A DNA stretch of 64,000 nt from Spirochaetes bacterium ADurb.Bin133. GTDB taxonomy: Bacteria > Spirochaetota > GWE2-31-10 > MWDO01. The stretch spans positions 1 to 64,000 of the forward strand of contig MWDO01000007.1 in NCBI GenBank assembly GCA_002070605.1. Reading direction: 5' to 3'. The notes below the pieces were generated by a model. The model made no database searches and was not told the origin of the DNA. It worked only from the letters and a program-made list of their open reading frames with translations. Below are positions 1-64,000 of the stretch, piece by piece (positions within the stretch are counted from its first letter, which is position 1; every line of letters begins with the position of its first letter). Made by a program: the position numbers and the translations under genes.

Positions 1-1
1 T

Positions 2-2206
2 AAAACGGTTTACGCTAAAGCGACCAAAGACGGTATGATCGACTCCGACGTCGTATCGGCGATATATATATGTACAAACGCGGCGACGTCGACGACCACA
101 AGCTCAATCCAAGATGTCTCGACTACGCTCCCCTCGACTACAACCTCGACAAGCGTTAAGACGTCGACTACGATTGACGCATACGCGTCTACGACTACGA
201 CGACAACTATACCGAAGGTAAAAGCGCCGACTTTTTCAGTCGAGTCGGGGACAAAGTTTAAATCTCCCGTATTGGTAGACATAAATTGTTCGACGAGAGA
301 CGCCGTTATACGATATAGTTACGATAATGTTAATTGGGTTATCGGAACTATACTGCTGATAAGCGAGACTAAAACGGTTTACGCTAAAGCGACTAAAGAC
401 GGTATGATCGACTCCGACGTCGTATCGGCGATATATATATGTACCGCCGTCTCGACTACGTCAACTTCGACGTCAACGACGATCGCTCCAACGACTACAA
501 CGTCGACTACTACAACAACGACGATTGCTCCGACCACGTCTACGTCTGTCGCTTCAATGACAACTTCGACGTCTACGACGATCGCTCCGTTATACGAAGT
601 AACTTTTAATTCAGACGGAGGAAGTTTTGTAAATTCGCAAACAATAAATTATGGGGGAAAAGTAACTCAACCGATAGATCCTACAAAAACGAATTATATT
701 TTTTCAGGGTGGTACAAAGAATCTACTCTAATCAACCTATGGAACTTTGACTCAGATACTATAACGACTGATACTATACTTTACGCCGGATGGATGCTTG
801 ATTCTAATCCCGCTCTATGGGCTAAGAGCGTAACTGCGGGGAATAATACGTCGCTCTTTAATTCCGTCGCAGTAGATAGTTCGGGTAACGTTTACGCGGC
901 GGGGCATCAATACGGAACGGGAAGTTATGCATACGGAGAGGGGGTTAGCGTCGCGGGGAGTGGTTCAAGTAATGTAGTTCTTGTGAAGTATAACTCTTCG
1001 GGAAACGCTCTATGGGCTAAGAGCGTAACTGCGGGGAATAATACGTCGCTCTTTAATTCCGTCGCAGTAGATAGTTCGGGTAACGTCTACGCGGCGGGGT
1101 ATCAAAGCGGAACGGGAAGTTTTACTTACGGAGAGGGGGTAAGCGTCGCGGGGAGCTCTTCATACTATAATGTAGTTCTTGTGAAATACGACTCCTCGGG
1201 AACTGCGCTATGGGCGAAAAGCGTAACTGCGGGGACGAGTTCGTCGTGCTTTAATTCCGTCGCGGTCGATAGTTCGGGTAACGTCTACGCGGCGGGGTAT
1301 CAAAACGGAACGGGAAGTTATACTTATGGAGAGGGGGTTAGCGTCGTGGGGAGTTATTCATACAGCGTCAATGTAGTTCTTGTGAAGTATAACTCTTCCG
1401 GAACGGCGCTATGGGCTAAGAGCGTTACGGCGGGGACGAATTGGTCGAAATTTAATTCCGTCGCTGTAGATAGTTCGGGTAACGTTTACGCGGCGGGGCA
1501 TCAAGATGGTACGGGAAGTTTTACTTACGGCGCAGGGGTTAGCGTCGCGGGGAGTGGTTCAAGTAATGTAGTTCTTGTGAAGTACGACTCCTCGGGAACT
1601 GCTCTATGGGCTAAGAGCGTAACTGCGGGGACGAAATTGTCGGAGTTTAATTCCGTCGCGGTCGATAGTTCGGGTAACGTCTACGCGGCGGGGTATCAAA
1701 GCGGAACGGGAAGTTATACTTACGGACCCGGAGTCAGCGTCGCGGGGAGCTATGCGGGGCCTGATTATTACGAAGGTAATGTAGTTCTTGTGAAGTATAA
1801 CTCTTCGGGAGCCGCGCTATGGGCTAAGAGCGTAACGTCGGGGAATAGCAATTCACATTTTTATTCTGTCGCGGTAGATAGTTCGGGTAACGTTTACGCG
1901 GCGGGGTATCAATGGGGAACGGGAAGTTTTACTTACGGCGCGGGGGTTAGCGTCGCGGGGAGTGGTTCAAGTAATGTAGTTCTTGTGAAGTATAACTCTT
2001 CGGGAACGGCTCTATGGGCTAAGAGCGTAACGGCGGGGACGAATTGGTCGAAATTTAATTCTGTCGCGGTAGATAGTTCGGGTAACGTTTACGCGGCGGG
2101 GTATCAAAACGGTACGGGAAGTTATGCATACGGACCCGGAGTCAGCGTCGCGGGGACTTATACACGCGAGAATGTGGTTCTAGTGAAGTACGGCGCGACG
2201 CCGTAG
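2..2206 (+). CDS. Repetitive secreted protein: CHB_HEX-like domains, Ser/Thr linkers, InlB-type repeat, seven SBBP beta-propeller repeats (5' partial)
   Basis: The reading frame is open from the first bases, so the start lies upstream of the window. Visible in order: the end of a chitobiase/hexosaminidase C-terminal-like module, a Ser/Thr linker, a second full copy of the module (about nt 220-440), long linkers made almost only of Thr and Ser, an InlB/Listeria-Bacteroides repeat (about nt 590-795, TFNSDGG to LYAGW), and seven repeats beginning ALWAKSV at nt 812, 1007, 1205, 1406, 1601, 1814 and 2009. Each repeat carries VAVDSSGNVYAAG and NVVLVKY, the pattern of SBBP beta-propeller repeats; seven would close one propeller. 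The first 90 nt nearly repeat nt 370-460. The Thr/Ser linkers suggest an exported, possibly glycosylated surface protein. No signal peptide or anchor is visible because the N-terminus is missing. Ligand unknown. Confidence 0.85.
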   Translation, partial: KTVYAKATKDGMIDSDVVSAIYICTNAATSTTTSSIQDVSTTLPSTTTSTSVKTSTTIDAYASTTTTTTIPKVKAPTFSVESGTKFKSPVLVDINCSTRDAVIRYSYDNVNWVIGTILLISETKTVYAKATKDGMIDSDVVSAIYICTAVSTTSTSTSTTIAPTTTTSTTTTTTIAPTTSTSVASMTTSTSTTIAPLYEVTFNSDGGSFVNSQTINYGGKVTQPIDPTKTNYIFSGWYKESTLINLWNFDSDTITTDTILYAGWMLDSNPALWAKSVTAGNNTSLFNSVAVDSSGNVYAAGHQYGTGSYAYGEGVSVAGSGSSNVVLVKYNSSGNALWAKSVTAGNNTSLFNSVAVDSSGNVYAAGYQSGTGSFTYGEGVSVAGSSSYYNVVLVKYDSSGTALWAKSVTAGTSSSCFNSVAVDSSGNVYAAGYQNGTGSYTYGEGVSVVGSYSYSVNVVLVKYNSSGTALWAKSVTAGTNWSKFNSVAVDSSGNVYAAGHQDGTGSFTYGAGVSVAGSGSSNVVLVKYDSSGTALWAKSVTAGTKLSEFNSVAVDSSGNVYAAGYQSGTGSYTYGPGVSVAGSYAGPDYYEGNVVLVKYNSSGAALWAKSVTSGNSNSHFYSVAVDSSGNVYAAGYQWGTGSFTYGAGVSVAGSGSSNVVLVKYNSSGTALWAKSVTAGTNWSKFNSVAVDSSGNVYAAGYQNGTGSYAYGPGVSVAGTYTRENVVLVKYGATP

Positions 2207-2215
2207 GGGCAGTAG

Positions 2216-2254
2216 CCCCTTCAGGTTGCGCCCTACAGGCGCAACCTGAAGGGG
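2216..2254. repeat. Perfect 17-bp inverted repeat after the propeller gene
   Basis: Arms at 2216-2232 and 2238-2254 are exactly complementary with a 5-nt loop. The left arm can instead pair with 2205-2210 (aggggc with gcccct, loop agta), so two mutually exclusive hairpins are possible. No T-tract follows, so a simple intrinsic terminator is unlikely. It may be a rho-independent stop lacking its tail, an mRNA-stabilising stem or a repeat element. Confidence 0.7.
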
Positions 2255-2264
2255 ACGGGGAGAT

Positions 2265-2405
2265 ATGCATTATAGATTAATGATGAAAAATATTTACGAA
2301 ATATTGAATAATGGAAAATCTAAAAAACACCTTTTGTTGGGCAATGGTTTTTCAATTGCCGCTAATGCGTTAAAACAAAGCCGCATATGTCAAAAGAAAA
2401 ATTGA
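2265..2405 (+). pseudogene. Remnant of a DUF4917-like gene (N-terminal fragment)
   Basis: A 46-codon reading frame (ATG 2265, or 2280/2283) encodes a charged N-terminus followed by KKHLLLGNGFSIAANAL. The GNGFS motif near the N-terminus is typical of DUF4917 and related SIR2-like proteins, which normally run to roughly 300 residues or more. Here the frame runs straight into the CATATG hairpin and stops at TGA 2403-2405, which lies in the right arm of that hairpin. I infer that the rest of the gene was lost when the repeat arrived. It could also be a short real peptide, but the family resemblance favours a truncated gene. Confidence 0.5.
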
Positions 2406-2420
2406 CATATGCGGCTTTTT
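2380..2420 (+). repeat. CATATG-type hairpin with T-tract (copy 1)
   Basis: Arms 2380-2393 (gccgcatatgtcaa) and 2402-2415 are perfectly complementary with an 8-nt A-rich loop, followed by TTTTT at 2416-2420. The structure meets terminator criteria. Its core, CATATGTCAA, also belongs to a sequence family found again at 2509-2543, 35284-35399 and 38571-38616. Confidence 0.7.
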
Positions 2421-2650
2421 AGCCTTCCCGTCTTCAGGATGCGTAGCGCTCGACCGCAGCAAAACCAACGCTAGTCCATCCGCGGACGTCGGTTGGTTTT
2501 GGCGTTATACCCATATGTGTCAAAAAAATTGACACATATGGGTCAATTTTTTTTCTCATCCCAAAAAGACCGACGGGCGCAAAAAATGCGGTACGACTAA
2601 CTATAGGTGTATTTTTTGTCAAATATTTACAAAAAATTTATATATTTTGC
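2421..2650. other. Non-coding debris region with imperfect hairpin and CATATG hairpin copy 2
   Basis: No convincing gene is present. There is an imperfect hairpin at about 2459-2500 (aaaaccaac pairing with gttggtttt), then a perfect 15-bp stem with arms 2509-2523 (acccatatgtgtcaa) and 2529-2543, a 5-nt A loop, and T8 at 2547-2554. A 62-codon minus-strand frame overlaps these hairpins and has no family resemblance, so I do not call it. Confidence 0.6.
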
Positions 2651-2676
2651 TTGACATTTAGTCGTATATATATAAT
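2651..2676 (+). promoter_or_regulatory. Putative sigma-70 promoter of the hydrolase lipoprotein
   Basis: TTGACA at 2651-2656 is followed by TATAAT at 2671-2676. The 14-bp spacer is short; an overlapping TAATAA at 2673-2678 gives 16 bp. It lies 38 nt before the start codon at 2714. Confidence 0.5.
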
Positions 2677-2713
2677 AACTACAAATATAAAAAAAACTTT
2701 GGAGGATTTTATT

Positions 2714-3610
2714 ATGAGAATGGGCAAATATTTATTTTTAACTTTGCTGTTTTTCATTTTTTCAGGATGTTCAAACGTTCTTATTTATGACGACGCGACC
2801 GTAGATAATACGTTAAACTCGGACGTTTCGGTCGTTATTGAGGAAGAGGTGTTTACGGGATACGGATACGAGGAAAATCAGGACGCTTTATTGTTGAAAT
2901 CTTTACAGGAGATGCAAGATAGAGGCGGCGTAGGCAATCCGGATCATGATAAAGAAGGTCAGATTTATTATATAACCAAGTACGGCTACTCGGCTCTGTT
3001 GACGTATTCGAGCGCCGTAAATTACGCAAGGGTTTACGATTGGATAGACGTCAACGGCTCTTTGACCAGCCTTAACGAAGCTATCGAGAGCGCAAAATTC
3101 AAAGCTAAGTCTGCTAATAGAAACTTGGTCTTGGTCTATATGGCTCAGGGATTAGATTATTGGGCGGCGGACGATACAAAGTTCAAGTCGGTTTACTCTT
3201 CGTTGATTAAAGACGCCACTCTTAACGGCAACAAAATAATCGCCACCAGCCACAGTTGGTCGGGACACCTTGTCGCAAGGTTAGTAAAGGATAATCCGTA
3301 TGTAACGCACTTTGCTTTTAATCCCGCTCACGGTAACTTTAAGAAAGGGGAGAAGGTCGCGGATTACGTCGCCGATTTAAAAGCGACAAAAGCTACGACG
3401 TATATTTTAGCCGGCGAAAACGACGTTGTAACTAAACAAGGCGGCGGCGCGGCGTGGAAGGTATGGTGGGGAATAACCGGTTATAACAGCGTCTATTACG
3501 CGATTCGAGATACTTATAAAGTTAATCTTATCGTTATTCCGAAATCCGGTCACGGAATAGTAGAGATGATTGAAAACGGCGCGATGACTAAGCTCCTTAG
3601 TAAAATTTAA
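2714..3610 (+). CDS. Lipoprotein with alpha/beta-hydrolase-like motifs
   Basis: Starts at ATG 2714 with GGAGG eight bases upstream; an earlier in-frame TTG at 2651 falls in the promoter and is rejected. The 298-residue protein begins with a signal peptide ending in FIFSGC, a lipobox, so it is probably a membrane-anchored lipoprotein. Hydrolase-like landmarks come in the usual order: a nucleophile-elbow-like SHSWSGH, an acid after a strand in LAGENDVV, and a late histidine in KSGHGI. This suggests a serine esterase or lipase-type fold, but the elbow is not canonical GxSxG and the substrate is unknown. The gene is monocistronic, between its own promoter and a strong terminator at 3634. Confidence 0.6.
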   Translation: MRMGKYLFLTLLFFIFSGCSNVLIYDDATVDNTLNSDVSVVIEEEVFTGYGYEENQDALLLKSLQEMQDRGGVGNPDHDKEGQIYYITKYGYSALLTYSSAVNYARVYDWIDVNGSLTSLNEAIESAKFKAKSANRNLVLVYMAQGLDYWAADDTKFKSVYSSLIKDATLNGNKIIATSHSWSGHLVARLVKDNPYVTHFAFNPAHGNFKKGEKVADYVADLKATKATTYILAGENDVVTKQGGGAAWKVWWGITGYNSVYYAIRDTYKVNLIVIPKSGHGIVEMIENGAMTKLLSKI

Positions 3611-3633
3611 TCGATAAAGTAAAGGATGTTGTT

Positions 3634-3667
3634 AAAAAAGCCAAATCGTTAGCGATTTGGCTTTTTT
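3634..3667 (+). terminator. Rho-independent terminator
   Basis: A perfect 15-bp stem (3634-3648 with 3653-3667) and a 4-nt loop (ttag). The descending arm ends in six T residues. It ends the hydrolase lipoprotein transcript. Confidence 0.9.
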
Positions 3668-3759
3668 GTTTTGCGTTTTTTTTCAAGAATTTGATAAAAA
3701 AACGGCATTATTTATTGACTGAAAATAAATATTGCGCTATAAAATAAAAGAATTTTATC

Positions 3760-3830
3760 GCGAGTGTAGTTCAATGGTAGAACTTCAGCCTTCCAAGCTG
3801 ATAGCGTCGGTTCGATTCCGATCACTCGCT
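3760..3830 (+). tRNA. tRNA-Gly (UCC anticodon)
   Basis: The acceptor arms gcgagtg (3760-3766) and cactcgc (3823-3829) pair fully, with discriminator T at 3830. The anticodon stem tcagc/gctga encloses the loop cttccaa, giving anticodon TCC at 3792-3794. The T-arm contains ggttcgattcc. CCA is not encoded. Confidence 0.95.
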
Positions 3831-3938
3831 CATTTTTTTGCTTCATTTTCTATCTCATTTCTTTTGCTTTGTTGGAATAAGGTTTTAACTCAAAGTTTTT
3901 TCGAGGTTTGTATAAAAACAAGGGAATCGCTTAAAAAA

Positions 3939-4412
3939 TTAGATTTTCCCGGAAAGTTCCAACAACTCTTTACGGCTGAATAATTTTTTAATATCGAGTA
4001 TTACGAGAAGATTCTCTTCCATCTTTACCACCCCTTGAATATACTCGGCGCCTACGCCCGATATCATTTGAGGAGGCGGTTGTATCTGATTTTTATTAAT
4101 CTGAACGACTCGGTTGACTTGATCTATAATAACGCCGATAGTCATAGCTTCGACGGTTATAATAATAATTCCTTTTAGCAGTTCTTCGTCCTCGGATAGA
4201 GTTACCCGTTCGAAATTGAATCTTTTACCCAAATCTACTATAGGTATAATATCGCCTCTAAGGGTTATAACCCCTTCAACAAAATCCGGAGCGTTAGGAA
4301 TAGGGGTAATATCAGTATGCCTGATAATTTCGTTGACTTCCATAATATTTATCGCATATAATTCGCTACTTATTTTGAATGATACTAAAGACATATATTG
4401 TACATCCGCCAT
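3939..4412 (-). CDS. cheW: CheW-like chemotaxis coupling protein
   Basis: A 157-residue single-domain protein with the CheW pattern: FKISSELYAINIMEVNEIIR at the N-terminus, GVITLRGDIIPIVDLGKRF in the first half, IGVIIDQVNRVVQI, and an ending that includes LLVILDIKKLFS. CheW links chemoreceptor tips to the CheA kinase in the polar array. The ATG at 4412 has an upstream agggggcg on the coding strand. It stands alone here, with no cheA or cheY next to it. An MCP gene lies at 18.4 kb. Another CheW paralogue would probably be encoded in a main chemotaxis cluster elsewhere. Confidence 0.92.
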   Translation of the reverse strand: MADVQYMSLVSFKISSELYAINIMEVNEIIRHTDITPIPNAPDFVEGVITLRGDIIPIVDLGKRFNFERVTLSEDEELLKGIIIITVEAMTIGVIIDQVNRVVQINKNQIQPPPQMISGVGAEYIQGVVKMEENLLVILDIKKLFSRKELLELSGKI

Positions 4413-4609
4413 TATCGCCCCCTAAATATTTTTGTATTTTGCATATACAAGAGTAAAATATACAAAACGGTTATTTTTTTTAACTAGCTCATTATAATTC
4501 AAAATTGTAGTTAATTCAAGATTTTTTTTATTATAATCATAAAAAAAATAACTTCACAATTATAAAATGTTTTGATAAAATTGACGGAGTACTATTTTAG
4601 GAAGAATTT

Positions 4610-6088
4610 ATGAAAATGCTAGCGCTCGACGCCTCTTTTATAAAGGAAGATTTAACAAAAGATTTTAACGGAAAAAATGCGATTGAAAGGATATTTGAAC
4701 TGGCGCAAAATAACAAATACGACAGATATATATTGTTGCAAAGAGGGGAAATATCTGCGGTTCCCGAAGGGATAAAAAACGTCGTTCTTAAAAGCGATAG
4801 GGCTAGGGATATTTTACAAGCGGTTTTTGACGAGTCTAGAAATTGCGACGATATTATAATATTCGACGCGGGTAATCCTTTTTACGATTATGAATTTGTC
4901 GAAGAGATGCTGGATCGTCATAACAAATTTATTGCAGATTTTACTTACGCTATGGGGTATCCCGACGGTTTGACTCCAAGGATTGTAAAGAAGGAGATAA
5001 TTCCGGAGATTGTCAAACTTGTCGAGGAAGACGAAGCGATCGAGAGAGATTGGCTTTTTTATAGTCTGTCTAAAGATATAAATTCTTTTGATATAGAAAC
5101 TTTTCTAGCCGACGTCGATTTAAGGCTTTTTAGGATCAAATTCGGTTCGAACGACGTTGGAGAGAGAGTTTTTGCGGTGAAATTATTTAAAATATTTGAT
5201 AATATTCCTAAAATAAAAGAGATAGAGCGTTATTTGTCGGAAAACGCCTCGGAGATTTATACCGTTCCCTATATGGTTAGTTTTGAACTAAATTCAAACC
5301 CCGCGCTTGAGTCGATATACGCGCTTCCGACCGAAGAGCCCGGCTCTTTGTTAGACGTTGAAGTCTGTAAAAAAGCTATTCTTCAAATCAAAGAGATTAA
5401 TCCTGACGCTGCGATTCTTTTCGGGGGGCGCGGGGAGGTATTTGGGCATCCCGGAGTTTTTGAATTGATCGACTTTGTTTCAACAAACGGTATGAGGTTG
5501 ATACTCGAGTCTGACGGAGTTTCGGAAGTAGGCGATATAATTGAGAATCTTGATAAAATTGATATTGATAAAAATTCTTTTTTTATCGTTTTAAGGTACG
5601 ACGCTTACGACGAGACGACTTACAATAAGATAAGACCGGATGGGAATTTTGGGGCGCTAAACGCTTTGTTTGCAGAACTTACGAAAAAAGGTTATAAAAC
5701 TTATAAGGAGGTGACAAGAACCCTCGATAACGAAGTAGAGATTGAGAAATATATAAGAAATACAGATAAAGACGGCAATTCCGAGGTTGATAGTCTGATA
5801 ATCAGGAAATATTCGACTTATTGCGGAGCGCTTCCGGATAAAAAAGTCGTAGATCTTTCTCCTTTAGAGCGCATACCGTGCTTTCATCTGAGAAGAGAAA
5901 TATATGTTAAGTCAAACGCGGACGTCCCGATATGCCGTTATAAGCCGGATTGGATTATCGGCAATATTCAAACAAATTCGATTGGAGATATCGCAAAGAA
6001 GTTGAACGACGAATACAGAAAAAATTCGAAACTTGAGTATCATGAATTTTGTAAAAATTGCGACGATTATTATATATTTAATTTTTAA
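4610..6088 (+). CDS. Spiro-SPASM protein (radical-SAM-like fold lacking the N-terminal cluster, C-terminal SPASM cysteines)
   Basis: 492 residues, ATG preceded by aggaag. The central part (about 220-400) reads like a radical-SAM TIM barrel (ILFGGRGEVFGHPGVFELI), but no CxxxCxxC cluster motif is present. The last 90 residues hold spaced cysteines: C in TYCGALP, C in ERIPCFHL, C in VPICRYKP, and the CKNCDD pair near the end. This is the arrangement of a SPASM auxiliary Fe-S domain. The match is to the spirochaete family known as spiro-SPASM. It is followed by a gene with a SpsF-like cytidylyltransferase domain, with a 42-nt gap, so the two are probably co-transcribed and may act in the same glycan or lipid modification pathway. 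Reaction unknown. Confidence 0.75.
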   Translation: MKMLALDASFIKEDLTKDFNGKNAIERIFELAQNNKYDRYILLQRGEISAVPEGIKNVVLKSDRARDILQAVFDESRNCDDIIIFDAGNPFYDYEFVEEMLDRHNKFIADFTYAMGYPDGLTPRIVKKEIIPEIVKLVEEDEAIERDWLFYSLSKDINSFDIETFLADVDLRLFRIKFGSNDVGERVFAVKLFKIFDNIPKIKEIERYLSENASEIYTVPYMVSFELNSNPALESIYALPTEEPGSLLDVEVCKKAILQIKEINPDAAILFGGRGEVFGHPGVFELIDFVSTNGMRLILESDGVSEVGDIIENLDKIDIDKNSFFIVLRYDAYDETTYNKIRPDGNFGALNALFAELTKKGYKTYKEVTRTLDNEVEIEKYIRNTDKDGNSEVDSLIIRKYSTYCGALPDKKVVDLSPLERIPCFHLRREIYVKSNADVPICRYKPDWIIGNIQTNSIGDIAKKLNDEYRKNSKLEYHEFCKNCDDYYIFNF

Positions 6089-6130
6089 ATAGCCGAATCC
6101 ATCCGAAGATTATATAAAAAAGGGCAAAAT

Positions 6131-8599
6131 ATGATGAGTTTAAAGAAGACCGGATTGTTTCTGCAAGTCAGATTGAACTCCTGCAGGATGCCGGGTAAGG
6201 CATTAATTAATCTTCACGGAAAACCCTTGATCGCCAGAGTTATGGAGAGGTTATCGGTTATTCCCGCGGACGTCAGGGCGCTGTTAACCTCTTCCGAGAG
6301 TCTGCCGCTTTTAAAACCTATATCGGATAGTTTGGGGTGGGATATTTTTGCCGGATCGTCGCAAAACGTATTGAAAAGATACGCCGACGCGGCGCTGTAT
6401 TACGAGGTCGATATTATCATAAGAGCTACGGGAGATAATCCGCTCTTATCGCCCGAGATCGCCATGGAGACGCTGGATTTATTTAATAAAAAAAAGCGGG
6501 ATTTAGCGTATCTTGCTCCTATACCTTACGGAAGCGGAGTCGAAGTAATATCGAAGGAGGCTCTGCTGGCGGCTAACGAAAACGCGCGGCTCCCTTATCA
6601 AATGGAGCACGTTACCCCCTATATTTACGATAATAAAGATAAATTTGTAATAGCTTGCGATAGATATCATGACGACGAAGTCGCAAGAGCCGACGTTAGG
6701 ATAACTATAGATACAAGAGAAGATTACGAACGATTGAACTACCTTTTAAGGAATATTGGCTCCGCCGCTTCAAATTTAAGTATAATATCGATAACGCGGG
6801 GATGGGACGGATTAAAATTTGAAAAATTTAAAAGGGCGCTGATTATACTCGACGGAGAAGACGAAGCCGCCGTTAAATTTGCGTTGGAGTTGTCTTATAA
6901 ATTGAGTTCAGATTTCAATCTGTTTGCCTCTTTTAAGAAAAATAATTACGAATACACTGATCTAATGTATAATTTTGACATAAAATATATAGAGTATGAA
7001 GAATTAAGCTCGATTGTCGCGAACGAAGGGAGTTTTGATAGGATAGCGGTAATCGCCGGCGATACAAGTTTGAACGAAATGAAGTTTTATAAATCTTTAG
7101 GACCGGTCGTATCTTTAGGCGATAAGGGCGAGGGGGGAGAGATCGCCGACGTTAGGATCGGAAATAGAGTCGCCGCGTCTAAAAAAAACATAAATTTCAA
7201 CTTTTATTTTGAAGATACTCCCGGTCCGGAAAGCGGCGCCGATAAAAGAGCTTATTCCAAGAAAATACGTAAAGTTTTGGTAAATTTTACCGGAGACGAC
7301 TATATAAAACTGACAAGGAACGTCTCAACCGCATTTGCAGAGCTGGGCTACGAAGTTAGTTATACCTCGGATAGCTCTATCGCGGCGTCTAAAAACGATT
7401 TATCGGCGCTAAACGTTCCCGCCAAAATTGCGCCGTCGAATTCTTTAAATTTAAACGAATTTGACGCGATCGCAACCTCTTTTAACAGAATTTTTTTTGA
7501 ATGTATATTGCAAGGGAAACCGGTATTGCTAATAGCGGCAAACTCCTCTCAAGAGAAATTTATAAAATTCTACGACTACAAATATCATATAAGCGATAAA
7601 GAGGGGGCGGGGCTAATCAAAGATTTAAAGGTTAATATTGAGAAAATATTGGGTTTAATGAAGTCTGATAAAGTATATCAGCCCGAAGGCGCGTCGATTC
7701 TCTCCGAAGTAAAGAATAGAATTTTTAATAACGGGATTATTAACGTCGCCGAGTTTATTAGAGATTGGTCGCCTTCGACGGTTATCTGTCCGTATTGTTG
7801 CGATCTTGATAGCGCTCTTTTACATAGAAACGCTCTATGGAATATGTATAAATGTCCGAAATGCGGGCTGTATTATACTATAAATTTTAATGAAAAACAG
7901 AATATTTACGTGGAAGATTACTTTTTTGAAGAGTACAAGAGATTATACGGCAAAACATACGAAGAAGACCGCGAAAACATCCGAAAATTAGCTATAAATA
8001 GGATAAATATTCTAAAAAAATATATTAATAGCGGTTCGCTTCTTGATTTTGGCAGCGGGATGGGTTTTTTCGCCGAATACGCCGAGGAACAGGGATATAA
8101 GACTACGTCTATAGACGTTAGCGCTTACGCCGTCGATTATATGAAAAACAAACTCGGACTAAACGCTATTTGCGCCGATCAGAGTTATCTTGAAAAGAGT
8201 CCGGATTTTTACGACGTTATAACCTCTTTTTACGTTATCGAGCATATAAAAGATTTTGAAAAGATGATATTTTTATTTTATCAGCGACTAAGCGCCGACG
8301 GCGTTTTGGTATTATCCACCCCCAACGCGGCGGGTTTTTCGATAAAAAGAAGGTTTGAGACGTATGTCGAGAAGCATCCTCAAGATCATTATAGAATTTA
8401 TTCTACAAAATTTATGAAGTCGTTGTTTAAAAAATATAAATTTAAAAATATTAAGATTAATATTACCGGCATACATCCGGAGCGTATGGTTAAGAATCAG
8501 AAGTTGCTAAAATTTAAATCGGTAAAATTCTTTTTGGTTCTTGTATCAAAATTGTTTCATCTTGGAGATACTTTTGAGATATATGCGAGAAAAAAGTAA
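6131..8599 (+). CDS. Three-domain fusion: SpsF-like cytidylyltransferase, SpsG/PseG-like domain, zinc-ribbon SAM methyltransferase
   Basis: 822 residues. Residues 1-225 resemble the SpsF/CMP-sugar synthetase nucleotidyltransferase family (FLQVRLNSCRMPGKAL, IRATGDNPLLSPE). Residues about 235-545 look like an SpsG/PseG-type GT-B domain, as in UDP-sugar hydrolases of sialic/pseudaminic-acid pathways. Residues about 553-585 contain paired cysteines (CPYCC, CPKCG), a zinc ribbon. The rest is a class I methyltransferase with the SAM-binding LLDFGSGMGFF and a VIEHI motif. These activities usually come from separate proteins, so this one may make and methylate an activated nine-carbon-like or related sugar. 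The ATG at 6131 or 6134 has only a weak ribosome site. It follows the spiro-SPASM gene closely. The end product is unknown; a flagellin or surface glycan is a guess. Confidence 0.75.
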   Translation: MMSLKKTGLFLQVRLNSCRMPGKALINLHGKPLIARVMERLSVIPADVRALLTSSESLPLLKPISDSLGWDIFAGSSQNVLKRYADAALYYEVDIIIRATGDNPLLSPEIAMETLDLFNKKKRDLAYLAPIPYGSGVEVISKEALLAANENARLPYQMEHVTPYIYDNKDKFVIACDRYHDDEVARADVRITIDTREDYERLNYLLRNIGSAASNLSIISITRGWDGLKFEKFKRALIILDGEDEAAVKFALELSYKLSSDFNLFASFKKNNYEYTDLMYNFDIKYIEYEELSSIVANEGSFDRIAVIAGDTSLNEMKFYKSLGPVVSLGDKGEGGEIADVRIGNRVAASKKNINFNFYFEDTPGPESGADKRAYSKKIRKVLVNFTGDDYIKLTRNVSTAFAELGYEVSYTSDSSIAASKNDLSALNVPAKIAPSNSLNLNEFDAIATSFNRIFFECILQGKPVLLIAANSSQEKFIKFYDYKYHISDKEGAGLIKDLKVNIEKILGLMKSDKVYQPEGASILSEVKNRIFNNGIINVAEFIRDWSPSTVICPYCCDLDSALLHRNALWNMYKCPKCGLYYTINFNEKQNIYVEDYFFEEYKRLYGKTYEEDRENIRKLAINRINILKKYINSGSLLDFGSGMGFFAEYAEEQGYKTTSIDVSAYAVDYMKNKLGLNAICADQSYLEKSPDFYDVITSFYVIEHIKDFEKMIFLFYQRLSADGVLVLSTPNAAGFSIKRRFETYVEKHPQDHYRIYSTKFMKSLFKKYKFKNIKINITGIHPERMVKNQKLLKFKSVKFFLVLVSKLFHLGDTFEIYARKK

Positions 8600-8623
8600 A
8601 AGATAAAAGGTTTTGGTATAAAT

Positions 8624-9748
8624 TTGATTAAAAGACGCCTTTTTATAACGCTTTTTATTTCTATATTTCATATTTGCGCATTGGATAGGGCGTACTATTC
8701 GGTAAATCGGATAATATCTTTTCTGAAGCTGGATACGGAATTTAATAATATAAATTCGGCTCTGCTAATCAAAAAGCTTGATAAAACCGTTTATATCTCG
8801 AATTTTACCAATTACGTCATAATTGGCGGCGAGAAGTTTTTTTTAAACGACTTTGTTACGTCGGAAATGGGACAATTCTTTATTCCCGTTGACGGCGCGA
8901 TTGAAATTTTAAAATATTTCTCAAAAGATAACTATCTTTTTTATTTAAGCGAGGGGGATTTGGTATTTGACGACGGGGAAAACGTAAAAAATGCCGTAGA
9001 AAAGAATGAATTTCCTCCGGACGATCTATTCGAAAAAAAATCAACGTATAAAGACGATAAGGTAAAAAAGATTAGAGCGATAATTATCGATCCGGGGCAC
9101 GGAGGCAAGGATCCGGGGTCGGTTGGTTACAACGGATTGAAGGAGAAAGACGTGGTTTTATCGACCGCGCTAATTTTACAAAAAAAGATTAAAGATAAAT
9201 ATCCGGATAAAACGATTATTATGACCAGAGACAGAGACGTTTTTATACCGCTTGAAGAGAGAGCGAATATCGCCAATAGAACTTACGAGAAGTTGGGCGA
9301 GACGATTTTTATTTCGATTCACGTTAATTCGTCAAGATCGTCGAAAAGTTACGGTTTTGAAACATGGCACTTAAACGCGGATTATAAACGGGATATTTTG
9401 AACAAAGAGTCGATTTCCGACGATAAATCGGTCGCAAACATTGTAAACGCGATGATGATAGAAGAGATATACAAAGAATCAAAAGAGCTTGCGAAAAATA
9501 TTCAGGACAAACTTGAAGAGAGAATCGGGTACGTTTCAAAAAATAGAGGCATTAAGGAGGAAAAGTATTTTGTTATAAAAAAATCCGTAATGCCGGCGGT
9601 TTTAGTTGAAATCGGATTTAACAGCAATAAATATGAAGCAATTAGGTTGACAAATTACAGTTATTTAAATAAAATAGCCGCAGGAATTTTTGACGGATTG
9701 ATTAAATTTATATCGGATTATGAGAAAACTAAAGGGTTTACAGAGTGA
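8624..9748 (+). CDS. N-acetylmuramoyl-L-alanine amidase (Amidase_3), exported
   Basis: 374 residues starting at TTG 8624, 24 nt after the previous gene. A hydrophobic N-terminus (LFITLFISIFHICAL) is a signal peptide. Residues about 145-360 form the zinc amidase domain: IIIDPGHGGKDPGSVG carries the first zinc histidine, a conserved Glu lies in GLKEKD, FISIHVNSS carries the second histidine, and VLVEIGFNSN carries the catalytic Glu. It cleaves the lactyl-peptide bond of peptidoglycan in the periplasm, for cell separation or wall remodelling. The N-terminal 120 residues resemble a copper-amine-oxidase-like or AMIN-type targeting region, which I cannot assign firmly. Its stop codon overlaps the next gene by 4 nt, so the two are translationally coupled. 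Confidence 0.9.
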   Translation: MIKRRLFITLFISIFHICALDRAYYSVNRIISFLKLDTEFNNINSALLIKKLDKTVYISNFTNYVIIGGEKFFLNDFVTSEMGQFFIPVDGAIEILKYFSKDNYLFYLSEGDLVFDDGENVKNAVEKNEFPPDDLFEKKSTYKDDKVKKIRAIIIDPGHGGKDPGSVGYNGLKEKDVVLSTALILQKKIKDKYPDKTIIMTRDRDVFIPLEERANIANRTYEKLGETIFISIHVNSSRSSKSYGFETWHLNADYKRDILNKESISDDKSVANIVNAMMIEEIYKESKELAKNIQDKLEERIGYVSKNRGIKEEKYFVIKKSVMPAVLVEIGFNSNKYEAIRLTNYSYLNKIAAGIFDGLIKFISDYEKTKGFTE

Positions 9749-10269
9749 ATTTCTTTGAGAATTTAAAATATTTCGGCGTTATTGCGTTAGTTGCATCGAT
9801 ATGCGCGGTTATTTATATTTTTAACGTTGAAAACTACTATCGAGGATTTTTATTTTATCCAGATAAAGATCTTAACGGTTTGCTTGCCGAGAATAGAGCT
9901 ATAATAAAAGGCTCTAACGAAAAGGAGCGTATAAGAAATATTGTCGAAGAGTTGATAACGGGACCGATAGATCCAAAGTTGGTAAATTTTTTCCCGAAGG
10001 AATCGAAATTAAATTCTCTTTGGATCGACGGCCGGACGGTTTTATTGGATTTTAATAGAGAAACGCTATTAAACGTAAACGCCGATAAATATGGTAAATT
10101 TTCCGCGGCGTATTTGCTTTTATTTGCGATAACAAATTCGATTTGTTTTCATGAAAAAAGAATCGAAAGGGTAAAATTCTATTTTGACGGCGTTTCCTAC
10201 AAAAATATTGAAAATATAGAGAATTTTGGAGAGGGATTGAGAAAAGATTTTAAAATATTTTTAAAATAA
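9745..10269 (+). CDS. GerMN-domain membrane-anchored protein
   Basis: 174 residues from GTG 9745, overlapping the amidase stop in GTGA. One N-terminal transmembrane helix (about residues 9-26) is followed by a GerMN (sporulation/germination) domain: a run ending ELITGPIDPKL, then NSLWIDGRTVLLDFN. GerMN domains are often found next to or fused with Amidase_3 enzymes outside spore formers and are thought to work at the cell wall. The pairing with the upstream amidase supports a role as its envelope partner. There is no sign of sporulation genes. Confidence 0.8.
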   Translation: MNFFENLKYFGVIALVASICAVIYIFNVENYYRGFLFYPDKDLNGLLAENRAIIKGSNEKERIRNIVEELITGPIDPKLVNFFPKESKLNSLWIDGRTVLLDFNRETLLNVNADKYGKFSAAYLLLFAITNSICFHEKRIERVKFYFDGVSYKNIENIENFGEGLRKDFKIFLK

Positions 10270-10330
10270 CTTAAAGTTTATAAGGTGAATTTGTCGATTT
10301 TTTTTTTAGTGAAAAAATGTGAATTATTTA

Positions 10331-10360
10331 TTGACAACGCTAATAAATATCGTATATAAT
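10331..10360 (+). promoter_or_regulatory. Sigma-70 type promoter of flaA
   Basis: TTGACA at 10331-10336 and TATAAT at 10355-10360, both perfect consensus, separated by 18 bp. The flaA start codon is 55 nt downstream. This points to housekeeping rather than sigma-28 control, as reported for flaA genes in several spirochaetes. Confidence 0.8.
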
Positions 10361-10414
10361 GGACTTACGATTTTATTATAAAATTAACGAAGGATACATA
10401 AAAAGGAGAGAAAG

Positions 10415-11566
10415 ATGAGAAAGATTATTACCCTTCTTATTGGGACTATCGCATTGATGAATATGACCTTTGCTCTTTGCGCTAAAGAGGCGGTGCTTAT
10501 CGATTTTGACAAATTGAAAGCAAACGGCAACGGTTACGATGCGTCGAAGAGCCTCGCAGAGGACGACGGGGATATGACGGATTTTACGAAACATCCGTTC
10601 TATGAGAAGGATCGGAGCGGAAGGTCTGTTCAATTGCCGCAACACATGCCGACTTTAATCGACTATTCGTCGATTGCCGGGTCGAACTTTACGGAAGATG
10701 AGACAAATAGGATGAGAGTGTCGCTTTCGGCTTACAACTGGAATGTAATTTTGAATTCCTCTTCAGCTACGGTTTCAAATTTAAGAAAGACGAAAACTAT
10801 CGAGTGGCACAGTAAAGTTCCGGCTAACAACCTCGGCTTTCTAAAAGAAGACAACACCGACGATAAAGCGGTAATCGACAGGGGCGGTTTTAACGTATTG
10901 GGAGTTCGAATTCATTTTCCCGAATCTCCTTTTAACAACTGGGCTTTGATAACGCCTCCGTTTGAAATTCCCGCTTACGAGGATATTATATCCGACTATA
11001 AAGGCGAACTTTTAAGCGACGAAGAGATTGAAGAAAATAAGGGTAAAGGTCAAAAATTCCTTAACGGAAGAGGCGTTATCAGAAATATAGACATCATAAA
11101 GAGCATGAGCGTAAGAATTTACGGATGCCAGTTCAAGAACTCTTTTGCGGTGCTTTTGAAAGATCAGGATAACGTCGTAACCGAATACGACTTTCCGCAA
11201 TATCTTGATTTCGACGGTTGGAAAGAGATAAGCTGGAGAAACCCCAACTATATCGACAACGTTCAAAACAGAGCTCTGTACGTCATTCCTCTATATCCGA
11301 GATCCGAGCCGTATATCAAACTCGACGGTTTCAGAGTTTATAGACAGGGGGATCAAGTCGGAGGAGACTTTGTGTTTTATTTGAAAGACGTCAAGGTCGT
11401 TTACGATGAAGCCGTGATAGAAAAGGAATATCCTATCGATCATGAGAGCGCTTGGGGTATCTTATACGATAGAACTCAAGAAGCAAAGAAGAGAGAGTTT
11501 GACAAGATTGGAAGGAGCGAGATATTGAAGTATCTTGAAAGCCAAAAAATGGATCAGTCTGAATAA
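10415..11566 (+). CDS. flaA: Flagellar filament outer layer (sheath) protein FlaA-like
   Basis: 383 residues from ATG 10415 with ribosome site aaaggagag. A cleavable signal peptide (about residues 1-22, ending FALCAKEA) sends it to the periplasm by the Sec route. The body matches spirochaete FlaA proteins: VNVLGVRIHFP-like core (here GGFNVLGVRIHFPESPFNNW), PPFEIPAY, and NVQNRALYVIPLYPRSEPYIKLDGFRVY split over two blocks. FlaA coats the FlaB core of periplasmic flagella. It has a consensus sigma-70 promoter and its own terminator, so it is monocistronic. Spirochaetes often carry several FlaA paralogues, so which one this is cannot be stated. Confidence 0.88.
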   Translation: MRKIITLLIGTIALMNMTFALCAKEAVLIDFDKLKANGNGYDASKSLAEDDGDMTDFTKHPFYEKDRSGRSVQLPQHMPTLIDYSSIAGSNFTEDETNRMRVSLSAYNWNVILNSSSATVSNLRKTKTIEWHSKVPANNLGFLKEDNTDDKAVIDRGGFNVLGVRIHFPESPFNNWALITPPFEIPAYEDIISDYKGELLSDEEIEENKGKGQKFLNGRGVIRNIDIIKSMSVRIYGCQFKNSFAVLLKDQDNVVTEYDFPQYLDFDGWKEISWRNPNYIDNVQNRALYVIPLYPRSEPYIKLDGFRVYRQGDQVGGDFVFYLKDVKVVYDEAVIEKEYPIDHESAWGILYDRTQEAKKREFDKIGRSEILKYLESQKMDQSE

Positions 11567-11587
11567 ACGGAAGATTATGTATGCTTT

Positions 11588-11627
11588 AAAAAAGAGGGTT
11601 GATTCCTTATGGAACAGCCCTCTTTTA
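11588..11627 (+). terminator. Terminator after flaA
   Basis: AAAAGAGGG (about 11589-11597) pairs with CCCTCTTTT (11618-11626), with a partly paired inner part (ttcc/ggaa) and loop ttat. The descending arm ends in T4. Confidence 0.75.
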
Positions 11628-11676
11628 AATTTAAAATCGTTAAATTCCGAATAAACAAATAAGAGGGATTTTTTAT

Positions 11677-12525
11677 ATGGATATTATCAAGGCTATAGTT
11701 ATCTCAATAGTTCAAGGAATAACGGAATTTTTACCGATCTCTTCCTCGGGGCATATATTATTGCTAAAACGTCTTTTTAATTTTGAAGTAAACGATAACA
11801 CTTTTGATATCGTAGTACATTTTGGAACGATAATCGCCGTAATAATATATTTTAGAAAGGAAATATACGAACTAATCAAAGCTCTTTTTGTGGAAAAAGT
11901 AAATTCCGCGCTATTTGAAAAAGTTATCTCAAGAAAAGATGCGATAAAATTGTGGATCTGCATGATAGTAGCGAATATTCCCGCGGGTATTGTCGGAATA
12001 TTTTTTGACGAATATCTCGAAACCATATTTGGAACTTTAGGCGAAATAGTTTTTTTAATATTATCAGGTTTGTTTCTTTATACTGCGATTTTACTTTTTT
12101 CAACCAGCGTTTTGCGTAATAAAGGAAAAAAAGACTTTTTTTCAATAAGTTATTTGGACGCGGCGATTATCGGAATATTTCAAGCTATTGCGGTGTTGCC
12201 CGGCATATCCAGATCCGGTTCGACGATTAGTTCGGCGACATTTATGGGCGTTGAAAGCAAGGACGCCGGTCGATTTTCATTTTTGATCAGCATACCGTTG
12301 ATTTTGGGCGCTTTTTTATTTAAGATAATAAAAAATTTAAAAATCGATAATTTTACCGATAATAGTAATATCCTTATTATGATAATTGGTTTTATAGTTT
12401 CGTCTATTACGGGATACGGCGCGTTGAAAGCGCTATTTAGTATTATAAAAAAAGGGAAATTTTGGGCGTTCGGCGTTTATATGATTATACCGATCGGAGT
12501 ATCTCTTTTGATATATCTTTTTTAA
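11677..12525 (+). CDS. uppP: Undecaprenyl-diphosphatase UppP (BacA family)
   Basis: 282 residues, strongly hydrophobic with about eight membrane helices. Both family signatures are present: the N-terminal QGITEFLPISSSGHILL and the later PGISRSGSTISSATFMG. The enzyme dephosphorylates undecaprenyl pyrophosphate at the membrane to recycle the lipid carrier for peptidoglycan and surface polysaccharides. Its loss commonly gives bacitracin sensitivity. The ATG at 11677 follows aagagggat. It sits after the flaA terminator and 57 nt before ftsK, and is probably co-transcribed with ftsK. Confidence 0.95.
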   Translation: MDIIKAIVISIVQGITEFLPISSSGHILLLKRLFNFEVNDNTFDIVVHFGTIIAVIIYFRKEIYELIKALFVEKVNSALFEKVISRKDAIKLWICMIVANIPAGIVGIFFDEYLETIFGTLGEIVFLILSGLFLYTAILLFSTSVLRNKGKKDFFSISYLDAAIIGIFQAIAVLPGISRSGSTISSATFMGVESKDAGRFSFLISIPLILGAFLFKIIKNLKIDNFTDNSNILIMIIGFIVSSITGYGALKALFSIIKKGKFWAFGVYMIIPIGVSLLIYLF

Positions 12526-12582
12526 CTGTAACCTAAAACTATAAGATCATATTATTATTATTTTGGGAGGAATAAAAATATT

Positions 12583-15177
12583 GTGATTAATAAAAAAGCC
12601 AAAATTTTTTTTACCTCGATAACGCTTTTTATATCTATAGCGGCTATTATATCTTTGATTGATAGCGCCGTTATGAATTCCAAATATTTTGGGGAGATTT
12701 CAAATAAATTTGAAGCGTTTATATACGGACAAATCGGCAGTTTTGGAATTCTTCTCTTTTCATTTTTTATAATAATCTCTGTAATACCGTTGTTAAAAAT
12801 TGAAAAAAATGTAAAAATTTATTCGCTGATCGGTTTATCGATATTAATGCTGGGCATCCCGCCGTTTTTTGAATATTTACAAATTGGAGACATTAGCGGC
12901 GGGCTATATGGTATAAAAGTAAACGAATTAATTAATAAAAGCGGCAGGATACTTCCGAATTTTATATACATCGCAATATTCTTTTTTTCTTTTTTTCTTT
13001 TTCTTTTTCCTTACAGATACGGGATTTCTCAATTTGTTTTAAATTTAACAAAATTTAACGATGAAAAAATCGAAAAGCAAAATAAAAACAAATTTAAATA
13101 TACCTATGTGAACGATATATTTGAAAATAATCGCGTAAAAAACGTTAAAAAAGAAAATATTCCGTGGCTGTCAAAAGTTATTTATGAAAATTCGACAAAT
13201 CGGGTTGAAAAACCGGTGTTTCCAAAAAAAAGCGACGTCAAGCCGAAAAAGTTTGTTTTAAAGCAGGATAAAAAGTATGAACTTTACGAAGAGGTAGATA
13301 CGTTTAGCGGTAGAATTCCTAACAAAGTTTACGAAGAGATAAAAAATAGTAAGGTCAAATATTACGATAAAGTAAAAGAAACTTGGCCCGAAAGCTGGAA
13401 AGGCGAAAATAAAAATTATCCGGCTTTATCGGATAAAAACAGGACCGATTATATATTAGTAGACGACGCAGACTACCGTTCGGGGAACGGCGATAATCCG
13501 GGATATGACGACAAAAAATTATCCGTTATTTTGCTTTCAGACAAAATCGATAGTTCTATAGCAGACGTTGAGGAAATTCAAACCGAACAAGCGATAGACT
13601 GCGCGGATTACGTAGACGACGTCGAAGAGATCGGCGACGTCGATTTTGATAGAATATTTGAAAACAACTTTGACAATACGGAAGAGGAGTTCAATAAGGA
13701 GGGCTTTTATTCGGGAGAGGCGAAAAACTTTGAAAATGAAAAGGTTAATAAATTTCCGGATATGGGTATGTTGAACGGCGGTAAAAAGTTGAATTTGGGG
13801 GAATTTCACGCTGAAGAGCGGGAATCGGCGGTTATACTTGAAGAGACGTTGAAGGAATTCGGTATTAACGCTAAGGTTGTCGATATTATCCACGGTCCGG
13901 TCGTTACTCTGTTCAAGATTAATCCCGCTCCCGGCGTAAAATTATCAAAAATTGAAAGTTTGTCGAACAACCTTGCTTTGAGACTCGCCGCTCAATCTAT
14001 CAGAATAATCGCTCCGATTCCCGGCGAAAAGGTCGTCGGTATTGAGATACCAAACAGGAAAAGAGAAATAGTAAATTTTAAAGAAATCGTTAACAGCAAA
14101 ACTTTTAGCGAATCAAAATATAATATACCGATCGGTTTGGGAAAGGATATCTACGGGAATATAATTGTAGTCGATCTTTATAAAATGCCGCATATTCTTA
14201 TCGCGGGAGCTACGGGAGCGGGGAAGTCTGTATGCGTAAATTCGTTTATCTGTTCGATACTGTTTTCTAAACCGCCCGAAGAATTGAAGATGATCTTTAT
14301 CGATCCAAAAATTGTCGAGTTAAAACCGTACAACGATATACCGCATCTGTTGTGTCCGGTAATTACAGACTCGAAAGAGGCGCTTATAGCTTTGAAATAC
14401 CTTCTATATGAAATGGAGCGAAGATACTCCTTGCTTGACGAAATGGGGGTTAGGGATATTGTCGAATACAGAAGCGGTCGAAAAACTAAAAAAGCGTATC
14501 TTGAAGACCTCCCTTTTATAGTGGCTTTTATAGACGAATTTGCAGACCTTATGACAACTTCGGGGAAAGAAGCGGAGATATTGTTTGCCAGATTAGCCGC
14601 AAAAGCCCGAGCCGTTGGAATTCTTTTGGTTCTTGCTACGCAGAGACCTTCCTCCGACGTTATTACCGGGCTGATCAAGGCGAATATTCCGGCTCGGATT
14701 GCGTTTCAGGTAATATCTCTGCAAGACAGCAGAATCATAATGGATCAAAAAGGCGCTGAGAAGTTGTTAGGACAGGGGGATATGCTCTATCTTAGTCCGA
14801 CGCAACCTTTCCCGATAAGAATTCAAGGGGCTTATCTCTCAAAAGAGGAGGTCGATCTTATTGCCGATCATTGGAAGAAAATAGCCGAACCAAACTATAT
14901 AGATTTGACGGAGGCGATAAAAGAGTATGAAGATACGGATAGCGACGACGACTCTCCGTTCAGCGGGGAGTCTAAGGACCCGTTGTTTGATCAAGCTTTA
15001 GAGATTGTTTACCAGATGGGAAAGGCTAGCGCCTCTTATCTACAGAGGCGGCTTAACATAGGATATAACAGAGCGGCGCGCATAGTGGAAGAGATGGAGG
15101 AGATGGGGATAGTCGGACCTCAGAGAGGCGCCAAACCGCGCGAGTTAATTGGCAGCGCCGTAAATTTTGATAAATAG
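12583..15177 (+). CDS. ftsK: DNA translocase FtsK/SpoIIIE
   Basis: 864 residues from GTG 12583, preceded by GGGAGG at 12565-12570. Residues 1-150 have about four membrane helices that anchor it at the septum. Residues about 160-390 form a charged, low-complexity linker rich in Asp, Glu and Lys. The motor follows: Walker A GATGAGKS (about 540), Walker B-like FIVAFIDEFADLM and sensor-type LLVLATQRPSSDVITG. The C-terminal winged-helix gamma domain (about 795-860: QMGKASASYLQRRLNIGYNR) recognises KOPS-like sites and activates XerD. It pumps the chromosome ends across the closing septum. The linker is shorter than in E. coli FtsK (about 1,330 residues). Confidence 0.96.
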   Translation: MINKKAKIFFTSITLFISIAAIISLIDSAVMNSKYFGEISNKFEAFIYGQIGSFGILLFSFFIIISVIPLLKIEKNVKIYSLIGLSILMLGIPPFFEYLQIGDISGGLYGIKVNELINKSGRILPNFIYIAIFFFSFFLFLFPYRYGISQFVLNLTKFNDEKIEKQNKNKFKYTYVNDIFENNRVKNVKKENIPWLSKVIYENSTNRVEKPVFPKKSDVKPKKFVLKQDKKYELYEEVDTFSGRIPNKVYEEIKNSKVKYYDKVKETWPESWKGENKNYPALSDKNRTDYILVDDADYRSGNGDNPGYDDKKLSVILLSDKIDSSIADVEEIQTEQAIDCADYVDDVEEIGDVDFDRIFENNFDNTEEEFNKEGFYSGEAKNFENEKVNKFPDMGMLNGGKKLNLGEFHAEERESAVILEETLKEFGINAKVVDIIHGPVVTLFKINPAPGVKLSKIESLSNNLALRLAAQSIRIIAPIPGEKVVGIEIPNRKREIVNFKEIVNSKTFSESKYNIPIGLGKDIYGNIIVVDLYKMPHILIAGATGAGKSVCVNSFICSILFSKPPEELKMIFIDPKIVELKPYNDIPHLLCPVITDSKEALIALKYLLYEMERRYSLLDEMGVRDIVEYRSGRKTKKAYLEDLPFIVAFIDEFADLMTTSGKEAEILFARLAAKARAVGILLVLATQRPSSDVITGLIKANIPARIAFQVISLQDSRIIMDQKGAEKLLGQGDMLYLSPTQPFPIRIQGAYLSKEEVDLIADHWKKIAEPNYIDLTEAIKEYEDTDSDDDSPFSGESKDPLFDQALEIVYQMGKASASYLQRRLNIGYNRAARIVEEMEEMGIVGPQRGAKPRELIGSAVNFDK

Positions 15178-15235
15178 TTAAAATTTAAAATCAATCGGTT
15201 TTGCTTGAGCCGACAAGCGCGTCTGAAAATTCAAA

Positions 15236-15910
15236 TTATTTTGTATTAATATCGATGTTTTTATCTGCGCTCAGTTTAGCCCAATCGTCGTCTTCCGTCG
15301 TTATTATGGTGGAGCAAGTTTCTTTTAAGAATTCTTTCGGCAATACGTCGTCGATTAAATATTTTATCTCCGCTTTATCTTTTTCTTCTATGTAGGTAGT
15401 CGGTTCGTCTAACAAAAGAATATCCGGATCGTGAATTATCGAACGCGCTATCAACGTTCTCTTCTCTATAATATTTTCCAGACGCCAACCTAATTTATCC
15501 GTATATTTTGAGAGATCAAATTTTTGGATAATTTTTTCGTATCGCGCTTTATAGAAATCGTAGTTTATACTATAATTAAATCTTGCCGGCAGCAAAATAT
15601 TTTCTTCAACCGTTATGTTTCTTAAAAGCCCCCTTTGAGGATGAGCGTATCCGATCTTTTTTCTTATCTCAAACAGCTTGATTTTGTTAAGAGTTTTTAG
15701 ATTTTTGTCCAAAACGATAACTCTACCCGAAGAGGGCTTGGCGACGCCTAAGATTAAATATAAAAGAGTAGTGCGGTTTTTATCGTTTTGACCCGTTACG
15801 AAGACTTTTTCTCCCTGAAGAATGTCTAAATTCAAATTGATAAATTTATTTTCTTTCTCAAAATCTAATGTTACGTTTTCAAATTTAATTGTCGCTTTAT
15901 CTTGACGCAT
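15236..15910 (-). CDS. MlaF-like ABC ATPase with degenerate Walker A and signature motifs
   Basis: 224 residues with the overall shape of an ABC ATPase of the MlaF/Ttg2A type. Walker B is intact (DILLLDEPTT) and a Q-loop glutamine is present (YAHPQRG). However, the Walker A segment reads GQNDKNRTT at residues 40-48 instead of GxxGxGKST, with Arg in place of the invariant Lys. The LSGGQ signature is also replaced (WRLENIIEKRTLIARS), and the switch histidine position reads TTEDDD. Normal nucleotide hydrolysis therefore looks unlikely. The start codon overlaps the end of the upstream permease gene by 14 nt, so the pair is one operon. No MlaD substrate-binding gene is next to it. Confidence 0.75.
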   Translation of the reverse strand: MRQDKATIKFENVTLDFEKENKFINLNLDILQGEKVFVTGQNDKNRTTLLYLILGVAKPSSGRVIVLDKNLKTLNKIKLFEIRKKIGYAHPQRGLLRNITVEENILLPARFNYSINYDFYKARYEKIIQKFDLSKYTDKLGWRLENIIEKRTLIARSIIHDPDILLLDEPTTYIEEKDKAEIKYLIDDVLPKEFLKETCSTIITTEDDDWAKLSADKNIDINTK

Positions 15911-16694
15911 AAAAACTTACCGTTATTAACAAATTAACAATAATTATGATGAAAATTGAAGAAATAATCGATTTTATTGTTTTTGAGGCGACCATACTGC
16001 GGTCTTTTGCCGCCGTAAGCCCGTTATGAATAGCGATTATAAAAATCGTAAAACCGCCGAATACCGTCTTAATTATCAAAATAATAAAATCCTTCAAATT
16101 CATAACGTCGAGGGTTTCGGCGATATATACGTTCATCGGAATATTATATAGCGAATATGTAACAAGCATTCCCGATATAAGCGAAAAAAAAGCAAAATAT
16201 ATCGTTAAAATCGGAACCGATAGAAATCCGGCAAATACCCGGAAAGATCCGAGATATTGGATAGGATTGATGCCGATAATCTCTAAGGTATCTATCTCTC
16301 CGTCTATGCTCATCTGAGTCAGCTCGATAGTAATGCCAATCGACGATCTGATGATAACGATTAATGAAGTTATAAGCGGAGCCGTTTCGCGAAAAAGCAG
16401 ATTTACATACATACTGCCGTATATGTTATCGATACCGAAACTTATTGTCTCAAAAGGAAATAGTATCACCGATAGAGCGCCTATAGAGAGTCCCATAACC
16501 AGCGATAACGGCAGAGCTTTTACGCCTACGTTAAATACTTCTTTGTAAAAGAGCATAGAGTAGGTTTTTCTTACTTCTCTTTTATCTCGAACCAGCGCAG
16601 ATACCGCGTAAGGCAGAATATTAAGAGGGGCGAATATCCCTTCGATAAAAGTTGAAATGCCTCCTCCAATTTTATACATCAATTTATTAATCAT
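15897..16694 (-). CDS. MlaE-family ABC transporter permease
   Basis: 265 residues with five to six membrane helices. Recognisable MlaE-family features are KEVFNVGVKALPLSLVMGLSIGA near the N-terminus, TELGxM-like ELTQMSIDGEIDTLEIIGINPIQYL in the middle (split here at the Ile-Asp region), and a late helix with FIIAIHNGLTA. MlaE permeases move phospholipids between inner and outer membranes with an ATPase (MlaF) and an MCE protein (MlaD). Here only the permease and a degenerate ATPase are adjacent; the MCE partner must be elsewhere or absent. It is 62 nt downstream of vsr on the same strand. Confidence 0.85.
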   Translation of the reverse strand: MINKLMYKIGGGISTFIEGIFAPLNILPYAVSALVRDKREVRKTYSMLFYKEVFNVGVKALPLSLVMGLSIGALSVILFPFETISFGIDNIYGSMYVNLLFRETAPLITSLIVIIRSSIGITIELTQMSIDGEIDTLEIIGINPIQYLGSFRVFAGFLSVPILTIYFAFFSLISGMLVTYSLYNIPMNVYIAETLDVMNLKDFIILIIKTVFGGFTIFIIAIHNGLTAAKDRSMVASKTIKSIISSIFIIIIVNLLITVSFYASR

Positions 16695-16756
16695 TTTTTT
16701 CCTTAACGAATTTTATTAAGACAAAGCATATTACGCTAAACGTCTGATTATATCAA

Positions 16757-17164
16757 TTATTTTATAAGAGCGCCAATTTTTTTTATCAACAATTCTCTGT
16801 TTATCTCTTTTAGTTCGCACTCCCATATTCTTATAACATTCCATTTTCTATTTGTAAAACGCTTGTTTATAATTTCGTCTCTTATTCTGTTTCTCTCTCT
16901 TTTTGCGTCCCAATAATCCGAGTTATCTTTTGGAGTGGTATTCCTGCAATTATGTCCGTGCCAAAAGCATCCGTCGACAAAAATCGCCGTCTTTTTTTTC
17001 AAAAACACAAAATCCGGTTTGCCAATCGCTTTATAGTTTCGTCTCCACCCCTTTATATTATTTTCCTTGAAAATTTTGATTAACTTTAACTCGGTGGATC
17101 TGTTATTGTTTGATTTGACGGATTTCATTATTTCCGTTCTTTTGTTTTTATCAAATACGTCCAT
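16757..17164 (-). CDS. vsr: Very short patch repair endonuclease Vsr
   Basis: 135 residues matching the Vsr family end to end: N-terminal KRTEIMKSVKSNNNRSTEL, then the catalytic region GKPDFVFLKKKTAIFVDGCFWHGH, and the zinc-type Cys/His cluster (C in DGCFWHGHNCR, later W-E-C). Vsr nicks 5' of the T in T:G mismatches that arise from deamination of 5-methylcytosine, usually alongside a C5 methyltransferase. No methyltransferase of that type lies in the window. It begins 7 nt after the YhcG-like nuclease gene and is probably co-transcribed with it. Such genes are commonly horizontally transferred. Confidence 0.95.
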   Translation of the reverse strand: MDVFDKNKRTEIMKSVKSNNNRSTELKLIKIFKENNIKGWRRNYKAIGKPDFVFLKKKTAIFVDGCFWHGHNCRNTTPKDNSDYWDAKRERNRIRDEIINKRFTNRKWNVIRIWECELKEINRELLIKKIGALIK

Positions 17165-17171
17165 GATAAAT

Positions 17172-18245
17172 TTAGAAAATAATATTGTTTTTAAGGAGTT
17201 TTCGTTGAGCGATTTCTATTGACAAATGCAGTTTTTCTTCCAATAATTTAAAATCCGGTAATTTTGTCAAATACTGCGCCACTTTTATATTGCTTTCATC
17301 TAACCTCAATAACTCTATATGCTCTTCGTTTTTATCGGCGCATAAAATTAATCCAATGGGAAGATTTTCCCCTTCGACAGTTTCGTGTTTCTCAAGCCAT
17401 CGTAGATATAATTCCATCTGACCTTTATATTCCGCTTTAAATTTACCAAGTTTAAGCTCAATCGCTACGAGACGTTTTAATCTTCTGTGATAAAATAAAA
17501 GGTCGATATAGTAATCGTCGTTATCAATAGTTATTCTTTTTTGACGAGCAAGAAAAGCAAAATCGGTTCCCATTTCTATGATAAAATTTTGTAATTCATA
17601 TAATATTGCCGATTCAAGGTCTTTTTCAGAGAATTTATCGGATAATCCTAGAAAATCAAGAATATACGGATCGTGAAAAACCATATCGGGAGTTAATTTT
17701 TGTTCATTTTTTAAAAGTTCAATATCTTGTCTGATAGTTTCTTCCGATTTTTTACTGATCGCGGTTCTTTCAAATAGCATGGAGTTTATTCTTTCTTGAA
17801 GAGTTCGAGTACTCCAATTTTCCAGCTTACACATTTCTATATAAAAATTTCTTTTTAAATCCTCTTCTATATAAATCAATATTTTAATATGAGACCAGCT
17901 TAATTGTCTCTGCAACGTAGAGACAATTTCATTATCAGGAAAAATCTCCGCAAAGCGGAGACAATGCCTTAATTGTTTTTCGCTCCAACCTTTGCCGTAA
18001 TCTTTAGTTAAATTATCAGATAATATTTTTACGATTTGTTTGCCATATTCGGCTCGTTTGTTATTAAGAATTTCTAGATTAATTCTTTTACCTATCTGCC
18101 AATAGAGATTGGTTATAGTAGAATTAATAAATAACGCCGTTTCTTTATGACTTGATTCAATCAAGAATTTAACATCAGCATAAACGCTGTTGTTTTCTAA
18201 TATCTCGCCGCTCATTTTCATTACCCCGGTTTTTTTATTGTCCAT
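17172..18245 (-). CDS. YhcG/DUF1016-type PDDEXK nuclease protein
   Basis: 357 residues with both DUF1016 halves: an N-terminal helical region containing NLYWQIGKRI and GKGWSEKQLRHCLRFAEIFPD, and a C-terminal PDDEXK nuclease-like domain with IDLLFYHRRLKRLVAIELKLGKF (split after LKR), giving the D...ELK triad. Members are found near restriction-modification and DNA-repair genes and are suspected nucleases or defence accessory proteins. Here it sits directly upstream of vsr (7-nt gap). The ATG at 18245 has no visible ribosome site; internal ATGs at 18221 and 18215 follow a GGGG run and may be the true start. Confidence 0.85.
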   Translation of the reverse strand: MDNKKTGVMKMSGEILENNSVYADVKFLIESSHKETALFINSTITNLYWQIGKRINLEILNNKRAEYGKQIVKILSDNLTKDYGKGWSEKQLRHCLRFAEIFPDNEIVSTLQRQLSWSHIKILIYIEEDLKRNFYIEMCKLENWSTRTLQERINSMLFERTAISKKSEETIRQDIELLKNEQKLTPDMVFHDPYILDFLGLSDKFSEKDLESAILYELQNFIIEMGTDFAFLARQKRITIDNDDYYIDLLFYHRRLKRLVAIELKLGKFKAEYKGQMELYLRWLEKHETVEGENLPIGLILCADKNEEHIELLRLDESNIKVAQYLTKLPDFKLLEEKLHLSIEIAQRKLLKNNIIF

Positions 18246-18363
18246 GAGAAATTTATAGTATTTATTAAAAAAATATTCAATATATAAAGGTATTTTACGC
18301 GTTAAATTATAAATAATTGGGCGGATATTCCGATATTATAAAAAAACCTGAAACGAGAAAGAG

Positions 18364-20676
18364 ATGAAAAACAAAAAGAAGATAAAAAAAGAGAGGCCAA
18401 AAGTAATTAAAAAGCCGAAGAAAGAGAAAGTAAGGTCTTTAAAATTTTCATTATTAAAAATATTTTTAATAATATTTGTAATATTCCAAGCGCTTATAGC
18501 CTTTTATATAGTATTAGACGCTTCGTTTAATACCTTAAAAAGTATTAAAGTTGCCGAAGAAAATCTTCTTCAGATAAACAAAAAAATGATAAGAGATTAC
18601 TGTTTAAACGCTTATTCGATAATAGATAGAATTTATAGCGATTTTAAGTTGGAAGAGAAAAAACTGATTCAAAACGGCTCGGACTCTTATATGATAGAGA
18701 GGATTGAGGAGGACTATAAAGTAAGAGCTATAAATATTATCAAATATTTCAAATATAACGACGATAACGGATATTTTTGGATTACCGATACGACTTCCCC
18801 AATACCTATGGTTATACTTGAGCCGTTAAGTCCCGAGTTAGTCAATACCAATCCGGAAGGGGATCAATTTAATACCGTTAAGGATACAAATCAAAACGTA
18901 TTTGAAGCGATGAGCGAACTGTGTTTAAAGGATAACGAGGGGTATATTCAGCACAAATGGGTAAAGCCCTTGAAAGACGGCGTAGAGACGGATAAGGATA
19001 AAATATCGTTCGGAAAAATTTATTACAACTGGAAATGGATCATAGGCACCGGGTTTTATCTCGACGAAGTAAAGACGAATACAAAGTTAGTCAGAGACGA
19101 AGCTGTCAGGCAGGTAGTAAATTTGTCGTTGGTTATAATACCGGGATCGATTGTTTTCTTGATATTTGTCGTTTTTTTGTTGAATTTTTATCTATCGAGA
19201 CTTTTAGTTAAGCCGTTGAAAGAAATTATTGATAAATCGCAAATTGTCGCTCGGGGGGATCTTACCGTTAGATTTCTGGCGGGTAGAAAAGACGAGATAG
19301 GAGATCTTATTAATTCTTTCTCAAATATGGTGGACACTCTCAAAAATTTAAACCAGAAAATATATATAGCGATTATCATTTTAACGAAAAATTTAAGACA
19401 ACTGTTTCGCTCCTCCAACTCCGTTAAGGACTCGGCTAACACTCAAGCCGTTACCGTCGAGGAGACGCAACGAAATTTTGAGAATATGAATTTGATGGTA
19501 GAGACCATAGCTAAAGAGTCGTCAAAAGCTAACGATTATACTTCGCAGGCGTTGAAGAAGGCGAATATCGGTATGGAATCCATGCAAAAACTTGAAGGCG
19601 AGATGCTCAAGATAGAAAACAGCTCGTTGGAGATCACGAATATTATCGGAATGATAAACGAGATCGCCGAGCAGACTAACCTTCTGTCGTTAAACGCGTC
19701 TATTGAGTCGGCTAGAGCGGGGGAAGCAGGTAAAGGATTTAGCATAGTAGCGGGAGAGATCAGGAAGCTCGCGGAAAAATCGACGCACGCGGCTAATAGA
19801 ATTCAAGAACTTATCGGGAATAATAATAAAATTATTCAGGAAGGGGTAAAATATTCAAAGAATACGACCGGAATACTGAAAGATATAGCTATGTCTAACG
19901 AACTTATAGCCGGTCTTGTAAGAACAATTTCGGACGAGATACAAAAGATGAAAGTCAGTTCGCAAGAGATACTTTCAGCTATCAATCACATATCAGACAT
20001 CGCTCAAGACAATCTCGGAGACAGCGAAAAGGTATCGCAAGCGATGACGGATTTTGTCGAGCAGACTTTAGAGCTTCAGAAGTTTGTCGGTCAGTTCGAC
20101 GTGCGTCCCGAGAGCGTCAAAGAAAACCAATCTCATATCGAAGAGATATTAAGAGCTAAATTGATCGAAGTAAATAAAATATTAGCCGAATACGGCTCTC
20201 AATTCTTACCAACGGGAAATGTGGTAAAAATAGGAGGAAACAGCGTTCAAGAGCTGCAAATCGGCAATCTGATAGTTACCGGAAACGTCGAGTTAGTCGA
20301 CGGTATATCGAAAAAAACCAACACTTCCGTAACTATATTCCAGACTATAGACGACGCTCTGATAAGAGTAGCGACAACCGTAAGAAATTTTGACGATACG
20401 AGAGCTATCGGCACTATTATAACCAAAGAGAGCAAGGTTTTCCAGACCGTTATGACGGGTAGAGTTTATTTTGGTAGAGCTTTCGTAGTTAATAAGTGGT
20501 ATGTCGCCGTTTATAAGCCCATAGTCGATGAAACTGGGTATATATTAGGCGCTATATATCTTGGAATACCGGAAGAGATGCAGTCCGGGGACGGATCGAC
20601 GACCGAGAATAAGTTCTTAACGGCCGACGATACGGACGGAGTCGTAAAGGATGAAACCTTTAGACATAATTTTTAA
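18364..20676 (+). CDS. Methyl-accepting chemotaxis protein with periplasmic sCache and an additional C-terminal Cache-like domain
   Basis: 770 residues. A very basic N-terminus precedes TM1 (about 30-52). The periplasmic region (about 55-245) has the single-Cache signature NGYFWI and YNWKWIIGTGFY. TM2 is about 250-278, followed by HAMP and the signalling domain, with the conserved tip EIAEQTNLLSLNASIESARA and GKGFSIVAGEIRKLAEKS. After the signalling coil, residues about 590-738 form a second Cache-like domain (TSVTIFQTIDDALIRVATTV, YFGRAFVVNKWYVAVYKPI, GAIYLGIP). No further membrane helix precedes it, so it should lie in the cytoplasm. No C-terminal CheR-tethering pentapeptide is seen. Transcribed divergently from the nuclease/vsr pair. 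Confidence 0.9.
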   Translation: MKNKKKIKKERPKVIKKPKKEKVRSLKFSLLKIFLIIFVIFQALIAFYIVLDASFNTLKSIKVAEENLLQINKKMIRDYCLNAYSIIDRIYSDFKLEEKKLIQNGSDSYMIERIEEDYKVRAINIIKYFKYNDDNGYFWITDTTSPIPMVILEPLSPELVNTNPEGDQFNTVKDTNQNVFEAMSELCLKDNEGYIQHKWVKPLKDGVETDKDKISFGKIYYNWKWIIGTGFYLDEVKTNTKLVRDEAVRQVVNLSLVIIPGSIVFLIFVVFLLNFYLSRLLVKPLKEIIDKSQIVARGDLTVRFLAGRKDEIGDLINSFSNMVDTLKNLNQKIYIAIIILTKNLRQLFRSSNSVKDSANTQAVTVEETQRNFENMNLMVETIAKESSKANDYTSQALKKANIGMESMQKLEGEMLKIENSSLEITNIIGMINEIAEQTNLLSLNASIESARAGEAGKGFSIVAGEIRKLAEKSTHAANRIQELIGNNNKIIQEGVKYSKNTTGILKDIAMSNELIAGLVRTISDEIQKMKVSSQEILSAINHISDIAQDNLGDSEKVSQAMTDFVEQTLELQKFVGQFDVRPESVKENQSHIEEILRAKLIEVNKILAEYGSQFLPTGNVVKIGGNSVQELQIGNLIVTGNVELVDGISKKTNTSVTIFQTIDDALIRVATTVRNFDDTRAIGTIITKESKVFQTVMTGRVYFGRAFVVNKWYVAVYKPIVDETGYILGAIYLGIPEEMQSGDGSTTENKFLTADDTDGVVKDETFRHNF

Positions 20677-20713
20677 AATTTTGTAATATTTCTTTTCTTT
20701 TTTGACGAAATAT

Positions 20714-20745
20714 CTTATCTTAAAGAAAAATATTCTTAAGGTAAG
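20714..20745 (+). promoter_or_regulatory. Hairpin that covers the ribosome site of the TPR gene
   Basis: cttatcttaa (20714-20723) can pair with ttaaggtaag (20736-20745) with one G-U pair and a 12-nt loop. The right arm contains the AAGG ribosome site of the start codon at 20751, so the stem could limit translation. Seen in sequence; function inferred. Confidence 0.4.
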
Positions 20746-20750
20746 AAAGA

Positions 20751-23111
20751 ATGAGCGATTCGCAAGATAAAGTATTAATAAATGAGAGAGCAAATTTCCT
20801 TTCGTTGGAAAAAAACAGTCTCATAGCCGACGGGAAAGTAGAAAAATTTTCTGCAATTAATTTTGACGTTAAGTATTGGAGACAAGAGAAAAATTTCATT
20901 ATATCTTTTACCGCTAAGTCGGATATGGATCAAAAAGATAAAGAGTTGAGATTCTATTTTAGATATAAAGATTCGTTAAACCACTGCTATTTTTCTTTAA
21001 AAGACGGAAAATTTATAAAATTTTCCGTGATAAAAGACGCCGAGCCGACTTTTCAAACTTCGTGGATAAAAATAACGGATCAAAATCTTTTTAAAGATAA
21101 GTATAACTTTTTTCTATCCGTATTTGAAGATACGACTACCGTTATCATAGACGAGACCGTCGTTATGAATATCGATCACACGCCGGACTTAGAGGGCGAT
21201 ATAGGGATTCAGTTTATCAGCGAAAAGAAAACCGAGATTTACAATATAATATTTGAGAATTTTTCCATCTCTACCGAGATACTGAATTTTGAGCATATTT
21301 TGAATATGCCTAAACGCCCCGACGTTTTTTTTATGCAGGGTAACGATTTTTACGAGCAAAACAGATACGATCTCTCGTTATATTATTATAATAAAGGGTT
21401 ATTGTACGGAAGAGCGGACGATAAGATATATAACCGCGTCGGGAATTTATACTATTTATTTGAGCAATATCCGGAAGCGCTTAGTAATTATAGCAAGGCG
21501 GCAAAACTAAACGAAGCGGTAGAGGAGTATCGTATAAATTACGGCAGAGCGTTGATCAAAACCAATAGAGATACGGAAGCCATCGAGTTATTGGGGAAGA
21601 TTGTCGACGGGGATACTAAAGACGTAGATTTATTGACCGACTACTCGACAATATGGTTGAAGAATAACGATTATCAAAAAGGACTGGAGTATCTTAACAG
21701 AGCGTATCTGATAGATCCAAACTCGCCGACCGTTTTGATCAAACTTGGAAAGGCTCTCATAGATACCGGCGAGTTAGACGAGGGTAAAGAAAAATTATTG
21801 CAAGCGGCGAACTCTATTTCAAAAACCGACCCGGCGGGAGCGGCGATAATTCTAAAATATTCCGTCGATAAAAAACCGGACGTCAAGTCGGTTAAAGCTC
21901 TCGCAAAATTGCTTTATGAGAGGCGCGAGTATAGGGAGGTTTACGAATTAATTAAGCAAAGCAGAGTCTCTATATTTCTTGACGAAGAGTTGATTGGCTT
22001 ACTGCTCGAAGCGGAGATAGAACTTGGTCTGTTAAAAATGGCTTTGACGGAGATCGATAATATAGAAGAAAAAGATTTGAGCCCGAAGCTCTCTTTTTTA
22101 AAGGCAAAAATATTAATTCTAAACGGCGACTATAAAAAATCTTTGAAGATTATCGACGACGCTCTTAAAAGAGAGGTCGACAAGGAGTTGTTGAATAAAA
22201 TTATTTGTCAAAAATTGATATTATTATCAAAGAGCGGAAAGGTTAAAGAGAGTAAAAAATATTTTGAGCGAGCCAATCCCAAATACGACGGTTACGACGA
22301 CGTTCTTATAGAGTATGGTAAAATATTGACGGATATAAAAGATTTTGACGGAGCTTTGGAAATATTTTCAAATATTAATAAAGACGTCGGTTTGAACGCC
22401 GAGGTTTTATACAACATAGGATTGGCGTATCTGGGAAAGGACAAATACGACAAAGCGAAAGAGGCGCTTGGCGCGGCGATGAACGAAGTTAAGGATAGCG
22501 GCGTTATTTATAGTTACGTAGTCGCGTGCTATCGTTTAAACGATTTTAGGGAGGCGATAAGTACCATCGAGCTCTATCGGGCTATTCTCCCCAAAGACGG
22601 CTCCGTTGAAAATTTATTGGGCAACGTATATCTCTCAAAAGGGGATATTGTTAACGCTCAAAAGTACTACTACAAAGCTTTGGATATCGATAGGGATAAC
22701 GGCGAATTTGCGTTGAATCTAGCCGAATCGTTTTATAAATCCGGCGATTATAAAAACGCCTATATGATTACAAAACAGCTTATAGACGACAAATCTTTTG
22801 ATCGGGCGTACTCTCTTCATCTTAGAATAAAGTCTCATCTCTATCAGGATATATCTTGCGACGTTTGCTCTAAGAAGTGGACGATTGAAAAAGAGTCGGT
22901 TTATATGGAAGAGATGACGCCGAAAGAGCTCGACGGATTGCCGAAAGACGCTCCGTCGGGGTTTTGTCAAAAATGCGCGAAATATTTTTGCCGGGGGTGT
23001 ATGGGGGAGGTTTCGGTAGAAGAGGCGGTATGCCCCTATTGTAAAGAGAAGTTAATTTTTAATAACGGCTTAAAAGCGATTGCAAGCAAAATTTTAAAAG
23101 GACAATTATGA
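20751..23111 (+). CDS. TPR-repeat protein with N-terminal lectin-like domain and C-terminal multi-CxxC zinc domain
   Basis: 786 residues, no signal peptide. Residues about 10-175 resemble a concanavalin-like beta sandwich. Residues about 190-690 are tetratricopeptide repeats (for example YDLSLYYYNKGLLYGRADD, YDKAKEALGAAM, GDIVNAQKYYYKALDIDRDN). The last 85 residues hold four CxxC knuckles (CDVC, CQKC, CRGC, CPYC), a RING-like or double zinc-ribbon arrangement. Probably a cytoplasmic scaffold for protein interactions; partners unknown. The stop codon overlaps the PHP gene by 4 nt (ATGA), so the two are translationally coupled. Confidence 0.8.
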   Translation: MSDSQDKVLINERANFLSLEKNSLIADGKVEKFSAINFDVKYWRQEKNFIISFTAKSDMDQKDKELRFYFRYKDSLNHCYFSLKDGKFIKFSVIKDAEPTFQTSWIKITDQNLFKDKYNFFLSVFEDTTTVIIDETVVMNIDHTPDLEGDIGIQFISEKKTEIYNIIFENFSISTEILNFEHILNMPKRPDVFFMQGNDFYEQNRYDLSLYYYNKGLLYGRADDKIYNRVGNLYYLFEQYPEALSNYSKAAKLNEAVEEYRINYGRALIKTNRDTEAIELLGKIVDGDTKDVDLLTDYSTIWLKNNDYQKGLEYLNRAYLIDPNSPTVLIKLGKALIDTGELDEGKEKLLQAANSISKTDPAGAAIILKYSVDKKPDVKSVKALAKLLYERREYREVYELIKQSRVSIFLDEELIGLLLEAEIELGLLKMALTEIDNIEEKDLSPKLSFLKAKILILNGDYKKSLKIIDDALKREVDKELLNKIICQKLILLSKSGKVKESKKYFERANPKYDGYDDVLIEYGKILTDIKDFDGALEIFSNINKDVGLNAEVLYNIGLAYLGKDKYDKAKEALGAAMNEVKDSGVIYSYVVACYRLNDFREAISTIELYRAILPKDGSVENLLGNVYLSKGDIVNAQKYYYKALDIDRDNGEFALNLAESFYKSGDYKNAYMITKQLIDDKSFDRAYSLHLRIKSHLYQDISCDVCSKKWTIEKESVYMEEMTPKELDGLPKDAPSGFCQKCAKYFCRGCMGEVSVEEAVCPYCKEKLIFNNGLKAIASKILKGQL

Positions 23112-23767
23112 TAGATTTTCATACGCATACATTTTTATCCGACGGAGCGTTGTCCCCCGCGGAGCATGTTAGAAGGGCTTACGTAGCGGGGTATAAAATA
23201 TTGGGGATAACGGATCACGTCGATTTTTCTAATATAGAATTTGTATTTGAAGGGTTGAAAAGATGCGCCGAAGAGACGAAAGGATCGGGGTGGGATATAG
23301 AAGTTATTCCCGGCGTAGAGATAACCCACGTTCCGGCTAAGAAAATTGAAAAAATCGTTAATCTCGCGCGGAATTTAAAAGTTCCTCTTATTATAGTTCA
23401 CGGCGAATCGCCCATAGAGCCGGTGGAGCCCGGGACCAACAGGGCGGCTATAGAAGCCGGAGTCGATATATTGGCTCATCCCGGGCTGATTACGGACGAG
23501 GATGCGAAAAGAGCCAAAGAGACGGGCGTATATCTGGAGATAACGGCAAAGCGCGGACATGGTATGACAAACGGTCATGTGGCGAGACTATGCGATCTTT
23601 ACGAATGCAAATCGATATTGAGCTCGGACGCGCATATACATACGGAGTTTTTAAACGAAAATACCGCTCGAACCGTACTCAAGGGGAGCGGTATGAGCGA
23701 CGCTCAATACGGCTTGATTAACGGGAATTTATCCGAGCTTTTTGAGAAAATTAAATTAAAATTTTAA
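23108..23767 (+). CDS. PHP-domain metal-dependent phosphoesterase
   Basis: 219 residues covering one PHP domain. Metal-ligand motifs are all present in order: DFHTHTFLSDG, TDHVDFS, PGVEITH, IVHGES, LAHPG and SSDAHIH. Proteins of this length are often annotated as histidinol-phosphatase-like, but no histidine biosynthesis gene is near and the substrate cannot be stated. It overlaps the TPR gene by 4 nt, which suggests a functional link with that protein. Cytoplasmic. Confidence 0.88.
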   Translation: MIDFHTHTFLSDGALSPAEHVRRAYVAGYKILGITDHVDFSNIEFVFEGLKRCAEETKGSGWDIEVIPGVEITHVPAKKIEKIVNLARNLKVPLIIVHGESPIEPVEPGTNRAAIEAGVDILAHPGLITDEDAKRAKETGVYLEITAKRGHGMTNGHVARLCDLYECKSILSSDAHIHTEFLNENTARTVLKGSGMSDAQYGLINGNLSELFEKIKLKF

Positions 23768-23808
23768 ATATAAAACTTATTACTATCCGATTCGGTTAGA
23801 GGAAAACT

Positions 23809-24402
23809 ATGAGATTTATTGGAACATTATTATTGACGGCGTCAAACGCTTTACTGCTTTTATTGACCGTTAGGGTTATATTTTCATGGCTTACGCTCCC
23901 CCCTTCGCAGTTTACTTATTGGTTGAACAGAATTACCGACCCGATTTTAAATTTTTTCAAGAAAAGATTCCCTATAAGAGTAGGTATTCTGGATTTATCG
24001 ATTCTTGTACCGTTCTTTATACTTTCGATATTAAATAAGATAGTTATCGACGTTTTTATAAACTTTGCCGTAAATAGAGTCGTTTTTTATATGATTGAAG
24101 TTCTTTTCTTTGCGGCGGACTCTTTATTGATAACGATTGTTACAATAATGGTAATTATTGCGATTATACAACTACTAACTAAGATGTTTCTGCCATATTC
24201 TTACAATCCTATCGTTAATAGTATTAAATCTATATTAGACCCGATACTGTTACATTTCAGAAGAATTATTCCGATTAAGTCTATTCATAACGAAAAAATT
24301 TATTTGGTTCTCTTGATTGCGGTATTAATAATCGCCGGATTTATCGGCAGGTATCTGCTTGCGTTGGTTTTAAATTTGTTAAACGGCGTAGTGAAATTTT
24401 AA
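23809..24402 (+). CDS. YggT-family membrane protein
   Basis: 197 residues with two tandem YggT units, each with two helices around a short amphipathic stretch: first RVIFSWLTLPPSQF with ITDPILNFFKK, second NPIVNSIKSILDPILLHFRR. YggT proteins are linked to membrane and division processes, and to osmotic resistance in some bacteria; the precise function is unknown. An aggaaaac site precedes the ATG. It lies 10 nt before recG, so the two are probably co-transcribed. Confidence 0.85.
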   Translation: MRFIGTLLLTASNALLLLLTVRVIFSWLTLPPSQFTYWLNRITDPILNFFKKRFPIRVGILDLSILVPFFILSILNKIVIDVFINFAVNRVVFYMIEVLFFAADSLLITIVTIMVIIAIIQLLTKMFLPYSYNPIVNSIKSILDPILLHFRRIIPIKSIHNEKIYLVLLIAVLIIAGFIGRYLLALVLNLLNGVVKF

Positions 24403-24412
24403 TCGGAGCCAA

Positions 24413-26470
24413 ATGTCGATACTTAACGAACTAAATGTAAAAGTAGAGACGCTTAAGGGCGTCGGTAAAAGAGCCGTTTCCATTTTGAATAGAGCTAATA
24501 TCTACTCTATCGGCGAGTTGCTGCAATATTTTCCGAGGAAATTTTCCGACAGAACCAAGACTTGTACGTTGGAAGAGGCGGTTAATCGCCCTGAGTCGAC
24601 AGTCGTCGCCATGGTGGTAGACTACCGTATGATCGGCAGAGGTTATCGTAAATTCCTAAAAATATTAATTAATGACGGGAGTAATTACGGCGCTCTTATC
24701 TGTTTTAATAGAAATTTTCTCAAAAACTCTCTTAAAATGGGCGAAAAATATTACATAACGGGGAAATTCAGTTTTAATTACGGCGAATATCAATGTTCTA
24801 ACTTTGAATATGAGGAGTTGTCGGATAATTATACTCCCAGATTGGTCCCTTTGTATCCTCTTATAAGCGGAATGACTCAGAAATTAATAAGAAATTCGGT
24901 CGAGTATTCTTTACAAAAATACTACAATTCTATAGAAAACGATTTGCCGGCGAGATTGATCGCCAAAAGAGGATTGTTAAACAAAAAAGATGTTATTAAA
25001 AACCTTCATTACCCCGATAGTCTGGAAAGGTTTTTTCATGCAAAAAAATCTTTCATATACGAAGAATTTTTTTTTCAGCAACTATTTTTGTTAAATAGAA
25101 AAAATAAAATTTCAAATATCAGTAAAAGTAGAAAGAGCGTAAAATTTGACTATAAAAACAAAGTCTTATCGGCGCTCCCTTTTAAATTGACCGAATATCA
25201 GGAGAAAGCGCTTGAAGAGATAGAAAAAGATCTTTTTTCTCGTAAGGTAATGTCCCGATTGGCTCAAGGGGACGTAGGGTGCGGTAAGACAATTGTCGCG
25301 CTTTTATCGATTTTATCGGTTATAGAGTCCGGAGAGCAGACTGCGTATATGGCGCCGACGGAAGTTTTAGCGCGGCAACATTACGACAATATAAAAAGAA
25401 TATGTTCGGTTGTCGACGTCAAAATCGGATTTCTGACGGGGAACGTTCAAAAAAAAGAGAGAGAAACCGTTTTGTCCGATCTGGCAAACGGAGAGATAGA
25501 TCTTATAGTGGGGACTCACTCCCTTTTTAGTAAAGACGCGGTTTACAAAAATCTCGGTTACGTCGTTATAGACGAACAACAGCGGTTTGGCGTAGAACAG
25601 AGGTTGAATCTGTCGAGCAAAGGGGAACAAGTGGACATATTATTAATGACGGCGACGCCGATTCCTCAATCTTTAGCTCTGGCTCTCTATGGGGACTTAG
25701 AGTTGACTATTATGAAAGGTAAGATTAGCGGTAGAATCCCCGTGAAAACTTGGGTAATAGACGACGACGAAGAACGGTTAAAAAAAATGAGGCGGTGGTT
25801 AAAAAATATTCTCCTTGAAAACGGCAGGGGGATTTTTGTTTATTCTCAAATCGAAGAGGGGGATAACTCCGAATTGAAAAACCTTGAAGAGGAGTATAGC
25901 AAACTCAGTAAAGAGTTTAGCCAATTTGGGACGGGGATTATACATAGCAGGATGACTTCGACGGCGAAAGATGAAATTATTGAAAAATTTAGGCGCGGGG
26001 AGTATAAAATATTAGCCGCAACGACGGTCGTAGAGGTTGGGCTTGATATTCCGGACGCTAACGTAATAGTCGTTGAAAATGCCGAGCGATACGGGCTCTC
26101 GACTCTGCACCAGTTGCGCGGTAGGGTGGGGAGAAATAACAGAGAAGCTTATATGATTTTGATAAGTAAATTTAGCGATTTGAGCGAAGAGGGAAAAAAA
26201 CGGCTTGAGATTATTAAAAATTCTACGGACGGATTTGCCATTGCCGAGCAAGACCTCGAGCTTAGAGGACCGGGCGATTTTTTGGGAACTAAACAATCCG
26301 GGCTTCCTAAGTTTAAATACGCCGATTTAAAAACGGATTTTGAGATTTTGAAAGACGCCAAAAACGACGCCGAGAATATCTTTTCTAACGATCCCAACCT
26401 TGAAAAAACAGAAAATATTAATACGAAAAAAGCGTTTCTAGAACGGCTTAAATTTAAAGCAAATATTTAA
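24413..26470 (+). CDS. recG: ATP-dependent DNA helicase RecG
   Basis: 685 residues, the usual RecG length. The N-terminal wedge/OB region includes LKGVGKRAVSILNRANI (a helix-hairpin-helix-like stretch) and an OB fold. The helicase core has Walker A GDVGCGKT, YMAPTEVLARQH, Walker B in the DEQQ form (VIDEQQRFG), MTATPIPQSLAL, and motif VI region QLRGRVGRNN. RecG drives reversal of stalled forks and branch migration of Holliday junctions and R-loops. The ATG follows cggagcc. There is no terminator between it and yggT. Confidence 0.96.
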   Translation: MSILNELNVKVETLKGVGKRAVSILNRANIYSIGELLQYFPRKFSDRTKTCTLEEAVNRPESTVVAMVVDYRMIGRGYRKFLKILINDGSNYGALICFNRNFLKNSLKMGEKYYITGKFSFNYGEYQCSNFEYEELSDNYTPRLVPLYPLISGMTQKLIRNSVEYSLQKYYNSIENDLPARLIAKRGLLNKKDVIKNLHYPDSLERFFHAKKSFIYEEFFFQQLFLLNRKNKISNISKSRKSVKFDYKNKVLSALPFKLTEYQEKALEEIEKDLFSRKVMSRLAQGDVGCGKTIVALLSILSVIESGEQTAYMAPTEVLARQHYDNIKRICSVVDVKIGFLTGNVQKKERETVLSDLANGEIDLIVGTHSLFSKDAVYKNLGYVVIDEQQRFGVEQRLNLSSKGEQVDILLMTATPIPQSLALALYGDLELTIMKGKISGRIPVKTWVIDDDEERLKKMRRWLKNILLENGRGIFVYSQIEEGDNSELKNLEEEYSKLSKEFSQFGTGIIHSRMTSTAKDEIIEKFRRGEYKILAATTVVEVGLDIPDANVIVVENAERYGLSTLHQLRGRVGRNNREAYMILISKFSDLSEEGKKRLEIIKNSTDGFAIAEQDLELRGPGDFLGTKQSGLPKFKYADLKTDFEILKDAKNDAENIFSNDPNLEKTENINTKKAFLERLKFKANI

Positions 26471-26845
26471 GAAAGATTAGACGGTTCTAACAATAACTCG
26501 AAATATTGCAAAATAAACAAAAACTAGGGTATTTACCAATAAATACTAGGGTAAAACTATGTTGCAAAATTTGTAAAAGAGCCTTATATTACAAATCATA
26601 CAAAAAGTATTATTACTTAAAATTAAAATCAAAATTTTAACGATAAGGAGGCGGCTCGGAATAAAGAAACAAACTAAGCAAACGATTTTGTCGGCGTCGA
26701 TTTAACGGGGTTAAGTTGATAGCGACGCTCTATGAGATTTTACAATTGGGACGCGACGTCAAAATTGTCGGTAATCTTGACGTCCGGGAGTTATAAACGG
26801 CGCCGTTGGCGTCTTTTAAATTTGGTTTTTAACAAGGAAGAAAAA
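26471..26845 (+). promoter_or_regulatory. Promoter, operator and leader of the first amylase gene
   Basis: A 375-nt gap with regulatory signals. CTAGGGT occurs at 26524-26530 and 26546-26552, exactly 22 bp apart in direct orientation. It is followed by TTGCAA (26562-26567), a 17-bp spacer and TATATT (26585-26590), a plausible promoter. The same motif set with identical spacing precedes the second amylase gene. The leader also contains an AAGGAGGCG run near 26645, an inverted repeat (gacgtcaa 26755-26762 with 26777-26784), and an attenuator-like hairpin at 26799-26817. No gene is seen here. Confidence 0.6.
26799..26817 (+). terminator. Attenuator-like hairpin in the first amylase leader
   Basis: ggcgcc (26799-26804), loop gtt, ggcgtc (26808-26813), then TTTT. 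The second amylase leader has gacgcc instead, with pairing kept by changing one base pair between G-U and A-U. This supports a selected RNA stem 29 nt before the start codon. Confidence 0.45.
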
Positions 26846-28348
26846 ATGAGTAAATTAGTTAAATTATTTGTAGCGCTAACCTTTTTGGTAGGCGTATCTT
26901 GCTCTAACGGAGCTTTATTAAACGACAATCAGACTATAGTCGACGAAGATATCGCCGTCGTCGATCAATCCGCCAGTTCCTCCGGTACGGATATTCCGTA
27001 TAATGGAAGCAACGGGGACGTTATGTTGCAAGCTTTTCATTGGAACTCCAAAAACGGCAAAAATTCGAAGACCTGGTATGATTACCTATACAGCGTAAGA
27101 ACGAAATTAAGAACCTATTATAACGTTATTTACCTGCCGCCTCCGTCTCAGTCCGCCGACGGATACGGTTATATGCCGAGCGATTGGGCTAACCTTAGTT
27201 CAAACTACGGGACTCAAGCTTCTTTAAAATCTTTGATTACCGCTTTACACGCGTCGCCGAAGAAATACGTTTTGGCGGACGTTGTTCTAAATCACAGGTC
27301 CGCTAAATCTCAATGTCCTCACGGAGTATGGTGCGGCTACGGTTACGCGGCTAACGCGATGACTTCAAGCGATTTCATTAACGGTTCGTACGATCAGGTT
27401 AGCGACTCGGGAGCCAAATCGTGCGGGACTTGTATGACAAGCGGTTATTCGGAAGGTTCGTGGTCTTACGGCGGAAGAACTTATTATAACGAAGATTTTA
27501 CGGGATCATGCGACGTTAACCACTGGAATTCTTCTACAAGAACAAAAATTAAGACGTGGCTTACATGGCTAAAGAGTTCGACAAACGCAGGATTCGACGG
27601 ATGGAGATACGATATGATAGGGGGATACGATCCGTTATATTTGGGCGAGTACAATACATCCTCTTCTCCATACCTCTCCGTCGGCGAAAAACCTTCGGGA
27701 GATAGACAAATGCTGAGCGACATGGTCAACAGATCCGGCAACAAGACGATGGTATTCGACTTTGCTATGAGAGACAGCCTCTATAGCGCTTTAGCCAGCG
27801 TAAACAATATGTATGGAAATTATTTGGGCTCGGTAGGAGCGAATACTAACTACGGACTAATCGGTTGGTGGTCTGAAGCGGCCGTTACGTTTATCCACAA
27901 TCACGATATCGACTTGAATCACCACAGCGTCGGCAGAAACACCATGCTTTGGGGGGTATCGGGAAGCGCGAAAGGCGTTTCGACTCAAGCGGCGTATGCG
28001 TTCATACTAACTCACCCCGGCATACCTTGCGTATTTATCCAAGACTGGGAAGATAGAGGAACTTATATGACCAAGGCTATTAACAATCTTATAAAGATCA
28101 GAAAAGCCAACGGCGTTCAGAAAGGGAGTAGAGTTTACGTTGCAAAAGCTGAAAACGGTATATACGCGGCTTATATCGGAACCGAAGGAGCCGAACAAGT
28201 CGCCATTAAGATCGGTAAAACGGGTTGGAACAACTACGAATCTTGGACGCCAAATTCGGCTCTTGGTCTTACAAAAGCTTATACTCAATACGAAACCGGC
28301 GGACACGCTTACTGCGTATATTACAAGAACGCCGTTACTATCGAATAA
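26846..28348 (+). CDS. Lipoprotein alpha-amylase, GH13 (copy 1)
   Basis: About 500 residues from ATG 26846 with ribosome site aaggaag; an upstream in-frame ATG at 26732 lies in the conserved leader and is rejected. The signal peptide ends in LVGVSC, a spirochaete-type lipobox, so the enzyme is probably lipid-anchored. GH13 regions are complete: region I DVVLNHRS, region II GFDGWRYDMIGGY with the nucleophile Asp, region III SVGEKPSG with the acid/base Glu, and region IV FIHNHDID. An early GDVMLQAFHWN matches plant-like bacterial alpha-amylases (GH13_6-like). It hydrolyses alpha-1,4-glucans such as starch outside the inner membrane. It is followed by its own terminator and then a close paralogue. 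Confidence 0.93.
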   Translation: MSKLVKLFVALTFLVGVSCSNGALLNDNQTIVDEDIAVVDQSASSSGTDIPYNGSNGDVMLQAFHWNSKNGKNSKTWYDYLYSVRTKLRTYYNVIYLPPPSQSADGYGYMPSDWANLSSNYGTQASLKSLITALHASPKKYVLADVVLNHRSAKSQCPHGVWCGYGYAANAMTSSDFINGSYDQVSDSGAKSCGTCMTSGYSEGSWSYGGRTYYNEDFTGSCDVNHWNSSTRTKIKTWLTWLKSSTNAGFDGWRYDMIGGYDPLYLGEYNTSSSPYLSVGEKPSGDRQMLSDMVNRSGNKTMVFDFAMRDSLYSALASVNNMYGNYLGSVGANTNYGLIGWWSEAAVTFIHNHDIDLNHHSVGRNTMLWGVSGSAKGVSTQAAYAFILTHPGIPCVFIQDWEDRGTYMTKAINNLIKIRKANGVQKGSRVYVAKAENGIYAAYIGTEGAEQVAIKIGKTGWNNYESWTPNSALGLTKAYTQYETGGHAYCVYYKNAVTIE

Positions 28349-28371
28349 TCGTATAAATATTACGACGACTT

Positions 28372-28408
28372 AAAAAAGAGGCGCTCCGTTTGGAGACGCC
28401 TCTTTTTT
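28372..28408 (+). terminator. Terminator after amylase copy 1
   Basis: A 12-bp stem (28372-28383 with 28397-28408) extended inside by ctcc/ggag, with the descending arm ending in T6. Separates the two amylase genes into independent transcription units. Confidence 0.9.
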
Positions 28409-28800
28409 ATTTATCAAAGTATTAACGACAAAAAGGCGTCTGTAATAAGAATAATATTAAAAAAAATTTATTAATAAGTTTTAACTAGGGTTTTTCCTAG
28501 CTAAAACTAGGGTATATATTTATTGCAAAAACTACAAAAATAGCTTATATTTCAAAACATAGAGAAAGTAATTTTTTTAGATTAAAAACAAAATTTAATA
28601 ATTAGAAAGGAGGCGCGTAAAAAGAGGCAGACTTTACCGTAGCCGTTTGTTTAGCAAAACAGCTATGGGACGTTTGAAAAAGTCAAACGACCGGATATTG
28701 TCGAGATAAGAGATTTGGTCTTTTTGTCTCTATTATATCCGAAGTTGAAAAACGACGCCGTTGGCGTCTTTTAAATTTGGTTTTTAACAAGGAAGAAAAA
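28409..28800 (+). promoter_or_regulatory. Promoter, operator and leader of the second amylase gene
   Basis: CTAGGGT at 28485-28491 and 28507-28513 (again 22 bp apart), then TTGCAA 28523-28528, a 17-bp spacer and TATATT 28546-28551. Distances match the copy-1 region exactly, although the bases between have diverged. The first site also lies in a small stem (ctaggg, ttttt, cctag). The leader contains AAGGAGGCG near 28609, a stem (cgtttga/tcaaacg near 28671-28689) and the hairpin at 28754-28772. The last 47 nt before the ATG are nearly identical to copy 1. Confidence 0.6.
28754..28772 (+). terminator. Attenuator-like hairpin in the second amylase leader
   Basis: gacgcc (28754-28759), loop gtt, ggcgtc (28763-28768), TTTT, at 29 nt before the ATG. 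Equivalent to the hairpin at 26799-26817. The stem is short (6 bp), so termination may be partial or conditional. Confidence 0.45.
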
Positions 28801-30303
28801 ATGAGTAAATTAGTTAAATTATTTGTAGCGCTGACCTTTTTGGTAGGCGTATCTTGCTCGAACGGAGCTTTATTGAACGACAATCAGGCTGTAGTCGACG
28901 AAGAGATCGCGATTGTCGATCAATCCGCCAGTTCCTCCGGTACGGACATTCCGTATAACGGAAGCAACGGGGACGTTATGCTGCAAGCTTTTCATTGGAA
29001 CTCTAAAAACGGCAAAAATTCGAAGACCTGGTATAACTACCTATACAGCATAAGAGCAAAATTAAGAACCTATTACAACGTCATTTATCTGCCGCCTCCG
29101 GCTCAGTCGGCCGACGGATACGGTTATATGCCGGGAGATTGGGCTAATCTTAATTCAGACTATGGGACTCAAGCTTCTTTAAAATCTTTGATTTCCGCTC
29201 TGCATGCGTCGCCAAAGAAATACGTCATTGCCGATATAGTAGTCAACCACAGATCCGCTAAATCTAAATGTCCTCACGGAATTTGGTGTAAATACGACTA
29301 TGCCGCAAACTCAATGGTAGCGGCGGATTTTATAAAAGGTTCGCTCGACGTTATTAACGATTCCGGCTGGAAAGCTTGCAATACTTGTATGAACGGTACG
29401 GCCAGCGAAGGTTCGTGGTCTTACGGCGGAAGAACTTACTATAACGAAGATTTTACGGGATCGTGCGATATTAACCACTGGAATTCTTCTACAAGAACAA
29501 AAATTAAGACGTGGCTCACATGGCTAAAGAGTTCGACAAACGCAGGATTCGACGGATGGAGATACGACATGATAGGAGGATACGATCCGTTATATTTGGG
29601 CGAATACAATACCTCCTCCAAGCCGTACCTCTCCGTCGGCGAGAAGCCTTCGGGAAGCAGACAAATGCTGAGCGACATGGTCAACAGATCCGGCAACAAG
29701 ACGATGGTATTCGACTTTGCTATGAGAGACAGTCTGTATAGCGCTTTAGCCAGTACAAGCAATATGTACGGAAATTATTTGGGCTCGGTAGGGGCGAATA
29801 CCAACTACGGACTAATCGGTTGGTGGTCTGAAGCGGCCGTTACGTTTATCCACAATCACGATATCGACTTGAATCACCACAGCGTCGGCAGAAACACCAT
29901 GCTTTGGGGGGTATCGGGAAGCGCGAAAGGCGTTTCGACTCAAGCGGCGTATGCGTTCATACTAACTCACCCCGGCATACCTTGCGTATTTATCCAAGAC
30001 TGGGAAGATAGAGGAACTTATATGACCAAGGCTATTAACAATCTTATAAAGATCAGAAAAGCCAACGGCGTTCAGAAAGGGAGTAGAGTTTACGTTGCAA
30101 AAGCTGAAAACGGTATATACGCGGCTTATATCGGAAACCAAGGAGCCGAGCAAGTCGCCATTAAGATCGGTAAGACGGGTTGGAACAACTACGAATCTTG
30201 GACGCCGAGCGCGTCTCTTGGTCTTACCAAAGCTTATACTCAATACGAAGCCGGCGGACACGCTTACTGCGTATATTACAAGAACGCCGTTACTATCGAA
30301 TAG
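28801..30303 (+). CDS. Lipoprotein alpha-amylase, GH13 (copy 2)
   Basis: About 500 residues, ATG 28801, ribosome site aaggaag. A tandem paralogue of the preceding gene, with the same lipoprotein signal (LVGVSC) and all GH13 catalytic regions (DIVVNHRS, GFDGWRYDMIGGY, SVGEKPSG, FIHNHDID). The main divergence is in residues about 140-200, between region I and region II, where substrate loops lie (for example KYDYAANSMVAADFIKGSLD against GYGYAANAMTSSDFINGSYD), so substrate range may differ. A 334-bp stretch (29803-30136) is identical to copy 1 (27848-28181). It has its own promoter and a terminator at 30326. Confidence 0.93.
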   Translation: MSKLVKLFVALTFLVGVSCSNGALLNDNQAVVDEEIAIVDQSASSSGTDIPYNGSNGDVMLQAFHWNSKNGKNSKTWYNYLYSIRAKLRTYYNVIYLPPPAQSADGYGYMPGDWANLNSDYGTQASLKSLISALHASPKKYVIADIVVNHRSAKSKCPHGIWCKYDYAANSMVAADFIKGSLDVINDSGWKACNTCMNGTASEGSWSYGGRTYYNEDFTGSCDINHWNSSTRTKIKTWLTWLKSSTNAGFDGWRYDMIGGYDPLYLGEYNTSSKPYLSVGEKPSGSRQMLSDMVNRSGNKTMVFDFAMRDSLYSALASTSNMYGNYLGSVGANTNYGLIGWWSEAAVTFIHNHDIDLNHHSVGRNTMLWGVSGSAKGVSTQAAYAFILTHPGIPCVFIQDWEDRGTYMTKAINNLIKIRKANGVQKGSRVYVAKAENGIYAAYIGNQGAEQVAIKIGKTGWNNYESWTPSASLGLTKAYTQYEAGGHAYCVYYKNAVTIE

Positions 30304-30325
30304 TTAAAGTTTAGATTATTTAGCG

Positions 30326-30360
30326 AAGAGGAGAGTCTTAAACGACCTCCTCTTTTTTTT
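30326..30360 (+). terminator. Terminator after amylase copy 2
   Basis: aagaggag (30326-30333) pairs with ctcctctt (30347-30354) followed by a run of T residues to 30360. Confidence 0.8.
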
Positions 30361-30453
30361 ATAAATTTCTATGAGTTACGTTTAGCGAAGGGTAATAGTT
30401 TATTTGACCTTTTTGATTTTTTTTGGTAGATTACGACAAGTTAAGAGGGATAG

Positions 30454-31176
30454 ATGGGGAAAGGTTTATTTGTTACGGCTACTTCGACGGGAATGGGTAA
30501 AACCGTTATATCGGCGATATTATGCAGACTATTTTCAGAGATATATAATAAAGTATTATATTATAAACCCGTTCAGACCGGGGCGGTCTATATAGACGGC
30601 GAGATCAGATCTCCCGATTCGGAATTTGTATCGAGATTTAATTCTGATAAAAAAAATATTTCCTACCAAAGCGATTATTTGTTTGACAAACCCGCGTCGC
30701 CCCATTTGTCGGCGGCGATAGAAAAAAAAGAGATTTGCATAGAGAATATTATCGAAAGTTATAAAAAAAAATCTTATGAATTCGACGCGATTGCGGTCGA
30801 GGGAGCCGGAGGACTTTTAGTTCCGTTAAGCGAAAAGGGGGATTTTATTTCCGATATACCTAAAAGGCTAAACCTAAACGTCGCGTTAGTGAGCCGAGCC
30901 GGATTGGGAGCTATAAACGACGTTTTATTAAATCTCAATTTCATTAGACAATCTCGCATTAAGGCGGGAGCGGTAATTTTATTAACCGAAGATATTTTAC
31001 CGACGGATATAGAAGAGGACAATTACAAAACTATAAAAAGATTATCCGGATTGGATAATATTTATCTTTTTCCGAGAATTGTTGGAGTCGATACGGAAAA
31101 TTATATTTTTGGAGACGTCGAATCAAAATTGAAATATTTTCCTGATAAAAAAACGGTAAGAGGTTGGTTGTCATGA
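30454..31176 (+). CDS. bioD: Dethiobiotin synthetase BioD
   Basis: 240 residues. The N-terminal P-loop FVTATSTGMGKTV, the substrate loop YKPVQTGA, and VEGAGGLLVPL are the BioD signatures. It closes the ureido ring of dethiobiotin from diaminopelargonic acid, CO2 and ATP in the cytoplasm. Ribosome site agaggga. First gene of a five-gene biotin operon. I looked for a BirA operator upstream and saw none. TTGACC near 30403 could be the -35 element, with no strong -10. Its stop overlaps bioF by 4 nt. Confidence 0.95.
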   Translation: MGKGLFVTATSTGMGKTVISAILCRLFSEIYNKVLYYKPVQTGAVYIDGEIRSPDSEFVSRFNSDKKNISYQSDYLFDKPASPHLSAAIEKKEICIENIIESYKKKSYEFDAIAVEGAGGLLVPLSEKGDFISDIPKRLNLNVALVSRAGLGAINDVLLNLNFIRQSRIKAGAVILLTEDILPTDIEEDNYKTIKRLSGLDNIYLFPRIVGVDTENYIFGDVESKLKYFPDKKTVRGWLS

Positions 31177-32345
31177 TCGGAAAATGGGGCGATATTCTCG
31201 CTAAAAAACTAAACGAAAAAAAGAATCGGGATAATTATCGCGCGCTAAATTCTATAGATAAAACGGAAGGCAAGTATATAGAGATAAATAACAAAAAATA
31301 TATTAATTTTTCAAATAACGACTATTTGGGATTAACAAAGGAGTTATCCGTTATAAGCGCGGGAAACGCCGAAGCTCTTAAATGGGGGGCCGGGACCGGA
31401 GCGTCCAGACTCGTTTCCGGAACGTTTACGAACGTTTCAAACCTTGAAAAAAAATTTGCCGGCTGGAATAAAAAAGCGCGCGCGTTAATGTTTAATTCGG
31501 GATATAATGCAAATATCGGGATAGTATCAGCTCTAGCCGACGAAAAAACCGTAGTATTTTGCGATAAATTAAACCACGCTTCGATTTATGACGGAATATT
31601 TCTATCTAAAGCTAAAATTGAACGATATCCGCATAAAGACGTCGAATTCCTTGAAAAATTATTAATTAAAAATAGAGATGTTGAAAAAAAAATTATAATA
31701 ACGGACTCGGTATTTAGTATGGAAGGGGATATCGCGCCTCTTATTGAAATTGCCGAGTTATCTCAAAAATATGAAACGTTACTAATCGCGGACGAAGCTC
31801 ATAGCGCAGGGCTTTTTGGGAACGACTATGCCGGAATAACTTCTATGTATAATTTACAGGATAAAGTAGACGTTATCATAGGGACTTTAGGCAAGAGTTT
31901 TGGAGCGTTTGGAGCTTTTGCCGCATGCGATGAAATTCTTTACGACTATTTTATAAACTCTTGCCGCTCGTTTATTTTTACGACCTCGTTGCCGCCGTTT
32001 ATTATAGGCGCGCTTAACAGGTCTTACGAGATAATTTTAACGGAAAACCGCGGCAAGGAGGTACTGCTGAAAGCGGAAAATTTTGCGGCGCTATTAAAGG
32101 AAAACGGAGTCGACGTCGGCGCTTCGCGCTCGCAAATTGTTCCGATTATAGTAAAATCAAATTCAAAATCGATAGAATTAATGAACTTTCTCAAGGAAAA
32201 AGGGATATACGCTCCAAGTATTCGTCCCCCTACGGTTCCTCCGAACGCTTCGAGAGTAAGAATTTCGATTACTTATCTTCATACCGACGAAGATATAAGC
32301 AAGTTGTCGAGAGAGATAATTAATTGGAGCAAGAAAAACGTTTGA
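31173..32345 (+). CDS. bioF: 8-amino-7-oxononanoate synthase BioF
   Basis: About 390 residues. I chose ATG 31173, which overlaps the bioD stop as ATGA with agagg upstream; an in-frame TTG at 31164 is also possible. It is a fold-type I PLP enzyme of the alpha-oxoamine synthase family: NFSNNDYLGL, the GTGASRLVSGT glycine loop, DEAHSAGLFG with the PLP-contacting Asp, and GTLGKSFGAFG with the Schiff-base Lys. It condenses pimeloyl-ACP with alanine. Second gene in the biotin operon. Confidence 0.95.
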   Translation: MIGKWGDILAKKLNEKKNRDNYRALNSIDKTEGKYIEINNKKYINFSNNDYLGLTKELSVISAGNAEALKWGAGTGASRLVSGTFTNVSNLEKKFAGWNKKARALMFNSGYNANIGIVSALADEKTVVFCDKLNHASIYDGIFLSKAKIERYPHKDVEFLEKLLIKNRDVEKKIIITDSVFSMEGDIAPLIEIAELSQKYETLLIADEAHSAGLFGNDYAGITSMYNLQDKVDVIIGTLGKSFGAFGAFAACDEILYDYFINSCRSFIFTTSLPPFIIGALNRSYEIILTENRGKEVLLKAENFAALLKENGVDVGASRSQIVPIIVKSNSKSIELMNFLKEKGIYAPSIRPPTVPPNASRVRISITYLHTDEDISKLSREIINWSKKNV

Positions 32346-32361
32346 TCTAACGAGGGGTTTA

Positions 32362-33036
32362 ATGAAAAATATTATAATTCAAGGATTCGCGTCAAACGAA
32401 AGTCTGTTTGAAAAAATAAAAAACGGCGTTTCAGATTGCATAGTTTTGAAAAACGAGCTCTCTTCATATAAAGAGGCGAAATACGGCTTGGATTATTATT
32501 CGACTGAAGGTAAAATTAATATTTTCGGCTGGTCTCTCGGTTCGCTGTTTGCTCTAAAGTGGACGTTGGAGAATCCCTCTAAAGTAAATTCTCTCTTTCT
32601 TACGGGGGCGACGGCTAGATTTACTCAGACTAACGGATATGAAAACGGCATTTTACTTGATAACTTGTCGAGGATGAAAAAAATGATTAAAATTAGAAAA
32701 AAACAGGTTTTAACAGATTTTTATAAAAATATTTTTGAATTTGTTGAAAACAAGGATCAAATAATAAGTTCGTTGCTTGAAACGGCAATATCCGATCAAT
32801 CGCTGGAAAACGGTCTTAACGAGCTTGCGGAGATTGATTTGTTGAAACGACTGCCCGAAATGGAAGTAAAAACGGCTATCTTTCAAGGCGACAAAGATAA
32901 TACTACGCCGCTCTATGGAGCAGAGATTATCAGAAATAACGTGAAAAATTCCGCTTTAAGCGTTTATAACGGCGGACATTGTTATTTTTTGGAATATCCC
33001 GAAGAGTGTATTGAAAACTGGAGAGATTTTATATGA
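32362..33036 (+). CDS. bioH: BioH-like pimeloyl-ACP methyl ester esterase
   Basis: 224-residue alpha/beta hydrolase. The nucleophile elbow is FGWSLGSLFAL, the acid is in FQGDKDNTTP and the histidine in GGHCYFLE. Its position between bioF and bioC identifies it as the esterase that removes the methyl group from pimeloyl-ACP methyl ester to release the BioF substrate. It is shorter than E. coli BioH (256 residues) and could instead be an analogue in the BioG/BioH/BioK group; motif GWSLG favours BioH. The stop overlaps bioC by 4 nt. Confidence 0.85.
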   Translation: MKNIIIQGFASNESLFEKIKNGVSDCIVLKNELSSYKEAKYGLDYYSTEGKINIFGWSLGSLFALKWTLENPSKVNSLFLTGATARFTQTNGYENGILLDNLSRMKKMIKIRKKQVLTDFYKNIFEFVENKDQIISSLLETAISDQSLENGLNELAEIDLLKRLPEMEVKTAIFQGDKDNTTPLYGAEIIRNNVKNSALSVYNGGHCYFLEYPEECIENWRDFI

Positions 33037-33821
33037 ATAAAGGGCTAATCAGGGATAATTTTGATAAATATGCGGTAAATTACGACAGCGAGGCTAAAAT
33101 TCAGAGGGATATAGCTTCCGAGTTGATTACTCTTTTACCGGATAGACCGTATAAAAATATATTAGAAATAGGGGTAGGCACGGGGTTTTTTACCGAAGAA
33201 CTGCTAAAAAAAAATGAATTTTCTGATTTTACGGCAAACGATGTTAGCGCAAATATGATAGAAACTCATAAAAATAAATTCTTTGGTAGAAAGATTAAAT
33301 ATCTGACGGGAAATTTTGAAGAGGCGGCGATAGATAATAAATATGAGCTAATAGCCGGAAGCGCCGTTTTTCAATGGTTTACAGACCTGAATTTAGAAAT
33401 TAAAAGAATTAACAAATTTTTAAATATTAACGGAGATCTTTTGTTTTCTATTTTTACCGAAGGCACTTTTTACGAATTAGACGAGTCTTTTCGTAAAAGT
33501 TACGAAGAATTGGCGTTGCCGTATCGCAGACGCATATTGAATTTTTACAATTTTGACGAGATAACCGGTTTTCTGAAAAATAACGATTTTGACGTAATCA
33601 AAATATCCGAAAAAAAAATTGTAATAAATTTTGACAATCCCCTGATTTTTTTGCATTCTATTCGGGACATAGGAGCGGCGAGTTTTGATAGCGAAAAAGT
33701 CGGAACGGTCATAATGAGAAAAATGATAAAAAACTATAAAAAGTTATTTTTAAATAAGGTCGGGACAATACCCGCGACTTATAACGTTTTATACTGTCTT
33801 GCAAGGAAGAAAAATGACTGA
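33033..33821 (+). CDS. bioC: Malonyl-ACP O-methyltransferase BioC
   Basis: 262-residue class I SAM methyltransferase. N-terminal NFDKYAVNYDSEAKIQRDIA is typical of BioC, followed by the SAM loop LEIGVGTGFFTEEL and the later AVFQWFTDL. It methylates the free carboxyl of malonyl-ACP to let it enter fatty acid elongation as a disguised primer. It overlaps bioH by 4 nt and bioA by 8 nt. Confidence 0.93.
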   Translation: MNKGLIRDNFDKYAVNYDSEAKIQRDIASELITLLPDRPYKNILEIGVGTGFFTEELLKKNEFSDFTANDVSANMIETHKNKFFGRKIKYLTGNFEEAAIDNKYELIAGSAVFQWFTDLNLEIKRINKFLNINGDLLFSIFTEGTFYELDESFRKSYEELALPYRRRILNFYNFDEITGFLKNNDFDVIKISEKKIVINFDNPLIFLHSIRDIGAASFDSEKVGTVIMRKMIKNYKKLFLNKVGTIPATYNVLYCLARKKND

Positions 33822-35169
33822 AAAAGAGATACTCGATCTGGATAGGAAGCATATTTGGCATCCCTGTTCTCAAATGAAAGAATACGAAGAATTTCCCGCC
33901 ATCCCTATTAAAAGAGGCGAAGGAGTATGGCTTTATAAAGAGAACGGCGACAAAATTCTGGACGCGGTATCCTCCTGGTGGGTTAATATTTTTGGACATA
34001 GCGCCGAATATATAGCGAATAAAATTGCGGAGCAAGCGCGGACTTTAGAGCATGTAATTTTTGCAAATTATACGCACGAACCCGCCGTAAAATTGGGCGC
34101 TTATCTATCGGGGTTGTTCGACGGTAAATTGCCTAGGATATTTTATGGGGATAACGGATCTTCTGGCATAGAGATTGCCCTTAAAATGTCTTATCATTAT
34201 AGAGTTAATAACGGCGACAAGAAGCGAAAAAAATTTATGTATATTACCGGCGGGTATCACGGAGAAACCGTAGGGGCTCTGTCGGTCGGTTCGATTGAAA
34301 TATTTAAAGAAGTTTACAAACCAATGCTTTTTAACGCTATTGAATGCCGGGGACCGGATTGTTATAGATGCCCGTTTGGTAAAAATTATACCAATTGCGA
34401 CGCGGAGTGTTTTGCTCTAGCGGAAAAATTGATAAAAAAGAATTATATATCCGTAACGGCGTTTATAATAGAGCCGATGGTTCAATGCGCCGCAGGAATG
34501 AAGATATATTCGCCCAGATATTTGCAGAAATTGAGGGCGGCGTGTAGCGAATACGGCATTCACCTGATATGCGATGAAATCGCCGTGGGATTTGGCAGGA
34601 CGGGTAAAATGGTCGCCTCTCAACACGCCGGTATTGTTCCGGATCTTGCGGCTGTATCGAAAGGATTGACGGGAGGTTTTTTACCTCTGTCGGCCGTTCT
34701 TGTTAAAGAAGAGATTTATATGAATTTTTACGATTCATATCCGTCAAACAAGGCTTTCCTTCATAGTCATTCGTATTCCGGCAATCCCCTCGCTTGCGCG
34801 GCGGCTTGCGCGGTATTTGAGCTGTTTGAAAAAGACGACGTTCTTTCTATGATAAACGAAAAAGGCGCCTATATCAAAGAAAAAATTTCGGTTTTAAAGG
34901 ACAATAAATATATAGGAGATATCAGATCTATCGGGATGATAACTGCGGTTGAAATAGTTAAAGATAAGATAACTAAAGAGCCTTTTGAGTCTTCTATGCG
35001 TATAGGGCGCGCTATTTACAGAGAGGCGGAAAAAAAAGGGGTTTTGTTGAGAAATATCGGCGACGTTATATATTTTATGCCGCCGTATATAATAAATCGC
35101 GACGAAATGGATTTTATGGTAAAAGTAGCGATTGACGCTATTCTCGATCGCCTAAATAAAATTATTTAA
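33814..35169 (+). CDS. bioA: Adenosylmethionine-8-amino-7-oxononanoate aminotransferase BioA
   Basis: About 451 residues from ATG 33814 (ribosome site aaggaag inside bioC); an in-frame TTG at 33799 is less likely. Class III aminotransferase signatures: HIWHPCSQMKEY at the N-terminus, WWVNIFGHS, YHGETVGALSVG, ICDEIAVGFGRTG, and AVSKGLTGGFLPLSA with the PLP lysine. It makes 7,8-diaminopelargonate, with SAM as the amino donor in the classical enzyme. Last gene of the operon; a short palindrome at 35180-35191 followed by TTTT may end it. A bioB gene does not follow. Confidence 0.95.
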   Translation: MTEKEILDLDRKHIWHPCSQMKEYEEFPAIPIKRGEGVWLYKENGDKILDAVSSWWVNIFGHSAEYIANKIAEQARTLEHVIFANYTHEPAVKLGAYLSGLFDGKLPRIFYGDNGSSGIEIALKMSYHYRVNNGDKKRKKFMYITGGYHGETVGALSVGSIEIFKEVYKPMLFNAIECRGPDCYRCPFGKNYTNCDAECFALAEKLIKKNYISVTAFIIEPMVQCAAGMKIYSPRYLQKLRAACSEYGIHLICDEIAVGFGRTGKMVASQHAGIVPDLAAVSKGLTGGFLPLSAVLVKEEIYMNFYDSYPSNKAFLHSHSYSGNPLACAAACAVFELFEKDDVLSMINEKGAYIKEKISVLKDNKYIGDIRSIGMITAVEIVKDKITKEPFESSMRIGRAIYREAEKKGVLLRNIGDVIYFMPPYIINRDEMDFMVKVAIDAILDRLNKII

Positions 35170-35263
35170 AAATAGAAATCGGGAATTCCCGTTTTGAATA
35201 TACTAAAATACTTACATATTCTGCTTACGGCGCAAAGTCTATCCGCATTTTGCTATGCGCCCC

Positions 35264-35400
35264 GCCGCGCCCTGATGAAAAAATTGACACATATGGAACA
35301 TAAATCGACGCATATGGGACAGATATTTTAATTAGTAAATTATTCGTCTCAATTCAACGCATATGTGTCAATTTAAATTCTTACGGTTTAACGCATATGC
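35264..35400. repeat. Cluster of CATATG repeats (copy 3)
   Basis: Four CATATG-centred elements: TTGACACATATG 35284-35295, TCGACGCATATG 35305-35316, the inverse CATATGTGTCAA 35360-35371, and CATATG 35394-35399. The segment 35311-35350 matches 38577-38616 with few differences (CATATG, then GAYAGATATTTTAATTAG-like sequence). A GC-rich block (gcgccccgc) precedes each of these copies. No gene here; the 291-nt gap between bioA and ogt otherwise holds only the weak palindrome after bioA. Confidence 0.65.
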
Positions 35401-35460
35401 GGCGCTTTATTATCATATATCTTGCGCCGTTTGCAAAAATTTGATATACTATCGGTAGTT

Positions 35461-36042
35461 ATGAACGGAAATTTACAGATTTTTCCAAACTCTCCTCTTA
35501 TGCCGAAAGAGAAGCGTATCGAGATTATTTTGCAAAATAATTTAGCGGCAGACCTATTTCTGTCAATTAATTACAGTTTTGCCGAGGTTTTCTTTGGAAA
35601 AATCATAATCTGCTCCGCAAAACTTGGGGTATGCTACCTTGCGCCCGTTACCGACGAGGAAACTGCGCTTAATTTGCTAAAAAAACGCTTCCCCGGCTCG
35701 TCGCTAACTTATCAAACGGACGAATTTCAACAATCCGCGTTATCTTATATAAATATCGGTAAAAGCGCGCCGATAAAACTCCATATAAAAGGGACGAATT
35801 TTCAACTGTCCGTCTGGCGCGAGTTGTTAAATATCCCTTTTGGCTCCCTATCGACTTACGGCAACGTTGCAGAGAAAATCGGGCGTCCCGGCTCTTCGCG
35901 GTCCGTCGGCGCGGCGATAGGACAAAATCCGGTAGCGTACGTTATACCCTGTCATAGAGTAATCAAAAAAAACGGCGACATCGGCGGTTACCGCTGGGGA
36001 TTGCCGTTAAAGAAAAAATTGATTGAATATGAAATTCAATAA
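35461..36042 (+). CDS. ogt: Methylated-DNA-protein-cysteine methyltransferase (Ogt/AdaB type)
   Basis: 193 residues from ATG 35461; an upstream TTG at 35422 is rejected because it overlaps likely promoter sequence. The N-terminal alpha/beta domain (LGVCYLAPVTDEETALNLL) is followed by the DNA-binding helix-turn-helix (GSLSTYGNVAEKIG, GRPGSSRSVGAAIGQNP) and the active-site VIPCHRVI with acceptor Cys. It removes O6-alkyl groups from guanine by a single suicide transfer. An Ada regulatory domain is absent. Located after a CATATG repeat cluster. Confidence 0.93.
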   Translation: MNGNLQIFPNSPLMPKEKRIEIILQNNLAADLFLSINYSFAEVFFGKIIICSAKLGVCYLAPVTDEETALNLLKKRFPGSSLTYQTDEFQQSALSYINIGKSAPIKLHIKGTNFQLSVWRELLNIPFGSLSTYGNVAEKIGRPGSSRSVGAAIGQNPVAYVIPCHRVIKKNGDIGGYRWGLPLKKKLIEYEIQ

Positions 36043-36097
36043 ATTAATATTGAAAAAATAAGTAATTAATTTTAACATATCGACTAAGGGGGATTTT

Positions 36098-36649
36098 ATG
36101 AAAAAAGCAAGTTTTGTGTTTTTAATAATATTCGCGCTCGCTTTTACCGTTAATGCGAACGTTAAAAATTTAACAAAAACGGAAATTAAAGCTCCGATCT
36201 CTTTTGTCAAAACAATAAACGACGCAAATTATAAGAATCTGAGCGTTAAATATTCTTCGGACGGCGATTCGTTTGATTTCAAACAGTATAAAAAACTATT
36301 ATTTGGGCTCACGGTCGCTTTTGCAACGGCTACATTTACCTTTTTATCGCTGGCGATAATTTTTAGCGTACTTTACGGGGTGTCTGATAAAATGGCCGCC
36401 GACGCCAATGCAAATAGCAGATTTTTAGACGAGGCCAATTGGTTATTCTCTAAAAACGGGCTTCTCGTCGGGGTAATCTCAGGCTGGTCGTTATTAACCC
36501 TTTTTTCTATTTGCGCTATAATATCGGGTATAATGTATCTAATGTCCGATCCCAATTATACCGTTATTAACGAGTTTAAAAAGAAAGCAGATTTATTAAT
36601 CGCGCCGGGAGAAAATTCTCTGGGACTCGTAATAGCGCTGAAAGTATAA
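36098..36649 (+). CDS. Small secreted/membrane protein of unknown function
   Basis: 183 residues, ribosome site aaggggga. A signal peptide (residues 1-20, ending TVNA) is followed by a short polar stretch, two membrane helices (about 69-95 and 120-145) around a polar loop, and a C-terminal soluble tail ending SLGLVIALKV. I do not recognise a named family. The layout (signal, polar stretch, two helices, beta-like C-terminus) is the same as in the two adjacent genes at 46.7-48.0 kb, so these may be distant paralogues. Convergent with the methyltransferase gene; both stop codons fall in a shared palindrome. Confidence 0.7.
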   Translation: MKKASFVFLIIFALAFTVNANVKNLTKTEIKAPISFVKTINDANYKNLSVKYSSDGDSFDFKQYKKLLFGLTVAFATATFTFLSLAIIFSVLYGVSDKMAADANANSRFLDEANWLFSKNGLLVGVISGWSLLTLFSICAIISGIMYLMSDPNYTVINEFKKKADLLIAPGENSLGLVIALKV

Positions 36650-36675
36650 CGCTATAGCGTTATACTTTTTTTATT
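36641..36675 (+). terminator. Palindromic terminator shared by convergent genes
   Basis: Positions 36641-36668 form a perfect 28-bp palindrome (arms aaagtataacgcta and its complement) that contains the stop codons of both the upstream plus-strand gene and the downstream minus-strand gene. T-tract on the plus strand (36666-36671); the minus-strand side is weaker. Confidence 0.85.
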
Positions 36676-37634
36676 TTACACACGAAAAATCCTTCCATTA
36701 TGTTAGAAGGGAGTATTCGAAGACATTTTCTCATATCTCGCGAATATTTGTTCTCTTTCGCTCTTGCAAGTCCCTCCGTTACGTAGTCCCCTTCAAGACG
36801 AGGTATGTTTATATTTTCTATTTCGATCTTAAAATCGCCGCTTTCTAATATAGAATTTACCACCCCTTCATTCTCAACGTCATTAATGGCGCAAGTCGAA
36901 TAAACCACCGTACCGCCCGGTTTTACCGAAGTCAACGCGCTTCTCAATAGTTTTTTCTGAATATTCGAACATCTTTCCGCCATATTTTTCCTCCAATTAC
37001 CGTAACTTTTCCGATCGTAAATGTTAAATCTCCCATCCCCAGAACAAGGCGCGTCCAACAGAACTCTGTCGTAATAATTTGCTTTTTCAACGCAAAATTT
37101 ATTACCGTCGGCTTGCGTTACTGTTGTATTAGTAACGCCTAATAAATTTATATTATGTCTTAATCTTTCTATTCTAATAAAATTAGGCTCCACGGCGTCT
37201 ATTATCCCGGTATTATTCATTAAAGCGGCGATTTGAGTGGTTTTACTCCCCGGAGCGCTCGCAAGATCCAGAATTCTCTCGTTTTGTTCTACTCCCAAAG
37301 CTATAGGAGGAAGCATACTAGATAAAGTCTGTAAATAAATTTTACCGGATACCGCCAAATCGGTTTTTAACAATTTAATCCCGTCTTTCTTTTCAAGAAT
37401 AAAGGCGTTATCGATAAAATTAATCTCCTGGAATTTAAACTTATTATTTCGCAAATAGTCCATTACTTCGCGTTTTGTAGACTTTAACGTATTAAGACGA
37501 AATGTCGTACGTCTTTCTATCCTGAACGACTGTATTATCTTATCGTATTGAACGGGGGAAAACAACTCTTTAAAAACGGCTAACGCGTCTCCGGGAATCA
37601 GTTTATAAACGTCGCCTATTGGACGCATTGCCAT
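36660..37634 (-). CDS. RsmB/NOL1-type RNA cytosine-C5 methyltransferase
   Basis: 324 residues. SAM-binding motif I LDLASAPGSKTTQIA, motif IV DAPCSGDG with the Cys that releases the product, and motif VI STCAINDVENE with the catalytic Cys, are as in RsmB, RsmF and NOL1/NOP2 enzymes. It methylates C5 of cytosine in RNA, most likely 16S rRNA. No NusB-like N-terminal domain is present, so it is shorter than E. coli RsmB (429 residues), and no PUA domain is seen as in RsmF; target uncertain. The ATG at 37634 lies 12 nt after zupT on the same strand, so the two are co-transcribed. Confidence 0.9.
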   Translation of the reverse strand: MAMRPIGDVYKLIPGDALAVFKELFSPVQYDKIIQSFRIERRTTFRLNTLKSTKREVMDYLRNNKFKFQEINFIDNAFILEKKDGIKLLKTDLAVSGKIYLQTLSSMLPPIALGVEQNERILDLASAPGSKTTQIAALMNNTGIIDAVEPNFIRIERLRHNINLLGVTNTTVTQADGNKFCVEKANYYDRVLLDAPCSGDGRFNIYDRKSYGNWRKNMAERCSNIQKKLLRSALTSVKPGGTVVYSTCAINDVENEGVVNSILESGDFKIEIENINIPRLEGDYVTEGLARAKENKYSRDMRKCLRILPSNIMEGFFVCKIKKV

Positions 37635-37646
37635 TCGTCCCCCCTA

Positions 37647-38471
37647 TTATGACGAAAAAAGAACTAAACTAATCGCCATAACCATCATACCGGCTATCAA
37701 CCCCGATATAGCGATATGATGTTGTCCGTACTCCTCAGCCGTCGGTAGCAACTCGTCAAACGATATATAAACCATAATCCCCGCGACGGCTGAAAAAACT
37801 ATCCCAAAAACCGCATCGTTCATGAAATTCCTTAATAGGAAAAAGCCGATTAACGCCCCAACCGGCTCCGAAAATCCCGATAAAATAGAGTATAACAGAG
37901 CTTTTTTTCTGCTTTTAGTCGCGTAATATATCGGGACGGATACGGCAATACCTTCGGGAATATTGTGTATTGCGATAGCAAGCGCGATACTAACTCCAAG
38001 CGTCGGATCTTTTATCGCCGCCATAAAAGTTGCAATGCCTTCCGGAAAATTGTGTATTGCTATGGCCAGAGCCGAAAAAAGCCCCATTCGCATAAGCTTT
38101 TTACTTTCTCCATCGCTAATCTCTCCGCTATGAACGTTTTTTAACTCGTGAGGATTCTCGTAAGAAGGAACAAGTTTGTCAATGAGAGCGATTATCGCTA
38201 TCCCGCCAAAAAACGAAACGACCGTTATCCAATACCCCGGTTTAGCGTCGTATATTGATACTAAAGAAGTCTTTGCTTTAAAGAATATCTCCACGAACGA
38301 TACGTAGATCATTACCCCAGCGGAGAAACCGAGCGACGCGGCTAAAAACTTGGGATTAAACTTTTTTGAAAAAAAAGCCATTAAACTTCCGATGCTCGTC
38401 GATAAACCGGCAAATAATGTTACCCCAAAAGCAAATAATACGGAACTTGCGCTAATTACATAATTTTCCAT
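37647..38471 (-). CDS. zupT: ZIP-family zinc/divalent metal transporter ZupT
   Basis: 274 residues, eight membrane helices. Two ZIP metal-site motifs, [12 protein letters not shown] and [19 protein letters not shown], and the [11 protein letters not shown] motif are intact. It imports zinc and other divalent metals across the inner membrane. A His/Glu-containing cytoplasmic loop lies between helices 3 and 4 ([14 protein letters not shown]). It is upstream of the RNA methyltransferase gene with a 12-nt gap. Confidence 0.94.
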
Positions 38472-38542
38472 TCTACTCTCCGATCTATTGTATAACTCTT
38501 TTTCAAAATTTTGTCAAACCGGTTTTTTAATTCGATTTATTA

Positions 38543-38616
38543 GGCGAGGCGCCCCGCAGTTTTTTGGGAATTGACACATATGAGATAGATATTTTTAATT
38601 AGCAAAATATTTGTCA
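38543..38616. repeat. CATATG repeat (copy 4)
   Basis: TTGACACATATG at 38571-38582, preceded by ggcgccccgc (about 38547-38556) and followed by a 35-nt segment matching 35317-35350. The same orientation as copy 3, so the two form direct repeats about 3.27 kb apart. No gene in this stretch. Confidence 0.65.
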
Positions 38617-38699
38617 TTTATTTAAAAAATATCTAAATTTTTGTAAAGAGTTTTTTACTTTTAGTTGTTATATATATTAAAGAAAAAGGAGAAAATTTT

Positions 38700-39215
38700 A
38701 TGAAAAACAAAAAACATCTATTTCATTTTATAGTATCGGAATCTATGAATACCAATGTCATAGATTTTCTACTAAAAGAGTTCAAAATTAATACGTTCAG
38801 CAAACTGTTTGAAACTATGTTTCGCCTCATTGACAAAAAAGTTCTAAAAATGAAGAGAATAATCGGGAATCACAGCTCCGAATACGCCGTTATAGACAAT
38901 ACCGACGATAAAAGGCTGGATAAATACCTTAGAATCAGCGAAGCGGATTATCTTCGAATAAAAAGATGGCACTCTTTGTATAACGAATTCGGCATGGCTT
39001 CGACGATTCGCGATATTATCCTGTTTTTTTATAACGGCGTTATGAAGTACGGGTTGGAAGGATTTCTTGAGCTTATTGGTAAGAAATTAAGGGTTGATAA
39101 ATTGAAGAACGACTTTTTGGATAAAATGACACAACTGTTGAGTATCGCCGCTCGAAAACGGCTATTATACTCGCTCGTAATCGAAAATTATCCCAAATAC
39201 GTCTGCCGTACGTAA
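38700..39215 (+). CDS. Uncharacterised protein with a possible ribbon-helix-helix segment
   Basis: 171 residues, ribosome site aaaggag. No signal peptide or membrane helix. Residues about 75-120 (KYLRISEADYLRIKRWHSLY, then GMASTIRDIILFFYNGV) have the strand-helix-helix pattern of CopG/MetJ-type DNA-binding proteins, with the YLRIS strand. The rest is basic and helical. It could be a DNA-binding regulator, but I do not recognise the family. Monocistronic and convergent with flaB. Confidence 0.55.
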   Translation: MKNKKHLFHFIVSESMNTNVIDFLLKEFKINTFSKLFETMFRLIDKKVLKMKRIIGNHSSEYAVIDNTDDKRLDKYLRISEADYLRIKRWHSLYNEFGMASTIRDIILFFYNGVMKYGLEGFLELIGKKLRVDKLKNDFLDKMTQLLSIAARKRLLYSLVIENYPKYVCRT

Positions 39216-39243
39216 AAATCAACGGCGCTCATGTTCCGAAGGT

Positions 39244-39279
39244 AAAAAAAAATCCTTCGCTTATTAAAACGAAGGATTT
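39244..39279 (-). terminator. Terminator of flaB
   Basis: aaatccttcg (39250-39259) pairs with cgaaggattt (39270-39279). Read on the minus strand the stem is followed by a run of T residues (plus-strand A run 39244-39252). It lies 20 nt after the flaB stop. Confidence 0.9.
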
Positions 39280-39298
39280 CCCCTGAAAATATCCCTTA

Positions 39299-40174
39299 TT
39301 AGCCCTGCAATAATTGAAGAACAGACTGAGATTTTTGATTAGCTTGCGCAAGCATCGCCATAGAGGACTGAACAAGAATTTGATTCTTTGAATATTGAAC
39401 CATTTCTTCAGCCATATTGGCGTCTCTAATAATAGATTCCGCTTGCTGAATATTCTCAGCTCCTATAAGCAATCCTTTCATCGCATGCTCAAGTCTGTTT
39501 TGATATGCTCCCAGGTCGGCGCGTTGTTTGTTGACAATTTTTAGAGCCACGTCGAGCGTTCCAATAGCCGCGTTAGCCGCATCCGGGGTCGATAGAGAGA
39601 TAAACGTCGCCGCGTGAGGCAATCCGTTAGAGTTCTTCAACTTCAAACCTTGAGAGGTCATAGTTCCTATAAAAACCTGTTCTCTTTGATCCATATTAGC
39701 TCCTATATGAAACCACATACTTCCGGTTACGATATTTAACGAACTCTGTTTAGCAAACCTTCCGGTTAGCATATTCATACCGTTGAATTGAGCATGGCTG
39801 GCTATCCTGTCTATTTCGTCAATTAATTGACTAACTTCAACTTGGATATACATTCTATCCTCAGCCGAATAAACGCCGTTGGAAGCTTGAACGGCCAACT
39901 CTCTAATTCTCTGGATAATATCCTGAGATTCTTGTAAATATCCTTCCGCAGTTTGAATAAGCGATATGCCGTCCTCGGCATTTTTTTCCGCTCTTATCAA
40001 ACCTCTGATCTGCGACCTCATTTTTTCCGATACGGCCAAACCCGAAGCGTCGTCGCTAGCCCTGTTGATCCTAAATCCCGAGCTTACTTTTTCTAAATTC
40101 TTTGTTAAATCATTCCCGTTAAATTTAACATGGCGATTTGCAAACATCGCGCTTAAATTGTGATTAATTATCAT
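39299..40174 (-). CDS. flaB: Periplasmic flagellin FlaB
   Basis: 291 residues, the usual length of spirochaete core flagellins. The N-terminal D0/D1 region ([37 protein letters not shown]) and the C-terminal helix ([20 protein letters not shown], ending QSVLQLLQG) are fully conserved, with a short central domain and no hypervariable outer domain. FlaB polymerises in the periplasm after export by the flagellar type III system. It starts at ATG 40174 with a strong AAGGAGG. The leader (about 190 nt to comM) has a small stem (ggaattt/aaattcc, 40245-40262). I see only a weak sigma-28-like match. Spirochaetes usually have several flaB genes. Confidence 0.97.
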
Positions 40175-40364
40175 TCGAATCCTCCTTGATTCTTGTAAAT
40201 TTTACGAAGACATCCTTGTCTCCGCGCGCCTTGTTATAAAATTCGGAATTTCAATAAATTCCTTAAGAAAAATCTAAAAATATTTTTAAAATAATTTCTT
40301 TTTTTGTAAAGCAAAATCAAAAAAAAGTTGTTAATTATTATAAAGAAAATTTTGGAGGAAAATT

Positions 40365-41882
40365 ATGTTTGGAAAAGCGCTTACTTTTACTCGGATGGGG
40401 TTAAATTGCGACATGGTAGAAGCCGAAGTCGATATAAAAAACGGGCTTCCGGCAATTTTTATGGCGGGACTGCTTTCTCAAGAGGTTAAAGAATCTAAAG
40501 AAAGAATCAGACCGGCGATACAAAACAGCGGTTTTGAGTTTCCCGTAAAGAAAATTACGATAAATTTATCGCCCGCCGAAATCTCAAAAACCGGAACTCA
40601 TTACGATCTATCTATCGCTATGGCGATTTTATCAGCGACGGGAGTAATTGATTCTACAGACGGCTGCATCTTTTTTGGCGAGCTCAATTTAAGCGGCGAG
40701 ATAAAATGGGTTCGGGGAATATTCCCGATGGTTATAGAGGCGTTAAAAAAGGGGTATAATAAAATTTTTATCCCTTACGACAACCTAAGCGAAATAGAAT
40801 TTATTAACCTGGATAAAATAATTCCGGTAAAAACTTTAAACGAAACCGCCGACATAATTATTAATAATAATTACGATACTTCGCATATAACTACCGCTCG
40901 ATCAAAAATGTTAACTTCAAGAAAGGTCGGGAATTATTCGGACATTATGGAACAAAGGCATCTTATAGACGCTTTTACAATAGCCGCTTCAGGCGGTCAT
41001 CACATGATTATCGTAGGTCCTCCGGGGTCCGGTAAAACCATGGCGGCAAGCAGATTACCTTCTATAATGCCGGATCTTACCAGTGAAGAATTTATGGAAA
41101 TAAATAAAATTTATTCCGTAGCGGCAGAAAACTTAAACGGTTCGATAAATAAAATTCGACCGTTTCGGAATCCTCACAACAGCGCATCGTCGAGAGCGGT
41201 AATCGGCGGAGGAGCAAAAATTCTTCCCGGCGAAGTAAGTTTAGCCCATAAAGGAGTTCTGTTTTTAGACGAGTTTCTCGAATTTCATTCCGACTCGCTT
41301 CAGTCGCTACGAACAATTATTGAAAATAAAGAGGTCTATATATCTCTTAGAAACGGTTGCGCCATATACCCGGCGGATTTCCTGCTGGTTGCGGCGTGCA
41401 ATCCATGCGCTTGCGGATTCTACGGAACAAAAAGCGGAACTTGCATCTGTACAAAAAACGAAATAAAAAAATATAGGAAGAAGCTCAACAATCCTCTCGT
41501 CGATCGAATTGATCTTCAAGTAAAAGTAGATAGGTTAAATTATCAAGAATTAATTAATGGCGAGAAAAACGTAACTTCCGAGTCCATAAAAGCAAAAGTT
41601 ATAAAATGTTACGATATTCAACAAAAAAGATATCGCAACGAAAAGTTTAAACTCAACTCTGCAATAACGCCGGATAAAATATCGCAGTATTGTATTATGG
41701 AAAAGGGGGGTAATAAGACGTTGGAGAAATTCATGGAGGACAACTTATTAACGGCTAGATCGTGTCATAAAATTCTCAAAATTTCGCGAACCATAGCGGA
41801 TCTTAGAGAAAACGAGATTATTTCCGTAAACGACATAAATAAAGCCGTATCTCTTAGGTTTTTAGACACAGAAGTAGTCTAA
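40365..41882 (+). CDS. comM: YifB/ComM-family Mg-chelatase-like AAA+ ATPase
   Basis: 505 residues. The N-terminal ChlI-like domain (GLPAIFMAGLLSQEVKESKE, then INLSPAEISKTGTHYDL) precedes the AAA+ core with Walker A VGPPGSGKT, Walker B VLFLDEFLEF and the C-terminal Mg_chelatase_C helices. A four-cysteine stretch (CNPCACG with CIC) is typical of this family. ComM homologues act as hexameric branch-migration helicases in natural transformation. Ribosome site ttggagg. Divergent from flaB. Confidence 0.93.
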   Translation: MFGKALTFTRMGLNCDMVEAEVDIKNGLPAIFMAGLLSQEVKESKERIRPAIQNSGFEFPVKKITINLSPAEISKTGTHYDLSIAMAILSATGVIDSTDGCIFFGELNLSGEIKWVRGIFPMVIEALKKGYNKIFIPYDNLSEIEFINLDKIIPVKTLNETADIIINNNYDTSHITTARSKMLTSRKVGNYSDIMEQRHLIDAFTIAASGGHHMIIVGPPGSGKTMAASRLPSIMPDLTSEEFMEINKIYSVAAENLNGSINKIRPFRNPHNSASSRAVIGGGAKILPGEVSLAHKGVLFLDEFLEFHSDSLQSLRTIIENKEVYISLRNGCAIYPADFLLVAACNPCACGFYGTKSGTCICTKNEIKKYRKKLNNPLVDRIDLQVKVDRLNYQELINGEKNVTSESIKAKVIKCYDIQQKRYRNEKFKLNSAITPDKISQYCIMEKGGNKTLEKFMEDNLLTARSCHKILKISRTIADLRENEIISVNDINKAVSLRFLDTEVV

Positions 41883-42266
41883 TTTTAATATTTTGATTTT
41901 TATTGACAAGTTATTAACAATAAAATTATTTTTGTTAATAAATGAATTTCATTAAAATATTTTCAACAAAATAAATATCTTTGTAACTTGTTATAGTATA
42001 ATGAGATATGCTTAATTTTTAGAACCGATGTAAAATTCGTAATATTCTAAACGAAAAATGCTATATTTCAATAGTTATTAACAAGTTATTCACATAATAT
42101 TTTATTTGTAGAAAATTAATTATTAATAATATTAATACGTCGTTTTTTTATTATATATCGTAACGCTGAAAAAAAATTATTATAAATGAGTAATATTCAT
42201 CAGTTTTGTTTCTCAAAATAAGAAAAATGTTTTATAATTGCTTTATCACATCTATGGAGTTGCATA
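41883..42266. other. AT-rich non-coding region with DnaA-box-like sites
   Basis: A 384-nt gap with no open frame. It holds TTATTAACA at 41911-41919 and 42075-42083, its inverse TGTTAATAA at 41933-41941, and TTATTCACA at 42086-42094, one mismatch from the E. coli DnaA box TTATCCACA. The last two sites are 11 bp apart. The gpsA promoter must also lie here. Whether this is a regulatory DnaA cluster, an origin or chance in AT-rich DNA is open. Confidence 0.4.
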
Positions 42267-43271
42267 ATGTCAAAAAATAAAATAACCGTATTGGGCGCCG
42301 GATCGTGGGGAACCACGCTGGCTATTCTACTTACTCAAAAATTTGACGTAACCGTTTGGGAATTTGATAAAGCCGCCGCGGAAGTTCTAAAAACCGAAAG
42401 AACCAATAAAAAATTTTTACCCGGAATTATTTTCCCGGAAAATTTGTCTGTAACAAACGATTTGAGCGAGGCGGTAAAAGACGCGGCGTTAGTAACGTTT
42501 GCCGTTCCGTCGTTTGCCGTCAGAAGTTTATGCGAAAACGTAAAAAACTTCATAAACAAAGACCAAATCCTTGTAACTGTTATAAAAGGATTGGAAGACG
42601 TAACGTTTCTAAGAATGTCGCAGATTATTGACTCGATAATTCCTAATAAGAGAGGGGTCGTAGCTTTATCGGGACCGACGCACGCCGAAGAGGTCGCCAG
42701 AGGAATTCCCTCGACGATTGTCGCCGCCTGCCCCGATTTGTCTCTAGCCGAAGAGGTTCAAAAAGCGTTTATGACAGACTCGTTTAGAGTTTATACTAAC
42801 GAAGATATAATAGGCGTTGAAATTGCGGCGGCTTCTAAAAACGTTATAGCGATAGTAGCCGGTATTTCCGACGGTATAGGTTTTGGCGACAATACAAAGG
42901 CGGCTCTCATTACAAGAGGTCTCGCAGAAATCATCAGACTGGGCAAAAAAGTAAACGCTCTGGAAAAAACCTTTTCGGGACTTGCGGGCATCGGAGATCT
43001 GATAGTTACCTGTCAATCAAAACATTCAAGAAACAGATACGTCGGCGAAGAGCTTGGCAAAGGCAAATCGATCGACGAAATTATCGGTTCTATGACGATG
43101 GTGGCCGAAGGGGTAAAAAACTGCAAATCTATATTACATTTTGCGCAAAAATTTGACGTCGAAATGCCTCTTACGGAAGAACTTTATAGAATAATATATG
43201 AAAAGGCCGATCTGAAAGATTCGCTTAAAAGACTGCTTGGAAGAAAAGAGAAATATGAACACTGGGAATAA
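42267..43271 (+). CDS. gpsA: NAD(P)+-dependent glycerol-3-phosphate dehydrogenase
   Basis: 334 residues. N-terminal Rossmann loop VLGAGSWGTTLAILL, the substrate-site VALSGPTHAEEVARG, the catalytic-Lys region IAAASKNVIAIVAGISDG, and SGLAGIGDLIVTC-like FSGLAGIGDLIVTC identify GpsA. It reduces dihydroxyacetone phosphate to sn-glycerol 3-phosphate for phospholipid synthesis. The 3' end overlaps the next gene by 17 nt, so the two are co-transcribed. Confidence 0.97.
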   Translation: MSKNKITVLGAGSWGTTLAILLTQKFDVTVWEFDKAAAEVLKTERTNKKFLPGIIFPENLSVTNDLSEAVKDAALVTFAVPSFAVRSLCENVKNFINKDQILVTVIKGLEDVTFLRMSQIIDSIIPNKRGVVALSGPTHAEEVARGIPSTIVAACPDLSLAEEVQKAFMTDSFRVYTNEDIIGVEIAAASKNVIAIVAGISDGIGFGDNTKAALITRGLAEIIRLGKKVNALEKTFSGLAGIGDLIVTCQSKHSRNRYVGEELGKGKSIDEIIGSMTMVAEGVKNCKSILHFAQKFDVEMPLTEELYRIIYEKADLKDSLKRLLGRKEKYEHWE

Positions 43272-45015
43272 CAAAAAAAAATTCTACACAATCGGAGAAG
43301 TATCCGATATAACCGGGGTAAAACCGAGCGTATTGAGGTTTTGGGAGGAGGAGTTTGAAGAGTTATCCCCCGCTAAAACTAAATTTGGGCATAGGGCTTA
43401 CTCCAAAAGTAATATAGATCTGATTATTACTATAAAAAAGCTGTTATACGAAGAAAAATTTACAATAAAAGGGGCAAAATCTTATCTTAAAAAAAATAAA
43501 TCCGAAGTTGATTTAAAAATTATCAAAGATAAACTCATGGACGTTTTATCAATTTTAAAAGAGAACGATAACATTACGGAGGGAGCTAATATGAAGAACG
43601 ATTCAAACAAGAACCTTAACGAAGATGAATTTATCAATGCAATTAAAAATACGGGAAACGGCGACGTTTTCTATTTCTGGAACGAGCTAAGTCCAAACGA
43701 TAAAAAGAAACTTATTGGGGATCTGCAATCGATAGATTTTACTCAAATAGACGATTTTTACCAAAATTCTTATCTCAATAGAAAGAAGGAAGATGTACTA
43801 TTTGAGCCTACCGATTATTTATCGGTAAACGAAAGAGACGCTTCGTTAAAAAACATCGGAGTAGATTCGCTATTGAAAGGGGAGGTCGCGATACTTACTG
43901 TCGCCGGCGGTCAGGCGTCGCGGCTTGATTACGACTATCCAAAAGGTTGTTATCCGATATCGCCGGTAAAACGTAAATCTTTATTTCAGATTTTTGCAGA
44001 AAAAATTTATTTTTACTCAAAATTTTATAAGTCGGACCTTACTTGGCTGATTATGACCAGCGAATATAACTATTCCGAAACTGTGAAATTTTTTGAAGAA
44101 AACGATTATTTTAATTTATCAAAAGATAAAATTCTTTTTTTCAAACAAGGGGCGCTTCCGACTATTACTACCGACAACAAGTTAATACTAAAAGATAAAA
44201 TGGAAATTTATAAAAATCCCGACGGTCACGGCGGTATTTTAACCGCGTTATTAAAAACCGGACTTTTGGCGGAACTTAAATCAAAAAACGTTAAATATAT
44301 ATCGTATTTTCAAGTCGATAATCCTTTAGTAGATATGGCCGATCCATACTTTATCGGTTATCATATAAAGAATAATTTTGAAGTAACTACAAAAGTTATT
44401 AAAAAACTTTATCCCGGGGAGAAATTGGGCTCTATCGGCAAAAAGAACGGAGTAAACGGCGTTATTGAATACTCCGATATGCCCGACGAATTGGCGAACC
44501 AAAAAAAGGAGAACGGCGAACTAAAATATCTTATGGGATCGATCGGCATACATATATTCAATACCGAGTTTTTAATTAATTTCACCGAGAAACTTCCGGT
44601 TCACGCCGCTTTAAAAAAAGTCGACGGCTATAAAAAAGATCAAAACGGGAATTTTGTTTTGTCCGAATTAGATGCTATCAAATTTGAAACGTTTGTGTTC
44701 GACTCAATTACTTTAGCCCGGAGAAGCGGCTTTTTTGAAACGGAGAGAGCCGAAGAGTTTTATCCTCTTAAAAATAAGACGGGATTGGATTCGATAGAAA
44801 CTTGCATATCGGGTCAAAAAGAGGCTTTTAGAGGTTGGTTGATTAAGTCGGGTATTATCGACGAAGCGGCGACAGTTAATAATATTGAAATCAGCCCGCT
44901 TTTTGCTCCTACTAAAGAGATTTTTCTTGAAAAATATTCGCTTTCATCCGATAAATTAAAGAGCAAAGTTTTTAATAAAGATGGAAGTCTGAAAGATGAA
45001 ATTTATATCGAATAG
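43255..45015 (+). CDS. MerR-like DNA-binding domain fused to UDPGP-family UDP-sugar pyrophosphorylase
   Basis: About 586 residues from ATG 43255 (in-frame TTG at 43237 is an alternative). Residues about 8-80 are a MerR-type winged helix (FYTIGEVSDITGVKPSVLRF, KFGHRAYSKSNIDLI), followed by a short linker. From about residue 113 the protein is an eukaryote-like UTP-sugar pyrophosphorylase: VAILTVAGGQASRLDYDYPKG carries the nucleotide loop, then GHGGILTAL and SYFQVDNPLV. It should make UDP-glucose or UDP-GlcNAc from UTP and the sugar 1-phosphate. An internal ATG (43591) with its own GGAGGGAG could also give the enzyme alone. Both neighbours overlap it, which supports one operon with gpsA. Confidence 0.85.
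   Translation: MNTGNNKKKFYTIGEVSDITGVKPSVLRFWEEEFEELSPAKTKFGHRAYSKSNIDLIITIKKLLYEEKFTIKGAKSYLKKNKSEVDLKIIKDKLMDVLSILKENDNITEGANMKNDSNKNLNEDEFINAIKNTGNGDVFYFWNELSPNDKKKLIGDLQSIDFTQIDDFYQNSYLNRKKEDVLFEPTDYLSVNERDASLKNIGVDSLLKGEVAILTVAGGQASRLDYDYPKGCYPISPVKRKSLFQIFAEKIYFYSKFYKSDLTWLIMTSEYNYSETVKFFEENDYFNLSKDKILFFKQGALPTITTDNKLILKDKMEIYKNPDGHGGILTALLKTGLLAELKSKNVKYISYFQVDNPLVDMADPYFIGYHIKNNFEVTTKVIKKLYPGEKLGSIGKKNGVNGVIEYSDMPDELANQKKENGELKYLMGSIGIHIFNTEFLINFTEKLPVHAALKKVDGYKKDQNGNFVLSELDAIKFETFVFDSITLARRSGFFETERAEEFYPLKNKTGLDSIETCISGQKEAFRGWLIKSGIIDEAATVNNIEISPLFAPTKEIFLEKYSLSSDKLKSKVFNKDGSLKDEIYIE
43578..43593 (+). promoter_or_regulatory. Internal ribosome-binding site and start in the MerR-pyrophosphorylase gene
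   Basis: GGAGGGAG at 43578-43585 lies 5 nt before the in-frame ATG 43591-43593, exactly at the boundary between the MerR domain and the enzyme domain. It would give a 474-residue stand-alone pyrophosphorylase. Confidence 0.6.
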
Positions 45016-46591
45016 CAAAAGTCTGTTTTTTTTATCGTTTATCGTATTATACGGCGCTAATTCTTTTTACGCCGCCGTTTATACGGAGTCCGTAGTAAAT
45101 CGCAAGCTTTTTTTTAACGAAACGTATCAGGATTGGGAGAGATACGTTGGAAAAGAGGTGTTGTATAAAGATAATAAGTCGGGCTTAAAATGTTTGAACT
45201 CGCCGCCAAAATATATTTTGAAAAGCGAATTCAATTCGTTAATTAACAAACTCTCCTCAAGCGACAAGTCTCTGGTATTAAAATATTACGGCGAAGACTC
45301 CAAATATTTTATTATGAAAGACCTTACGGATATGAAAATTATCAAACAGATTGATAAGATTTTTGAAGGCGTTGATTATACTAAGCGCGATTATATAATG
45401 TTTTTCTTTAATATTAACCCTGAAAGTAAAAAAATATCTTATTTCGGCAGTATTTACTACAGATTCGATTGCGCTAAGGAGTTAGTTGAGAGTAAAGTAT
45501 TCTTTCACGACTCCAATTTGTCTTACCTCCAGTTTGATATAACTAAAGAGAATAAATTCGACCTATATTTATTTGGCAAGTTGTATCGAAAAAATCTTAA
45601 CTATTACTTCCCTTTGGATTCTCTCAAATATATAAGTTTCTCCTCAATAAACTCATTATTGTCGGAAAATAGAATTTCTGATGAAATTCTTATAACCAAA
45701 GACGATTCTGTGATAAAAAATAAGTTTATTGAAAAAGTTATTACCCCTTCGCTAAATCCAAATTACTATAAGGACGGGGCGCTCAATCAGTTTGGCGAAT
45801 ACGTAAATATATCGGACGGTAAAATCCAAACCGGCAAATCTCCCGGCATAAATTGTAGCGGTTTTGTGAAAGAGATAACGGATAATCTTATAAGATTAAA
45901 AGATCCAAAATTTAAACGGTTAACCGTCGAAGAATGTAAAGAAAAGAGATACGAGGATAGAAAAGATAATTCATATGCGGCTTACGACGACGATCTTGAT
46001 CCTTTTTTTGGCGTAGATTGGACAAAAAATTTAGTCGATCGTATAAATTACCATTATGATTACAAAATTATTAAAGCCGAGGCGGTAAACAAAGATAAAT
46101 ATTCGCAATACTTTGAAGAGAGCGGTTACTATTTTAAAGATATGCAAGAGATAATATTTAGAGATCAGCAAAAAGATTCCTCTTATTTTTATTTTATCGT
46201 TTTTAATAAACTTAGGAATACAAAACCGATGATACCGACCTTTTATCATATAGCCGCGGTCGTTCCTGTCTTTACGGCAAATAAATTTGAACTTAAAATT
46301 TACGAAAGCGGAGCAGAAACAAGTTACGTCAATATACTAAAGAGAATGATTCCGAAGAATATAAGTTACAATAGATTTAATAAAGATATTATTAATAAGC
46401 TTACTAATCAAGATGAAATAGATCTGGTAAAAAAAGCGTTTAAATTAACAAATTACTCTTACTTTATCGATAAGACTCTAACCGATAACGAGATAGGCAG
46501 AATAAGAAATATTTTTGACAATATTGATTTTGAAAAAGAAAAAGCGGCGATTTATAAAATACCTATTCCTATAAACTATATAAATAAATAG
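44996..46591 (+). CDS. Exported protein with NlpC/P60-like cysteine motif
   Basis: 531 residues, ATG overlapping the upstream gene by 20 nt. An N-terminal signal peptide (LFFLSFIVLYGANSFYAA) leads to a long region with no recognised domain. At about residues 280-300 the sequence PGINCSGFVKEI resembles the catalytic NCSGFV of NlpC/P60 peptidases, and a later PTFYHIAAVVPVF could supply the histidine. If so, it is a periplasmic peptidoglycan endopeptidase-like protein. The large insert between these motifs is unusual. It is the last gene before the convergent boundary at 46.6 kb. Confidence 0.5.
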   Translation: MKFISNSKSLFFLSFIVLYGANSFYAAVYTESVVNRKLFFNETYQDWERYVGKEVLYKDNKSGLKCLNSPPKYILKSEFNSLINKLSSSDKSLVLKYYGEDSKYFIMKDLTDMKIIKQIDKIFEGVDYTKRDYIMFFFNINPESKKISYFGSIYYRFDCAKELVESKVFFHDSNLSYLQFDITKENKFDLYLFGKLYRKNLNYYFPLDSLKYISFSSINSLLSENRISDEILITKDDSVIKNKFIEKVITPSLNPNYYKDGALNQFGEYVNISDGKIQTGKSPGINCSGFVKEITDNLIRLKDPKFKRLTVEECKEKRYEDRKDNSYAAYDDDLDPFFGVDWTKNLVDRINYHYDYKIIKAEAVNKDKYSQYFEESGYYFKDMQEIIFRDQQKDSSYFYFIVFNKLRNTKPMIPTFYHIAAVVPVFTANKFELKIYESGAETSYVNILKRMIPKNISYNRFNKDIINKLTNQDEIDLVKKAFKLTNYSYFIDKTLTDNEIGRIRNIFDNIDFEKEKAAIYKIPIPINYINK

Positions 46592-46633
46592 CAAAACGCC
46601 TGTTAACCCGTCGTTTGAAAGTCATTGCAAACG

Positions 46634-46691
46634 AATTTAACCCTAGATTTCGCGTCCCGCGCGTATGCGAGGGGAAATCGAGGGTTAAATT
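46634..46691. terminator. Large imperfect stem between convergent genes
   Basis: 46634-46651 pairs with 46674-46691 over 18 bp with one mismatch, around a GC-rich 22-nt loop. It ends on the plus strand with ttctttat. Likely a bidirectional transcription end between the NlpC-like gene and the small membrane protein gene. Confidence 0.6.
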
Positions 46692-46720
46692 TCTTTATAA
46701 CGTTCGCGCGCTTAATTTGA

Positions 46721-47227
46721 TTACAAAGATATTCTAATTCCCATATTTGCCGACGGAGTTTTATCGTCGATTGAAGAACTAAACGATATTTTGTTTTCAT
46801 TTAACCATCTTTTTAAATAAACGCTCGATAGCGAAAACAAGACTATACCGACAATTACTCCTATCGCCCCCTGAGCCGCCCAAGCGAGAAGAAAGGGGGC
46901 GTACGTAAGAATATAAAGAAATCCCGGACCCATCGCTACCGCTAAAGGGACTAACACCTGAACTGAAACGTATAGCGTAATAGCGCTAGGGATCATTATC
47001 GCAAATCCTATGGTTCGAAGTTTTTTAAATGTTTGATAATTTGAACTTTTTTTACTTTCTGTTTTAGCCGCATAATTCTCAATGTTTCTCTTTAAATTAA
47101 ATTTGTTATCTACTTTAAAAGATATAGTACTACTATCGTAAGCGACGTTTTTAGCAATCTTTTGATTGGAAAATGAGAGAAACGCGGTAAATATCAATAA
47201 GATAGGTACAAATAATATTTTATTCAT
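46721..47227 (-). CDS. Small signal-peptide membrane protein, paralogue of its neighbour
   Basis: 168 residues, ribosome site aaaggagg. A signal peptide (MNKILFVPILLIFTAFLSFS), a polar stretch, two membrane helices (about 73-97 and 108-135, with a Gly/Pro-rich turn between) and a C-terminal soluble tail ending SANMGIRISL. The helix region and ending align with the next gene upstream (TFKKLRTIGFAIMIPS against RYARRSGTALLIPG, and the final beta-like strand), so the two are probably a tandem duplication. Function unknown. Confidence 0.65.
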   Translation of the reverse strand: MNKILFVPILLIFTAFLSFSNQKIAKNVAYDSSTISFKVDNKFNLKRNIENYAAKTESKKSSNYQTFKKLRTIGFAIMIPSAITLYVSVQVLVPLAVAMGPGFLYILTYAPFLLAWAAQGAIGVIVGIVLFSLSSVYLKRWLNENKISFSSSIDDKTPSANMGIRISL

Positions 47228-47243
47228 AACGTCCTCCTTTACG

Positions 47244-47987
47244 TTAAAATTTTACTGAAACTGCAACGTTAAGTTTGTTATCGAGATCGTATCCTAAAGA
47301 AACGTCGTAATCGCCGTATTTTTGTTTTAATTTTTTTAAATACGAGTCGGCGTGAACGTAAACCGGAATACATGCGATCAAGAAGATCAAACCGGTAACC
47401 GAGGCGACCAAAATGCTCGAAAGCATAGCGCCCGTGATGGGATTCCAGAAATACGCCGGATTGTTGTTATAATACAAGCTTGACCCATACATCTGATAAA
47501 ATATAGGAGACATCGCTATCGCCGACGTAATAGATAATCCCGAGACGATAATACCCGGTATCAAAAGAGCCGTTCCGGAGCGTCTGGCGTATCTATATGC
47601 GATATACAAGGGGTCTTGTTCCGGTTCCGCATAATATTCGCCTTCGTCCCTTTTTTTCCCTTCAACCGGCTTGTCCGTTTCTTTTGATTTAACTTTAGTT
47701 TTGTATTTACTTCGAATATCTTCCGCATCTTTTTCAAGTTCGCTCTCGACTTTATCGTATTCAGATTTTATTGAGTTATTATATTCCGTCTCGCCGGCAA
47801 ATATGTTTTTTACTTTATCCTTTGAGATTGTTACTTCGCCGTATTCCGTTTGAAGATAAATTTTATCGCTTTCGGTTTTTTGAATCTGCCCTTTAACAAC
47901 CGTTCCGTCTTGGAGAACTACTATTTCAGCTCTGAGATACGCGGTCAAAAACAGCATAAATATCAAAAACAACAAATTTCTACTCAT
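47244..47987 (-). CDS. Signal-peptide membrane protein with N-terminal Sm/SH3-like strand region
   Basis: 247 residues, ribosome site aaggagg. A signal peptide (residues 1-20) is followed by VVLQDGTVVKGQIQKTESDK and YGEVTISKDKVKNI, a small beta-barrel-like pattern often found in exported proteins that reads as a DGT-V-KG-I fold. A charged coil (EKDAEDIRSKYKTKVKSKE) leads to two membrane helices and a tail ending KLNVAVSVKF. It precedes the 168-residue paralogue with a 16-nt gap and is co-transcribed with it. Function unknown. Confidence 0.65.
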   Translation of the reverse strand: MSRNLLFLIFMLFLTAYLRAEIVVLQDGTVVKGQIQKTESDKIYLQTEYGEVTISKDKVKNIFAGETEYNNSIKSEYDKVESELEKDAEDIRSKYKTKVKSKETDKPVEGKKRDEGEYYAEPEQDPLYIAYRYARRSGTALLIPGIIVSGLSITSAIAMSPIFYQMYGSSLYYNNNPAYFWNPITGAMLSSILVASVTGLIFLIACIPVYVHADSYLKKLKQKYGDYDVSLGYDLDNKLNVAVSVKF

Positions 47988-48207
47988 ACTAAAAACCTCC
48001 TTAATAGATAGTTAAAATGATCGTTATTTATTTTTATGCTATATAATTTAGCATAAAATTTAAATAAATTCAGAAAAATTGTTAAACAATTTTGCATAAA
48101 GTTAAACAATATTACAATTATTGCGCGACGCGGTAATAACTAGAGCGCATATTTTCAGGAAACATCGTAAATAATGAAGATATTCGGAGCTCGACCCGCG
48201 TATAAAT

Positions 48208-51006
48208 TTAGTGAAATTCGCCCCAATTTTCGCCTATCTCTATAGAAGTTTTTAACTTCAATTTAAAATTAAAATCGTTTTCCATACACTCTTTTATAAT
48301 TTTGACCGCTATCTCTTTTTCGTCGAAGGGCGCGTCAAATATTAACTCGTCGTGCACCTGTAATATTAGTCGCGCTTTCAGATTATTCTTCAAAAACGCT
48401 CGATTAATTTTAATCATAGCGATTTTGATCAAGTCCGCCGCCGTTCCCTGTATTACGGTGTTTACCGCCATCCGTTCGCCGTACGCCGCGTCGTTTTTAT
48501 TACGGCTATTAATTTCCGGAATCGTCCTTATCCTGCCCCAGTAAGTCTCCGCGTACCCTTTCTCCCTACAAGCGGCTTTGAGTTTCTCAACGTATGTTTT
48601 AACGCCGTTATATTTTTCAAAATAAAGCTTAATAAAATTTGCCGCTTCCTTTCTGGGGATATTGAGATCGTCTGCCAGAGCAAAAGCGCTTTGACCGTAA
48701 AGCACGCCAAAATTGACGGTCTTGGCGATATTGCGCTCCGATTTTGATACTTCGGCTACGTTTTTATTAAAAATTAGAGACGCCGTTCGATAATGAATAT
48801 CTTCCCCTTTATTAAACGCGTCGAATAGATTTTCGTCCCGAGAAAACTCCGCCAATAAAAACAGTTCGATTTGAGAATAATCCGCCGAAATCAAAGCTTT
48901 CCCTTTGTCGGGAATAAACGCTTTTCTGATCTTCCTACCTACCTCCGTCTTAACGGGAATATTTTGAAGATTGGGCTCTTTACTCGACAACCGTCCCGTT
49001 TGCGTCCCCGTTTGCATAAACGACGTGTGAATTTTTCCGGAACGCCCATTAATCATCGCGGGAAGAGCGTCGGCGTATGTCGATTTTATTTTTGATAAAA
49101 GACGGCGTTCCAATAAAAGCCCGACAAACGGATGAAAAACAGCAAGTTTTTTTAAAACGTCGGCGTCGGTCGAAGGACCGGTCTTAGTTTTTTTCAAAAC
49201 AGGCAATCCGAATTTATTAAACAGTATGTCGGCTATCTGTTTTGGAGAATTCGGGTTAAATTCCTCCCCAACGGTATCGATCATTTTAGAAGTTAAATTA
49301 TCAATATCTTTTTCCAGAACCGCCGACAACTCGTCGAGATAATTTTTATCAACGTTTACTCCGTAATACTCCATCTCCAAGAGAACTATAAGAAGTTCCA
49401 TCTCGATAATATAAAACAGATCTCTGATTTTCGCCTTTTCGTCGAGTTTAGTCTTGAGGTATTCGTAAAGTTTAAAAGTAATATAGGCGTCCTGTCCCGA
49501 ATAGTTTACGAGACGGTCGATAGCGACGTCCAATAGCGAGAATTTCTTCGGATCGCCTACCGCCTCCTTGTAATCCATAGTTTTAAAATTGAGATACTTA
49601 GATACAAGTTCTTTAAGCCCAAGAGAGTTATTTGCCGCGTCGAGACAGTATTCGGCGAGTAGAGTGTCAAAATAATTCTTCGATAAATTAATCCCAAAAG
49701 TTTTTAAGAATTTCAGATCAAATTTGATGTTATGCCCAATTTTTTGAATCGACGAATCTTCAAATATTCTCTTGAGCTCGGTTTTATACTGCTCGATTTC
49801 GTTATCGCCAAGCTCGATATCCGCTTCCTTTTTTTGGAATTCGGACAAAGTAATCGGAACGACGAACGAATCGTCGCCCGTCGATACGCTTATAGATATA
49901 ATCTTATCGTTGAAGAAATCCAATCCGGTCGTCTCAAGATCAAAGCTGAATAGTTTGATATTTATGATTTTATCTATTTTCTCCCTTAGCAAATCGACGT
50001 TTTTGATAAGATAAAATTTGTTCTCTTTGATAACGTCGATAACGTCGATTTCGTCTATTTCTAACGCCGGCTCGTTTTTGGCATCGTCGATCTTGCTATC
50101 CGTTTGTTTTTTTTCGTCGCGCGAAAATGCGCCGCGCTCTAACGAGTCGTTAAATTCTCTGATCTTTTGGACGATAGATTTCAAACTCTCGTCCTCAAGC
50201 GTTTTGAGCGCGCTATCGAGGTCAAGCGGCTTGACTCGCAAATACTCTATGTCCAGATCAAGCGGCGCGTTCTTCTCGATTGTAGCCAATTTTTTACTTA
50301 AAAACGCGCTATCGCGACCGATTTTGATTTTTTCTTTTATCTTTGGCGATAAATTTTCTATATTTTTGTAAATTCCTTCGACAGAGCCGAATTTTTGAAG
50401 AAGATCGGTCGCGTATTTATCGCCTATACCGGTTACCCCGGGTATATTATCGGAAGCGTCTCCTCTCAACGCCAGATAATCGACGACTTGATCTGGCTTA
50501 ATCCCCATATTATTTACAATATACTCCTCGTCGATAACGACAAATTCGCCGGTTTTGGAAGGATTGTATATTTTTACCTTTTTGTTAACAAGTTGGCGGA
50601 GGTCTTTATCCGAGGATAATATCAAGACCTCGACGTCGTCGATAGAACCGAGTCTGTTTGCGACCGTCCCGATAACGTCGTCCGCTTCAAAGCCCTCTTT
50701 ATAGAGGTGAGGAATATTAAGTTTCTCCAACAAATTTATGATCTTTGGTATCTGATAAACCAGATCCTCCGGTGGCGCAGGTCTGTTCGCCTTATACGCC
50801 GGATATATGTCGCTACGGAAACATTTGCCTCCACCTTCGAGAGCGGCGAGGAAGTAATCCGGCTTCTCTCTGTTTAGTAAACCCAAAAGCGAACTAAAAA
50901 AGCCGTATAGCGCGGAAGTGTTCTCTCCGCGCTTATTAGTAAGCCGAAGAGAATAGTAAAATTTAAAGATGATACCAAACGAATCGATAAGTAGAATTTT
51001 TTTCAT
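48208..51006 (-). CDS. polA: DNA polymerase I
   Basis: 932 residues from ATG 51006 (MKKILLIDSFGIIFKFY). A longer frame to 51090 covers the promoter and is rejected. The N-terminal 5'-nuclease domain has FEADDVIGTVA and LSSDKDLRQL. The 3'-5' exonuclease domain keeps its acidic residues (FSFDLETTGLDFF, GHNIKFDLKFL, YSGQDAYIT). The polymerase domain has motif A DYSQIELFLLAEFS, motif B region RNIAKTVNFGVLYGQSA and motif C VHDELIFD. All three activities therefore look intact. The promoter at 51016-51044 places the transcript start within a few bases of the ATG, so the mRNA may be leaderless. Confidence 0.97.
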   Translation of the reverse strand: MKKILLIDSFGIIFKFYYSLRLTNKRGENTSALYGFFSSLLGLLNREKPDYFLAALEGGGKCFRSDIYPAYKANRPAPPEDLVYQIPKIINLLEKLNIPHLYKEGFEADDVIGTVANRLGSIDDVEVLILSSDKDLRQLVNKKVKIYNPSKTGEFVVIDEEYIVNNMGIKPDQVVDYLALRGDASDNIPGVTGIGDKYATDLLQKFGSVEGIYKNIENLSPKIKEKIKIGRDSAFLSKKLATIEKNAPLDLDIEYLRVKPLDLDSALKTLEDESLKSIVQKIREFNDSLERGAFSRDEKKQTDSKIDDAKNEPALEIDEIDVIDVIKENKFYLIKNVDLLREKIDKIINIKLFSFDLETTGLDFFNDKIISISVSTGDDSFVVPITLSEFQKKEADIELGDNEIEQYKTELKRIFEDSSIQKIGHNIKFDLKFLKTFGINLSKNYFDTLLAEYCLDAANNSLGLKELVSKYLNFKTMDYKEAVGDPKKFSLLDVAIDRLVNYSGQDAYITFKLYEYLKTKLDEKAKIRDLFYIIEMELLIVLLEMEYYGVNVDKNYLDELSAVLEKDIDNLTSKMIDTVGEEFNPNSPKQIADILFNKFGLPVLKKTKTGPSTDADVLKKLAVFHPFVGLLLERRLLSKIKSTYADALPAMINGRSGKIHTSFMQTGTQTGRLSSKEPNLQNIPVKTEVGRKIRKAFIPDKGKALISADYSQIELFLLAEFSRDENLFDAFNKGEDIHYRTASLIFNKNVAEVSKSERNIAKTVNFGVLYGQSAFALADDLNIPRKEAANFIKLYFEKYNGVKTYVEKLKAACREKGYAETYWGRIRTIPEINSRNKNDAAYGERMAVNTVIQGTAADLIKIAMIKINRAFLKNNLKARLILQVHDELIFDAPFDEKEIAVKIIKECMENDFNFKLKLKTSIEIGENWGEFH

Positions 51007-51015
51007 ATACGTTAT

Positions 51016-51044
51016 TGTATAAAAGAAAATTCTTTCTTTGTCAA
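51016..51044 (-). promoter_or_regulatory. Sigma-70 promoter of polA with almost no leader
   Basis: On the minus strand, TTGACA (51044-51039), a 17-bp spacer and TATACA (51021-51016). The ATG begins at 51006, only nine bases after the -10 element, so the 5' leader should be about 0-4 nt and contains no ribosome site. Confidence 0.7.
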
Positions 51045-51111
51045 AATTTATTTTTACAACCCGCGACCATACAAGCGACGATTGCTCCATAGGGCGCGGG
51101 CAAAAATAGAA

Positions 51112-51543
51112 CTATCCGCTGATGTCGATATAATGAGACTCGACTCTTTTGTAAGAATTTACGCCAACGTTGAGTTTTTGCTTGTTTTTTAGATTTAGCT
51201 TTACCCCTTTGATTACCGTATCAAGAATTTCTTTGTTTTTCTCGGACTTTATCGCAACTTGAGTAGATAATTTTTTGATGCCGTTTTTTAACTCCGCGAT
51301 GGCAGAGTCCTTCTTGTAAGGGGAATTTGAATAAATAACTTCAAGCGGATCTAAAATCTTTTTAAAAGAATTAAGTTCGTCGATAATATTTTTTTCCGCT
51401 TCTATATGTCTAATAAGTCTATCGGCGTCTTGAGATTTAATATCGCTCTCTTCCATTTCCAAAATAGCCAAATAATTCTGTAATTTTTCTTTTTGCGATA
51501 ACAAATTTTCTCTAATCCTCTTAGCTAATAAATTAGGTTGCAA
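51112..51543 (-). CDS. flgN: FlgN-like flagellar export chaperone
   Basis: About 144 residues. I chose TTG 51543 because GAGGAGGGG lies six bases upstream on the coding strand; an in-frame start further upstream (51606) would overlap fliS more deeply. The protein is almost all alpha-helix with a heptad pattern (LLSQKEKLQNYLAILEMEES, EAEKNIIDELNSFKKILDPL), as in FlgN, which chaperones the hook-junction proteins FlgK and FlgL. It overlaps fliS by 11 nt, an arrangement common for fliS and flgN-like pairs. The sequence similarity is weak, so the name rests largely on context. Confidence 0.6.
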   Translation of the reverse strand: MQPNLLAKRIRENLLSQKEKLQNYLAILEMEESDIKSQDADRLIRHIEAEKNIIDELNSFKKILDPLEVIYSNSPYKKDSAIAELKNGIKKLSTQVAIKSEKNKEILDTVIKGVKLNLKNKQKLNVGVNSYKRVESHYIDISG

Positions 51544-51946
51544 TGTTGACCCCTCCTCTGTTTTCATTTGTAACGTTGGAAGTTTTGGACGCTTGATCCC
51601 ACGCATCCCTCAAATCTTGAAGATATTTTTTAACTTCATATAACTGGTCTTTACTTTTTTTAATATTCGCTTCGGTCAATTTTTTGTTGATATACATATA
51701 AATACTCAGCAGTCTCTCCGATATCTCCCCAACTTCCATATTCAGAGAAGAGATCAACTCCACGATAATGTCTTGAGCGCGAATAATGTTAATATGAACT
51801 TTTTCAATTGATTTTGTCGCCATAGCTTCAATGGCAAGATTTATAAATTTAATCGCTCCGTCGTATAACATTACTATCAGCTTGCTCTGACTTGCAGAAT
51901 CAATCTGAGTTTTTTTATATTGTTGGTAAGGATTGTGTCCGATCAA
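51533..51946 (-). CDS. fliS: Flagellar export chaperone FliS
   Basis: 137 residues from TTG 51946, with AGGAGG eight bases upstream. FliS features: NPYQQYKKTQIDSASQSKLI at the N-terminus, VMLYDGAIKFINLAIEAM, and NIIRAQDIIVELISSLNMEVG. It binds the C-terminus of flagellin and keeps it soluble until export. The downstream flgN-like gene overlaps it. Its flagellin client in this window is FlaB. Confidence 0.94.
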   Translation of the reverse strand: MIGHNPYQQYKKTQIDSASQSKLIVMLYDGAIKFINLAIEAMATKSIEKVHINIIRAQDIIVELISSLNMEVGEISERLLSIYMYINKKLTEANIKKSKDQLYEVKKYLQDLRDAWDQASKTSNVTNENRGGVNIAT

Positions 51947-52036
51947 ATTAGCCTCCTAAAACTTCTAGTATATTATCGGAAATTTAACTATTTTCTAAAA
52001 AATATTCAATAATAATAACTTTGTTTTACCAAATAA

Positions 52037-53284
52037 TCATAAATCGAAGAAATCTAGCGTTGAGAAATAATCTTCGATTGTTTCGGCTCTACGTATAAGC
52101 TTGATTGAACCGTCCTCTTTTAACAAAAGTTCGGCGCTTCTCAATTTGCCGTTGTAATTATATCCCATCGCATACCCGTGAGCTCCCGTATCGTGAATAA
52201 CGAGAATATCGCCGTCGTCGATTTTAGGCAAATTTCTGTCGATCGCAAATTTATCGCTGTTTTCGCAAAGCGAGCCGACGACGTCGTATTTGTTATCAAG
52301 CGGCGCGTCCTCTTTTCCTAATACCGTTATGTGATGATACGCGCCGTATATGGCCGGTCTCATCAAATTTGCCGAACAAGCGTCTACTCCGATATAATTT
52401 TTATAAATATTTTTATGATGGATCGCCGTCGTTACCAAATAACCGTAAGGACCGGTAATCATTCTACCGCATTCCGAATATATTTTTAGCGGGTCTAAGC
52501 CGTTTGGAACAACTATCTTATCGTATAATTGCCGTATCTCTTCGCCGAGTTTCTCAAGGTCCACCGCTTCCTGTTCGGGCTTGTAAGGAATCCCGATACC
52601 GCCGCTGAGATTGACAAATTCAATTTTTATATCGATTTTATTTTTTAATTCTACCGCCAACTCAAAAAGCATCTTCGCAGTTTCAACGTAACTCGCTCTG
52701 TTTAGTTCGTTCGATATAACAAACGAGTGAATGCCAAAGCGTTTCGCTCCAAGCTCTCGAACTTCTTTATACGCTTCAAAAACCTGATCTTTTGTCAATC
52801 CGTATTTTGACTCGACGGGGTTGCCTATTATGGCGTTGCCCGTTCGCAAAGGTCCGGGGTTGTATCTGAAGCAGATGAGTTCCGGAATGCCGGCGTGTTT
52901 TTTGAGATACGGTATATGAGTTATATCGTCAAGATTTATTATCGCTCCAAGTTCTTTCGCTTTGATATACTCCTCTTTTGGCGTCTGATTCGACGTGAAC
53001 ATTATGTTTTCGCCGGTTATGCCGACTTTTTCCGACATTATAAGCTCCGGCAACGAACTGCAATCCGCTCCGGCTCCATGATTCTTAAGAATTTTTAGGA
53101 TAGAGGGATTGGGACACGCCTTAACGGCGAAATATTCTTTAAAAATCCCCCAACTAAACGCCTTTTGAAATCTTTTTAAGTTTGCTATAATCGCTTTTTC
53201 GTCGTAAATATGAAACGGCGTCGGGTATTTTTCTATTACTTTTTTTATGAAATCTTTTGTAAATGGCAGCTTTTTTTTATTCAT
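52037..53284 (-). CDS. lysA: Diaminopimelate decarboxylase LysA-like
   Basis: 415 residues, fold-type III PLP enzyme. The PLP lysine is K55 in YFAVKACPNP, the glycine loop is NLSGGIGIPYKPE, and the later GPYGYLVTTA and SLCENSDKFA complete the active site (the Cys from the partner subunit). It converts meso-diaminopimelate to L-lysine. Related enzymes decarboxylate ornithine/arginine or carboxynorspermidine, so the substrate rests on overall similarity. Ribosome site aaggac. It follows rsfS by 21 nt. Confidence 0.87.
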   Translation of the reverse strand: MNKKKLPFTKDFIKKVIEKYPTPFHIYDEKAIIANLKRFQKAFSWGIFKEYFAVKACPNPSILKILKNHGAGADCSSLPELIMSEKVGITGENIMFTSNQTPKEEYIKAKELGAIINLDDITHIPYLKKHAGIPELICFRYNPGPLRTGNAIIGNPVESKYGLTKDQVFEAYKEVRELGAKRFGIHSFVISNELNRASYVETAKMLFELAVELKNKIDIKIEFVNLSGGIGIPYKPEQEAVDLEKLGEEIRQLYDKIVVPNGLDPLKIYSECGRMITGPYGYLVTTAIHHKNIYKNYIGVDACSANLMRPAIYGAYHHITVLGKEDAPLDNKYDVVGSLCENSDKFAIDRNLPKIDDGDILVIHDTGAHGYAMGYNYNGKLRSAELLLKEDGSIKLIRRAETIEDYFSTLDFFDL

Positions 53285-53305
53285 GATTTAGTCCTTAAAA
53301 TTTTA

Positions 53306-53647
53306 TCAAGATTTATAAATTATCGTCCCTTTGGAATATAGTTTCTCAATACTATAAAACTCTCTCTCCTGTTTCTGGAAAATGTGAACTATTACGTCCT
53401 TTGCGTCTATCAATATCCAGGGATTGTTGAGTTCGACATTTTTTTTGTACATGAAGTCTTTATAATCGCTATCCAGAAAATATTCGACGGTATATCTGCC
53501 GAGACTTCCCGCGTGGACGTTAGAGTTCGCCGTAACGACGATAACGTAATCCGCGATAGTCGTAACCTCTTTTACGTCGATAGCGACAATATCCCCCGCT
53601 TTTTTTGAATCCAAAAGGTCGATTAAATTTTTTATTAAATCCGTCAT
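53306..53647 (-). CDS. rsfS: Ribosomal silencing factor RsfS
   Basis: 113 residues. The family core is present: KAGDIVAIDVKEVTTIADYVIVVTANS, then WILIDAKDVIVHIFQKQEREFYSIEKLY, which includes the conserved D-x-x-D-V-V/I-H-x-F motif. It binds ribosomal protein uL14 and blocks 50S-30S joining in starvation. It is upstream of lysA on the same strand. Some copies form a nadD-rsfS operon, but nadD is not next to it here. Confidence 0.92.
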   Translation of the reverse strand: MTDLIKNLIDLLDSKKAGDIVAIDVKEVTTIADYVIVVTANSNVHAGSLGRYTVEYFLDSDYKDFMYKKNVELNNPWILIDAKDVIVHIFQKQEREFYSIEKLYSKGTIIYKS

Positions 53648-53738
53648 AATTGAATTTTATATTATAAATTTTGTAAAAATGCAATATTTAAACGGCAAAA
53701 AATTTGCGCCCCGGCGGTAGAACATGCCCGTCATACAA

Positions 53739-53768
53739 AAAGAGGCTGCCTTTTGAGACAGCCTCTTT
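53739..53768 (-). terminator. Terminator of hppA
   Basis: aaagaggctg (53739-53748) pairs with cagcctcttt (53759-53768), flanked by A runs on the left. On the minus strand it ends in TTTTT. It lies just after the hppA stop. Confidence 0.85.
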
Positions 53769-53788
53769 CTCTTAAAAATAGCAAACTA

Positions 53789-56053
53789 TTATCTGAATAA
53801 ATTCTCTAAAAACTTGATAATAGCGGTATTAAGCCCGATGCATGTTCCGACAAACACTATGCTGACCATACTCATTAGTTTTATAAGTATGTTTATACAA
53901 GGACCGGAGGTATCTTTGAAAGGATCGCCGACGGTGTCCCCGACGACCGCCGCTTTATGCGCGTCGCTTTTCTTACCGCCAAACTGTCCCCCTTCTATAT
54001 ATTTTTTAGCGTTATCCCATGCGCCGCCGGCGTTCGCCATCATAACGGCAAGAACAAATCCGGAACAAGTCGCGCCGGCGAGAAGTCCCAATACGGTTCC
54101 GGGACCAAATACTATTCCGATAATAATAGGAGAAAAGATCGCAAGCAACGAAGGAACTAGCATCTCTTTTTGAGCGCCTATCGTGCTTATCTGAACGCAT
54201 CTGGCGTAGTCCGGTTTATCTTTCCCATCCATAATGCCCGGCTTCTCTTTGAATTGCCTTCTAACTTCTTCGACCATAGATTGCGCCGCTCTACCGACGG
54301 CTCCCATCGACATAGACGAGAAAACAAACGGCAAGACCGCTCCAAAGAATATGCCTATAAGTATCATAGGATTAAGAATATTTGCCAATATTTCGTTGCC
54401 GCTGATTAATGCCGAGTTTGCCGGCAGTAAAGATTTGAATTCAAATATTTTATTGCCGTATTCCGCTAACAAAGCCAGAGCCGTCAACGCGGCGCTCCCT
54501 ATAGCGAATCCTTTACCGGTCGCCGCCGTCGTATTGCCAAGCGAGTCCAGAGCGTCGGTTCGTTTTCTGACTTCGGCGGGTAAGCCGGCCATCTCGGCTA
54601 TACCGCCGGCGTTGTCGGCAACGGGACCGTAAGCGTCTGTGGCTAAAGTTATTCCAAGCGTGCTCAACATACCGACCGCGGCGAGCCCTATTCCATACAG
54701 CCCCATCATACCGCCGCCGACAAAATAGTACGAGCAGACCATGCTTATAACGACCGTTATTACCGGAATTGCCGTAGACATCATGCCAAGCGAAAGACCG
54801 CCGATAATGATAGTCGCCGGACCGGTTAAAGAGGTTTTAGCAAGATTTTGGGTAGGTCTATAGTTATCCGAGGTAAAATATTCCGTAAAATAACCTATGA
54901 CGTTGCCGGCAATTAATCCCGCCATTATCGCGGCCCACAATCCGAGAGCTTTTAATCCTAATAAACCCCAAACTATAAAAAACGACGCGATCGCTATTAA
55001 AACGGTGCTTGAATAAACGCCCGCTCTTAACGCGGCTAATAGAGTTTTTTGCGAAGCGTCGTCTTTCGCTTTTACAAAAAACGCGCCGATTATCGAACAT
55101 ATAACGCCGACTACTCCGATTATAGCGGGCAGTTGGATATACTTTAGAATGTCGCCTTCATTCCCGGCGAGCGATAAGGCGGCGATAGAGCCCAGAGCCA
55201 TAGTGGCTATGATCGAGCCGACGTAACTTTCGTAAAGGTCCGCGCCCATACCGGCGACGTCTCCTACGTTATCGCCGACGTTATCGGCTATTGTCGCGGG
55301 GTTCCTCGGATCGTCTTCGGGAATGCCCGCTTCTACTTTACCGACGAGATCCGCTCCGACGTCGGCGGCTTTGGTATATATACCTCCGCCAAGTCGCGCA
55401 AAAAGAGCCATCGACGAAGCTCCCATTCCGAACGTTATCATAATCGGGGGAATTTCGTCGATAGTCTCTATGCCGATCCCCAAAGGCATAAACACATACC
55501 TCAGCAATATCCACCATAGCGATATATCAAGCAATCCCAATCCTACTACTACCATTCCCATTACCGTCCCGGAGTTGAATGCGACTCTTAAACCTGAATT
55601 TAACGATTCGCTCGCCGCTTGCGCCGTTCGGCAGTTTGCTTTGGTCGCGACTTTCATTCCGATAAAACCGGAAAGTCCCGAGAAAAATCCCCCCGTAATA
55701 AAGGCGAAAGGGACGAAGCCCGAAAGCCACGGTTTGCCCTTGACGAACAGAGGTAAAATCCAAGCGATGAAACCGAGAATAATAAATAGCAAGATAAAAA
55801 ACAGCCCGACAATTTTGTATTGCTGTTTCAAATACGCCATAGCGCCTTCCTGAATGTATTTAGAAATTTCCTGCATCCGCTCGGTTCCGGGACTCTTTTT
55901 CAAGATCCCGACCGCTAAAATTAATGCAAAAATTAGCGCTATAGAAGAACCGAGAGCATTTAGAAACATAAAATCAAAAGAACCTTTAGTTTCAGAAAAT
56001 GCAAAGAAAGGAACCAGCGCCAGAAATGAAACAGAAAATAATAACTTTTTCAT
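53789..56053 (-). CDS. hppA: K+-dependent membrane-bound pyrophosphatase
   Basis: 754 residues with about 16 membrane helices. The substrate-binding signature is KAADVGADLVGKVEAGIPED and TIADNVGDNVGDVAGMGADL (both near residues 220-275). The GNTTAATGKGF stretch has Ala where K+-independent enzymes have Lys, so this is the K+-dependent class. It couples PPi hydrolysis to pumping H+, Na+ or both across the membrane; which ion cannot be settled by eye. An N-terminal signal-like helix (LLFSVSFLALVPFFAFSE) is present. Ribosome site aaaggag. Monocistronic with its own terminator. Confidence 0.95.
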   Translation of the reverse strand: MKKLLFSVSFLALVPFFAFSETKGSFDFMFLNALGSSIALIFALILAVGILKKSPGTERMQEISKYIQEGAMAYLKQQYKIVGLFFILLFIILGFIAWILPLFVKGKPWLSGFVPFAFITGGFFSGLSGFIGMKVATKANCRTAQAASESLNSGLRVAFNSGTVMGMVVVGLGLLDISLWWILLRYVFMPLGIGIETIDEIPPIMITFGMGASSMALFARLGGGIYTKAADVGADLVGKVEAGIPEDDPRNPATIADNVGDNVGDVAGMGADLYESYVGSIIATMALGSIAALSLAGNEGDILKYIQLPAIIGVVGVICSIIGAFFVKAKDDASQKTLLAALRAGVYSSTVLIAIASFFIVWGLLGLKALGLWAAIMAGLIAGNVIGYFTEYFTSDNYRPTQNLAKTSLTGPATIIIGGLSLGMMSTAIPVITVVISMVCSYYFVGGGMMGLYGIGLAAVGMLSTLGITLATDAYGPVADNAGGIAEMAGLPAEVRKRTDALDSLGNTTAATGKGFAIGSAALTALALLAEYGNKIFEFKSLLPANSALISGNEILANILNPMILIGIFFGAVLPFVFSSMSMGAVGRAAQSMVEEVRRQFKEKPGIMDGKDKPDYARCVQISTIGAQKEMLVPSLLAIFSPIIIGIVFGPGTVLGLLAGATCSGFVLAVMMANAGGAWDNAKKYIEGGQFGGKKSDAHKAAVVGDTVGDPFKDTSGPCINILIKLMSMVSIVFVGTCIGLNTAIIKFLENLFR

Positions 56054-56187
56054 CCGAGATACTCCTTTACATCGTTATCAAACGTTTGATGGTAACGATT
56101 TTGAATAAAAATATTATTTATTCTCTTATTTCTATAAAAATAAGTCAAGAAATTTATATCGATTATGTCGTCTTTAACAAAATCTAA

Positions 56188-57036
56188 TTAATAGTTCTTA
56201 TATCCGCCGGACAGGAGTTTTTCTTCTATCCAAGGATTGTATTTATCTTCCCAGTCCAATCCAAGCAGCTTTGCCAGATGAACGGTCGTCGCTCTTAAGC
56301 GGTTAGAAAAAGTCGTAGGGCTTAGTTTCTTTAGCGCAAGGTCTATGCGTATCCTTATAGGACTGACGGTATAGTAAAAAAAACCTTCTTTTTCTTCGTC
56401 GTAAATAAAATAAGAGATGGATTTGAATTCCTCCTTTTTATTGACGTAAACCAGATAAGTTATCGGTTGGGTACAAGTATTTACAACGACGAAGGAGTTT
56501 CCTTCATTATAAACTTCGCTTCTGAACGTCAGTTTGCCGAACTTGTTATCCTCCTGAAAAAAATAGTTGGTCGATTTTGGAGGTATAGCCGTAAACTTTT
56601 TGTCGTTAATTCGCTTTTTGCTTTTCTCGGACTCTACTCGATAACAACTTACCATTAACTCTTGAACCTGACCGATTCTTCTTGAATAATATTTCATCCC
56701 TTGAAGTTTTGAGTACGCGACTATCGTATTGTAAAAATTTAATTTAGATTCGTCGGTTATTTTATACGGAATAAACGCTTTTTCGTCCGAAATCATCTCG
56801 TAAATCGAGAAATCTTCGTTCGCGTATCGAGACGGGGGAACGTATATGGAATTATCCGTATTTTCGTTCCATGCGTTATATTTTATGCTCATTCGCGTTA
56901 CGATCTCGCCCGCTAGAGTTCTCTCAATATCTTTCTCCGAAAAAAAAGTATCGACGGTCAAAGGTTTTAAATTTTCTTCGGTATAGGCAAAAGATAACGT
57001 AAAAAGAATTATCAAAATTAACGTCGTTTTTTTCAT
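56188..57036 (-). CDS. Secreted protein of unknown function
   Basis: 282 residues, ribosome site aaggag. A signal peptide (ILIILFTLSFAYTEE) leads into a mixed alpha/beta protein. Features include an early AGEIVTRMSIKYNAW, a middle YNTIVAYSKLQGMKYYSRR and a C-terminal RATTVHLAKLLGLDW. The shape resembles conserved exported proteins of treponemes, but I cannot name the family with confidence. It follows the metallopeptidase gene by 69 nt on the same strand and is probably co-transcribed. Confidence 0.6.
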   Translation of the reverse strand: MKKTTLILIILFTLSFAYTEENLKPLTVDTFFSEKDIERTLAGEIVTRMSIKYNAWNENTDNSIYVPPSRYANEDFSIYEMISDEKAFIPYKITDESKLNFYNTIVAYSKLQGMKYYSRRIGQVQELMVSCYRVESEKSKKRINDKKFTAIPPKSTNYFFQEDNKFGKLTFRSEVYNEGNSFVVVNTCTQPITYLVYVNKKEEFKSISYFIYDEEKEGFFYYTVSPIRIRIDLALKKLSPTTFSNRLRATTVHLAKLLGLDWEDKYNPWIEEKLLSGGYKNY

Positions 57037-57105
57037 ATAATCGACTCCTTGTCGCCATAAATTTTACTATACATAATATACTATTTTCGTATTATTTCAA
57101 ATATT

Positions 57106-58890
57106 TTACTTTTTAACGACAGTTAATTTTACATTTTTATCAAGTTTTATCGTTCTCTCCAAAGTTCCGCCGGCGTTTTTGGAAACGAGATAGAATCTAT
57201 TGGACGAACTGTTTAAAGATCTTAATTTTCTTTCCAAGCCGACGGGGGAGTATTTGTAAATATAAGGACCGACCTGACCGTTTCGCGTATAATTGTAAAG
57301 ATTTATCGAACCAAGTTCGTAACTAACTCCTTTGTCGGAATCGGACGTCATCCACGCCGCATTGTTGCTGTTGTATCTATACGGCTCGCTTGCCGCTAAG
57401 TCTGATAATATAACCGCGGCGCCCCAATTTTGCAAGGTTTTAAAAAAGTCGTCGGAGTATCCCGATTTTGCTAGCGCGTCGTCGATCGCTCTATAATCGG
57501 TAAACGGGCTTTGGACAATCAATTTGAAGAAACCTACCCCTCCGTAGTTCCTCGCGAGGTATGCGCCGTAAGAGTAACTGCTTGAGTAACTTCTTAATAC
57601 GTCGTCTCCGGTCAGCCATGTAGAAACGGAGTCGTCGTCGTACTCGTTATACAAAGGCAGTCGACCATATATATTGCCCGGCGAACCGTGCGTAGGATCA
57701 TAGTAATTTACCCCTCTCGGACCGTTCGCTCCGATTTTATTTGAAACAAAATCTTCCGTTACTAAAGAACACATCTCCTCAAGCCAAATTTCGCTGCTTC
57801 TCTGAAGTTTATTCAAAATAAATTTTTGATAAAAATGTATCATGTGCTGAAATTCGTGCGATAATACGGATATAGTAGATTGAGGCCAATAATCGGTAAT
57901 TTGCCAGACGCCGTCCCCCGGTTTTCCGTCCGCAGTCGTATGGTTGGCAAACATTACCGCGTCTATATAAAACATTATTCTTTGATTGGAAAAACCGGTC
58001 TGTTCAGTTTTAATAAGCGAATCTTTTGAGTGGAAGTAACCCATAACTATAGAATTTTTAGGGACGTCGTCTTCTTCGATATCGCAAAGTAAAATCGTAA
58101 TATTATCGTTTGGTTCGATATAATATCTGTTGTCATGAGCTCCCCACTCCTCTCCGTATATACCCGTAACCCAATCGTAAATATCGTTACCCGGTCCCGC
58201 CGACAAAAACTTGGCGGCTAACGTTTCGACCATTTCCTTAGTAACGTAAAAACTTTTAGCAGTCGCTCCGGCAGTTTTCCAGCAGTTATCGGCGACATAT
58301 ATCGAAAGAGTTTTAGTTTTATTCATATCGGTCGTTACCTCTCTACAGCTTCTGCAGGTCGCCCGAACGACTCCTTCCGTCGTAGAATTTGTAGTATAAA
58401 AAATTTGCGACGCCCCAACATAATCGTTTAACAATGTTCTACTTGTAAATCTGCCGTTATCTGACTTTATCTTGTCAAAATCTATAAATTTCGAAGGGTT
58501 TTGATTGAACTCTTTTACTTTATAGTTATCGACTACTCTTAGTTCATTAATATCTTCGGTATTTCGTACGGAATTAACGGGGGCGTCGTTAGTCGAGTAA
58601 GAGGCGTCGACCGTAGGATTGGAACGAGACGAATCGACGCTTACGTTTGTGAATATAAAATAAACGTCGTTATTGTAAAGATTTGATATTTTATACTTGA
58701 GATTAACGTAATCGGAAGTAGTTTCTACATGAAAAACGTCAAACCGATTTGCAGTCGCAACGTTTGAAGCCGATTCGTCTATATAATTTATCTCAACAAC
58801 TTCGTCGATCGGAAACAGAAAACCGCAAGAATTCAACGTAAACGCTATTAATGCAAAAATCAGTAAATAAACGAAGTTTTTGAAATTCAT
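57106..58890 (-). CDS. Lipoprotein zinc metallopeptidase (M30-like, HEFQH)
   Basis: 594 residues. The signal peptide ends at a lipobox (ALIAFTLNSC). Residues about 180-500 form a peptidase domain with the zinc motif HEFQH (first His about residue 345) in TISVLSHEFQHMIHFYQ, and a likely third ligand in SSEIWLEEMCSLV about 30 residues later. This layout matches M30 (hyicolysin-like) peptidases found in spirochaetes. It should sit on the outer face of a membrane and degrade host or environmental proteins. A cluster of four cysteines around residues 178-205 may be structural. Ribosome site aaggacag. Confidence 0.85.
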   Translation of the reverse strand: MNFKNFVYLLIFALIAFTLNSCGFLFPIDEVVEINYIDESASNVATANRFDVFHVETTSDYVNLKYKISNLYNNDVYFIFTNVSVDSSRSNPTVDASYSTNDAPVNSVRNTEDINELRVVDNYKVKEFNQNPSKFIDFDKIKSDNGRFTSRTLLNDYVGASQIFYTTNSTTEGVVRATCRSCREVTTDMNKTKTLSIYVADNCWKTAGATAKSFYVTKEMVETLAAKFLSAGPGNDIYDWVTGIYGEEWGAHDNRYYIEPNDNITILLCDIEEDDVPKNSIVMGYFHSKDSLIKTEQTGFSNQRIMFYIDAVMFANHTTADGKPGDGVWQITDYWPQSTISVLSHEFQHMIHFYQKFILNKLQRSSEIWLEEMCSLVTEDFVSNKIGANGPRGVNYYDPTHGSPGNIYGRLPLYNEYDDDSVSTWLTGDDVLRSYSSSYSYGAYLARNYGGVGFFKLIVQSPFTDYRAIDDALAKSGYSDDFFKTLQNWGAAVILSDLAASEPYRYNSNNAAWMTSDSDKGVSYELGSINLYNYTRNGQVGPYIYKYSPVGLERKLRSLNSSSNRFYLVSKNAGGTLERTIKLDKNVKLTVVKK

Positions 58891-59016
58891 AATCTGTCCT
58901 TATTAGCGCGCCTATTAATTATAGCGCAAATTTAAAAAAAATCGCAATATAAAATAATATTATTGAAAAAAATAAAATATTATTATATAAAAAACAAAAT
59001 AAATTTAGGAAGTTAT

Positions 59017-60234
59017 ATGGAATATCAAAATATATTTTCAGACTCGGCTTCAAAAATGAAAGCTTCAAAAATCAGAGAACTAATGAAATACGCCTCTATG
59101 CCGGGCGTTATATCTTTCGGCGGAGGCTCGCCGGATCCGCTTAATTTCCCGTTTGCCGAAGTTAAAGATATTATAAATAAATGGGATGACAAAAAAGCCG
59201 GCGCGGCGATGCAATACGGAGGGACCGAAGGTTATCCGCCGTTAATCGAAAAAATCGCGGAGAGAATGAAGGATAAAAAAAATATAGATCTGACCGGACA
59301 AAAAATTCAAATAACTACGGGCGGTCAACAGGGGGTTTTTCTTTTATCAAAGATACTTCTAAATCCCGACGATATAGTATTAGTAGAAGAGCCGAGTTTT
59401 ATCGGAGCTATGGCTTCGTTTTTGTCGCATCAAGCGCGGTTGGTCGGCGTTCCGCTTAAAAACGACGGAGTAGATTGCGAAGCTTTAGAGCAAACGGTAA
59501 TCGACCTTGCTAAGTCTAATAAAAAACCAAAATTTTTTTATACGATTCCTAATTTTCAAAATCCGGGCGGCTCGACTCTTTCAATGGAAAAAAGAAAAAA
59601 GATTTACGAAATATCTAAAAAATACGACTTGATAGTTCTGGAAGACGATCCTTACGGAGATTTGTATTTTAACGGAGAAGAGAAAGATTATCTCCCTATA
59701 AAGTCTCTTGGAGCGGACGCCCCGATCGTTTATATGGGGAGTTTCTCTAAGATACTTTGTCCGGGATTTAGACTTGGGTGGTTATTGGGAGACGGGGCGC
59801 TTATAGATAAAGCGGCGCTTGCTAAGCAATCTGTCGACGCCTGTTCGACAAGTTTTGGGCAATTTGTCGCCTACGATTATCTCGCTTCGGGGGCTATCGA
59901 CGGTTACTTATCAAAAATGAGATCTGTTTATCGAGCTAAAAAAGATTTTATGATCGAAGCGATTCGTAAATACTTTCCAAAAGAGGCGCGCTATACCGAA
60001 CCAAACGGCGGATTTTTTATCTACGTAGATCTTCCCGAGGGGGTAAGCGGCGAAGCTCTGTTTAAAAAAACTATGGAAAAGAAGATCGCTTTTGTTACCG
60101 GCGAAGCTTTTCATATAGATCCCGTCGAAGGAGATAAACATATAAGACTCTCGTTTTCAAATTCTTCCAAAGAAGAGATTGAGAAAGGCATTGCCGTCAT
60201 CGCCGAAGAGATGAATAACGCGCTAAACAATTGA
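59017..60234 (+). CDS. PLP-dependent aminotransferase, class I/II (LysN/MocR-catalytic-like)
   Basis: About 405 residues from ATG 59017 with ribosome site aggaag; an earlier start at 58963 lacks one. Features: ISFGGGSPDPLNFPFAEV, YGGTEGYPPLIEKIAERM, ITTGGQQGVFLLSKILLNP, the TIPNFQNPGGSTLS with the invariant Asn, DDPYGDLYF with the PLP Asp and Tyr, and MGSFSKILCPGFRLGW with the Schiff-base lysine. These match the 2-aminoadipate/branched or aromatic amino acid transaminase subgroup. The substrate cannot be fixed; there is no helix-turn-helix domain. Monocistronic and divergent from the metallopeptidase. Confidence 0.9.
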   Translation: MEYQNIFSDSASKMKASKIRELMKYASMPGVISFGGGSPDPLNFPFAEVKDIINKWDDKKAGAAMQYGGTEGYPPLIEKIAERMKDKKNIDLTGQKIQITTGGQQGVFLLSKILLNPDDIVLVEEPSFIGAMASFLSHQARLVGVPLKNDGVDCEALEQTVIDLAKSNKKPKFFYTIPNFQNPGGSTLSMEKRKKIYEISKKYDLIVLEDDPYGDLYFNGEEKDYLPIKSLGADAPIVYMGSFSKILCPGFRLGWLLGDGALIDKAALAKQSVDACSTSFGQFVAYDYLASGAIDGYLSKMRSVYRAKKDFMIEAIRKYFPKEARYTEPNGGFFIYVDLPEGVSGEALFKKTMEKKIAFVTGEAFHIDPVEGDKHIRLSFSNSSKEEIEKGIAVIAEEMNNALNN

Positions 60235-60340
60235 TCTCCGGTAAGTTTAGTTACGCTTTTTTTGTGGTATTTATACGAGGCGGTCTCCGCCCCGAATATA
60301 CCGTTGCCCCGCTCGGCTTAATTTAGATGCAATTCCGGAT

Positions 60341-61033
60341 TTATTCGCCCCTAATAGAGCAGTTAATTCCAAGAGATAACGCAATATTTTTCATCTCTTC
60401 AAGTATCTTAAAAGGATAAGGCTTGATTCGTTCAAATTCAGGATCAAGAGAGTTAAAAGGTCTGAATTGAGAGAGTACGTATCTCTTTGAATTAACAATT
60501 AGTTGGCAGATCTTCTCTATATCTTCGATATCGACTATACCGGGAACGACCGTCGTCCTGAATTCGTGATCAACGCCGGAGGTTATAATATAATCTATAG
60601 TTTTTAATATATTCTCTTTATAATCATCCGTTCCCTTGTATCCCAGAACGTCGTATTTTTCAATAGACGTTTTGATATCCATAGCGATATAGTCGACGTC
60701 GAGAGTTTTAAGCGATTCGCATAGTATACCGTTTGTGTCGATTTTTACTCTGAGACCGAGAGAATGTATATCGTCTATAACTTTTTTTAAATCGTCGCAA
60801 TAAAGAAGCGGTTCGCCTCCGGATATGCAGACTCCCCCTAAGACGTTTTTCCTTTTAGTAAGATGCTCGAATATCTCGCCCCATTCGATAGGCTCTATTG
60901 CGAAGCCGTCGTCGACAAGCTCCCTATTATGACAAAAGGGGCAACGCAAATTGCACCCTTTTGTAAATATTATCGAAGCGACCCTCCCGGGATAGTCTAT
61001 GAGAGTAGTTTTCTTTAAACTATAAAACTTCAA
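60341..61033 (-). CDS. nrdG: Anaerobic ribonucleotide reductase activase NrdG (radical SAM)
   Basis: 230 residues. The [4Fe-4S] motif is CNLRCPFC (CxxxCxxC) in FTKGCNLRCPFCHNRELV, followed by CISGGEPLLY for SAM binding. It transfers a hydrogen from a glycine residue of class III ribonucleotide reductase to the 5'-deoxyadenosyl radical to make the glycyl radical. Last gene of the nrdR-nrdD-glycyl/thioredoxin-nrdG cluster, starting directly at the stop codon of the gene before it, so translation is coupled. Its target glycine here lies in a separate protein (the upstream gene), not in NrdD. Confidence 0.94.
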   Translation of the reverse strand: MKFYSLKKTTLIDYPGRVASIIFTKGCNLRCPFCHNRELVDDGFAIEPIEWGEIFEHLTKRKNVLGGVCISGGEPLLYCDDLKKVIDDIHSLGLRVKIDTNGILCESLKTLDVDYIAMDIKTSIEKYDVLGYKGTDDYKENILKTIDYIITSGVDHEFRTTVVPGIVDIEDIEKICQLIVNSKRYVLSQFRPFNSLDPEFERIKPYPFKILEEMKNIALSLGINCSIRGE

Positions 61034-61576
61034 TCACACCGCCGCCGACGCTTTTTCTTCCGAAACAAAAATGGTTTTCAGTTCTTCTACCGAACTTACT
61101 CTTCCTATTACGTTATCTTTCGAATCAAAAAGTATTACGGTAGGGGTAGCGAGCACGTTATATTTAGCGGCAATCCCCATTCCAAGATCCGAACTCACGT
61201 CAAAATCCTCTCCGGGAACGTTAACGTTTTCCATAAACCTGACTACCGGAGGACAATTAATGCAGAATTGGCTATGAAAAAGCTTATAAAAAGCGACGTT
61301 CTCTAAGTTTGCGTCGATTTTTATAGCGCATTCTCTACCGCCGTCGGCTTCAACTTTCACGGTCTTAATAGAATCAATTTTTTGAGATATTTGACTCTTT
61401 TCTACGTTAAAAGTTACTCTGTCGCCGTACTCCTCTTTTTTGCCTCTGTTCCAATTTACTACGGAGCGATGATAACCTACTATACGCGTATAGACTTCGG
61501 TTTCCGTCCCCTTTACCTCTTCGTACTTGGACTCCAGCAAAGAAATCCGGTCGTCAATCTCTTTTAAAGTTTTCAT
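61034..61576 (-). CDS. Separate NrdD glycyl-radical domain fused to a thioredoxin-like domain
   Basis: 180 residues, ATG 61576 with GGGAGGGG seven bases upstream, 19 nt after nrdD. After an N-terminal charged helix (LKEIDDRISLLESKYEEV), residues 24-55 read as the C-terminal tail of class III ribonucleotide reductases: TRIVGYHRSV with the candidate radical Gly34, then NRGKKEEYGDR. In E. coli NrdD the same arrangement is RRVCGYLG with NAGKQEE, with the radical on the Gly. Residues about 90-172 resemble a thioredoxin/glutaredoxin fold with CINC (C105, C108) and a cis-Pro site in VLATPTVILF. I infer that it supplies the glycyl radical to NrdD and probably the reducing dithiol. NrdG would activate it. 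Confidence 0.75.
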   Translation of the reverse strand: MKTLKEIDDRISLLESKYEEVKGTETEVYTRIVGYHRSVVNWNRGKKEEYGDRVTFNVEKSQISQKIDSIKTVKVEADGGRECAIKIDANLENVAFYKLFHSQFCINCPPVVRFMENVNVPGEDFDVSSDLGMGIAAKYNVLATPTVILFDSKDNVIGRVSSVEELKTIFVSEEKASAAV

Positions 61577-61595
61577 TTTTCTCCCCTCCCAAAAA

Positions 61596-63698
61596 TCATT
61601 TATTTACAAGAGCAAATCGCTCTTTTTTTAACTCATTAATTTCTTTTAGTATTTCGTCTCTTTCTCTATCGGCGCACTTCTCGCAAAAAAAATGCTCTCC
61701 ATTGATGTATCCGTGAACCGGGCAGACCGAAAACGTCGGCGTTATTGTAAAATACGGAATTTTATAATTATAAGCGATAGCTTTGACAAGGTCTTTGCAC
61801 GCTTTCCAGTCGCTTATCGCCTCTCCGAGATAGCCGTGAAATACCGTTCCGCCGGTATATTTAATTTGCAACTCCTCTTGCATATCGAGAGCTTCAAATA
61901 TATCGCTGGTATAATTGACCGGAAGTTGGCTCGAATTTGTATAATACGGCTCTTTGTCTCCGCTTGTAACGATATCGGGATATCTCTCCTTGTCGCGCTT
62001 TGCCAATCTATAACTTGTGCTTTCGGCCGGAGTCGCCTCGAGATTAAAAAGGTCTCCGGTCTCTTCCTGGTAGTCCGCCATACGTTTCCTCATAAAATCA
62101 AGTATCTCTAAGGCAAACTCTTTGCCCTCTTTAGTCGTTATATCTTTATTCATAAAATTAATCAAACACTCGTTCATACCGTTTATGCCTATGGTTGAAA
62201 AGTGTCCGTCGAATCTTTTTAGATACTTCTTGGTATAAGGAAAAAGCCCGTTTTCCATAAGACGATTAATTACTTTTCTTTTCGTCGATAAAGACTCGGC
62301 GGCAAGATTCATAAAGTAGTTTAGCCGCGCAAAAAACTCGTTTTTATTTTTGGACAAATATCCGATACGCGGCAAGTTGATCGTTACTACTCCGATAGAA
62401 CCGGTAAGCTCGTCCGCGCCGAATAGTCCACCCCCCTTCTTTCTCAATTCTCTCTTATCCAGTTGCAGACGACAACACATAGACCTGACGTCGCTCGGAT
62501 TCAGCTCGCTATTTATAAAATTCTGAAAATATGGAGTGCCGTATTTAGCCGTCATCTCAAAAAGAAGTTTGGCGTTTTCCGAATCCCAATCAAAATCTCT
62601 CGTTATATTATACGTCGGTATAGGATACTGAAATCCTCTCCCGTTTGCGTCCCCTTCAAGCATTATTTCGATAAACGCTTTGTTTATCATATCCATCTCT
62701 TTTTGATAATCGCCGTAGGTCGAATCGAGTTTGATCCCCCCTACGATCGCCGGCTTGTCTTTTAAGTCTTCCGGGGGAGTCCAGTCCAGAGTGATGTTGG
62801 TAAAAGGCGCTTGACTGCCCCATCTCGACGGAGTGTTTACTCCGAATACGAAGCTCTGTATCGCCTGCTTAACTTCGGGATAAGTAAGATTATCGACTCG
62901 GACAAACGGAGCGAGATACGTATCGAAGCTTGAAAACGCCTGAGCTCCCGCCCATTCATTTTGCATTATACCCAGAAAATTTACTATCTGAAAAACCAAA
63001 GTATAAACGTGTTTAGCCGGCTTAGAACTGATCTTTCCTTTAATACCGCCAAGCCCCTCTTCAATAAGCTGCCTGAGCGACCAGCCGGCGCAATATCCGC
63101 TAAACATACTGAGATCGTGTATATGAAAATCGGCGTTTCTGTGAGCGTCGGCGACCTCTTTGGAGTAGATATTTTTCAACCAATAATTGGCGGTAATCGC
63201 TCCGGAGTTGTGCAAAATCAGCCCTCCGAGAGAGTAGTTCACGTTGGAATTCTCGTTGACGCGCCAATCCATCTGGCTGAGATATCCGTCCATAGTGGAG
63301 TCTATATCAAGCATTAACTGCTTTGCGCTTCTCGCCGCCGCCCTTTTGGCTCTATATATTATAAACGCCTTAGCGAGGGCGACCTGCCTCTCCTCTATTA
63401 AGACGGTTTCTACTATATCCTGAATCTCCTCGATTGCCGGCGCGGAATTTTTATGCCTCTTTCCCATGAATTTTTCAAGTTTTTCCTCGGTCAGATCGGT
63501 AAGTCTCTCAATTAATTCCGGATCCTCTTCGCCGACTTCTTTTGCCGCTTTATTTATAGCGTCGAAAATTTTACTTCTATCGTAAATTTCAAGTTGACCG
63601 TCTCTTTTGATGATATGTTTTATTATAGACTCGCTTTTACCGCTTTTTGTCAGACCAAGAAATTCTTTCCTCCAGTCTACCAAAGTCCCCTCGCTCAT
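61596..63698 (-). CDS. nrdD: Class III ribonucleotide reductase NrdD, lacking its own glycyl-radical tail
   Basis: 700 residues. An N-terminal ATP-cone (about 23-115: KHIIKRDGQLEIYDRSK) senses effectors. The ten-stranded barrel includes ADFHIHDL, GVNTPSRWGSQAPFTN, and the active-site region SMCCRLQL with adjacent C408 and C409, then GSIGVVTINLPRIG. Near the C-terminus C659, H662, C672 and C675 form the zinc site. A typical NrdD would continue with the RVxGY glycyl-radical segment about 20 residues later. Here it ends 25 residues after the last Cys with a charged helix (DEILKEINELKKERFALV). The missing segment is found in the next gene. It reduces ribonucleoside triphosphates under anaerobic conditions. 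Confidence 0.95.
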   Translation of the reverse strand: MSEGTLVDWRKEFLGLTKSGKSESIIKHIIKRDGQLEIYDRSKIFDAINKAAKEVGEEDPELIERLTDLTEEKLEKFMGKRHKNSAPAIEEIQDIVETVLIEERQVALAKAFIIYRAKRAAARSAKQLMLDIDSTMDGYLSQMDWRVNENSNVNYSLGGLILHNSGAITANYWLKNIYSKEVADAHRNADFHIHDLSMFSGYCAGWSLRQLIEEGLGGIKGKISSKPAKHVYTLVFQIVNFLGIMQNEWAGAQAFSSFDTYLAPFVRVDNLTYPEVKQAIQSFVFGVNTPSRWGSQAPFTNITLDWTPPEDLKDKPAIVGGIKLDSTYGDYQKEMDMINKAFIEIMLEGDANGRGFQYPIPTYNITRDFDWDSENAKLLFEMTAKYGTPYFQNFINSELNPSDVRSMCCRLQLDKRELRKKGGGLFGADELTGSIGVVTINLPRIGYLSKNKNEFFARLNYFMNLAAESLSTKRKVINRLMENGLFPYTKKYLKRFDGHFSTIGINGMNECLINFMNKDITTKEGKEFALEILDFMRKRMADYQEETGDLFNLEATPAESTSYRLAKRDKERYPDIVTSGDKEPYYTNSSQLPVNYTSDIFEALDMQEELQIKYTGGTVFHGYLGEAISDWKACKDLVKAIAYNYKIPYFTITPTFSVCPVHGYINGEHFFCEKCADRERDEILKEINELKKERFALVNK

Positions 63699-63744
63699 TT
63701 TACCGCCCTCCCCGCCGTCTTATAAAGCCGACGCCATTATATAT

Positions 63745-64000
63745 CTATATTTTTATCTCTTTAATAAAATCTTCTATATCGTCGAATTTAATATACACCG
63801 ACGCAAATCTAATATACGCGACTTTATCGATGTTGTAAAGTCCCTCCATTACCAGCTTGCCGACGACCGCCGACGATATCTCTTCGGAATCCCCCGATCT
63901 AGCTATACATTTATCCTCTATGTCGGCTAACAAATTTTCAATAACTTTCCTCGAAATCGGTCTTTTCTCCGTAGCTTTATTTATACCGCCTAACAACTTC
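63745..64000 (-). CDS. nrdR: Transcriptional repressor NrdR (C-terminal part, cut by the window edge)
   Basis: The last 85 or so residues of NrdR: the end of its ATP-cone (LLGGINKATEKRPISRKVIE), GKLVMEGLYNIDKVAYIRFASVYIKFDDIEDFIKEI. The frame stays open to the window edge, so the zinc ribbon and start lie beyond 64000. NrdR represses ribonucleotide reductase genes when dATP is high. It lies 46 nt before nrdD on the same strand, so it heads the cluster and may regulate it. Confidence 0.93.
   Translation of the reverse strand, partial: KLLGGINKATEKRPISRKVIENLLADIEDKCIARSGDSEEISSAVVGKLVMEGLYNIDKVAYIRFASVYIKFDDIEDFIKEIKI

Follow-up and report, generated by a model that had tools for sequence, protein, structure and literature searches.

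The fused gene and its two domains

In the window, meaning the whole 64,000-nucleotide stretch of DNA that was analysed, positions 43255 to 45015 translate as a single open frame of 586 amino acids without an internal stop. This frame joins a MerR-type regulator to a pyrophosphorylase of the UDPGP family and overlaps gpsA at its start and a gene for a 531-residue protein at its end. The features of the locus are as follows.

42210..42238, + strand, promoter-like site TTCTCA-17-TATAAT upstream of gpsA, a weak hit in a consensus scan and a candidate operon promoter
42267..43271, + strand, gpsA, NAD(P)H-dependent glycerol-3-phosphate dehydrogenase (Pfam/NCBIfam), its end overlapping the fused gene by 17 nt
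43255..45015, + strand, fused gene for a MerR regulator and a UAP1-type UDP-GlcNAc pyrophosphorylase, 586 aa (translation, Pfam, relatives, AlphaFold)
43285..43491, + strand, MerR winged-helix DNA-binding domain, residues 11-79 (Pfam MerR_1, 6.1e-19; pLDDT ~90-96; dN/dS 0.059)
43513..43569, + strand, MerR C-terminal helix, residues 87-105 (AlphaFold helix; matches the C-termini of stand-alone MerRs)
43564..43614, + strand, linker, residues 104-120, predicted to be disordered (pLDDT < 50)
43591..45015, + strand, UAP1-type pyrophosphorylase, 474 aa if translated from the internal start (Pfam UDPGP, 4e-32; PDB 8yp3, 6e-71; Foldseek, 9.8e-44)
44996..46591, + strand, downstream gene, 531 aa, overlapping the fused gene by 20 nt, with relatives at the corresponding position in most genomes of the order

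Residues 11-79 match Pfam MerR_1 (PF13411) at 1.1e-17 in the full protein and at 6.1e-19 when residues 1-111 are searched alone (64-68 bits against a cut-off of 21.6), and residues 206-507 match Pfam UDPGP (PF01704) at 6.9e-32 in the full protein. The AlphaFold model (38 sequences; mean pLDDT 90.8) contains two confident folds, with the UAP1 fold beginning at about residue 123, and between MerR and enzyme lies a linker of ~17 residues (104-120) with pLDDT below 50. A reading made from the sequence alone had placed a MerR winged helix at residues 8-80, in frame with a UDPGP enzyme from about residue 113; Pfam and the open frame agree with it, and the in-frame fusion is real.

The C-terminal helix of the MerR family is an antiparallel dimerization helix. 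Like short MerR regulators of the CarH/MlrA/HspR/GlnR-TnrA type, the fused protein has a complete MerR_1 domain and a C-terminal helix, but it differs from them in carrying no known MerR effector domain, its C-terminal partner being an enzyme. It falls far below all NCBIfam equivalog cut-offs. The MerR half, complete in the model with its predicted dimerization helix, probably still binds DNA as a dimer.

Identity and predicted function of the enzyme half

The nearest solved structures are all UAP1-type, with 8yp3 at 6e-71 and the fungal and human enzymes at ~1e-62. UAP1 entries range from 6e-71 to 2e-38, and UDP-glucose and UDP-sugar enzymes (USP/UGP) reach 4e-8 or weaker. A Foldseek search with the model also returned UAP1 (9.8e-44). 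Judged by these matches, the enzyme is a member of the UAP1 (UDP-N-acetylglucosamine pyrophosphorylase) subfamily. With eukaryotic UAP1/AGX1 (A. fumigatus UAP1, PDB 4bma/6g9v; Spodoptera frugiperda, 8yp3) it shares ~31% identity over the whole enzyme, the same fold (TMt ~0.83) and all mapped catalytic residues; it differs in its N-terminal MerR domain, in PDGHGG for PDGNGG and in an Asp for Gly after RL. Two catalytic features can be placed on the DNA.

43906..43947, + strand, nucleotide-binding loop GGQASRLDYDYPKG, residues 218-231, with R223 and K230 (mapped to AfUAP1 R141 and K148)
44770..44772, + strand, codon of K506, the counterpart of AfUAP1 Lys437 (mapping to AfUAP1)

The key residues of Aspergillus fumigatus UAP1 (AfUAP1) are Arg141, Lys148, Tyr330, Lys383 and Lys437, the last of which is essential (PMC8386105). 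All are kept in the fused protein (R141 as R223, K148 as K230, Y330 as Y406, Lys383 as K454 and K437 as K506). In the nucleotide loop Asp225 replaces Gly143 (RLD for RLG), a change found among the relatives only in the source genome (G000), the second species of its genus (G001) and one same-family genome (G002). At the sugar site His325 replaces Asn249, the common state among the spirochaete relatives compared; GlcNAc-1-phosphate is the predicted substrate, though this Asn-to-His change in PDGNGG may bear on sugar specificity. The source genome has one UDPGP gene, and no GlmU turned up in any of the order's nine genomes, either above the cut-off or at 1e-30, so the fused enzyme is likely to be the chief route to UDP-GlcNAc, an activity that both of the products proposed below probably have through their enzyme half.

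Distribution and origin of the fusion

Among 41 genomes searched, an uninterrupted fused frame also occurs in G001 (locus L002; 88% identity), the other of the two species in the genus, and in G005 (locus L004; 55% identity), which belongs to another family of the order. The G001 locus matches contig JAGOCL010000067.1 of a MAG labeled 'Spirochaetes bacterium isolate Go_SlDig_bin_318'. An artefact of sequencing or assembly, by which a stop between two genes had been deleted, could be suspected in a draft of 103 contigs, the more so as G002 and G003, from the same family, carry merR and the enzyme as two genes. The sequence-only reading had named a stop codon or frameshift between the two parts in close relatives as the mark of such an error or of a very recent fusion without function, and this pattern holds for G002 and G003 but not for the same-genus G001, which is fused. 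G001 has the same open frame on an independent contig, and a 500-base alignment of the two loci contains many substitutions and only one gap, of 3 bases. The dN/dS values between the two species are 0.059 for the winged helix, 0.20 for the MerR helix, 0.23 for the linker and 0.11 for the enzyme, low enough to point to purifying selection on the two parts as well as on the frame. The second species thus rules out an artefact for all practical purposes, and the presence of the fusion in a same-genus relative points to a lineage-specific event rather than a sequencing error.

Nine genomes of the order were examined, all multi-contig drafts, and gpsA, merR and the enzyme gene are consecutive in every one. 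The same fusion and its unfused counterparts, both of which the sequence-only reading had proposed to look for, occur side by side in it, with three fused genomes and six in which merR and the enzyme gene are separate (G002, G003, G004, G006, G007 and G008). The merR stop overlaps the enzyme start as ATGA in G003, G004, G006, G007 and G008. In G002 (L102:600-720) the two genes share one frame, split by a single TAA that is followed by a TTG start with a Shine-Dalgarno (SD) sequence; this border is either one substitution away from a fusion or the product of a recent split. The fused genes keep the ATGA, with its ATG now in the merR frame, and a short indel where merR ends would therefore explain the fusion. 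On the enzyme tree the fusions cost two changes, and a single fused clade is weakly rejected (AU p 0.026); the gpsA tree is compatible with a single fused clade (p 0.31); between the two trees, the history may be two fusions or one early fusion with later splits.

The fusion is not widespread in the phylum: only three of 393 genomes carry it, all from this order, and no further case was found among them. Long enzyme frames in G169, G206, G185 and G071 were considered as other fusions and rejected, as they hold no second Pfam domain. The UAP1-type enzymes of G169 and G206 (L076:2200-4509 and L077:1774-3972) lie in frames of 733-770 aa, and their ~300 upstream residues, which match no Pfam family, may be a real extension or merely open frame.

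The short MerR type is itself present in many genomes of the phylum. In the neighborhoods examined its gene often follows der (engA), plsY or gpsA, and the genes after it vary: G009 has aroQ there, G025 an Rsm22-like gene, and G374 and G013 relatives of the 531-aa gene. The twelve enzyme neighborhoods examined outside the order contained no MerR match, which together with these other MerR neighbors rules out a general MerR-UAP partnership there. As far as seen, the pairing is limited to the order, and this favors operon proximity followed by fusion over an old regulatory link.

An internal start signal at the domain border

The border between the two domains reads ACGGAGGGAGCTAATATG and contains two elements of a translation start.

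43578..43585, + strand, internal SD GGAGGGAG, 5 nt before the ATG (-10.0 kcal/mol; kept in G001, locus L002)
43591..43594, + strand, ATGA, internal in-frame start, whose +1-frame TGA sits at the merR stop position of most unfused relatives

The strength of the internal SD was taken as its duplex energy with the anti-SD and compared with that at 298 further in-frame ATGs, each 80 codons or more within an open frame, the 64-kb window being the only background. Just one of the 298 reaches its value (-10.0 kcal/mol, against a mean of -2.3), so the site is no chance occurrence. The SD that had been reported 5 nt before an in-frame ATG at the border is confirmed, and it is stronger than those of nearly all internal ATGs. 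An SD is found at the enzyme start in all nine genomes of the order (-5.8 to -10.0 kcal/mol); it is strongest in G000 and G001 and weakest in G005, which is also fused. The ATG at 43591 is the homologue of the codon at which the separate enzyme gene begins in six related genomes, and both fused lineages retain the internal SD and ATG. Because every one of the nine enzyme genes has an SD at this homologous start, we take the internal ribosome site to be the retained ancestral start of the enzyme.

The account that we favor, and hold to be rather probable, is a lineage-specific fusion in a compact operon, with two products likely. Overlapping merR and uap genes, mostly joined at ATGA inside a gpsA-merR-uap-(531-aa gene) operon, would have been the starting point. 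A short insertion or deletion where merR ends would then have brought the frames into register and removed the stop, with the enzyme's own SD and ATG staying in place. Dual translation would yield two proteins, the MerR-UAP chimera of 586 aa and the enzyme alone, of ~474 aa. In the chimera the MerR half would be tied to the enzyme by a flexible linker, with DNA binding and enzyme activity both predicted; the account makes no claim of metabolite sensing. Judged from the sequence, two products are likely. Of the earlier suggestion that two proteins may come from one gene, the internal start is now strengthened as the ancestral enzyme start, and the dual products stand as a plausible prediction.

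The chimera might instead be the single product, which we think possible but distinctly less probable; the internal SD and ATG would then be a fossil start or be constrained by the amino acids that they encode, and the MerR part would function unchanged, carrying the enzyme as a passenger. The internal SD does also code for conserved amino acids, so that its conservation is no independent proof of use, and the synonymous conservation over codons 96-112 (14 of 15 against 77% overall) is not significant with two species. Ribosomes on the chimera would moreover run over the internal start, and the weakness of the SD in the other fused lineage, G005, also weighs against two products. In the unfused genes translation of the enzyme can couple to the merR stop; since the fused gene lacks that terminating ribosome, separate enzyme would have to arise by de novo initiation. 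Counting against a single product, the SD exceeds those of nearly all internal ATGs and persists with its ATG in two fused lineages. In-frame N-terminal proteoform pairs are documented in bacteria, and those of Salmonella and E. coli likewise have two in-frame starts per gene (PMC11005335); the fused gene differs in that its internal start descends from that of a once-separate gene and that dual expression is predicted.

Operon neighbors and the upstream region

The overlap of gpsA and merR at 43255-43271 is out of frame, spans 17 nt (YEHWE-stop / MNxGN) and is kept in most of the order. Searches of the 531-aa downstream protein against Pfam and NCBIfam gave no match; by eye, it has a signal-peptide-like start and an NCSGFV motif that recalls NlpC/P60 enzymes. 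In other spirochaete families relatives of this gene directly adjoin MerR (L096, L100), an arrangement that could reflect insertion of the enzyme gene between the two.

The operators of MerR-family regulators are dyads, as a rule within promoters whose spacer measures 19-20 bp. No convincing conserved dyad was found upstream of gpsA, a region that is AT-rich; the block TTTTGTTTCTCAAAATAA.AAAAATGTTTTATAATTGC in this region is conserved in G001, weak evidence for the promoter-like site. The MerR targets may lie elsewhere than in its own operon. A repeated TTATTAACA upstream of gpsA was considered as a MerR operator and rejected, as it looks like DnaA boxes instead. Five DnaA-box-like 9-mers (TTATNNACA) lie at 41900-42094, between a YifB-like gene and gpsA, and among them are two tandem pairs 11 bp apart (TTATTNACAAGTTATTNACA), the only matches to this tandem pattern (≤1 mismatch) in the source genome. 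G001 and G004 each have one tandem pair upstream of gpsA, and G008 has two just upstream of dnaA. The repeats are possibly an origin, a DnaA titration site or a site of DnaA operon control; the GC skew across the window runs from + to -, which is ill-suited to an origin.

Discussion

The sequence-only reading had gone further and proposed that the enzyme, tethered to a promoter, senses UTP or sugar-1-phosphate. In its full form such a trigger enzyme, which we consider unlikely, would bind UTP, GlcNAc-1P or UDP-GlcNAc on its enzyme half and thereby alter DNA binding at its own or other promoters, so that UDP-GlcNAc supply feeds back on transcription. A trigger enzyme unites a DNA-binding domain and an active enzyme in one polypeptide; in the fused protein both domains are there and look intact in sequence and model, with activity predicted. 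Both halves are conserved, AfUAP1 shows large conformational changes in catalysis (PMC8386105), and feedback-type fusions of this kind exist in BirA (PMC6391492) and BzdR (PMC3602430). BirA, a biotin ligase and repressor, also unites a DNA-binding domain with a metabolic enzyme in one polypeptide (PMC6391492), but the domain and enzyme are others, and regulation has been shown for BirA whereas for the MerR-UAP fusion it would be hypothetical. BzdR, in which a linker joins a DNA-binding domain to a shikimate-kinase-like fold, is a pure sensor whose enzyme domain has lost activity (PMC3602430), whereas the catalytic residues of the fused protein are intact.

Against a trigger enzyme stand the flexible linker, the failure to find an operator upstream of the operon and the variety of genes (aroQ, Rsm22-like or others) beside MerR elsewhere in the phylum. 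Six of the order's nine genomes, moreover, encode the two proteins separately, so the system can function untethered. No part of the analysis lent specific support to promoter-tethered sensing, and direct metabolite sensing stands as a reasonable hypothesis. A combined form strikes us as a long shot: one gene with two products, whose MerR regulator, covalently tied to the cell's UDP-GlcNAc pyrophosphorylase, would set transcription of wall- or membrane-precursor genes according to the ligand occupancy of the enzyme, with the internal start supplying free enzyme independently.

Searches of the open-access literature, including those by way of MerR joined to other enzymes and of bacterial UAP1, returned no description of a MerR-UAP fusion. 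Fusions of enzymes with DNA-binding domains are already known, PutA and NadR being further examples, and MerR-UAP is a new, lineage-restricted combination. Its interest lies in the early and readable stage at which the fusion stands, with overlapping genes, an in-frame pair split by a single TAA and fused genes with the old start all found in one small order. Should both proteins be produced and the chimera bind DNA, the locus would offer a natural test of the way in which enzymes gain DNA-binding domains, and of whether the supply of UDP-GlcNAc, a key step in wall synthesis, can directly control transcription.
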